Below, piece after piece: positions 1 to 36,989 of a stretch of DNA of 36,989 nt (positions are counted from its first letter, which is position 1; each line of letters opens with the position of its first letter). The DNA comes from Methylothermaceae bacterium (GTDB taxonomy: Bacteria > Pseudomonadota > Gammaproteobacteria > Methylococcales > Methylothermaceae), in assembly GCA_026984375.1 (NCBI GenBank), contig JALSSF010000179.1, positions 1 to 36,989 on the forward strand, in the 5' to 3' direction. A program made the position numbers and the translations under genes. The notes beneath the pieces were generated by a model. That model was given only the letters and a program-made list of their open reading frames with translations, had not been told where the DNA came from and made no database searches.

Positions 1-93
1 CTTGGCGTGGCGACGGTGCTGATCCTCATCGTGGTGCCGGTGCTCTACGCGCTTTTCTTCAACATCCGCGAAGATAGCGGGGAATCGGCATGA
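1..93 (+). CDS. C-terminal end of an RND efflux permease (partial, 5' truncated)
   Basis: Frame 1 reads LGVATVLILIVVPVLYALFFNIREDSGESA*, a typical RND permease C-terminal TM helix; its stop overlaps the ATG of the outer membrane factor at 90 (ATGA). Confidence 0.75.
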   Translation, partial: LGVATVLILIVVPVLYALFFNIREDSGESA

Positions 94-1637
94 GGCGTCC
101 GCGCCTGATCCTCGCGCTGACCGCCGCTCTCGCCGGCTGCGCCGTGGGGCCCGACTACCGCACGCCCCGGGCCCCGGTCGCCGCCGACTGGGTCGGTGCG
201 GCCGATCCGACCCTGAAGCGCACCGAGGTCGATCTGGCCCGTTGGTGGCAGGTGTTCGGCGACCCGGTTCTGAACCGGCTGGTGACCCTGACCCGACACC
301 AAAATCTCAGCCTTCAGGCCGCCGCCATCCGCATTCTCGAAGCCCGGGCCCGGTTGGGTATCGCCTCGGGATCGCTGTATCCTCAGCGGCAACGGCTCAC
401 CGGTGATCTGAGCCGGCAGACGGTCAGCCAGCACGCCCCTAACACCTCGCCGGCGATGGACCGCCATTTCACCACCGCCGGCATCGGTTTCGACGTGGGC
501 TGGGAACTGGACGTGTGGGGCAAGTTCCGCCGCGGGGTGGAGGCAGCGGAAGCCAACCTGGCCGCGGCGGCGGCCGACCGCGACGACCTGCTGGTCTCTC
601 TCACTGCCGAAACCGCCCGCACCTACGTCCTCGTCCGGGCGTTGCAGGCCCGCATCCGGGTCGCCGAGGAGAATCGGGCGATCCAGCGCCGGACCTTGCG
701 GATCGCCGAAGCGCTCTACCGCGGTGGCGCCATCGACGAACTCGATCTCCTCCAAGCACGGAGCCTGCTGCACACCACCGAAGCGTCCATTCCACCGCTG
801 CGGGCCGCCCTCCGCCAGGGCAAGAACGCTCTGGCGGTGTTGGTGGGGCGGCCGCCGGGTGCGGTGGACGCGATCGTGGCCGAACCCCGTCCCATCCCGG
901 CCCCGCCGGTGACGGTGGTGATCGGCGTACCGGCGGATCTGTTGCGGCGTCGTCCCGACGTACGCCGTGCCGAACGGCGCCTGGCGACCCAGAGCGCCTT
1001 GATCGGCGTCGCCGAGGCGGATCTCTATCCCCACTTCTCCCTGCTGGGATCGCTCAACCTGCGCGCCAGCGACGCCGCCCTGACCTTCGCTTCCGGCGGC
1101 GCCAGCAAGCTGGCCGACCTGTTCAGCGCCCGAAGCTTCCAATATTTCGTCGGGCCCAGCCTCAGCTGGGACGTGTTCAACTACGGCCGCCTGCGCAACC
1201 AGGTCCGTGCCGAGGACGCCCGTTTCCAGGCATTGGTCGCCACCTACCGCCAGACCGTCCTGACGGCGGCGCGCGAGGCCGAGGACGCCATCGCCGCTTT
1301 CGTCAACGCCCGGGTGCGCCAAGAAAAACTGCGCCACAGCTACGAGGCGGCGCGGCGTTCGGTGGCCCTCTCCCTGCTCCAATACCGCGAAGGGCTGGTC
1401 GGTTATCAGCGGGTGCTCGACTCCCAGCGCAGCCTGCTGACCACCCAGGACGCCCTGACCCGGGCACGCGGTGACGTCGCCATTCAGTTGGTTCGCCTGT
1501 ACAAGGCGCTGGGCGGGGGCTGGCAGGGTCACGGCCGGGCCATCCCCGAGGCGGTCCGTCGGGAAATGGCGGAGCGGACCGAATGGGGTTCGTGGTTACG
1601 GTTGGAGGACGGGACGGATCCCGATGGGAGCTGGTGA
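90..1637 (+). CDS. RND efflux system outer membrane lipoprotein, NodT/OprM family
   Basis: 515 aa; lipobox-like LAGCAVGPDY followed by YRTP; RRRPDVRRAERRL and LYPHFSLLGS motifs typical of the outer membrane efflux protein family. Confidence 0.93.
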   Translation: MRRPRLILALTAALAGCAVGPDYRTPRAPVAADWVGAADPTLKRTEVDLARWWQVFGDPVLNRLVTLTRHQNLSLQAAAIRILEARARLGIASGSLYPQRQRLTGDLSRQTVSQHAPNTSPAMDRHFTTAGIGFDVGWELDVWGKFRRGVEAAEANLAAAAADRDDLLVSLTAETARTYVLVRALQARIRVAEENRAIQRRTLRIAEALYRGGAIDELDLLQARSLLHTTEASIPPLRAALRQGKNALAVLVGRPPGAVDAIVAEPRPIPAPPVTVVIGVPADLLRRRPDVRRAERRLATQSALIGVAEADLYPHFSLLGSLNLRASDAALTFASGGASKLADLFSARSFQYFVGPSLSWDVFNYGRLRNQVRAEDARFQALVATYRQTVLTAAREAEDAIAAFVNARVRQEKLRHSYEAARRSVALSLLQYREGLVGYQRVLDSQRSLLTTQDALTRARGDVAIQLVRLYKALGGGWQGHGRAIPEAVRREMAERTEWGSWLRLEDGTDPDGSW

Positions 1638-1647
1638 CGTCGGAGCG

Positions 1648-2151
1648 TCAGGGCAGCAACGGCCGGACGACCGCCGCGAAGGCTTCCTCGTCGAAGGGTC
1701 CGGCACGGCGGAAGACGATGGTACCGTCGCGGTCGATCACCACGGTGTAGGGCAGGACGCCCGGGGTGTCGCCCCATCGGCGCAACAACGCCGTGGCCGT
1801 CGTCACGGGTCCCCGCAGTACGGGAAACGGTAGTTCCAGGGTGCGGGCCACGTTGGCCAGTTTGGCCGGATCGTCGAGGCCGACGCCGATCACCTGGAGA
1901 CCGCGGTCGCCGTAACGGTGCTGCCAGTCCGCCAGGTGCGGCAGTTCCGTCATGCACGGCCCGCACCAGCTGGCCCAGAAGTTGAGCAGGATCACCTGGC
2001 CGTGCCAGTCGTAGAGACGGTGATGGCGGCCCGACAGATCGGGCAGAACCAGCGGCGGCAGATCCCAGGCGTTGGCGGCGGGGGCTGCCGTCGCCGACGC
2101 CGGGGTCAGGAGCGCCGCCGCCAAGATCAGGCTACGGTGCCAGAGCGCCAT
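1648..2151 (-). CDS. TlpA/ResA-like thioredoxin-fold protein
   Basis: Signal-like N-terminus; NFWASWCGPCMTELPHL redox motif. Confidence 0.9.
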   Translation of the reverse strand: MALWHRSLILAAALLTPASATAAPAANAWDLPPLVLPDLSGRHHRLYDWHGQVILLNFWASWCGPCMTELPHLADWQHRYGDRGLQVIGVGLDDPAKLANVARTLELPFPVLRGPVTTATALLRRWGDTPGVLPYTVVIDRDGTIVFRRAGPFDEEAFAAVVRPLLP

Positions 2152-2782
2152 AGTAAGCGGCCAGACCCTCGATTTCCTCGTCGGTGAGCTGCTCGGCGAT
2201 CAGGCGCATGCGGCCGTAGATGTCGTTGTGCCGCTGCCCGGTGCGGTAGGCCTTGAGGGTCTGGGCCAGATAGGCCTGGGACTGGCCGGAGATGCGGGGG
2301 GTATCGATCCGTTCCCCCTGGCCGTGATCCCCGTGGCAGACTCGGCACGGCGGAATGATGCGCTTGCTGTCGCCGTGCTCGATCAGGCGCAGCACCCCGG
2401 CGCTGAGCTTCCCTGCCGCCGCGGCCGGTTTGGCCGGCGGCTGACGGCTGTAGAAGGCGGCCAGGTCGGCCATGTCCTGCTCCGACAGGCCGGCGGCGAA
2501 GCCCTGCATGATCGGGTTCTCCCGGCTGCCGTCCTTGTAGTCGTGCAGCTGGCGGTAGAGGTAGGTCGCCAGCTGGCCGGCGAGATTGGGAAACACCGGA
2601 TTGGCGCTGACGCCCGTTTCACCGTGGCAACTGGCGCAGCGGCCGGCCAGGGCTTTGCCTTTCTCCGGATCGCCGCGCTCCACCTGTTCCAGGGTTTCCT
2701 CGGTCCAGGCGACCTGAGTCGCGGGGCCGGCCTGGGCGGCGGTCATCAGCAGGGCGCTCAGTCCAACGATCCAACACTTCAT
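2132..2782 (-). CDS. Diheme c-type cytochrome (cytochrome c4-like)
   Basis: Two CXXCH motifs (CASCH, CRVCH), signal peptide, adjacent to oxidase genes. Confidence 0.9.
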   Translation of the reverse strand: MKCWIVGLSALLMTAAQAGPATQVAWTEETLEQVERGDPEKGKALAGRCASCHGETGVSANPVFPNLAGQLATYLYRQLHDYKDGSRENPIMQGFAAGLSEQDMADLAAFYSRQPPAKPAAAAGKLSAGVLRLIEHGDSKRIIPPCRVCHGDHGQGERIDTPRISGQSQAYLAQTLKAYRTGQRHNDIYGRMRLIAEQLTDEEIEGLAAYYGALAP

Positions 2783-2783
2783 G

Positions 2784-4406
2784 TCAGTACCCCCAGGGCA
2801 GCGATTCGTAGGTTTTCAGGAAGAAGAACTGGGCGATGGGCCAGCCGAAACTGATCAGCATCAACACCAGGATTACCAGATTCCAGGTCTTGATGTTTTC
2901 CACCCAGGCGGGCAGTCCTTCAGGGGGGTGGATCGGTTCGGCGTAGGCGATGCCGGTGTCGGTTTCGGGTTCCGGATTTTTCCAGGTGCGCCACAGGATG
3001 ACGCCGAACAGCACCGCCGAGCCCAGCAACACCGCGCCGCCCATGATCATGAACAGCTCGTAGGGCTGCCACGCCAGGGTCAGCAGGCTGTTGTAGGTGA
3101 CTCCGGAGATGCGCCGCGGCTGTCCCAGAAGGCCGAGGACGTGCCAGGGGGTGCTGAGCAGGGTCATGCCCACGAACCAGGTCCACAACTGGATCAGCGC
3201 CAGGGTGTTGGACACCAGCTTCCGCCCGGTGATCTTGGGCCAGAGGTGGTAGGCGATGGCGAAATAGAGGATCACCGTGGTGCCGGCGAAGATCAGATGG
3301 AAGTGGCCGGGCACCCAGGCGGTGTTGTGGATCATGGTGTTGAGGGCATAACTGGCGTTGACGATGCCGCCGAAGCCGCCCAGGATCAGCATCAGCAACG
3401 CCAGGATGGCCGCCAGCACCATGGGGTTGCGCCAGGGGAGGGTACCGATCCAGCCGAACAGACCCTTGCCGCCGTTGAGGCGGCCGGCGATCTCCATCGA
3501 CGCCAGCACGGTGAAACCGGTCACCAGGGTCGGTACCGCCACCAGGAAGGTGCCGACGCCGTGCCACAGCTTCCAGCCGGCACCCTGCTCCGGATCCACG
3601 TACAGGTGGTGGAAGCCGATCGGCAGGCTGAAGATCAACAGCCCCAGGAAGGCGAACTTAGCCATCTCCTCGCTGAACAGATAACCGCCGGCCTCCCGGG
3701 GGACGAAGCAATAGAGGGCGATGTAGGCCGGAATCAGCCAGAAATAGACGATCGGATGCAGCGTCCAGGCGAACAGGGTGCGGGCCAGGCCGGGATCGAG
3801 GGTGTCGTTCCAGCCCAGGGCCCAGGGAATCAGCTGGAACACCACCTCCAGCGCCACCCCAGCGCTGGTCCACAGCCACAGCAGGGCGTTGGCGACGGTG
3901 GCGTACATCGCCAGGGGCAGCGTCCTGCCGGGATTGTCCCGGTGCCACTGCACCGCCATCACCACCATGATGGCGCACCAGACCCAAGAGCCGACCACCA
4001 ACAGGGCGGCGCCGATGTAGAACAGGGCGTGGGCCTGGATTGGCGGATAGAAGGTGTAGAGCACTGAAGCCTTGCCGGTCAGCAGGGGAATGGCCGCCAG
4101 TACGGTGCCGATCAAGCTGACGAAGAAGCCGGCCCAGGCCAGCCCCGGCTGCCACAGGGGGCGCTTCAGGCTGGTGGTGGCGGTCAGATAGCCGAAGCCC
4201 ATGATGAAGAAGGTGGTGAGGACGTAGGCCATCAGCACCCCGTGGGTGCTGACCGAGGCGAAGTATCCCTTGGGGGATTCCAGGAAATCGAACAGGCCGC
4301 TGCGTTCCACCACCTGATAGAAGCCCAGGAAAGAGGCAAACAGGAAGGCGGCGAAGGCGACCGTCCAGTTCCACAGGGCCAGTCGGCGGCTTTGATGGTC
4401 GTTCAT
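2784..4406 (-). CDS. ba3-type (family B) heme-copper oxidase subunit I
   Basis: 540 aa polytopic protein with heme-copper oxidase core segments (HGVLMAYVLTTFF, YPPIQAHALFYIGAALLVVGSWVW, FHHLYVDPEQ, NTAWVPGHFHLIFAGTTV). Paired with a short CuA subunit II and a IIa-like peptide, as in ba3 oxidases. Confidence 0.92.
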   Translation of the reverse strand: MNDHQSRRLALWNWTVAFAAFLFASFLGFYQVVERSGLFDFLESPKGYFASVSTHGVLMAYVLTTFFIMGFGYLTATTSLKRPLWQPGLAWAGFFVSLIGTVLAAIPLLTGKASVLYTFYPPIQAHALFYIGAALLVVGSWVWCAIMVVMAVQWHRDNPGRTLPLAMYATVANALLWLWTSAGVALEVVFQLIPWALGWNDTLDPGLARTLFAWTLHPIVYFWLIPAYIALYCFVPREAGGYLFSEEMAKFAFLGLLIFSLPIGFHHLYVDPEQGAGWKLWHGVGTFLVAVPTLVTGFTVLASMEIAGRLNGGKGLFGWIGTLPWRNPMVLAAILALLMLILGGFGGIVNASYALNTMIHNTAWVPGHFHLIFAGTTVILYFAIAYHLWPKITGRKLVSNTLALIQLWTWFVGMTLLSTPWHVLGLLGQPRRISGVTYNSLLTLAWQPYELFMIMGGAVLLGSAVLFGVILWRTWKNPEPETDTGIAYAEPIHPPEGLPAWVENIKTWNLVILVLMLISFGWPIAQFFFLKTYESLPWGY

Positions 4407-4921
4407 GATTCACCTCCCTTGGAAGCATGTTCGCGTTCCCAGGTCTGCTTGGCCACCACCGTGACCTTGCTCCACATGTAGTCGTGGCCCAGACCGCAAT
4501 ATTCGTTGCACAGCATCGGATAGTCGCCGGGTTTGGGGAAAGTGGTGGTGACCTCGGACACATAGCCGGGCACCACCATCGTGCTCATGTTGGTCATGGG
4601 CATGTGGACGCCGTGGAGCACGTCGATACTGGCCCAACGGAAGGTGATGGGGGTGTCGGCGGGAATGGTGATGTGGCGGGGAAAGAAGCCGTAGCGCCCG
4701 GCCACCATGATGACCTTGATGCTGCCGTCGGGCTGGATGTGAACCCCCAGGTTGTCCTCGGCGAACTCCTCGCTCAGGTGCAGCCGGGCCGAATCGATGG
4801 TCTCGACGTTACTGGGAGGTTTGATCCCCAGGGCCAGGGAGAGGAAGATCGAACCCAGAAACAGAACGACCATCCCGAGGGCGACGTACAGCCATTTCTT
4901 CTCCAACGGATCGATGTGCAT
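4403..4921 (-). CDS. ba3-type oxidase subunit II (CuA)
   Basis: 172 aa, single N-terminal TM, CuA signature CNEYCGLGHDYM with upstream VLHGVH; start/stop overlap with subunit I. Confidence 0.92.
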   Translation of the reverse strand: MHIDPLEKKWLYVALGMVVLFLGSIFLSLALGIKPPSNVETIDSARLHLSEEFAEDNLGVHIQPDGSIKVIMVAGRYGFFPRHITIPADTPITFRWASIDVLHGVHMPMTNMSTMVVPGYVSEVTTTFPKPGDYPMLCNEYCGLGHDYMWSKVTVVAKQTWEREHASKGGES

Positions 4922-4929
4922 GGCTCACC

Positions 4930-5079
4930 TCACTGGACCGCGCCGCGGGGGATGAAGACACCGTAATATAGGAACAGCCAGGCTGCCGCCATGCCCGCCG
5001 CGACGATGAGCATGAGCGCCCAGGTGCCTTTGGGTGGGGATTCGAGTATCCGGCGTTTTTCTTCTTCAGGCAAAGACAT
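4930..5079 (-). CDS. Small single-TM protein resembling ba3 oxidase subunit IIa (CbaD-like); not in ORF track
   Basis: Manual translation MSLPEEEKRRILESPPKGTWALMLIVAAGMAAAWLFLYYGVFIPRGAVQ*, 49 aa; GGAGGAGG-type RBS upstream; first gene of the oxidase operon. Resembles the Thermus ba3 subunit IIa pattern (PKG, one TM, short VF.RG tail). Confidence 0.8.
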   Translation of the reverse strand: MSLPEEEKRRILESPPKGTWALMLIVAAGMAAAWLFLYYGVFIPRGAVQ

Positions 5080-5110
5080 GGCGGGACCTCCTCCGATTCG
5101 TGAGCATTAG

Positions 5111-5133
5111 AGTCTGCTAAAAAATAGCAGACT
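5111..5133. promoter_or_regulatory. Perfect 9-bp inverted repeat in the divergent oxidase/hydrogenase intergenic region; candidate operator
   Basis: AGTCTGCTA-AAAAA-TAGCAGACT, exact reverse complements; the right arm overlaps a TTGACA-like hexamer at 5133-5138. No T-tract, so not terminator-like. Confidence 0.6.
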
Positions 5134-5204
5134 TGACAAGTTTTCGTGAAAAAATTTTCGTAACCATTATAGTAGTTGAGGGTCGATCGAATCGGAGCAG
5201 GGCC

Positions 5205-5927
5205 ATGGCCAGCTTCATCTTGGACGGCCGGGAAATCTCCTTTCGGCCCGGCCAGACCATCATCCAGGCGGCATTGGCTGCTGGAGTCTACATTCCCCAT
5301 CTGTGTTGGCATCCCCGGTTTCCTCCCCACGGCAGCTGCAAGCTGTGCACCGTCAAGGTCAACGGCCGGCTGTGTTCGGCCTGCACCTTTCCCGCCGCCG
5401 AGGGCCAGGAGGTGGTGTCCGGGTCCGATGAACTGCGCCGCCTGCGCCGGCGCCTGACCCAGATGCTGTTCGTGGAGGGCAATCATTTCTGCCCCTCGTG
5501 CGAGAAGAGCGGCCAGTGCGAGCTCCAGGCGATGGGCTATCACCTCGGGATGACCGACAGCCATTATCCCCATTTCTACCCGCGCCGCGACCTCGACGCC
5601 AGCCACCCGCAGGTGCTGCTCGACCGCGACCGCTGCATCTTCTGCGAACTGTGCGTGCGTGCCAGCCGCGCCGAGGGCAAGAACGTCTTCGAGCTGGCCG
5701 GCCGCGGCGTCCATACCCGCCTGGTGGTCAACTCTCCCAGCGGCAGATTGGGTGACAGTGCGCTGGAGGCCGGCGATCTGGCCGCCCGCATCTGTCCGGT
5801 GGGGGCGATCGTCCTCCGCGACACCGCCTTCCGGGTGCCGATCGGCCAGCGCAAATACGATCACCGGACCATCGCCGAGGTCAGCATCGAGGAAGAGAGG
5901 CCGTTGCTGGGGGAGGGGGATGGCTGA
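5205..5927 (+). CDS. hoxU: Hydrogenase diaphorase-associated Fe-S subunit HoxU
   Basis: Start taken at ATG 5205 inside the 5133 ORF. N-terminal 2Fe-2S (HLCWHPRFPPHGSCKLCTVKVNGRLCSAC), NHFCPSCEKSGQCELQ typical of HoxU, and CIFCELC...CPVGA. Confidence 0.9.
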   Translation: MASFILDGREISFRPGQTIIQAALAAGVYIPHLCWHPRFPPHGSCKLCTVKVNGRLCSACTFPAAEGQEVVSGSDELRRLRRRLTQMLFVEGNHFCPSCEKSGQCELQAMGYHLGMTDSHYPHFYPRRDLDASHPQVLLDRDRCIFCELCVRASRAEGKNVFELAGRGVHTRLVVNSPSGRLGDSALEAGDLAARICPVGAIVLRDTAFRVPIGQRKYDHRTIAEVSIEEERPLLGEGDG

Positions 5928-6315
5928 ATCCCGCTGGCGCCAACGAATGGAAAGCTTCGCCCGTGCCATGGCGCAGCTGCGGGAGGCCTGCCGGCGAGAG
6001 CGCTACAGCGAACTGGAACGGGCCGGCCTGATTCAGATGTTCGAGTTTTCCCTGGAATTAGCCTGGAAGACCCTGAAGGACTGGCTTTCGGAGGAAGGTT
6101 ATGCGGTGGCTACGCCGCGTGAGACGATTCGCCAAGCGTTCGAGGCCGGCCTGTTGCCGGAAACGGATGCAGGGGTGCTGTTGGAGGCTTTGAGACAACG
6201 CAATCTGCTGGCGCATACCTACCGGGAAGAACTGGCACGGGAAGCCGTCGAACTGATCAGAAAACGCTACTTTCCGGTATTGCAACGGGTGTTGGGGCGA
6301 TTGGAGACGAAATGA
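5920..6315 (+). CDS. HEPN-domain protein, HI0074-like nucleotidyltransferase substrate-binding family (type VII TA toxin-like)
   Basis: Start ATG 5920 overlaps the hoxU stop by 8 nt. 131 aa with FEFSLELAWKTLKDWL, PRETIRQAFEAGLL and RNLLAHTY, matching RX4HXY; followed by an MNT gene. Confidence 0.9.
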   Translation: MAESRWRQRMESFARAMAQLREACRRERYSELERAGLIQMFEFSLELAWKTLKDWLSEEGYAVATPRETIRQAFEAGLLPETDAGVLLEALRQRNLLAHTYREELAREAVELIRKRYFPVLQRVLGRLETK

Positions 6316-6638
6316 CGGGTGCTGAAGTGAAACCGGAATATCGTCGCCGCATCGTTGAAATCTTGGCGGCCCATCCCAAGGTGGAACGGGTGGTTCTGTT
6401 CGGGTCCCGCGCCTGGGGGCGGCCGAAGCCGGCTTCGGACATCGATTTGGCCTTGTACGGCAGAAATCTGACTTTGGCCGATGTGGCCGCGTTGCAGGCT
6501 GAGCTGGAAGAAACCGACATCCCGCAACGGATCGATCTGGTGCTTGCCGGAGATATCGCAGACCCGAATCTGCGCCGTCGTATCGAAAACGAGGGGATCG
6601 AATGGTTCCGGCGTGTCCGGGCGGAGGCGGTCTCTTGA
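6312..6638 (+). CDS. Minimal nucleotidyltransferase (MNT) domain protein (type VII TA antitoxin-like)
   Basis: LFGSRAWGRPKPASDIDLALYG matches GSX10DXD exactly; ATGA overlap with the HEPN gene. Confidence 0.92.
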   Translation: MTGAEVKPEYRRRIVEILAAHPKVERVVLFGSRAWGRPKPASDIDLALYGRNLTLADVAALQAELEETDIPQRIDLVLAGDIADPNLRRRIENEGIEWFRRVRAEAVS

Positions 6639-7174
6639 AGCCCAGGATCCGCATCGCCACCACCTCCCTGGCCGGCTGTTTCGGCTGCCACATGTCACTC
6701 ATGGACATCGACGAACGCCTGCTGGCGCTGGCCGAGATCGCCGATTTCGACCGCTCCCCCCTGAGCGACGTCAAGCGCTGCGAACGGTGCGACATCGGCA
6801 TCGTCGAGGGTGGGGTGTGCAACGCCGAGAACGTCGAGGTGCTGCGCGAGTTCCGCCGCCATTGCAAAATCCTGGTGGCCATCGGCGCTTGTGCCCTCAA
6901 CGGCGGCATTCCGGCGTTGCGCAACCGCTACGATCTGGGCGACTGCCTCGAGGAAGCCTTCCTCACCGGCATCGGCGTCACCGACCCCAAGGTTCCCGGC
7001 GATCCGGAGCTGCCGCTCCTGCTCGACAAGGTCCATCCGATTCACGAGGTGGTGAAGGTGGATTATTCCATCCCCGGCTGTCCCCCCTCGGCCGACACCA
7101 TTTGGACGGTGCTGACCGCCCTGATCGCGGGCAACGAACCGCAACTGTCCGGTGAGTCGATTCGCTATGACTGA
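6635..7174 (+). CDS. hoxY: [NiFe]-hydrogenase small subunit HoxY
   Basis: TTG start proposed at 6635 (TTGA overlap with MNT stop, GGAGG upstream); TTSLAGCFGCHMSLMDIDE, CDIGIVEGGVCNAEN, IGACALNGGIPALRN, IPGCPPSADTIW. Confidence 0.9.
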   Translation: MKPRIRIATTSLAGCFGCHMSLMDIDERLLALAEIADFDRSPLSDVKRCERCDIGIVEGGVCNAENVEVLREFRRHCKILVAIGACALNGGIPALRNRYDLGDCLEEAFLTGIGVTDPKVPGDPELPLLLDKVHPIHEVVKVDYSIPGCPPSADTIWTVLTALIAGNEPQLSGESIRYD

Positions 7175-8672
7175 ACAGCGCTACCGCCATCTGGAGACCG
7201 CCGAAAACCCCAGGGATCTGCGCCGGGTCGCCATCGATCCGGTGACCCGGGTGGAAGGCCACGGCAAGGTGACCCTCCTGCTCGACGAGATGGGCCGTGT
7301 ACACCAGGCCCGGCTTCACATCGTGGAATTCCGCGGCTTCGAGAAGTTCATCCAGGGACGCCCCTACTGGGAGGTACCGGTACTGGTGCAGCGGCTGTGC
7401 GGTATCTGCCCGGTGAGCCACCTGCTCGCCGGGGCCAAGGCGGTGGATTGTCTGGTGGGGGTGGAGACGCTTCCCCCGGCCGCCGAGAAACTGCGTCGCC
7501 TGCTCCATTACGGCCAGGTGCTCCAGTCCCACGCCTTGCATTTCTTCCACCTGGCCTCCCCGGATCTGCTGTTCGGCTTCGACAGCGAGGCGGAGAAGCG
7601 CAACGTGCTGGAACTGTTGCGCTGCGGGCGCTTTCGCGACATCGCCCTGGAAGGAATCAAACTGCGCAAGTTCGGCCAGGAGGTGATCCGGGCGGTGATC
7701 GGCAAGCGCATTCACGGAACCGGGCCGATTCCCGGTGGCATGAACAAGCATCTGGACGCCGCCGACCGGGACCGGCTGGCGCCGCAGCTGGACGAGGTGT
7801 TGCGCTGGGCGCGAAACGGCCTGGAACTGGTTCGTTCCCTTTATCTGGCCAACGCCGATTACCACCACCGCTTCGCCGTCATCCGCTCCCATTTCATGGC
7901 TTTGGTGACCGGGGACGGCGGCCACGAACTCTACGACGGCCGCATCCGGGTGCGGGGCGACGACGGGCGGATTCTCTTCGACGGACTCTGCGACCGGGAC
8001 TACACCGGCTACATCCACGAGCAGGTCAAGGCGTGGAGCTACATGAAATTTCCCTATCTGGCCGCCCTGGGGCCGGAGGAGGGTTGGTACCGCGTCGGCC
8101 CCCTGGCGCGGATCAACACCTGTGATTTCATCGACACCCCCGAGGCCGAGGCGGCGCGGCGGGAATTTCTGCGGCTGGACGGAGGGCTGCCGGTGCAGGC
8201 GTCGCTGGCTTATCACTGGGCGCGGATGATCGAGATCCTCCACTGTGCCGAGAAGATCCGCGATCTGTTGGCCGACCCGGATCTCTACGCCGGCGATCTG
8301 GAAACCCGGGGAAGCCGGTGCCACGAAGGTGTCGGCGTCATCGAGGCCCCCCGCGGGGTGCTGATCCATCATTACCGTATCGACGACGACGGACTGGTGA
8401 CCAAGGCGAACCTGATCGTCTCCACCACCCATAACAACACCGCCATGAACGAAGCCATCCGTCAGGTGGCGGCGGAATATCTCGACGGCTGCGAACTGAC
8501 CGAGGCGCTTCTCAACCGCATCGAGATCGCCATCCGCGCCTACGATCCCTGCCTGTCGTGCGCCACCCACGCCATCGGCAAGATGCCGCTGGTGGTGGAT
8601 CTGGTGACGGCCGAGGGAGAAACGGTGCAGCGTCTGGTGCGTCACGGCGACGGTGCCGTGGCCGCGGCATGA
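7167..8672 (+). CDS. hoxH: [NiFe]-hydrogenase large subunit HoxH
   Basis: IDPVTRVEGHGKV, L1 motif RLCGICPVSH, L2 motif DPCLSCATH; ATG 7167 overlaps the hoxY stop. Confidence 0.95.
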   Translation: MTEQRYRHLETAENPRDLRRVAIDPVTRVEGHGKVTLLLDEMGRVHQARLHIVEFRGFEKFIQGRPYWEVPVLVQRLCGICPVSHLLAGAKAVDCLVGVETLPPAAEKLRRLLHYGQVLQSHALHFFHLASPDLLFGFDSEAEKRNVLELLRCGRFRDIALEGIKLRKFGQEVIRAVIGKRIHGTGPIPGGMNKHLDAADRDRLAPQLDEVLRWARNGLELVRSLYLANADYHHRFAVIRSHFMALVTGDGGHELYDGRIRVRGDDGRILFDGLCDRDYTGYIHEQVKAWSYMKFPYLAALGPEEGWYRVGPLARINTCDFIDTPEAEAARREFLRLDGGLPVQASLAYHWARMIEILHCAEKIRDLLADPDLYAGDLETRGSRCHEGVGVIEAPRGVLIHHYRIDDDGLVTKANLIVSTTHNNTAMNEAIRQVAAEYLDGCELTEALLNRIEIAIRAYDPCLSCATHAIGKMPLVVDLVTAEGETVQRLVRHGDGAVAAA

Positions 8673-9121
8673 AGACCCTGATCCTGGGTTACGGCAATCC
8701 CGGCCGCGGCGACGACGGCCTGGGGCCCGAGTTGGTGGCACGGCTCGAAAAGCACCCGGTGACCGCCGTGACCCTGCTGGCGGCGCTGCAGTTGCAGCCC
8801 GAGCATGTCTTCGATCTCGCGGACCACGACCGGGTACTGCTGGTGGACGCCGGTTTGGAGACGCCAGCGCCGTTCACCTGGGATCGCCTGCATCCCGCTC
8901 GTGACCCCGGCGTTTTCACCCACACCCTCAGCCCCCGGGCCCTGTTGGCCATCTACCGGGAGGCGCTGCATCGTGAGCCGCCCGTCACCTGGCTGGTGAC
9001 GATCCGCGGCGAACGCTTCGGCCTGGGAGAATCGCTTTCGGAAGCGGCCCGGCGCCATCTGGCCCGGGCGTTGGAATCCGTGACCGCCTGGCTCGCCGAT
9101 GCACGAACTGTCCCTGGCTGA
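8669..9121 (+). CDS. hoxW: Hydrogenase maturation protease (HoxW/HycI type)
   Basis: MKTLILGYGNPGRGDDGLGPELV, the hydrogenase endopeptidase signature; ATGA overlap with hoxH. Confidence 0.88.
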   Translation: MKTLILGYGNPGRGDDGLGPELVARLEKHPVTAVTLLAALQLQPEHVFDLADHDRVLLVDAGLETPAPFTWDRLHPARDPGVFTHTLSPRALLAIYREALHREPPVTWLVTIRGERFGLGESLSEAARRHLARALESVTAWLADARTVPG

Positions 9122-9440
9122 GAGTCTGCGGGAGATCATCGAAACCGAGGCCCGGCGTCAGGGGTTTTCCCGGGTCCGGACCGTGCGCCTCCAGGTCGGT
9201 CGCCTCTCCTGCGTGGAGCCGGAGGCGCTGCGCTTCTGCTTTGCCGAGGTGATGCGCGGCGGCGTTGCCGAGGGGGCACACCTGGAAATCGTTCCCGTGG
9301 CCGGGGAGGGCTGCTGTTCCGCCTGCGGGCGGCGGGTGCCGATGACCGAACTTTACGATCTCTGTCCCCGGTGCCGGCGCCCCCTGGCGGTCGTCCAGGG
9401 CATGGAGATCCGGCTTCAGGAACTGGAGGTTTCCGGCTGA
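9099..9440 (+). CDS. hypA: Hydrogenase nickel incorporation protein HypA
   Basis: MHELSLAESL N-terminus and zinc-finger CCSACGRRVP...CPRCRRPL. Confidence 0.93.
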   Translation: MHELSLAESLREIIETEARRQGFSRVRTVRLQVGRLSCVEPEALRFCFAEVMRGGVAEGAHLEIVPVAGEGCCSACGRRVPMTELYDLCPRCRRPLAVVQGMEIRLQELEVSG

Positions 9441-12400
9441 CGCACCACCACCTGCAGCGGTGTTTTGCCGTCGAGGTGGACGTCGCGCTGCGGGAAGGCG
9501 ATCTCGATGCCGGCCTCCGCCAGTTTCCGGTAGATCCGGCGGTGCAGGTCGGTGATGGTGGAAAGGCGGTTGTCGAGGGTGCCGAGATAGGCGCGCAGAA
9601 TGATGAGCAGGGCGTTGTCGCCGAATTCTTCGAAGGTGACCAGCGGGGCCGGATCCTCGAGGATTTCCGGATGGGAGCGGGCGCTCTCCAGGACGATTCC
9701 CATCGCCTGTTCCACGTCGCAGCCGTAGGCCACCCCGATCTTGATCACGATCCGGTTGGTGGTGTCGGTCAGGGTCCAGTTGATGAACTGGCCGGTGATG
9801 AAATTCTTGTTCGGAATCACCAATTCCTGGCGGTCCCAGTTGAGGATGGTGGTGGCGCGGATGTGAATGCGGTAGACGGTACCGGTGACGTCGCCCACGG
9901 TGACCACGTCGCCGACCCGGATCGGGCGCTCGAACAGGAGGATCAGGCCGCTGACGAAGTTGGCCACCACTTCCTGAAGCCCGAAACCCAGTCCCACCGA
10001 GAGGGCGGCGATCAGCCACTGGATCTCCGACCATTGCACCCCCAGGGAGGTGAAGATGACGTAGATGCCGACGGCGGTGATCAGGTATTGCGACAGGGCG
10101 CTCCAGGCGTAGCGGGCGCCCTGGTCCAGGGGCAGGCGGCGCAGGATCGCGAATTCCAGCAGGCCGGGCAGGTTTTTCGCCGCCAGCATGGTCAGGACGC
10201 CCAGCAGAACGCCGGTCAGCACGTCTGCCAGGGTCAGCGGGACGACCTTGGTGATGCCCCCGACCACTCGGGTGGTGGTCATGGGCAGGGTGACGCGCTG
10301 TAGGAAATTCAGCGCCGGGATCGCGTCCCGCCAGATCAGCCAGAGGCCGGCGACGGCGGCGCTGAAGAATCCGATTCGCAGCAGGCGCCGGGTCTGCTCG
10401 CTCAGGCGGCCGAAATCGACCTCCGGTTCCTCCACCGGCGGCAGTTCGCTGCTCTGTTCCCCTTTTTGCGCCTGCAGTTCAGACCGTTTGCGCAGGATTT
10501 CCTGATAGCGCAACCGCCGTTCGGTGATGAAGAGCCAGCGCAACAGCAGATCCTTGAGCAGCATCAGGAAGACGAAGAACCACAGGGTGCGAAACCCCTT
10601 TTCGGCCAGATAGAAGGCGGCGTAGTAATAACCGGCGAGCGCGGCCAGGGCCAGTCCCAGCGGAACGAGAACGGCGAGGGGGAACCAGAGCGGATGATAG
10701 GTGACGATCCATCCGGGCCGGGAGGCGGCCAGTCGGGTCATGATCGGGCCGTTGCGGCGCCACAGTTTCCAGATCACCATCACCGCCGAGAGCAGGAACA
10801 CCACGAAGATCGACCGCCCCAGCGTCAGGGAGACCGGCGTCAGATTGGGGCTGTCGGTGACGCCGACGACGAAGGCGCTGAAGATCGCCCAGGGATGGAA
10901 CCAGCGCAGCTCGGTCCAAAGGTTTTCCCGGGTGACCTGGAGCCAGCGCAGGTGGCGCTGGGCCAGCCCGTCGGGGCGGCAGATCTGGCGCAGCAGGCCG
11001 AAACCGGCGGCGGGCCTGGCGGCGAGCAGCAGGCCGTCGGCCAGGGAAATCATGGCCTCGTCCGCCACGGCGGCGCGCTGTAACCAGACGCCCAGACCAA
11101 AGAGGAGCAGCGGTGCCGGCGCGGCGAGCACGATGGTCTCGCCCAAGGCCTGTAGGGTGTTCCGAAAGCGGTCGGTGCGGATGCTGCGCACCGCCTGTCC
11201 CAGACGCTGGATGTCCCGGACGATCCAGGAGCGCGCCCGGAGCAGAGCCAAGCTGATCAGAACCAGTGCCAGCGGGAACCACGGCTCGGCACGGAGCAGG
11301 GAAAGCAAGCGCTTGCCGAACGGGCGCCAGGCGGACGGTGACAGCGCGTCGCCGAGGTCCACCAGGGCCGCCCGGACGATACCTGGTTCGCCGGGGTAGG
11401 GAATCCAGATCAGCTGGCGCTGGAGAAAACGGCGATAGTTCTGCACCAGCCGGTACAGTTGCTGCTCCGCCGCTTCCACTTCCGATAGGATTCCCAGATA
11501 GCGGGTATATTCCTGCTGCAGGGCCTGAAGGACTTCTTTGCGGTTCTGCCAGACTTCCCGCAGCTGCAGGTGGATCAGGGCGCGGCGGGCGGGGGGGAGG
11601 TCCCGGGGCAGGCGCTGCAACTGGCGTTGGATCCAGCGGTCGGCGTCTTCCAGCCGGCGCAGTTCTTCTTCGACGTTGAAACGCTGTACCACGATCTGCT
11701 TGATGCGCAGTCGCCGGATGTGTTCCTGACGGCGGAAATGGGTGACGCCGGGAAGCGCGTGCAGGCGCTCATGGAGCAGGCGGGCGACGACCGGATCGGT
11801 ACCGGCCAGTTCGATGGCCTGGCGGATGCGCTCGAAGTCCTTCTGCAGGGATTCGAGTTGCCGTTTCAGGTGCTGGGACCGCTGTTTGAGCTGACTGGCT
11901 TCGGCGACCAGCTTTTCCAGTTCGCTCCAGCGCGCCAGGTTCTGCTGCCACAGGGGGCGTACCGGGCCTTCGGCGGTTTTTAGGGCGAGACGGGCGGCGC
12001 TGCTGGCGCTGACCACCTCGTGTTCCCGGGCCAGTTGAACGGCCTGCCGCAGCCTTTCGATACGGGTGCGCCGTTCGGCGGCTTCGAGGCTCAGCAAGGC
12101 CTGCTCGCCCCGCGCCAGTTTGGTGAGCAGGGCCAGATTGGTCTGGATCAGCCGCAGCCGTTCCAGTTCCGCCTGCAGCCAGAGGCGGCGGGCCTGTAGG
12201 GAAAGGTAGCGGGCCCGCTTGAGGGGATCGGACGGGGGCTGGGGCAAGGCTTCGAGTTCGTTTTCCACCGCAGTCAGTTGCTGCTCCAGTTCGGCGATGG
12301 TTTTCCCACCGGTGGTGGCGATTTCCAGCAACTGGGTCAGTTCCTGTTCCTTCTCCTCCAGGGTCCGCTGCAATTCCGCCAGAGCGGCTTCCTCTTCCGA

Positions 12401-12748
12401 GATGCGGGTTTCCAGCCATTCCAGGGGGCGGGACAAATTCAGCCGGGTCCAGTGACGGGTCAACCGTTCCGGCTGTTTCAACAGGCGTTCGATTTCGCCG
12501 AGCCGTCTGGGGGCCTGGTGGATTTTCCGTTCCAGCACCTGGCGTTCCCGGCGGGCAGTTTCCGCCTGCTGCAGCCACTGCCGGGCCTGGGTCAGCCATT
12601 CCAGCGCCTGTTTGCGCTCTTCTTCTTCCAGGGTGGAGGATTCGAGGGCCTGGCGTGCCTGCTCGACCTGTTCCGCCCGGATCGTTTCGGCCCCGGCGGT
12701 GAAGGGAAGCGTCAGAAACAGCCAGAGCAGACAGAGTAGTTTAATCAT
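9416..12748 (-). CDS. MscS-family mechanosensitive channel, large MscK-like
   Basis: 1110 aa; long coiled-coil periplasmic N-terminus, TM array, MscS core (QWLIAALSVGLGFGLQEVVANFVSGLILLFERPIRVGDVVTVGDVTGTVYRIHIRATTI). Confidence 0.92.
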   Translation of the reverse strand: MIKLLCLLWLFLTLPFTAGAETIRAEQVEQARQALESSTLEEEERKQALEWLTQARQWLQQAETARRERQVLERKIHQAPRRLGEIERLLKQPERLTRHWTRLNLSRPLEWLETRISEEEAALAELQRTLEEKEQELTQLLEIATTGGKTIAELEQQLTAVENELEALPQPPSDPLKRARYLSLQARRLWLQAELERLRLIQTNLALLTKLARGEQALLSLEAAERRTRIERLRQAVQLAREHEVVSASSAARLALKTAEGPVRPLWQQNLARWSELEKLVAEASQLKQRSQHLKRQLESLQKDFERIRQAIELAGTDPVVARLLHERLHALPGVTHFRRQEHIRRLRIKQIVVQRFNVEEELRRLEDADRWIQRQLQRLPRDLPPARRALIHLQLREVWQNRKEVLQALQQEYTRYLGILSEVEAAEQQLYRLVQNYRRFLQRQLIWIPYPGEPGIVRAALVDLGDALSPSAWRPFGKRLLSLLRAEPWFPLALVLISLALLRARSWIVRDIQRLGQAVRSIRTDRFRNTLQALGETIVLAAPAPLLLFGLGVWLQRAAVADEAMISLADGLLLAARPAAGFGLLRQICRPDGLAQRHLRWLQVTRENLWTELRWFHPWAIFSAFVVGVTDSPNLTPVSLTLGRSIFVVFLLSAVMVIWKLWRRNGPIMTRLAASRPGWIVTYHPLWFPLAVLVPLGLALAALAGYYYAAFYLAEKGFRTLWFFVFLMLLKDLLLRWLFITERRLRYQEILRKRSELQAQKGEQSSELPPVEEPEVDFGRLSEQTRRLLRIGFFSAAVAGLWLIWRDAIPALNFLQRVTLPMTTTRVVGGITKVVPLTLADVLTGVLLGVLTMLAAKNLPGLLEFAILRRLPLDQGARYAWSALSQYLITAVGIYVIFTSLGVQWSEIQWLIAALSVGLGFGLQEVVANFVSGLILLFERPIRVGDVVTVGDVTGTVYRIHIRATTILNWDRQELVIPNKNFITGQFINWTLTDTTNRIVIKIGVAYGCDVEQAMGIVLESARSHPEILEDPAPLVTFEEFGDNALLIILRAYLGTLDNRLSTITDLHRRIYRKLAEAGIEIAFPQRDVHLDGKTPLQVVVRQPETSSS

Positions 12749-14064
12749 GGGGGATCATCCGCTCCGGCCTCCTGGCGCAGGCCGTCCGGGATGGACTTGC
12801 CGGGTTTGGTCCCCAGTTCGACGAGGGCCTGCGCCTGGCGGATCAGGTTGCCCCGACCGTCCGTCAGTTTGCCGCGGGCGCTGCGATAGGTGTCGTGAAC
12901 GGTGTCGAGCTGGCGACCGATCTTCTCGAAGTCTTCCAGAAAGCCGCACAGCTTGTCGTAAAGCTTGGCGGCCCGCTCGAAGACCTTTCGGACGTTTTCC
13001 TGCTGGCGCTCGAAACGCCACAGGTTTTCGATGGTGCGCAGGGTGGCCAGCAGGGTGGTGGGGGTGACCACGACGATGCGCTTTTCGAAGGCGCGGACGA
13101 ACAGGTCCGGATCGGCCTGGAAGGCGGCGCTGAAGGCGGCTTCGATGGGCATGAACAGGAGCACGAAATCGAGGCAGTTGAGCCCCGGCAGGTCCTGGTA
13201 TCGTTTGGCGCTCAGCTCGTCGATGTGGCGGCGGATGGATTCCAGATGGCGCCTGAGCGCGTCCCGGCGGTCACCGTCATCGGCGGCGTCGACGAAATCC
13301 TGCCAGGCGCGCAGGGAGACTTTGGCGTCGATGACGACGTCCCTGCCGTCCGGCAGATGGACGATGACGTCGGGACGGAGGGACTTGCCCTCGCCGTCTT
13401 TGAAGGTGCCCTGGACCTGGAACTCCCGGCCCTTGCGCAGGCCGGAGCGTTCCAGCACTGTCTCCAGCACGACCTCGCCCCAGGTGCCCTGGGACTTGCT
13501 GTCATTCCGGAGCGCCCGGGCCAGCTTGTCGGCCTCCTGGTTGAGCCTGTGGTTGGCCTCCTGCAGGCGGCGTAGTTCCTGGAGCAGGGAACCGTGCTGT
13601 TTCTGTTCCTCGCTGTGGATGGCGTCGATACGGTGGCGGAAGTCCTGCAGCTGCTGGCGTACCGGGGCGAGGATCTGGTCCAGGCGGTGCTGGCTCTGCT
13701 CGCCGAACTGACGCGCCTTTTCGTCCAGGATGCGGGCGGCCAGGGCTTCGAACTCGGCTTTGAGGTGGCGGCGGGCGTTTTCCAGTTCCGTGACCCTGTC
13801 TTCGTGGTGGCGCCGTTGTTCCTCCAGGCGGGTATTCAGTTCGATGTTTTGTGTCAGAAGGTGTTGACGTGTTTTTTCCGCCTCCATCAACTGTTGCCGA
13901 AGCGATTCCACTTCGGACAGGGCTTGCCGGCGCCCCTCTTCACTCAGTGCCAAGGCTTTGTCTCGATTGGCGAGCCGGCGTTGCAGGAACAAAACGGTGA
14001 CGAGTATACCGAGAATGAATCCCAGCAGCCCAGGAATCAACCACGTCGATTCGAGAATCGTCAT
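12745..14064 (-). CDS. rmuC: DNA recombination protein RmuC
   Basis: N-terminal TM plus coiled coil; SKSQGTWGEVVLETVLERSGLRKGREF...LRPDVIVHLPDGRDVVIDAKVSL...FMPIEAAF. Confidence 0.93.
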   Translation of the reverse strand: MTILESTWLIPGLLGFILGILVTVLFLQRRLANRDKALALSEEGRRQALSEVESLRQQLMEAEKTRQHLLTQNIELNTRLEEQRRHHEDRVTELENARRHLKAEFEALAARILDEKARQFGEQSQHRLDQILAPVRQQLQDFRHRIDAIHSEEQKQHGSLLQELRRLQEANHRLNQEADKLARALRNDSKSQGTWGEVVLETVLERSGLRKGREFQVQGTFKDGEGKSLRPDVIVHLPDGRDVVIDAKVSLRAWQDFVDAADDGDRRDALRRHLESIRRHIDELSAKRYQDLPGLNCLDFVLLFMPIEAAFSAAFQADPDLFVRAFEKRIVVVTPTTLLATLRTIENLWRFERQQENVRKVFERAAKLYDKLCGFLEDFEKIGRQLDTVHDTYRSARGKLTDGRGNLIRQAQALVELGTKPGKSIPDGLRQEAGADDPP

Positions 14065-14148
14065 TTGCTCCCGATGAATTCATGCTAAAGGAGCCGAAGT
14101 TTACCATCGAGCGGCGTCCGATCCTGCCTCAATGAAGGACCAGGTGTG

Positions 14149-15357
14149 TCAGGGGGTGATGGTTTTTTCGTCTTGTCGGCAATGAGATACCGCTTGTCGC
14201 CAGTGATCTTGGAGTAGCGACGAGCCGGGATCTGAAGTGATGGCTCGGCGTAGATGTTCGCAGGCTTCCTTGAATCGTGCTTGCTGAAAATAGAGCCAAC
14301 CCAGGGTATCGTGGAATTGGGGGGCGTCCGGCTGGAGTGTGACCGCTCGTAAGGCGAGTTGAATTGCTTCGGGGAAGGATTTTCTTTTTCCCAATATCCA
14401 TGCCAGATTGTTGCAGGCCAGCGCCGACTTGGGATCGAGTCGCAGGACACGGCGATAGTGACGTTCTGCTTCCGGAAGATTCCCCTGTTGTTGGTGCAAC
14501 ATTGCCAAGGCAAGGGCAGGGGCGGATAGTTCGGGATATTTCCGCATCCAACGTTTGTAGATGGCCTCAGCCGCTTCGATACGTCCCAGTCTGGCTTGAA
14601 TGTCGCCTTCCAGAAGGCCGGCAGGCCAGAGGTCAGGGTTTCGGGCCAGTGCTTCCCGGACTTCAGCGAGCGCTGACTCCAGCTGGTTTTGTCGAACGAG
14701 GATACGAGCTGTTTCTAGGTGTGGCTGGGGATTACGCGGGGCAAGGGTGCCTGCTTTTCGTAGTTCATTCAAGGCTTCTTCAACAGCGTCCCCTTTTTTG
14801 TAGAGAGCGATACCTAGAGCGTAGTGGGCTGCGGCGTTATCCGGGGCGATGGTAATAGCGTTGTGGTACGAAGCGATCGCCTCCTTGAGTTTGCCTTGTT
14901 GAAGTTGAAGATCACCCAGGGCGATCCAGGCTTCCGGGAGTTCCGGTATGCTCCGGGTCGCTTGCCTGAAGGTTTCGATGGCCGATGCGATGTTTCCCCG
15001 CAGGCGGAGATAACGTCCTTGAGAAACCAGTACATGGGGATCTTCGGGGGCAATGGTGCGCGCCTCTTCGATCCATTCGCCGGCCGCTTGAAGATTGCCT
15101 CGGCGGAAAGCGACTTCCGCCAGCCCCAACATGGCTCTATCGGCTTTCGGGTAGATCGCCAAACTCTGGCGGAAGGCACTTTCGGCGGCGTCGAGATCGC
15201 CATTGGCCAGATACTGGAGTCCCTCGTGATAGAGCTTGTCAGCTTTTTTTACAGTGGGGAGGGACGTGGTGGGAACCAGTTTGAAACCAGCGGGTAACGC
15301 TGCCGCCTGGAGCCACGTCAGAGCGAGGATGAGGGAAAACCAGCGTTTCGTCTTCAT
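14149..15357 (-). CDS. Tetratricopeptide repeat protein (exported)
   Basis: Signal peptide and multiple TPR units (e.g. LYHEGLQYLANGDLDAAESAFRQSLAIYPKADRA). Confidence 0.85.
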   Translation of the reverse strand: MKTKRWFSLILALTWLQAAALPAGFKLVPTTSLPTVKKADKLYHEGLQYLANGDLDAAESAFRQSLAIYPKADRAMLGLAEVAFRRGNLQAAGEWIEEARTIAPEDPHVLVSQGRYLRLRGNIASAIETFRQATRSIPELPEAWIALGDLQLQQGKLKEAIASYHNAITIAPDNAAAHYALGIALYKKGDAVEEALNELRKAGTLAPRNPQPHLETARILVRQNQLESALAEVREALARNPDLWPAGLLEGDIQARLGRIEAAEAIYKRWMRKYPELSAPALALAMLHQQQGNLPEAERHYRRVLRLDPKSALACNNLAWILGKRKSFPEAIQLALRAVTLQPDAPQFHDTLGWLYFQQARFKEACEHLRRAITSDPGSSLLQDHWRQAVSHCRQDEKTITP

Positions 15358-15380
15358 TTGGCTCGTCGGATCTTGAAAGC

Positions 15381-15404
15381 ACGACGGCCCGGAGGGGCCG
15401 TCGT
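15381..15404 (-). terminator. Hairpin between PEP-CTERM and TPR genes; candidate terminator or attenuator
   Basis: ACGACGGCCC-GGAG-GGGCCGTCGT, a perfect 10-bp stem with 4-nt loop, 7 nt beyond the stop at 15412; only a weak T-rich tail on the minus strand (GCTTTC). Confidence 0.5.
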
Positions 15405-15411
15405 TCCAGGG

Positions 15412-16431
15412 TCAGGCATGCGGACGCTTACGATGGTTCAGACGCAAGGCGGCCAGTCCGATCCCGAGCAGGGCCAGGGAAAAGGGTTCGGGTACGGAGG
15501 GTGGAGGGATGATCGGGGTACCGCCGACCCCTTTGAAGCCGAAGATGTAGGTGGCTGGACTGCCGCTCGTTTGGCCGCCGTTGGATTGTCCCAGAGAGAA
15601 GAGTTCGATGCTTTCCGCACTGATTGCAGCCAGCGCCGCCGCTTCCGTGGCCGCTGCGCCGTAGAAGATCTCGAAGACGCGGGATTCACCCGCCAACAGA
15701 TCGCCGAAATTGAAGCGGAAGTAGGCGCCATGGTCGTTGGGGCCGTTGTCGACGAAGTCGGTGTTGAGCGTTGCCGGATCGATGGGGGAGGTGGTCGCCA
15801 GGGGATTGGCGGTCGAAAACCCATCGTCATGGGATTCCTCAAGAAAGGTGGTGGTCCCGGTCCCCCGAATAGTGACGAATTCGTTGAACTCCGTCGGTGG
15901 GATGTCCCAGTCCATGACCCGAACGTACTTGAGATTGGTGACGTCGCTGCCGGTGTCGTTGGTCACGGTGACCGTAGCCCGAAATAAGACATTCGGAGCG
16001 TTGGGTGCCGGGGCGTATTCGTGGGTGACCGTCAGGCCCGGCAAGCTGGTGAGATGGACCGTCGAGGTGGCGGTGGAGGTGGTAGCGCTGAAACTGTCTA
16101 CCGTGAGGTTCACGACGCCGTCCGTGGAGACGTTGGCATATCCGGAAATGCTGTCGTTCACGGAAACACCCCAACCCTCACAGAGGCATCCTGGAGAGGT
16201 GGCGTCATAGAAGTTGCCATCGGGAAATTTGAATGCGAGCCCGGTTGCATCGGCATTGGCGGCGATGTTGCCTACGGAGGTGTTCAAGTGGCCTTCGTCG
16301 TTGATGCCCATCGCGACGGTGCCGGCCGGATTGGTGATGACGGCTGCGGCGTAGGTCGTGGGGGCATACGCCAGACCCAATCCAGTGAGGGACAGGGTTA
16401 AAAGGGAAAGTAACGATTTTGATAGCTTCAT
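15412..16431 (-). CDS. PEP-CTERM sorting domain protein
   Basis: Signal peptide; C-terminus PPPSVPEPFSLALLGIGLAALRLNHRKRPHA (VPEP, TM, basic tail). Confidence 0.88.
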   Translation of the reverse strand: MKLSKSLLSLLTLSLTGLGLAYAPTTYAAAVITNPAGTVAMGINDEGHLNTSVGNIAANADATGLAFKFPDGNFYDATSPGCLCEGWGVSVNDSISGYANVSTDGVVNLTVDSFSATTSTATSTVHLTSLPGLTVTHEYAPAPNAPNVLFRATVTVTNDTGSDVTNLKYVRVMDWDIPPTEFNEFVTIRGTGTTTFLEESHDDGFSTANPLATTSPIDPATLNTDFVDNGPNDHGAYFRFNFGDLLAGESRVFEIFYGAAATEAAALAAISAESIELFSLGQSNGGQTSGSPATYIFGFKGVGGTPIIPPPSVPEPFSLALLGIGLAALRLNHRKRPHA

Positions 16432-16475
16432 GGTGGACCCTCCTGAATTCTTGCAAGATAGGGACTCTGGTCTTT

Positions 16476-16495
16476 GCTTCCGTTCAGACGGAAGC
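16476..16495 (-). promoter_or_regulatory. 5'-leader hairpin upstream of the PEP-CTERM gene
   Basis: GCTTCCGT-TCAG-ACGGAAGC, perfect 8-bp stem, 4-nt loop, about 45-65 nt upstream of the minus-strand ATG. Confidence 0.4.
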
Positions 16496-16669
16496 GGTGC
16501 GTTTTTGATAATGCATATTTTATGCCTGTTTTATAAGTATCTGATAATAAAAAAATTTTCTTGAGATGCTGCCATGGGGCATGGAAAAACCCATTGATTG
16601 TAAATTTTTTTGACAAACGCGCCGACGAGCAGACCGCCGGCGAAAGCGATCAGGATCGGTGCGGTTTCG

Positions 16670-17482
16670 CTATCGACCATGGGCGGCTTCTTCGAACCCG
16701 AAATGGTGGAACAGGATCAGGGTGATCACCACCAGCAGGGCCCCCAGTCCGATCCGCCGGAACAGCGTCGCGCCCGCCTCATGGTGCCGCTGCACGCGCG
16801 GGAGGACGTCGATGGTGGCGACGTAAAGGAAGGTGCCGCCGGAGAACAGCAGAATCAGTCCGATCCACTCGTGGGCCAGCTGGCGCAGAAACAGGAAAGT
16901 GACCAGCAGCCCGGTCGGAGTGGCTAGGCTGAAGATCAGGATCCGCTGCAGGGGGTTGGCGGCACGCCCCTGCCAGACGAAGACACCGAGGCCGAAGGCC
17001 ACGGGAATCTTGTGTACCATGACCGCCAGTAGGATCGGCACGGTGATGGCCATGACGCCGGTCGCGGTGCTGGCGCCCAAGGCCAGGCCGTCGGTCAAGG
17101 CGTGAATGCCGAGACCGAGCAGCAGCAGGGTGGAGGTGCGGGTTTCCTCGTCGAATTCGTGAGCGATACCGTGGGTCTCCAGGACCAGCATCAGCAGGAA
17201 TCCGGCCAGGATAGCCAAGCCGGAAGCCAGTACCGGCGGAAGGCCGAGGAAACGGTCGGCGTGGGGAACGGCGCCCCGGACGTGTTCCAGGAAAAGGAGC
17301 TCGAAGCCTTCGGGGATGACGATCACCATCGCCGAGGCCAGCAGCAGGCCTGCTGCCACCGCGGTGACGGAGATCCAGGTGCCGCTCGGGGTCTTGTGGA
17401 AATAACGGGGAATCATGCCGGCCAGGAAAGCACCCAAGAAAGCAGTGGCGGCAACGGCCAGCGCAGCGATCCATCCAGACAT
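16670..17482 (-). CDS. ZIP family metal transporter
   Basis: Start MSGWIAAL at 17482 chosen over the ORF-track start. LLGLGIHALTDGLALGAS...MVHKIPVAFGLGVF match the ZIP HxxxDG and HKxP-type helices. Confidence 0.85.
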   Translation of the reverse strand: MSGWIAALAVAATAFLGAFLAGMIPRYFHKTPSGTWISVTAVAAGLLLASAMVIVIPEGFELLFLEHVRGAVPHADRFLGLPPVLASGLAILAGFLLMLVLETHGIAHEFDEETRTSTLLLLGLGIHALTDGLALGASTATGVMAITVPILLAVMVHKIPVAFGLGVFVWQGRAANPLQRILIFSLATPTGLLVTFLFLRQLAHEWIGLILLFSGGTFLYVATIDVLPRVQRHHEAGATLFRRIGLGALLVVITLILFHHFGFEEAAHGR

Positions 17483-17549
17483 GGGAAATCCTTGTGTGAA
17501 GCGGGTTGGGGGAAGAAGTATAGCAGGGGAACGGGATGCTCCCAACGAG

Positions 17550-18542
17550 TCACGGCATCCGGGCCAGGGCGCGGGTCAGGCGGATCAGTCCGGCCGTCAC
17601 CCGGGCGAAGGCGTCGTAATCGAGCTTGTCGGGCGTGTCGCTGGGACGGTGGTAATGGGGATAGCGGAACGGCGCGGTGTCGGTGACCATCAAGGCCCGG
17701 TAGCCTTGGTCCCAGAAGCTGGCGTGATCGGACCAGCCGATGCCGGTCAGCGAGCCGGGGGCGGCCACCCCCTGGGCGGGAAATTCCGAAAGGCGGCGGA
17801 AATGGTGCAGACAGCGACGGAGCAGGCGCCAGGAAGCCAGATTGGAGACGAAGGCGACGAAATTGCCGGTATCGGGATAGAACCAGGCATAGACCGGATT
17901 GGGGAAACGCTGACTTCCCGGCGCGTCGCTGTAGTAGCCGATGGTTTCCAGCGACAGCATGGCGACGATGTCGTCGCCGTGGGCCCGGGCCCGCCGGGCG
18001 TAGACCTGGCTGCCCATTTCCCCCGTGCGGTAGAAGGGGGCCTCCTCGTTGACGAAAGCCACCAGACGCAAGGTCCGGCGGGGGTGGAAGTCCCGCAGTG
18101 TCCGGGCGATCTCCAGCAGGGCGGCGACCCCGCTGCCGTTGTCGTTGGCGCCCGGGGAATGGGGGACGGTGTCGTAATGGGCGCCGATGACGACGACTTC
18201 CTCGGGATGCTCCCTTCCGGGCAGGGCCGCTTCCAGATTGCAGACCGGTTTATCCAGCACCCGGTAGCAGACCGGCCGGACCCGGTAACCGTAACGCTGC
18301 AGTTCCGTCTCGATATACCCGGCCGCTGCCTGCAGTTTCGGATATTCCCAGAGATTCCGCGGGCCGATCCGCCCGGCGAGCACCGTCACGTGCTGCCGCA
18401 GCCGGCTCTGAAGCCGGCGCTCTTCCGGCGTCAGGGGCGGCAGGGTGGTGAGGGGCGGGATCTCCGGTCGCATCGATTTGAAGCGGTCTGCCAGGATGAA
18501 AAGCAGCAAAACCGCGATCGCTATGCCTGTCAGGGATTTCAT
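17550..18542 (-). CDS. M28 family metallopeptidase
   Basis: Start MKSLTGIAI at 18542; VVVIGAHYDTVPHSPGANDNGSGVAALLEIAR, VNEEAPFY and SDHASFWDQGY match M28 zinc-ligand motifs. Confidence 0.92.
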   Translation of the reverse strand: MKSLTGIAIAVLLLFILADRFKSMRPEIPPLTTLPPLTPEERRLQSRLRQHVTVLAGRIGPRNLWEYPKLQAAAGYIETELQRYGYRVRPVCYRVLDKPVCNLEAALPGREHPEEVVVIGAHYDTVPHSPGANDNGSGVAALLEIARTLRDFHPRRTLRLVAFVNEEAPFYRTGEMGSQVYARRARAHGDDIVAMLSLETIGYYSDAPGSQRFPNPVYAWFYPDTGNFVAFVSNLASWRLLRRCLHHFRRLSEFPAQGVAAPGSLTGIGWSDHASFWDQGYRALMVTDTAPFRYPHYHRPSDTPDKLDYDAFARVTAGLIRLTRALARMP

Positions 18543-18672
18543 GACGGATGGCCGCCCGCTGCCTGCGGAATTTTCCGGATCCGGGTTGGTACGAAGGGCA
18601 TGGCAGTGGAAAAATGCTGTGGGGATACAGATGATACTCCAGAATGAGACGATGGTATCGGTTGGTGGAGGC

Positions 18673-19413
18673 ATGAGCGGACGGATTCTTCTCATCGACG
18701 ACGACCCCGATCTGGGTGTCATGCTGCGCGACTACCTCGGACGGTACGGTTTCGAAGTGGCGGTGGCGGCCACCGGAGCGGCGGGAGTGGCGCGGCTGGG
18801 ACGGGATGGGGCAGATCTGGTGATTCTCGACGTCCGTCTGCCGGACGAGGACGGCTTCGAAGTGTTGAAACGGCTGCGTGTTCGAAGCACCGTGCCGGTG
18901 ATCCTGTTGACGGGGCTGGACGACCATGCCGACCGGGTCGTCGGTCTGGAGCTGGGAGCTGACGACTATCTGGGAAAGCCCTTCGATCCGCGCGAGCTTC
19001 TGGCTCGGATCCGCGCGGTGCTGCGGCGCTGCCGCCGCACCGTTCCGCCTTCCCGCGGGCGAGAATACCGTTTCGCCGGTTGCCGCCTGATCCCGGAAAC
19101 CCGGGAGCTGATCCTCGCCGACGGCGACCGGCGCCGGCTGACCCGCAGCGAGCTGCGGCTACTGCTGGCCTTCCTGGAACATCCCGGCCGGTTGCTCACC
19201 CGGGAGCGTCTGCTGGAATGCTGCCATCCCCACGGGGATGCGGTCTTCGACCGGGCCGTCGATGTCCAGGTGCTCCGCCTGCGCCGCAAGCTGGGCGAGG
19301 CCGGCCGGCTGATCGTCACCGAGCGCGGCGCCGGCTACCGCTTCGACACCGGGGTCGAAGTCATCGATCAATGTTTGCCCGGCGCCAGCGGCACGCCGCG
19401 CCGTTCCCAGTGA
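18673..19413 (+). CDS. OmpR-family two-component response regulator
   Basis: Start MSGRILLIDDDPDLG at 18673; receiver motifs DDD, LVILDVRLPDEDGFEVL, LLTG, GADDYLGKPF; C-terminal winged helix (RAVDVQVLRLRRKLGE...VTERGAGYRF). Confidence 0.93.
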   Translation: MSGRILLIDDDPDLGVMLRDYLGRYGFEVAVAATGAAGVARLGRDGADLVILDVRLPDEDGFEVLKRLRVRSTVPVILLTGLDDHADRVVGLELGADDYLGKPFDPRELLARIRAVLRRCRRTVPPSRGREYRFAGCRLIPETRELILADGDRRRLTRSELRLLLAFLEHPGRLLTRERLLECCHPHGDAVFDRAVDVQVLRLRRKLGEAGRLIVTERGAGYRFDTGVEVIDQCLPGASGTPRRSQ

Positions 19414-19757
19414 ATGTAGGCTTCCAGGGCGATCATTTCGTCGCTATCGAGGCCTAACGGCTTGCCTTCCAGAGGATTTTGCAGGCACCAGTTGATCATC
19501 TCCCGCAACGTGGCCACCTTGCCGAGCTGCTTCTGGAACTTGGGATAGGTTTCCGGATGGGTGTTGGCACCGTTGGGATGGCACTGGTCGCAGGAGACGT
19601 TGTTGCTTCCCAGCGGGCTGTGGAACAGCTTCTCACCCCGTTCCATGACCTTCATGTATTCCGCCTTCCAGCGTTTCAGGTCTTCCTCGGTGAACTCGTC
19701 TCCCGGTGCCGGGACGGCCAGGGCGGCGAGCATCAGCCAGACGGGAATGCGTTTCAT
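19368..19757 (-). CDS. Monoheme c-type cytochrome with SoxA-like C-terminal pattern
   Basis: Signal peptide; GEKLFHSPLGSNNVSCDQCHPNGANTHPETYPKFQ...REMINWCLQNPLEGKPL. Confidence 0.8.
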   Translation of the reverse strand: MKRIPVWLMLAALAVPAPGDEFTEEDLKRWKAEYMKVMERGEKLFHSPLGSNNVSCDQCHPNGANTHPETYPKFQKQLGKVATLREMINWCLQNPLEGKPLGLDSDEMIALEAYIHWERRGVPLAPGKH

Positions 19758-19773
19758 GGCGACCTCCTCGGTG

Positions 19774-20847
19774 TCAGTAATGGAACTGCGGGGGAATGCG
19801 TTTGTCCGGATCCTGGTATTTCAGGTCCACCGGGTGTTTGAGCTTGAAGTCGAACGCCACGGTGCGGTTCTCGTTCAGCCACAGCTGATAGTGATTGGTG
19901 ATCGCGCCGCTGTCGAGGTCGAGAATGTCCCAGCCGGTGCCGTCGCGCTCGTGGAAGGGATCGGCGCGGTTCATGAACACGGTCAGCTTCGGCACCTGGT
20001 TGGGTTTTTGCACGTAGCTGACCGGATACGGCCAGGGCCAGGCGGTGGCCATCATGGCGTAGAAGGTGATGTTGCCGATCTGGTTGTAGAGCACCTGGTG
20101 GACGTGGCCGTGCAGGACCGTGACCCGGTGGAAGCGTTGCAGCAGTTTCTGCACCCGTTCGGCGTCGTCGGTCCAGAAGTTCCAGGGCTTGAAGATCTTG
20201 TAGAGGGGCGAGTGGGACAGCACCACCACCGGAACGTTGGCGTCGTACTTGGCCAGGTCTTCCTGCAGCCAGCGCAATTGGGCTTCCCCCACCAGGAACG
20301 GCGATCCGTGAGGATTGTCCAGGCGGGCCATGTTGGCCATCCGCTCCTCAGCGGTCGGCCAGCGGGCGATCCAGTCCTCGTAGGTGAGGATACTGTTGAG
20401 GACCACGAAGTGAACCCCCTTGTGGTCGAAGCTGTAATGGAGGGGGCTGATCTTGTCCTCCCAGTACCGGCCCATGTCCAGGTAGAAGTCGTGCTCCCCG
20501 ATGACCCACTTGATGGGCGGGCGCAGGGCTGACAACAGTTCGAGGCCGTGATCCAGTTCCTCCCGTTTGCCCAGTTGGGCCAGATCGCCGCCGTAGACGA
20601 CGAAGTCCGGTTTCGGCTCCATGAGGTTGACTTCCATCACCGCCTTGCGCAGTCCCTGATCGAAATTGCGGGTGAAGCGGGTGCCGCCCAGGTGGGTCAG
20701 GTGGGAGTCGGAGATGTAGGCGAAGGTGAAGGATTCGTGTTCGGCGGGCTTGGTGCCCATGCCGAAACTGATTTCCACTAGGCTGAAGGGCAGAGTGGCG
20801 CCCAGGCCGGCCAGCCCCATCCCTTTGAGAAATTGTCGGCGTTTCAT
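19774..20847 (-). CDS. Tat-exported metallophosphoesterase
   Basis: MKRRQFLKGMGLAGLGATLPF Tat-like signal; calcineurin-like motifs YISDSHLTH, VVYGGDLAQLG, GEHDFY, VVLSHSPLY, VLHGHVHQV. Confidence 0.9.
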   Translation of the reverse strand: MKRRQFLKGMGLAGLGATLPFSLVEISFGMGTKPAEHESFTFAYISDSHLTHLGGTRFTRNFDQGLRKAVMEVNLMEPKPDFVVYGGDLAQLGKREELDHGLELLSALRPPIKWVIGEHDFYLDMGRYWEDKISPLHYSFDHKGVHFVVLNSILTYEDWIARWPTAEERMANMARLDNPHGSPFLVGEAQLRWLQEDLAKYDANVPVVVLSHSPLYKIFKPWNFWTDDAERVQKLLQRFHRVTVLHGHVHQVLYNQIGNITFYAMMATAWPWPYPVSYVQKPNQVPKLTVFMNRADPFHERDGTGWDILDLDSGAITNHYQLWLNENRTVAFDFKLKHPVDLKYQDPDKRIPPQFHY

Positions 20848-20851
20848 GCGC

Positions 20852-21961
20852 TCACCTCCCGGTCGTTGCGAAACGTGAACTGGTGAGAGATTTGAGGAAG
20901 GCCACCAGATCGGCCTTTTCCTGGGCGGTCAGCCCCAGCGGACGGATGCCACCGTCGAGCATGGGGTTGTCGAAACCGCCTCGGTCGTAGAAGTCCACCA
21001 CCTCCTCCAGGGTCTTGAGGCTGCCGTCGTGCATGTAGGGGGCGGTCAGGGCGATGTTGCGCAGGGTCGAGGTCTTGAACTTGCCGAGGTCGCTCACTTC
21101 CCCGGTGACGGCGAAACGTCCCAGCTCGGACAGCTCCTGCTGGGAGAGGACCGCCTCGTCCACCGGTTTGCCGGCGGCCTTGGCCTTGCGGAAGGCGGCG
21201 ATGATCTCTGGCAGGCGGTCGGCGATCCGGTCGAATCCCACCCCCAGGTTGTGGAAGTCGTTGTCGGTGAACAATGCCGTCGATGCCTCGATCACGTGAC
21301 AGCTCACGCAGCGTCCCTTGCCCCGGAACACCGCCAGACCGCGCACCGCCGCCGGTGACAGGGCATTCTTGTCACCGCCGTACAGGTAGCGGTCGAAGGG
21401 GCTGTCTCCGGCCACCACGGTGCGCTCGAAGCTGGCGATGGCCCGGGCCACGTGGTCGATGGTGATCTGCGCCGGTTTCACGCCGAAGGCGCGTTCGAAC
21501 GCCTGCCGGTACGCCGGATCGCTCCGGACCACCCCGACGATGGGATCGTGGCTTTTCAGGCCGTGTTCGATGGGATTGACGAAGGGGTCCTTGCTCTGGG
21601 CCTCCAGGGTGGGACGGCGGCCGTCCCAGAACTGGGTGGTGTAGTAGGCGGCGTTGATGACCGTCGGGGCGTTGCGGGTGCCCTTCCGGCCGCCGATGCC
21701 CTCCGACACCGGCAACCCGTCCTGGAACGCCAGCTCGGGCCGGTGGCAGTGGGCGCAACTGATGGTGCCGTCGGCACTGAAGCGGCGGTCCTCGAACAGC
21801 TTTTTGCCGAGGACCGCTTTTTCCAGGGTCAAGGGGTTGTCCGCCGGTACCGGTACCGGCGGCAGCCCCAGCAGGTCGCGCTTTCCGGGTAGACGCACCT
21901 CCGCCGCACTGACGGCGACGGTCAGGCAGAGCCCGGCTACGGTCGCGGGAATCGGTTTCAT
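20852..21961 (-). CDS. Diheme cytochrome c peroxidase / MauG family protein
   Basis: Two CXXCH motifs (CAHCH, CVSCH); family pattern GKKLFEDRRFSADGTISCAHCH...NAPTVINAAYYTTQFWDGR...FTDNDFHNLGVG...TLRNIALTAPYMHDGSLKTL. Confidence 0.92.
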   Translation of the reverse strand: MKPIPATVAGLCLTVAVSAAEVRLPGKRDLLGLPPVPVPADNPLTLEKAVLGKKLFEDRRFSADGTISCAHCHRPELAFQDGLPVSEGIGGRKGTRNAPTVINAAYYTTQFWDGRRPTLEAQSKDPFVNPIEHGLKSHDPIVGVVRSDPAYRQAFERAFGVKPAQITIDHVARAIASFERTVVAGDSPFDRYLYGGDKNALSPAAVRGLAVFRGKGRCVSCHVIEASTALFTDNDFHNLGVGFDRIADRLPEIIAAFRKAKAAGKPVDEAVLSQQELSELGRFAVTGEVSDLGKFKTSTLRNIALTAPYMHDGSLKTLEEVVDFYDRGGFDNPMLDGGIRPLGLTAQEKADLVAFLKSLTSSRFATTGR

Positions 21962-21971
21962 CGGCGCCCCC

Positions 21972-22046
21972 TCAGCGGTGATGAATGTACAGGGTGACTT
22001 CGAAACCGAGGCGAAGGTCGCGGTAGGCGGGTTTTTCCCAGATCAT
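21972..22046 (-). CDS. pqqA: PqqA-like precursor peptide; not in ORF track
   Basis: Manual translation MIWEKPAYRDLRLGFEVTLYIHHR*, 24 aa; matches the PqqA pattern (M.W.KPA..DLR.G.EVT.Y) with Glu-X3-Tyr at E16/Y20; GAGGAGGAG RBS 8 nt upstream. Confidence 0.92.
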   Translation of the reverse strand: MIWEKPAYRDLRLGFEVTLYIHHR

Positions 22047-22134
22047 GTACCCATCTCCTCCTCAATAACGGTTGGACACGGCTACAGGCTAAACCCTGCC
22101 GGTTACCGGAGAATTGCGGAAAGACGGCGAAATG

Positions 22135-23622
22135 TTACCGTTGTAACGGTACCTGCCAGGGAAACCGGATGCGGAAGACGGTTCGGCCGGGGCGGCTTTC
22201 CACCTCGATGCGGCCCCCGTGGGCGTGGACGATGCGTTCGACGATCGCCAGCCCCAGGCCGCTGCCGCTCCCTGCCGGCTTGCCGCTGGCGAAGGGCTCG
22301 AAGATCGTCGCCAGTCGCTCCGGGGCGATGCCTTCGCCGTCGTCGGTTACCTCCAGCAGCACCCCTTCGGCCGTCGCCGTCAGGGACACGGTGATTTCCC
22401 CGTCCCCGCCCACCGCATCGGCGGCGTTGCGTACCAGGTTGATCACTACCTGCTGCCATTCGCCGGGTCGTCCCGTGACTTTTCGTTCCGCCGGAAGACG
22501 ATCGTCGAAGCGCAGTCGCACCCGGCTCGGCAGGGCGGAGCGGACGAAGTCAAGGGCCTCGGCCACCACCGCGCCCGGTGCGAATCGTTCGCAGCGGCCG
22601 CCGCCGGGTCGGGCGAACTGGAGCAGGCGGGCGGCGAGTTCCCGTCCCCGGGCGACGATGGCTTCGATACGACCGAGGGCGTCGGTGGGCGACCGGCCGG
22701 CCTCGAGCTGTTCCCGGGCCAGCACCGCGTAGCCCTGAAGGCCGGTGAGTAGATTGTTGAAGTCGTGGGCGATGCCGCTGGCCAGGGTGCCGAGGGCTTC
22801 CATCTTCTGGGCCTGTAGCAGTTGCCGCTCGGTTTCCAGACGCCGGCCCATCTCCGCCTGCAGCCGTCGATTGGCCCGGTGCAGCCGTGCCAGGGTGACC
22901 AGCAGATAGCCGAGGAACGCCAGGGCGGCCAGATACAGGCCCAGGCGGAAAGCGTCCGCACGGCGCTGCAGCCGTGTCTGGGTCGCCAGGTGAACGTCCG
23001 CCAGGCGCCGGGCGACCGCTCCCAACGGGGTGTTCAACAGCTCGCCGAGGGTCGCTTCCAGACGGGGAAGCCGTTCCAGGATCAGCCGGACGTGGGCGCT
23101 CAGGGAATCGAATTCTCCGCCCGTGGGCAGGTGGGACAGCTGCAGTGTCACTTCCCGTCGCCGGCGTTCGTCGGGATGGCGCAGAAAGCGCAGCAGCGCC
23201 GCTCCCAGGGCGGTGAGCGCCGGATGGCGGCGGGCCAGCTCTTCCTGGCGGTGGACCACGTAGGCCAGGGAATTGCGTACCAGGGCGTTATCGCTCTTGA
23301 AAGCCTCCAGGCGTTCGCGTTTGTGCCGTGCCAGCAGCCGCAAGACCGCCACCTCCGGCGCCAGTTCGTCGGCCGCTGCGGCCAGTGCCCTCAGGTCGGC
23401 TTCGATGGCGCGGATGGCGGCGTTGACGGTGTCGTAATGGGTCAAATCGCCGTGGCGCAGCCGCAGCAGATCCCGGTTGAATCCGGCGTCGTGAAGGCGC
23501 AGGGCGGTGAGGGCGGCGGCGAAACGGGCGGCGCCGGCCGCTTCCAGGTCGGCGAACCGGTATAGGGTGGTCACAGCGCCCAGAACCAGAGCCAGCAGAA
23601 TGCCCAGTCCTAGGGATTTCAT
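22135..23622 (-). CDS. Sensor histidine kinase with DAHL-like sensory region
   Basis: Start at 23622; two TMs; periplasmic segment with [20 protein letters not shown] (DAHL-domain-like); [20 protein letters not shown] His box; N box [21 protein letters not shown]. Confidence 0.9.
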
Positions 23623-24530
23623 CGCGACGTTTCCTCGGCATTCCACCGCCCCGTCAGGCTGTGGAGGAAAGCGACGAGATCCTGGATTTCCGCTTGCCTC
23701 AGGCGGATCCCCAGTTGCAGCTCCGCCATCAGGGCGACCGCCTTTTCCAGGGTCTTCACCCGACCGTCGTGGAAGTACGGAGCGGTCAGAGCCACGTTGC
23801 GCAGGCTCGGCACCCGGAAGACACCTCGGTCTTCGGGACGGCCGGTGACGGCGAAGCGTCCGGGATCGTCGCCGGGATAGCGGCCGAAGACCCCCAGTTT
23901 CTGGCGCAGGTTGCCGCCCACGTTGACCCCCTGGTGACAGGCGCTGCAGCCGAGACGCTTGAACAAGACGTAACCGCGGCGCTGGCGGGGCGTGAGGGCC
24001 TCGGTGTCACCGCGCAGGAAACGGTCGAAGGGGGCGTCGGGGGTGACGAGGGTGCGTTCGAAGGCCACCAAAGCGGCGATCACCGCCGCCTCGCTCACGC
24101 CGTCGTAAAGCCGGTGGAAGGCCGAGGCGTAGTCCGGATCGGCTGCCAGGCGCGCCAGCACCGTCGGCCAGTTCACCTGCATGTCGCGCTGCAGCGCCAC
24201 CCGGGCCTGATCTTCCAGGGTGTCGAGATCGCCGTACCAGTGCAGGTAATGGTTGTAGCGGGCGTTGAACACCGTGGGGGTGTTGTGGGGATGGGGGCCG
24301 GTGGGGATCGGCGGCAGAGGACGGTCGTCGTCCCCACCCCTGTCGAGGCGGTGACAGTGGGCGCAGCTCAGGCGGCCGCTGCCGCTGAGGCGGGGATCGT
24401 GGAACAGGCGTCGTCCCAGACGGGATGCCGGTGTCGCCGGTGGCTGTGTTTCCGGCAGCGGCAGGATGGGTTCGGCGGCGTGGGCGGTATCGATCAGAAA
24501 CCCGACGAGCAGAAGCAATACGCCTCTCAT
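23619..24530 (-). CDS. Diheme cytochrome c peroxidase family protein
   Basis: Start MRGVLLLL at 24530; CAHCH and CSACH motifs; VPSLRNVALTAPYFHDGRVKTLEKAV. ATGA overlap with the downstream histidine kinase. Confidence 0.9.
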   Translation of the reverse strand: MRGVLLLLVGFLIDTAHAAEPILPLPETQPPATPASRLGRRLFHDPRLSGSGRLSCAHCHRLDRGGDDDRPLPPIPTGPHPHNTPTVFNARYNHYLHWYGDLDTLEDQARVALQRDMQVNWPTVLARLAADPDYASAFHRLYDGVSEAAVIAALVAFERTLVTPDAPFDRFLRGDTEALTPRQRRGYVLFKRLGCSACHQGVNVGGNLRQKLGVFGRYPGDDPGRFAVTGRPEDRGVFRVPSLRNVALTAPYFHDGRVKTLEKAVALMAELQLGIRLRQAEIQDLVAFLHSLTGRWNAEETSR

Positions 24531-25339
24531 GCCGCAACGGCGACCCGTATCGACATCAGAACGGCCAGTGCCAACAGAAACCAGCCGAAGATGGTCTGGA
24601 CCCGGTGTTTGTCGAGCCGGGTGGTCAGGTGGGCGCCGAGGCGGGCGCCGGTGAACACCGCCACGGTGAAAAGCAGGGAGGCGCGCCAGTCCCAGTGGCC
24701 GGCCAGCAGGTGACCGGTGAACCCGGCCGCCGCCGTCAGACCCACCATCAGGGCGCTGGAGCCGATGGCGATCTGAATCGGCACGTTGAGCACCAGCACC
24801 ATCAGCGGTACCAGGAACAGGCCGCCGCCGATGCCGAGCAGGCCGCTGGCGAAGCCGGCGACGGCGCCCAAGGGCAGACCCAACAGTAAATTGACCCGGT
24901 AGCGCTGGTCGCCGTGGCGGCGCTGCCAGCAAAAGCGGGTGGCGAATGCCGGCACACGGGCGCAGGTTTCCAGACGGAAGTCGGCGAGGGTGACGACGGC
25001 CACCACGCCGATGAGAAGGGCGAAGATCAGGGACAGCGTTTGCGGCGGGAATCGCCCGGAGACCAGACCGCCGCCGAAGCTCCCGGTCATCGCCGCCGCC
25101 TCCAGGGTCAGGGCCAGGGGCCAGTCGATCAGGCGGGCCCGGTGATAGACCGGCAGGGCGGCGAGGGCGCCGATCATGATCAGGAACAGGCTGGTGGCGG
25201 CGGCCACGTGGAAGTCGATGCCGAACAGCACCTGCAACGGAGTGTAGACGGCGCCGCCACCCTGACCGAACATGGCGAACAGGGCGGCGGTCACGAACAT
25301 CAGGAACATCAGCAGGGCGACGAAAGGAGTGGGGCTCAT
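24527..25339 (-). CDS. TSUP/TauE-SafE family membrane transporter
   Basis: Start MSPTPFVALLMF at 25339; GQGGGAVYTPLQVLFGI and GFASGLLGIGGGLFLVPLMV motifs. Confidence 0.88.
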   Translation of the reverse strand: MSPTPFVALLMFLMFVTAALFAMFGQGGGAVYTPLQVLFGIDFHVAAATSLFLIMIGALAALPVYHRARLIDWPLALTLEAAAMTGSFGGGLVSGRFPPQTLSLIFALLIGVVAVVTLADFRLETCARVPAFATRFCWQRRHGDQRYRVNLLLGLPLGAVAGFASGLLGIGGGLFLVPLMVLVLNVPIQIAIGSSALMVGLTAAAGFTGHLLAGHWDWRASLLFTVAVFTGARLGAHLTTRLDKHRVQTIFGWFLLALAVLMSIRVAVAA

Positions 25340-25483
25340 CCGGATTCTCGCTGTTTGTCCCAATCTGTCTGGGGGAATGCCGGGGTCGTGGCCACTGCCT
25401 GCCGATTCGCTTTCCGGAAGGCGGGAAAGCGATGGATGGCGGGTGTGACGAGCCCCGGTCTTTCCTCCCGGAGCGGCCGCCGC

Positions 25484-25489
25484 TATAGT
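25484..25489 (+). promoter_or_regulatory. Candidate -10 element for the pfkB-type gene
   Basis: TATAGT 30 nt upstream of ATG 25519; no convincing -35. Confidence 0.3.
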
Positions 25490-25518
25490 GAATCTTTTTT
25501 GACGAAACCGCAACGACC

Positions 25519-26457
25519 ATGCCTATCGCTACGCTGACGCTCAATCCGGCCGTCGATGTGACCCATGAGATCCGTCGTCTGGTTCCGGACCGCAAGGTCC
25601 ATGCCCTGGCGACCCGTTACGATCCCGGCGGCAACGGGATCAACGTCGGCCGGGCGTTGAAGCGCTTGAACATCCCGGCCCGGACTTACTGCGTTCTGGC
25701 CGGAGAGACCGGTCAGTTCCTCGAACGCCTGCTGCATCGCCACCTGGACGATCCGGCCTATGTCCACATTCCCGGCGAGACCCGCATCAACTGCACCTTG
25801 TGGGAACGGGAAACCCGCAGTCAGTACGAGGTCAGCGGTATCGGTCCCCGTCTGGATCGGAGCCACCTTTCCGAGTTGCTGGATGCCTTCACCCGCCATG
25901 TGGCCGACGGCTACGGTGTGGTGACCGGTTCGGTGCCGCCCGGTGTTCCCGATTCGGTCTATGCCGATCTGATCGGAACCATCCGCGCCGCCGGCGGCCG
26001 GCCGGTGCTCGACGCCCATCACGAGCTGCTGCGCCAGGGGGTTCGGGCGGGTCCTTTCCTGGTCAAGCCCAATCGTTACGAAATCGAGCAGCTGGTGGGG
26101 CGAAAGTTGGACGGGATGAAGGATGTGGTGGCGGAAGTCCGCCGCCTGATCCGGCGTTCGGGAAACATCGACTACGTCTGCGTCTCCCTGGGCGAGGAAG
26201 GGGCGATCCTGAGCAGCGCTTCGAGGACCTGGCGCGCCTTGCCGCCCCGTGTCGAGGTGCGTTCCACCGTGGGGGCCGGCGATACGCTGGTGGCGGGACT
26301 GGTGGCCGGGTTCGCCCGGGGATTGGATGAACCCGAGATCCTGAGACTGGCGGTGGCCTGCAGTGCCGGGACGGTGGCACAGCCGGGCACGGAGTTGTTC
26401 GATCCGGGTGCTTTGTCCGAATTGATGGCCCGGGTGACGATCGAAATCCTGAACTGA
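25519..26457 (+). CDS. PfkB-family sugar kinase (phosphofructokinase-like)
   Basis: TLTLNPAVDVTHEI, RYDPGGNGINVGRALKRL and STVGAGDTLVAGLVAGF. Confidence 0.9.
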   Translation: MPIATLTLNPAVDVTHEIRRLVPDRKVHALATRYDPGGNGINVGRALKRLNIPARTYCVLAGETGQFLERLLHRHLDDPAYVHIPGETRINCTLWERETRSQYEVSGIGPRLDRSHLSELLDAFTRHVADGYGVVTGSVPPGVPDSVYADLIGTIRAAGGRPVLDAHHELLRQGVRAGPFLVKPNRYEIEQLVGRKLDGMKDVVAEVRRLIRRSGNIDYVCVSLGEEGAILSSASRTWRALPPRVEVRSTVGAGDTLVAGLVAGFARGLDEPEILRLAVACSAGTVAQPGTELFDPGALSELMARVTIEILN

Positions 26458-26490
26458 GTTCCGGAAAAATAAATAAGGAGGAGGGGTGCC

Positions 26491-27129
26491 ATGTTGTTTT
26501 TGTTCAAAGCCTTCGTCAGTTTGCTGATCGTGGTCAATCCGATCGACAGTCTGACCTATTACTTCGCCCTCACCGCCGACCGTCCTCTCGATGAGCGCCA
26601 GGCCATCGCCCGGGTGGCGACGTTGGCGGCGACGGCTTTTCTGCTGGCGGCCATTTGGCTGGGGGAACTGGTCCTGGAAATTTTCGGCATCGGCATCGGG
26701 GCGTTCGAAGTGGGCGGCGGTTTGATCTTGCTGTTGATGGCCATTTCGATGCTGCAGGCCCGCCCTAGTGCCATGGCGCGGACCCGGGCCGAGGAAGAGG
26801 AGGCGGCTGAGCTGGAAAATATCGCCGTGGTACCTTTGGCCATGCCCCTGATCGTGGGGCCGGGTGTGATCAGCATGGCCATCCTGTTGGCGGACGAGGC
26901 CGGCGGTTTCCTGGGGCGGGTCGCGTTGTCCGTCATCGCAGTGCTGGTGATGGGAATCCTCTGGTGGTTGCTGAAAAAGGCCGAACCGGTCGCCGATTTC
27001 CTCGGCGTCACCGGTGCCAACATTCTGCTGCGGGTCGCCGGTTTGATTCTGGCCGGGATCGCGGTGCAGATCATCGCCAATGGCCTGGTCACCCTGTTTC
27101 CGGGACTGGGGCCGGTTCAGTTGGATTGA
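26491..27129 (+). CDS. MarC family integral membrane protein
   Basis: FKAFVSLLIVVNPIDSLTYYFALT...NIAVVPLAMPLIVGPGVIS...ANILLRVAGLILAGIAVQIIANGL. Confidence 0.9.
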   Translation: MLFLFKAFVSLLIVVNPIDSLTYYFALTADRPLDERQAIARVATLAATAFLLAAIWLGELVLEIFGIGIGAFEVGGGLILLLMAISMLQARPSAMARTRAEEEEAAELENIAVVPLAMPLIVGPGVISMAILLADEAGGFLGRVALSVIAVLVMGILWWLLKKAEPVADFLGVTGANILLRVAGLILAGIAVQIIANGLVTLFPGLGPVQLD

Positions 27130-28274
27130 GGCCGCCGGGCCAACACCGCCAAAACGGCCGCCGAGACGGCCGTGATGGTAGCGGCGCACAGGAAGGCCGC
27201 GGCGTGTCCCCGCCATTGCCACAGAGCGCCGAACAGCAACCCGCCGGGCAGCGCCGCCAGGCCTATCGTCATGTGGTACAGGCCGAAGGCGGTGGCCCGA
27301 AGGCGGGGAGGGGCGTCATCGCCGATCAGCGCCCGTTCCGGACCCTCGGTCAGCGCCAGGCTGGCGGCATAGCCGAGAAACAGTCCCCAGGTCAGCCACG
27401 GGGCGTCACCGGCGGTCGCCAGGGCGATCAACAGGGCCGTGCGGGCGCCCCAGCCGAAAAGCAGGACCGGCAGCCGGCCGGTGCGGTCCGACAGCTCACC
27501 CCCCAGCAGCGCGATCGGGGTCTTGACCGCACTGGCGCCGGCCCACAGCAGGGGTGCCCAGGCGGTCGCCAACCCCCTTTCGCTGGCCCAGAGGATCACG
27601 AACGTTTCCGGAGCGGCGGCCAGTGACAGGCCGCCGGCCGCCAGGATCAGCCCCTTCAGGCGGGCGTCCAGGCTCCGCCAGCGGAGCGGGGGTGGCGGCG
27701 TGACCGGCGGCCGCGCCGGTTCGCGGACCCCCAGGGCCAACAGCAGCAGGACGCAGACGCCCGGGATCGCCGACCATAGGAAAACCTGCCGCATCGGCAG
27801 GTGGTGTTGCAGCAGGGCGAAGGCCAGCAGCGGTCCCAGGACGGCGCCGGCATTGTCCAAAGCACGGTGAAGGCCGAAGGCCCGTCCCCTGAGTTCGGGT
27901 GGGGTGGTATGAGCGATCAGGGCGTCGCGGGGGGCGGTGCGGATGCCCTTGCCCACCCGGTCGAGAAAGCGCAGTGCCAACACCCAGACCCAGGTTCCGG
28001 CCAGTCCGATCAACGGCCGGCAGAAGTTGGACAGGGTGTAGCCCGCCAGCACCAGGGGTTTGTGGCGCCAGCCCCGGTCGGCCAGTCTGCCGGAGACGAT
28101 CTTCAGAAAGCTGGCGCTGGCCTCGGCGACCCCTTCCACCAGCCCGAGGGCGGCGGGTCCCGCTCCCAGCACCCCCGTCAGGAACAGGGGCAACAGCGGG
28201 GTGATCATCTCGCTGGCGGCGTCGTTGAGGAACGATACCAGGCTGAGGACGATGACGGTGCGCGGCAGTCCCAT
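27117..28274 (-). CDS. MFS transporter
   Basis: About 12 TMs; FLNDAASEMITPLLPLFLTGVLGAGPAALGLVEGVAEASASFLKIVSGRLADR; DRVGKGIRTAPRDALI. Confidence 0.9.
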   Translation of the reverse strand: MGLPRTVIVLSLVSFLNDAASEMITPLLPLFLTGVLGAGPAALGLVEGVAEASASFLKIVSGRLADRGWRHKPLVLAGYTLSNFCRPLIGLAGTWVWVLALRFLDRVGKGIRTAPRDALIAHTTPPELRGRAFGLHRALDNAGAVLGPLLAFALLQHHLPMRQVFLWSAIPGVCVLLLLALGVREPARPPVTPPPPLRWRSLDARLKGLILAAGGLSLAAAPETFVILWASERGLATAWAPLLWAGASAVKTPIALLGGELSDRTGRLPVLLFGWGARTALLIALATAGDAPWLTWGLFLGYAASLALTEGPERALIGDDAPPRLRATAFGLYHMTIGLAALPGGLLFGALWQWRGHAAAFLCAATITAVSAAVLAVLARRPQSN

Positions 28275-28280
28275 GGCGGA

Positions 28281-29546
28281 TCAACATCTGCCCGCTTCAC
28301 AGCATTGGGACACCAGGGGACAGAGGCGTTTGCGCAGTACGGTGAAGGAAAAGTGGCGCCGGGCCAGGCGGTAGTTGGTCTCCACCATCGCCCTGGCCTT
28401 TTCCGGATGGTCCAGCAGTTCCCGGACCGCCCTCACGATGCCGTTGTCGATGAAGTCGTCGAAGGCGATCACCTGGAAGCCCTTGGGCTGAATGTCGGTT
28501 TTGAAGGTCTCGTAGCGGCTCATCAGCAAGGGTTTGCGATAGTAGATCGCTTCCAGGAAGGCGTTGCCGAATCCTTCCAGCGTGGAAGGGTAGGTCACCA
28601 GGTCGGCCTGATGATAGGCGTCGGCGAGGGAGAAGATCGGGCGGCCGTCGGCCGTGGTGCCGCGGCGGTGGTTGAAACGCTCGGCGGCGAACAGGACACG
28701 TACCCCCAGGAGCTCGGCGTATTCCGCCAGATAGCGGCGGTAGGCGTCGCCCTCGTCGCCGCTGGAATGGGTGATCAGCAGGCAGCAGGGGCGCTCCAGT
28801 TTGCGGGCCAGTTCGATGGCGCGTTCGATGCGCTTGCGTGGCACGATGCGGGTCGGCTGCAGCAGGAGGACCTCGTCCCCGCCGATGCCCAGTTCCGGCC
28901 GCAGGGTGGCGGTGATCTCGTCGGGCTGGGGCGGCGGGGTCTCGAAGGGCATCACGTTGGGAATCAGCGCCGAACGCATTCCGGTGCGCAGGGCGACCTG
29001 TTCGGCAGCGTAGGAGTTGATGACCACGTGCTGGAGGAAGGACATGGCTGGGGGAAAGGCTGCCTTGAGATAATCCTCGGCGGCATGGAGGGCGTAGCGG
29101 GGCCGCTCCCAGTAGAAATCGTGATGGTGGGCGATGGTGGGAATGCGGGTCTCGGTGATGTACTCGGTCAGGGCCAGGCCCAGGGGGACGTTCATGGGCA
29201 GGGACAGGGCGTTTTCGACGATCAGCAGATCGATCCCGAAGCGTTCCACGAAGCAGCGCACGTGCTGTTTGAGACGGCGGCGCAGGGCGGCGACGGTTTC
29301 CGAGGTCACCGGGGTGCGGTAGATGTCGTCGAACAGATCCTGATTGATGCGCGCGATCAGGGGGTGTTTGAAATGGGCCTCGGGCACCGCATAGCTGAGC
29401 TGGGCCGGCCGGTCCAGCTCCCCGGCGAAATAGAAGCATCGATGCCCCGCCTCTTCGAGAACCTGGGACCACTTGGCCGATTCCAGCGAGACGCCGTCGG
29501 TACCGGCCAGGCGGGTGGAGATGAAACCGATGTGCAGCTTGGCCAT
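28281..29546 (-). CDS. Glycosyltransferase, GT4-like (GT-B fold)
   Basis: LLQPTRIVPRKRIERAIELARKL; ADLVTYPSTLEGFGNAFLEAIYYRKPLLMSRY. Confidence 0.87.
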   Translation of the reverse strand: MAKLHIGFISTRLAGTDGVSLESAKWSQVLEEAGHRCFYFAGELDRPAQLSYAVPEAHFKHPLIARINQDLFDDIYRTPVTSETVAALRRRLKQHVRCFVERFGIDLLIVENALSLPMNVPLGLALTEYITETRIPTIAHHHDFYWERPRYALHAAEDYLKAAFPPAMSFLQHVVINSYAAEQVALRTGMRSALIPNVMPFETPPPQPDEITATLRPELGIGGDEVLLLQPTRIVPRKRIERAIELARKLERPCCLLITHSSGDEGDAYRRYLAEYAELLGVRVLFAAERFNHRRGTTADGRPIFSLADAYHQADLVTYPSTLEGFGNAFLEAIYYRKPLLMSRYETFKTDIQPKGFQVIAFDDFIDNGIVRAVRELLDHPEKARAMVETNYRLARRHFSFTVLRKRLCPLVSQCCEAGRC

Positions 29547-29721
29547 GGATCCGTCCCGGAATTTTTCTCCATTTTAGCCCAGGCGGGCGGTGGATTTTGA
29601 AGTGGGAAAAATCCCAAGGCGGTTTGGATGTCAGCCGCGGTGCGATCGCGCTATCATAACCGAACCCCGAACTTGGGTACTTGGATGGGATTTGACTTCA
29701 CCGAATTGTGGTGACGGAACG

Positions 29722-30762
29722 ATGCAATACCGCAAGCTGGGCACCTCCGATCTCGAGGTCAGCGTCATCTGCCTGGGCACCATGACCTGGGGGGAGCAGA
29801 ACAGCGAGGCCGAAGCGTTCGAGCAGCTGGACTATGCGGTGGCCCAGGGGGTCAACTTCATCGACACCGCCGAACTCTATCCCATCCCCCCCTCGGAGCG
29901 CACCTACGGCCGCACCGAGACCATCATCGGCAACTGGCTGAAAAAACGGGGGCGGCGCGACGATCTGGTGCTGGCCACCAAGGTGGCGGGCAACACCAGG
30001 GGCTGGGTGCGTTACATCCGCGGCGGTCCCCGTCTCGATCGCCGGCAGATCCATCAGGCCATCGACGCCAGTCTGAAACGGCTTCAGACCGATTATGTGG
30101 ACCTCTACCAGGTCCACTGGCCCGCCCGTACCGTCAACAAGTTCGGCGAACGGGGCCTTTGCCGGATCGAGGCGGAGACGGTGGAATCCATCGGCGAAAC
30201 CCTGGAAGCCCTCGACCAGTTGGTCCGTGCGGGCAAGGTCCGCTACATCGGGATTTCCAACGAGACCCCCTGGGGTCTGATGCAGTACCTGGTGCTGGCG
30301 GAAAAATATGGCTGGGCCCGGGTCCAGTCGATCCAGAATCCCTACAATCTGCTCAACCGTCTGTTCGAGGTGGGGCTCGCGGAAATGTCCCTGCGCGAAC
30401 GGGTGGGGCTGTTGGCCTATTCCCCCCTGGGATTCGGGGTGTTGAGCGGCAAGTACCTGGACGGGAGCGCCGCCCCCGGTGCCCGGCTCAATCGGTTTTC
30501 CGAATACCGCCGCTATTCGGGAGAGAACGCGGTCCGGGCGACCCAGGAATACGTCGCTCTGGCCCGGCGCCACGGCCTGAGCCCGGCCCAGATGGCGCTG
30601 GCCTTCGTCAACTCCCGTCCGTTCGTGACCGCCAACATCATCGGCGCCACCACCCTGGCGCAACTGCGGGAGAACATCGCCAGCGTCGACCTGGTCCTGC
30701 CGGAGGAGGTCGTGGCCGGCATCGAGGCCATTCACGACCGTATTCCCGATCCCGCCCCCTGA
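29722..30762 (+). CDS. Aldo/keto reductase (Tas-like)
   Basis: Start MQYRKLGTSDLEVSVICLGTMTWGEQNSEAEAF at 29722; NFIDTAELYP; VDLYQVHWP; GLLAYSPLGFGVLSGKYL. Confidence 0.93.
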   Translation: MQYRKLGTSDLEVSVICLGTMTWGEQNSEAEAFEQLDYAVAQGVNFIDTAELYPIPPSERTYGRTETIIGNWLKKRGRRDDLVLATKVAGNTRGWVRYIRGGPRLDRRQIHQAIDASLKRLQTDYVDLYQVHWPARTVNKFGERGLCRIEAETVESIGETLEALDQLVRAGKVRYIGISNETPWGLMQYLVLAEKYGWARVQSIQNPYNLLNRLFEVGLAEMSLRERVGLLAYSPLGFGVLSGKYLDGSAAPGARLNRFSEYRRYSGENAVRATQEYVALARRHGLSPAQMALAFVNSRPFVTANIIGATTLAQLRENIASVDLVLPEEVVAGIEAIHDRIPDPAP

Positions 30763-30968
30763 AACCGGCTTGTCGGCGATTACCGGGAGAGTCTGTCGGC
30801 CGCCAGGGGGGTGGAGCCGGGCCTGAATTGACGGCCGAATTTCGGTCCGGCAGCCCCTTCGACTTTCAGGCAGTCCGGGCGTTTCTGCTATCATAAACGG
30901 CTTTGCAGGTCGCCTTCGCCGTTGGTGGCGAAGCGCATGCCGTCGATCCACGCTGTTTCCGTGATTCC

Positions 30969-32210
30969 ATGACCATTGACCGCCGCTATTGGCCCTGGGG
31001 GATCCTGTTGCTCGGGGTGACGGTGTTCGTCGTCCTGGTGGCCACCCGTCCCCGGCAGCCGGCCCCGGCCGTTCGGCCCCGGGTATGGCAGGTGGAGGCG
31101 ATCGCGGTGCAGCCCCGCCGTCTCCATCCGGTGCTGACCCTCTACGGCCGGGTCGAGGCCCCCGCCCTGATGCGGGCCACCGCACCGGCGGCCAGTCAGG
31201 TGACCGAGGTGCGGGTTCGGGAAGGCGAAACGGTGAGGCCTGGGCAGTTGCTGGTCGCCCTGGATCCGAGGGATTTCCGTCCCGGCGTCCGGCAGGCCAG
31301 GGCGGCGGTGACGGAACTGGAGGCCCGCCTGGAACTGGAGCGGCAACGTTCTCGCAGCGACGTCCAGGCGTTGGTTCACGAACGCCGTCTGCTGACGTTG
31401 TTGCAGAATCAGGTGGCCCGCATGGAGAAGCTGCGACGCCGCGGGTTGGCGGCCGCGGCGGCCCTGGATCAGGCGCGCATGGAGGCGGAACGCCAGGCGA
31501 TGGCCGTCATCGCCAGGCGACTGGCGGTCGATCAGCATCCGGCCCGCCTGCGCCAGCTGGAGGCCCAGTTGGAAAAAGCCAGGGCCCGCCTGCACCAGGC
31601 CGAGGTCGCCCTGCAGCGCAGCCGGGTGACGGCACCGTTCGCCGGGGTGGTGGCCGAGGTCGCCGTGGCCGAGGGAGATATGGTGGGGGCGAGCCAGCCC
31701 CTGGTGAGCCTTTTTTCCTGGCGGGACCTGGAGGTACGGGCCAAGATCCCCGCCCCTTTTCACCGGGAAATCCGCCGCGCCGTGGAACGGGGGTATCGGC
31801 TCCGGGCGGAAGGAAAAAGCCTGGGCCTGGGGATTCGGCTGCGTCTGGAGCGCCTGGCCGGCCGGGCGGAGGCGGGGGGGATCGACGCCTTCTTCCGGGT
31901 CACCGAAGGGGCCCGGCGGCTGCGCCTGGAACTGCCGGTCACGGTGCGGCTGCAGCGGCCGGCGCGTGACCACGCGGTCGCGGTGCCCTATACGGCGCTG
32001 TACGGTTCCCGGCGGATCTACCGCATCGTCGACGGCCGGCTGCAATCGCTGACGGTGGAGCCGTTGGGGGATTATCCTCACGACGGCCGGAGCTGGCTGC
32101 TGGTCCACAGTCCGGAACTGCGCCCGGGGGACCGGATTCTGATCACTCATCTGCCCAACGCCGCCGACGGTCTGGCGGTGAAGGCTCGGCTGGTGGAGGC
32201 GGTTTCTTGA
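30969..32210 (+). CDS. RND efflux membrane fusion protein (HlyD-like)
   Basis: Start MTIDRRYWPWGILLLGV; APAASQVTEVRVREGETVRPGQLLVALDPRDF; SRVTAPFAGVVAEVAVAEGDMVGASQPLVSL. Confidence 0.92.
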   Translation: MTIDRRYWPWGILLLGVTVFVVLVATRPRQPAPAVRPRVWQVEAIAVQPRRLHPVLTLYGRVEAPALMRATAPAASQVTEVRVREGETVRPGQLLVALDPRDFRPGVRQARAAVTELEARLELERQRSRSDVQALVHERRLLTLLQNQVARMEKLRRRGLAAAAALDQARMEAERQAMAVIARRLAVDQHPARLRQLEAQLEKARARLHQAEVALQRSRVTAPFAGVVAEVAVAEGDMVGASQPLVSLFSWRDLEVRAKIPAPFHREIRRAVERGYRLRAEGKSLGLGIRLRLERLAGRAEAGGIDAFFRVTEGARRLRLELPVTVRLQRPARDHAVAVPYTALYGSRRIYRIVDGRLQSLTVEPLGDYPHDGRSWLLVHSPELRPGDRILITHLPNAADGLAVKARLVEAVS

Positions 32211-35200
32211 CTCCGGAACGCGGCTGGATCGTCTTTTTCATCCGCCATCCGGTCGCCGCCAATCTGGTCATGGTGCTGATGATCATCGGCGGCCTCTTCG
32301 CCCTGGACCGGCTCCGGGTGCAGTTCTTTCCCAATTTCCAGCTCGATATCATCCGGGTGCGGGTCGACTGGCCCGGTGCCAGCGCCGAAGACGTGGAGCG
32401 CAGTCTCACCACCCCTCTGGAGCAGCAGCTGAAGACCGTGGACGACCTGCGCCGCATGACCTCCACGTCCAGCGAGGGGCATTGCGCCATCACCCTCCAG
32501 TTCCGGGAAGGCACCGACATCCTGCTTGCGCTGGCCCAGGTGCGCCAGCGGGTTGACGAGTTCCGCAACCTGCCCGCCGGGGCCGAGGACCCCGAGGTGG
32601 TGCATCTCGCCCGCCACGAACTGGTGGCCAAGCTGCTCCTTTCCGGGCCTTCGCTGGAGGTGTTGCGGCCGCTGGCCCACCGTTTCGAGCGCGAATTGCT
32701 CCACCGGGGCATCGACAAGGTCGATCTGGTCGGGTTGCCGGAAGAGGAAATCGCCATCGAGCTGGACCCGGCCACCCTCGACGCTCTGGGGGCCGATCTG
32801 GACCGGGTCGCCGAACGCATCGGGCGCTTCAGCCGCGACGTTCCCGCCGGCAGCTTCGGCGACCGGGAGAACCAGAAATTGGTGCGGGTGCTTGAGCAGC
32901 GCCGCACCCCCTGGGCGTTCGGCAAGATTCCCCTGACCGCCGGGGACGAGCGTATCGAGCTGGGTTCGGTGGCCGCCATCGAGCGCAAACCCCGCAAGGG
33001 CGGTGTCGAACTGGTGTTCCGGGAACGCCCGGCCGTCGAACTCCAGATCCGCCGTGCCGAACACGGCGACGCCTTCGAGGCGGCGGCGGTCTTCACCCAG
33101 TGGCTAGCCGAAACCCGTCCCACCCTGCCGCCGGGGGTCGAACTCCACGTCTACCAGCCCACCTGGCAGCTCATCAAGGAGCGTATCGAACTGTTGCTCA
33201 GGAACGGTTTCGGCGGCCTGATCCTGGTGGTGGCCATTCTCTACGTCTTTTTGAGCTCCCGGGTGGCCTTCTGGGTGGCCGTCGGCATTCCGGTGTCCTT
33301 CATGGCCACCCTGCTGATTCTGTGGTTGGCCGGCGGCAGCATCAACATGATCAGCCTGTTCGGCCTGATCATGGCGTTGGGGATCATCGTCGACGACGCC
33401 ATCGTGGTGGGGGAGGACGCCCTGGCCCATTATCAAATGGGGGAGTCGCCTGTGGCGGCGGCCACCGGCGGCGCCCGGCGCATGTTGGCTCCGGTTTTGG
33501 CCTCCTCTCTCACCACCATCGCCGCCTTCCTTCCCCTGATGCTGGTTTCCGGTTCCACCGGCAAGATCCTGTTCGCCATTCCCCTGGTGGTGATCGCCGT
33601 CATCGCCGCTTCCCTGATCGAAAGCTTCTGGGTGCTGCCGGCCCATCTGCGTCACGCCTTCGAGAAGATGGACGTGCACCGGGAAAGCCGGCTGCGCCGG
33701 CGTTTCGACGTGGCGTTCCGCCGTTTCCGGGAGCGGCGCTTCCGCCCGCTGGTCCGGGCCTGTTTGCGACATCGCGGCGTGACCCTGGCGGCGGCCATCG
33801 CGCTGCTGATCGCCGTTCTCGGTCTGGTGGCGGGCGGCCGGGTGCCGTTCGTCTTTTTCACCGCCCCCGAGGCCGACATTCTCTACGCTACCGTGGCGTT
33901 CGTTCCAGGAACTCCCAGGGAACGGGTGGCGCGCTATCTCCAGACCCTGGAAGCGGCCCTGCACCGGGCCGAGCGCCGCTTGTCACCCGACCGTCCCCTG
34001 GTGCGTACCGCCATCCGCATTCACGGGCGGGCCCTGTCGGGATCGGGGGCCTTGCAGCAGCAGGGAGATCATCTGGGGGCGATGGTCGTCGAACTGATTC
34101 CCTCGGAACGGCGCGCGGTGCGCAGCTGGCAGGTGATCGAGGCCTGGCGCAGGATGATTCCCCCTGCGGCCGGTCTGGACAACCTGATTCTTATGGCCCG
34201 TCAGGTGGGGCCGCCGGGAAGGGACGTGAGTGTGCGCCTGATCGGTGACGATCCCCAGCGCCTGAAACAGGCCGCCCTGGAACTGGTCGGGGTGATGAAG
34301 CAGATCCCCGGTCTGAGCGACGTGACCGAAGACCTGCCCTACGGGCGCGAGCAGTGGATTTATCACCTGACCCCGGTAGGGGAGATGCTGGGGCTGACGC
34401 CGGCTGAACTGGGGCGTCAGCTGCGCAGTTTTTTCGCCGGGCGTCTGGTACAGATCTTCCAGGACGGCCCCGACGAAGTGGAGGTCCGGGTGCGGCTGGC
34501 GGAGCGGGAGCGGGACCATCTGGACGTGCTCGGCAAACTGCAGATCCGCCTGCCGTCCGGCGACCGGGTTCCGCTGCACTCGGTGGCGACGGCCGACACC
34601 CGGCAGGGATTCGAGATCCTGCGTCATGCCGAGGGGCGCCTGGCGGTGGAGGTTTCCGCGGACATCAACGTCCACGTCAACAAACCCGGGCGGGTGATGG
34701 AAACCCTGATGAAGGAAATTCTGCCGCGCCTGGCCGAACGCCACGGCATCGATTTCGCCCCCTCCGGCCGGGCGGAGGACCGGGCCGAGACCATCTCGGA
34801 CATGAAAAAAGGGGGGATGCTGGGACTGATTTTGATCTATCTGATCCTGGCCTGGGTGTTCGGTTCCTACGGCTGGCCTCTTATCGTGATGGCGGCGATT
34901 CCGTTCGGTCTGATCGGTGCCGTGCTCGGCCACGTGGTCATGGGAATCGATCTGACCATCTTGTCGTTGTTCGGTATCTTCGGCCTCGCCGGCATCGTGG
35001 TCAACGATTCCATCATCCTGGTCAGCTTCTATCATCAGTTGCGGCGCCGGGGACTGCCCTTGTCCCGGGCCCTGGAAGAGGCCGCCTGTCAGCGTCTGCG
35101 CGCCGTGCTGTTGACCTCCCTGACCACGGTGGCTGGTCTGCTGCCGTTGTTGTTCGAGACTTCGCTGCAGGCGCGTTTCCTGATACCCATGGCCGTTTCC

Positions 35201-35302
35201 ATCGCCTTCGGGCTGCTGTTCGCAACGGTGCTGGTGCTGTTGGTCATTCCGGCCCTGCTGGGGATTTATGAACATTGGCGCGAGCACCGGCGGGCGTGCT
35301 AG
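32207..35302 (+). CDS. RND superfamily efflux permease (AcrB/HAE family)
   Basis: 1031 aa; GWIVFFIRHPVAANLVMVLMIIGGLFALDRLRVQFFPNF; GLIMALGIIVDDAIVVGEDA; GIFGLAGIVVNDSIILV. TTG start in TTGA overlap with the fusion protein. Confidence 0.95.
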   Translation: MTPERGWIVFFIRHPVAANLVMVLMIIGGLFALDRLRVQFFPNFQLDIIRVRVDWPGASAEDVERSLTTPLEQQLKTVDDLRRMTSTSSEGHCAITLQFREGTDILLALAQVRQRVDEFRNLPAGAEDPEVVHLARHELVAKLLLSGPSLEVLRPLAHRFERELLHRGIDKVDLVGLPEEEIAIELDPATLDALGADLDRVAERIGRFSRDVPAGSFGDRENQKLVRVLEQRRTPWAFGKIPLTAGDERIELGSVAAIERKPRKGGVELVFRERPAVELQIRRAEHGDAFEAAAVFTQWLAETRPTLPPGVELHVYQPTWQLIKERIELLLRNGFGGLILVVAILYVFLSSRVAFWVAVGIPVSFMATLLILWLAGGSINMISLFGLIMALGIIVDDAIVVGEDALAHYQMGESPVAAATGGARRMLAPVLASSLTTIAAFLPLMLVSGSTGKILFAIPLVVIAVIAASLIESFWVLPAHLRHAFEKMDVHRESRLRRRFDVAFRRFRERRFRPLVRACLRHRGVTLAAAIALLIAVLGLVAGGRVPFVFFTAPEADILYATVAFVPGTPRERVARYLQTLEAALHRAERRLSPDRPLVRTAIRIHGRALSGSGALQQQGDHLGAMVVELIPSERRAVRSWQVIEAWRRMIPPAAGLDNLILMARQVGPPGRDVSVRLIGDDPQRLKQAALELVGVMKQIPGLSDVTEDLPYGREQWIYHLTPVGEMLGLTPAELGRQLRSFFAGRLVQIFQDGPDEVEVRVRLAERERDHLDVLGKLQIRLPSGDRVPLHSVATADTRQGFEILRHAEGRLAVEVSADINVHVNKPGRVMETLMKEILPRLAERHGIDFAPSGRAEDRAETISDMKKGGMLGLILIYLILAWVFGSYGWPLIVMAAIPFGLIGAVLGHVVMGIDLTILSLFGIFGLAGIVVNDSIILVSFYHQLRRRGLPLSRALEEAACQRLRAVLLTSLTTVAGLLPLLFETSLQARFLIPMAVSIAFGLLFATVLVLLVIPALLGIYEHWREHRRAC

Positions 35303-35325
35303 TCTGGACGAGTGGCAGGACTTTA

Positions 35326-36309
35326 ATGGTTGACGAAGCGAAGTTTCCCGTGACGGTTCAGGTGCAGGCTCCGGCGCGCCTGCATTTGGGTTTTCTCGAT
35401 CCCGGCGCCCATCTGGGGCGCAGCTACGGCAGCGTGGGGGTGGCCCTGGAGGGCATCGTCACCCGGGTGCGGGTTTCCGCCGCCGATGGTTTCCGGATCA
35501 GCGGATATCAGGATCGCCCGGTCCGGCTCGTCGTGGAGCGGCTGCGGGCGGCCCTCGGGCTTCCTTTGAGCGGGCACGTCCACGTCCAGGAGGCCATCCG
35601 ACCCCATGCCGGGCTGGGATCGGGGACCCAGTTGGCGCTCGCCGTCGGCACGGCTTTCTGCCGTTTTCACGGCCGCCGGCTGGAGGCGCGTGAGGTGGCC
35701 GGCATCGTCGGCAGGGGTCGGCGTTCGGGGATCGGCATCGCCGCCTTCGAACAGGGGGGCTTTCTGGTCGACGGCGGCCGGGGGGAAGCCACGGTGACGC
35801 CGCCGCTGATCGCCCGTTTTCCGGTGCCGTCCCAGTGGCGCTGGCTGTTGATCTACGATCCCGGCGCCGAAGGGCTTTCCGGAGTCCGGGAGCACGCCGC
35901 GTTCGCCCAGTTGCCACGATTTTCCCGCAGCGTCGCCGCCGATTTGTGTCATCGCCTGCTGATCCAGGGGCTGCCGGCTCTGGCGGAGGGGGACTACCGG
36001 GCTTTCTGCGAGGTGCTGGCGGTGATTCAGCGGGCCAATGGGGAATACTTCGCCCCGGCCCAGGGAGGACGCTACGCCAGTTCCCGGGTGGCCGAAGTCC
36101 TGGCCTGGCTCCGGCGCCGCCGCTGGAGCGGTCTGGGGCAGAGTTCCTGGGGGCCGACCGGATTTTGCCTGCTGCCGGATCCCGAGACGGCGGCGCGGGG
36201 GTTGCGTGCTCTGGAAGCGGCCTTCGCCGCCACCGGTTTGCGCTTTCAGGTGGTCGCCAGCCGCAACCGGGGGGCGGAAATCCTCACCCGATGCGCCCCG
36301 GATTGCTGA
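35326..36309 (+). CDS. Beta-ribofuranosylaminobenzene 5'-phosphate synthase (beta-RFAP synthase), GHMP family
   Basis: Start MVDEAKFPVTVQV; APARLHLGFLDPGAHLGRSYGSVGVAL; PHAGLGSGTQLALAVG; GRGRRSGIGIAAFEQGGFLVDGG. Confidence 0.92.
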   Translation: MVDEAKFPVTVQVQAPARLHLGFLDPGAHLGRSYGSVGVALEGIVTRVRVSAADGFRISGYQDRPVRLVVERLRAALGLPLSGHVHVQEAIRPHAGLGSGTQLALAVGTAFCRFHGRRLEAREVAGIVGRGRRSGIGIAAFEQGGFLVDGGRGEATVTPPLIARFPVPSQWRWLLIYDPGAEGLSGVREHAAFAQLPRFSRSVAADLCHRLLIQGLPALAEGDYRAFCEVLAVIQRANGEYFAPAQGGRYASSRVAEVLAWLRRRRWSGLGQSSWGPTGFCLLPDPETAARGLRALEAAFAATGLRFQVVASRNRGAEILTRCAPDC

Positions 36310-36989
36310 TCCTGGCTCAATCGGGGCGCATGCTGGCCGCCTCGGCGCGGCGGGCCGGCTATGTCCCCCTGGTCGTGGACCGGTTCGGCGACCGGGATAC
36401 CCGGCGTCTCGCCCGGGTCTGCATCCCGGTGGCCGATTTCCGGGCCGAGACGGTGGTGGCTGCGGCCCTGGAGCTCATCAGGCGCCATCGCCCCGTCGGC
36501 TGGCTTTACGGGGCGGGTGTGGAGGCCATGCTGGATCTGGTGCGGACCTTGGCGTCGCGCTGTCCCCTGTACGGCAACGATGCGGTGGTGCTGCGTCGAT
36601 GTTTGGATCCCGGACGGTTTTTCCCCCTCCTCGATCGTCTGGGAATCGCTTATCCTCCCGTCCGCTGGACCCCGCCGGCGGAATCGGCTTGGCTGCACAA
36701 GTGCGGCGGCTGCGGGGGAATGGGAGTGCGGCGGTGGTGCGGCGGTGACTGGAACGGAAAGGGCTATTTTCAGAAGTGGATGCCGGGGGAGGTCTTCACT
36801 CTGGCTTTTCTCGCCGACGGAAGCCGCCTATTGTGGCACGGCTTTAACACCCTCCATCATACGTCCTATAATGCCCGTCTGCCGTTCCTGTTCGCGGGGG
36901 CGGTCAACCGGGCCCGGTTGCCGCGTCGCCTGGCGGATCGGGTCGTGGCCGCGGCTCGGCGTCTGGTCCGGGCGCTCGGATTGCGCGGG
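36291..36989 (+). CDS. ATP-grasp-like protein linked to H4MPT genes (partial, 3' truncated at window edge; not in ORF track)
   Basis: ATG 36291 overlaps the beta-RFAP synthase stop by 19 nt; open for 233 codons to the end. MRPGLLILAQSGRMLAASARRAGYVPLVVDRFGDRDTRRLARVCIPV...WLHKCGGCGGMGVRRW...YFQKWMPGEVFTLAFLADG. Confidence 0.85.
   Translation, partial: MRPGLLILAQSGRMLAASARRAGYVPLVVDRFGDRDTRRLARVCIPVADFRAETVVAAALELIRRHRPVGWLYGAGVEAMLDLVRTLASRCPLYGNDAVVLRRCLDPGRFFPLLDRLGIAYPPVRWTPPAESAWLHKCGGCGGMGVRRWCGGDWNGKGYFQKWMPGEVFTLAFLADGSRLLWHGFNTLHHTSYNARLPFLFAGAVNRARLPRRLADRVVAAARRLVRALGLRG

Follow-up and report, generated by a model that had tools for sequence, protein, structure and literature searches.

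An extra pqqA gene with a candidate operator of its own heads a MauG/MbnH-type operon in Methylothermaceae

The window (the whole stretch of DNA analysed, 36,989 nucleotides) carries a second pqqA gene, pqqA2, which is conserved in several species of the genus, is the first gene of an operon encoding a MauG/MbnH-type enzyme, and follows a palindromic candidate operator unique to this gene cassette; the cassette is present or absent as a block, and a complete pqqABCDE set lies elsewhere in the genome. A sensor kinase, a response regulator and the conserved candidate operator, which were absent from the first-pass annotation of this DNA, suggest that pqqA2 is a conditionally regulated extra copy. 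It is probably a working pqqA gene that supplies precursor under a specific condition, its product being processed by the single PqqD/PqqE set of the cell. PQQ is a vitamin-like cofactor for which PqqA is the precursor peptide, and the Methylothermaceae group considered here consists of hot-vent, methane-eating bacteria.

Identity of pqqA2 and its canonical counterpart

Translation of the minus strand from 22046 to 21972 (a 75-nt ORF; pqqA2, 21972..22046) gave the 24-residue peptide MIWEKPAYRDLRLGFEVTLYIHHR followed by a stop codon, and the plus-strand reading of the same interval was unrelated. Ordinary gene finders overlooked this short gene. The peptide scored above the thresholds of both the Pfam PqqA profile (PF08042; 39.4 bits, cut-off 21.1, E = 5.6e-10) and the NCBIfam equivalog TIGR02107, 'pyrroloquinoline quinone precursor peptide PqqA' (41.4 bits, cut-off 20, E = 8.7e-11), so that by family thresholds pqqA2 is a genuine PqqA. 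The Glu-x-x-x-Tyr pair expected in a peptide of 20-40 residues was found at E16 and Y20, intact in all five orthologues; in Acinetobacter PqqA, changing this E to D or this Y to F abolishes PQQ (PMC2294125). A Shine-Dalgarno-like GAGGAGGAG (22055..22063, minus strand) lies 8 nt upstream of the ATG, and a purine-rich site was also seen ahead of the start codon in each of the four other orthologues. The 24-residue PqqA-like peptide, its diagnostic E16 and Y20 and its ribosome-binding site, all proposed in the first-pass annotation, were thus recovered. No relatives of the peptide were found in the PDB, and no signal peptide was found on PqqA2.

The same annotation had proposed a genome search for pqqBCDE and further pqqA copies. 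Over 240 contigs (2.49 Mb), the PqqA search returned pqqA2 (E = 1.3e-8) and only one other match, the canonical pqqA at C34:15862-15918, which is followed in order by pqqB, C, D and E on contig C34; PqqD/PqqE and PqqB/C are therefore encoded in the same cell, and a PQQ-dependent methanol dehydrogenase is encoded as well. Given the two PqqA matches, the complete pqqBCDE and the methanol dehydrogenase, the peptide is the product of a second pqqA in a PQQ-proficient methanotroph. The statement that no pqqB, C, D or E lies in the 37-kb window proved correct: the neighbours of pqqA2 are a kinase gene and a di-haem enzyme gene, and pqqB-E of this genome follow the other pqqA. As the canonical pqqABCDE is on another contig, pqqA2 is an extra, "orphan" pqqA; the earlier use of that word holds for its distance from pqqBCDE, but not for the genome, which has a full canonical set. 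Two further candidates were rejected, namely a relic peptide in a PQQ-lacking genome, because pqqABCDE is complete on C34, and a dedicated second PqqE, because nine genus members had a single full-score PqqE match each (PqqE of G005 is split over two contigs).

The comparison set comprised ten genomes of the genus (labelled G000-G009), including the cultured Methylomarinovum caldicuralii IT-9 (G003) and M. tepidoasis IN45 (G009) (PMC10950024). An intact pqqA2 was found in five of them (G000, G002, G003, G004 and G007), in the same position in all five species, directly before the MauG-type gene, here MauG2; in IT-9 this position is at 1.37 Mb of AP024714. The five peptides share LGFEVTLYI[HY]HR, and the canonical copies read FGFEVTMYIYNR; a scan of the collection for DNA of the GFEVTLYI(Y/H)HR type retrieved only two records, both from Methylothermaceae. 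Canonical PqqA (PF08042, TIGR02107) and PqqA2 are alike in length, in the W-[EQ]-K-P...DLR-x-GFEVT-x-YI frame and in Glu16/Tyr20. However, the F, M and N of canonical Methylococcales PqqA are replaced in PqqA2 by L13, L19 and H23 (fixed F13L, M19L and N23H), and whereas canonical pqqA adjoins pqqB-E, pqqA2 does not and has its own candidate operator. Pairwise pN/pS among the five orthologues was 0.10-0.25 (pS 0.19-0.93, pN 0.04-0.18); these low ratios, with pS up to 0.93, imply purifying selection on the amino-acid sequence of PqqA2.

Operon, two-component system and candidate operator

Along the minus strand, the order of a cytochrome c peroxidase gene, a sensor kinase gene, the promoter region, pqqA2, MauG2, a phosphoesterase gene and a cytochrome c gene was kept in five genomes. 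pqqA2 opens the series pqqA2-MauG2-phosphoesterase-cytochrome c, and its stop codon precedes the MauG2 start by 10 nt, which bears out the earlier view that it heads a redox-protein operon. Profile scans assigned MauG2 (20852..21961) to the di-haem MauG/MbnH-type enzymes, the next gene (19774..20847) to the calcineurin-like phosphoesterases, with a Tat-like signal whose match fell just under the cut-off, and the last (19368..19757) to small monohaem cytochromes c with a SoxA/TsdA-like domain. Convergent with the cytochrome gene at the far end is an OmpR/VirG-type response regulator gene on the plus strand (18673..19413), which is conserved with the cassette in G002, G003, G004, G005, G007 and G008, 59-71% identical over most of its length (the G004 contig holds only its end). 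On the other side of pqqA2, a sensor histidine kinase with a DAHL domain and a VirA-like kinase core was recognized by profile scans (22135..23622, minus strand).

Residues 48-328 of MauG2 align to MauG 10-297, so that Tyr325 falls on MauG Tyr294, a ligand residue (PMC7567364). By this alignment MauG2 would have the tyrosine ligand on the second haem that marks MauG and MbnH, and it resembles MauG, MbnH and BthA (6e1c) in having two CxxCH haems and a tyrosine at that position. It scored 224.3 of the 443.85 bits required by TIGR03791 and 270.7 of the 362.85 bits required by TIGR04039; being below both the MauG and the MbnH equivalog cut-offs, it was filed as MauG/MbnH-type and as neither one. 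Its setting also differs from that of MauG and MbnH, since no partner substrate protein (MbnP, MADH) was found in the operon among the eight proteins scanned. MauG2 is presumably periplasmic. The di-haem peroxidase of the CCP type (23619..24530, minus strand) has Met268 at the place of MauG Tyr294 and matches di-haem cytochrome c peroxidases (e.g. 1eb7, 9qdt), which share the methionine, over nearly its whole length; unlike those, it shares its operon with the gene of a DAHL sensor kinase.

Upstream of pqqA2, a palindrome of the general form GTTAC(C)N3GGTAAC was found, here GTTACAACGGTAAC (22134..22147, minus strand), which overlaps the stop codon of the kinase gene. A second conserved half-site, GGTAAC (22102..22107), lies 32 bp from the first GGTAAC, and 10 nt after it comes a -10-like TAnnnT box, here TAGCCT (22086..22091), both on the minus strand; this wider promoter could be aligned in seven genomes. 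The exact 14-mer pattern GTTACMRMSGTAAC occurred five times in the ten genomes (once each in G000, G003, G004, G008 and G005), every time behind the kinase gene of the cassette, and at the corresponding position G002 and G007 had GTTACC-N3-GGTAAC, a fuller palindrome. Its association with the local kinase and regulator genes makes the palindrome look like a dedicated operator, to which the regulator would bind. No consensus sigma-70 promoter was found at pqqA2, as would fit an activated promoter, and neither the window nor L076 contained an RNA element that reached the Rfam gathering thresholds.

Presence, decay and possible roles of the cassette

G008 has kept the kinase, the regulator, the operator and the enzymes, and its pqqA2 has decayed (L078 6795-6870): the remnant reads PHGQNPLFSIPRLGHTAVFIIHHR, lacks a start codon and has lost Glu16 and Tyr20, although 35-40 of its 75 bases match the orthologues, against 30-35 for the best of 2,000 shuffles. 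The operator of G005 is followed by unrelated transport-type genes, and its enzyme operon is on another contig, which reflects either a rearrangement or an assembly fault. Since pqqA2 was lost in G008 and other genes follow the G005 operator, pqqA2 is dispensable. G001 and G006 carry the enzyme operon with no kinase, regulator, operator or pqqA2 beside it, and about twenty genomes from other Methylococcales families have MauG2-phosphoesterase-cytochrome c (about 55-69% identity) with no accompanying pqqA2. The sister species M. tepidoasis IN45 lacks the cassette as one block: between matching flanks, about 30 bp (G009:C1 near 2075475-2075500) stand in place of the roughly 5.9 kb that run from the regulator through the peroxidase in IT-9 (L034 4939-10795). 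Kinase, regulator and operator thus occur together, and enzyme operons with no adjoining two-component system (G001, G006, other families) have no pqqA2 there; this distribution indicates that pqqA2 goes with the two-component system and not with the enzymes. A remnant of a TauE-type gene borders the cassette in IT-9, and conservation of the trio formed by the MauG/MbnH-type enzyme, the phosphoesterase and the cytochrome c extends across Methylococcales families.

We infer that pqqA2 is expressed, that the regulator binds the palindrome, that PqqD/PqqE process the peptide, and that PQQ demand is tied to the MauG-type operon. Under precursor supply, the reading we favour, a signal would activate the DAHL kinase, which would phosphorylate the OmpR-type regulator; this would then bind GTTAC(C)N3GGTAAC...GGTAAC and switch on pqqA2-MauG2-phosphoesterase-cytochrome c. 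PqqA2 would stay in the cytosol, where the only PqqD/PqqE of the genome would cross-link Glu16 and Tyr20, and the canonical PqqB/C would convert the product to PQQ for the methanol dehydrogenase or another PQQ user, so that PQQ output would rise whenever the MauG-type operon is on. The main weakness of this reading is that the cassette has no gene for a PQQ enzyme, together with the loss of pqqA2 where the enzymes stay; nor does the presence of pqqA2 follow how many methanol dehydrogenases a genome encodes.

The cassette might instead use the PqqA2 product itself: the MauG-type enzyme, the phosphoesterase or the kinase would take the cross-linked peptide, or PQQ, as a substrate, a cofactor or a signal. 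The invariant position of pqqA2 directly before the MauG-type gene in five species, the tyrosine ligand that MauG2 shares with cofactor-making enzymes of the MauG/MbnH type, and the fixed sites at which PqqA2 departs from canonical PqqA (F13L, M19L and N23H could reflect a different role for PqqA2) are in line with this, but we consider it unlikely: the enzyme operon occurs without pqqA2 in G001, G006 and the genomes of other families and with a dead copy in G008, PqqA2 has no signal peptide and is presumably cytosolic whereas MauG2 is presumably periplasmic, and no dedicated pqqD/E is present. In its strictest form, this reading makes PqqA2, or PqqA2 after cross-linking by PqqE, an input dedicated to the cassette, in that the MauG-type enzyme and the DAHL kinase would use or sense a quinone derived from the peptide. 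This form is quite improbable; if true, it would mean a PQQ-related cofactor or signal system outside the PQQ dehydrogenases. A low probability is likewise given to pqqA2 being a redundant duplicate that serves no function today and is in the course of being lost, as the decay in G008, the missing copy behind the G005 operator and the missing cassette in IN45 might suggest, since the frame is intact, with a ribosome site and under purifying selection, in five species that include distant pairs (pS 0.8-0.9).

The very short length of pqqA2, its first place in the presumed transcript and the 10 nt to the next start codon would also suit a leader ORF whose sole part is to adjust how the operon is translated or transcribed, its likeness to PqqA being a relic. 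A leader peptide is very unlikely, however, because selection acts on the amino acids, with many synonymous changes and Glu16/Tyr20 kept; moreover, G008 has kept the operon with a pqqA2 that is no longer intact. That the frame is a chance ORF, antisense to something else, has a probability close to nil: no support for it was found, and it was ruled out by the PqqA family E-values of 1e-8 to 1e-10 and by conservation. Returning to precursor supply, the cassette suggests that these cells can make extra PQQ on demand. Here an orphan pqqA occurs together with a presumptive sensor and regulator of its own and a near-unique operator, and of two cultured sister species IT-9 has the block and IN45 does not; this makes the purpose of orphan pqqA genes directly testable.

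Stand-alone pqqA copies in other genomes

Extra pqqA copies away from the biosynthetic operon, called orphan and responding differently to conditions, have been described in Methylovorus MP688, Hyphomicrobium FJNU-6 and M. extorquens AM1 (PMC9851590, PMC11317620, PMC6520949); PqqA supply is reported as rate-limiting where there are five copies, and the orphan copies of M. extorquens respond to lanthanide supply (both PMC11317620). In the class sample, 25 of the 52 pqqA-bearing genomes had at least two copies, with up to nine, and about 15 had a copy with no pqqB, C or E within 4 kb (some flanks end at contig ends). Stand-alone copies being common and already published as orphan, the kind is known and the setting of pqqA2 is new: in the portions of those sources consulted, none of the copies of MP688, FJNU-6 and AM1 is described as part of an operon that combines a MauG-type enzyme with a two-component system and an operator. 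Among about 40 pqqA neighbourhoods from multi-copy genomes of the class sample, a MauG-like gene within 4 kb was found only in L093, in a different setting, and pqqA linked to both a MauG/MbnH-type enzyme and a dedicated two-component system was not found elsewhere in the genomes examined. The cassette would thus tie the supply of PQQ to an enzyme of the MauG/MbnH type, which was observed in none of the other genomes examined.

Several other arrangements were observed in the survey. An extra pqqA lies about 1.4-2.5 kb from an XoxF-type methanol dehydrogenase gene in L041 (G030; Methylococcales) and L038 (G019), and L091 and L110 (G269, G384) carry a stand-alone pqqA flanked on one side by a cytochrome-b561-like gene and on the other by a histidine kinase gene paired with a response regulator gene, a further instance of an orphan copy adjoining a two-component system. 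A second type of PqqA, which ends in CDLRLGFEVTAYVYVR, was found with its own pqqE (and pqqD where read) in L093, L097, L103 and L116 (G270, G283, G311 and G490); with no pqqB or pqqC alongside, these copies form a separate, pqqADE-type operon, and the MauG-like gene of L093 lies about 2.4 kb upstream of such a pqqA on the same strand. The nine copies were found in the 2.6-Mb genome G309, some of them in tandem.
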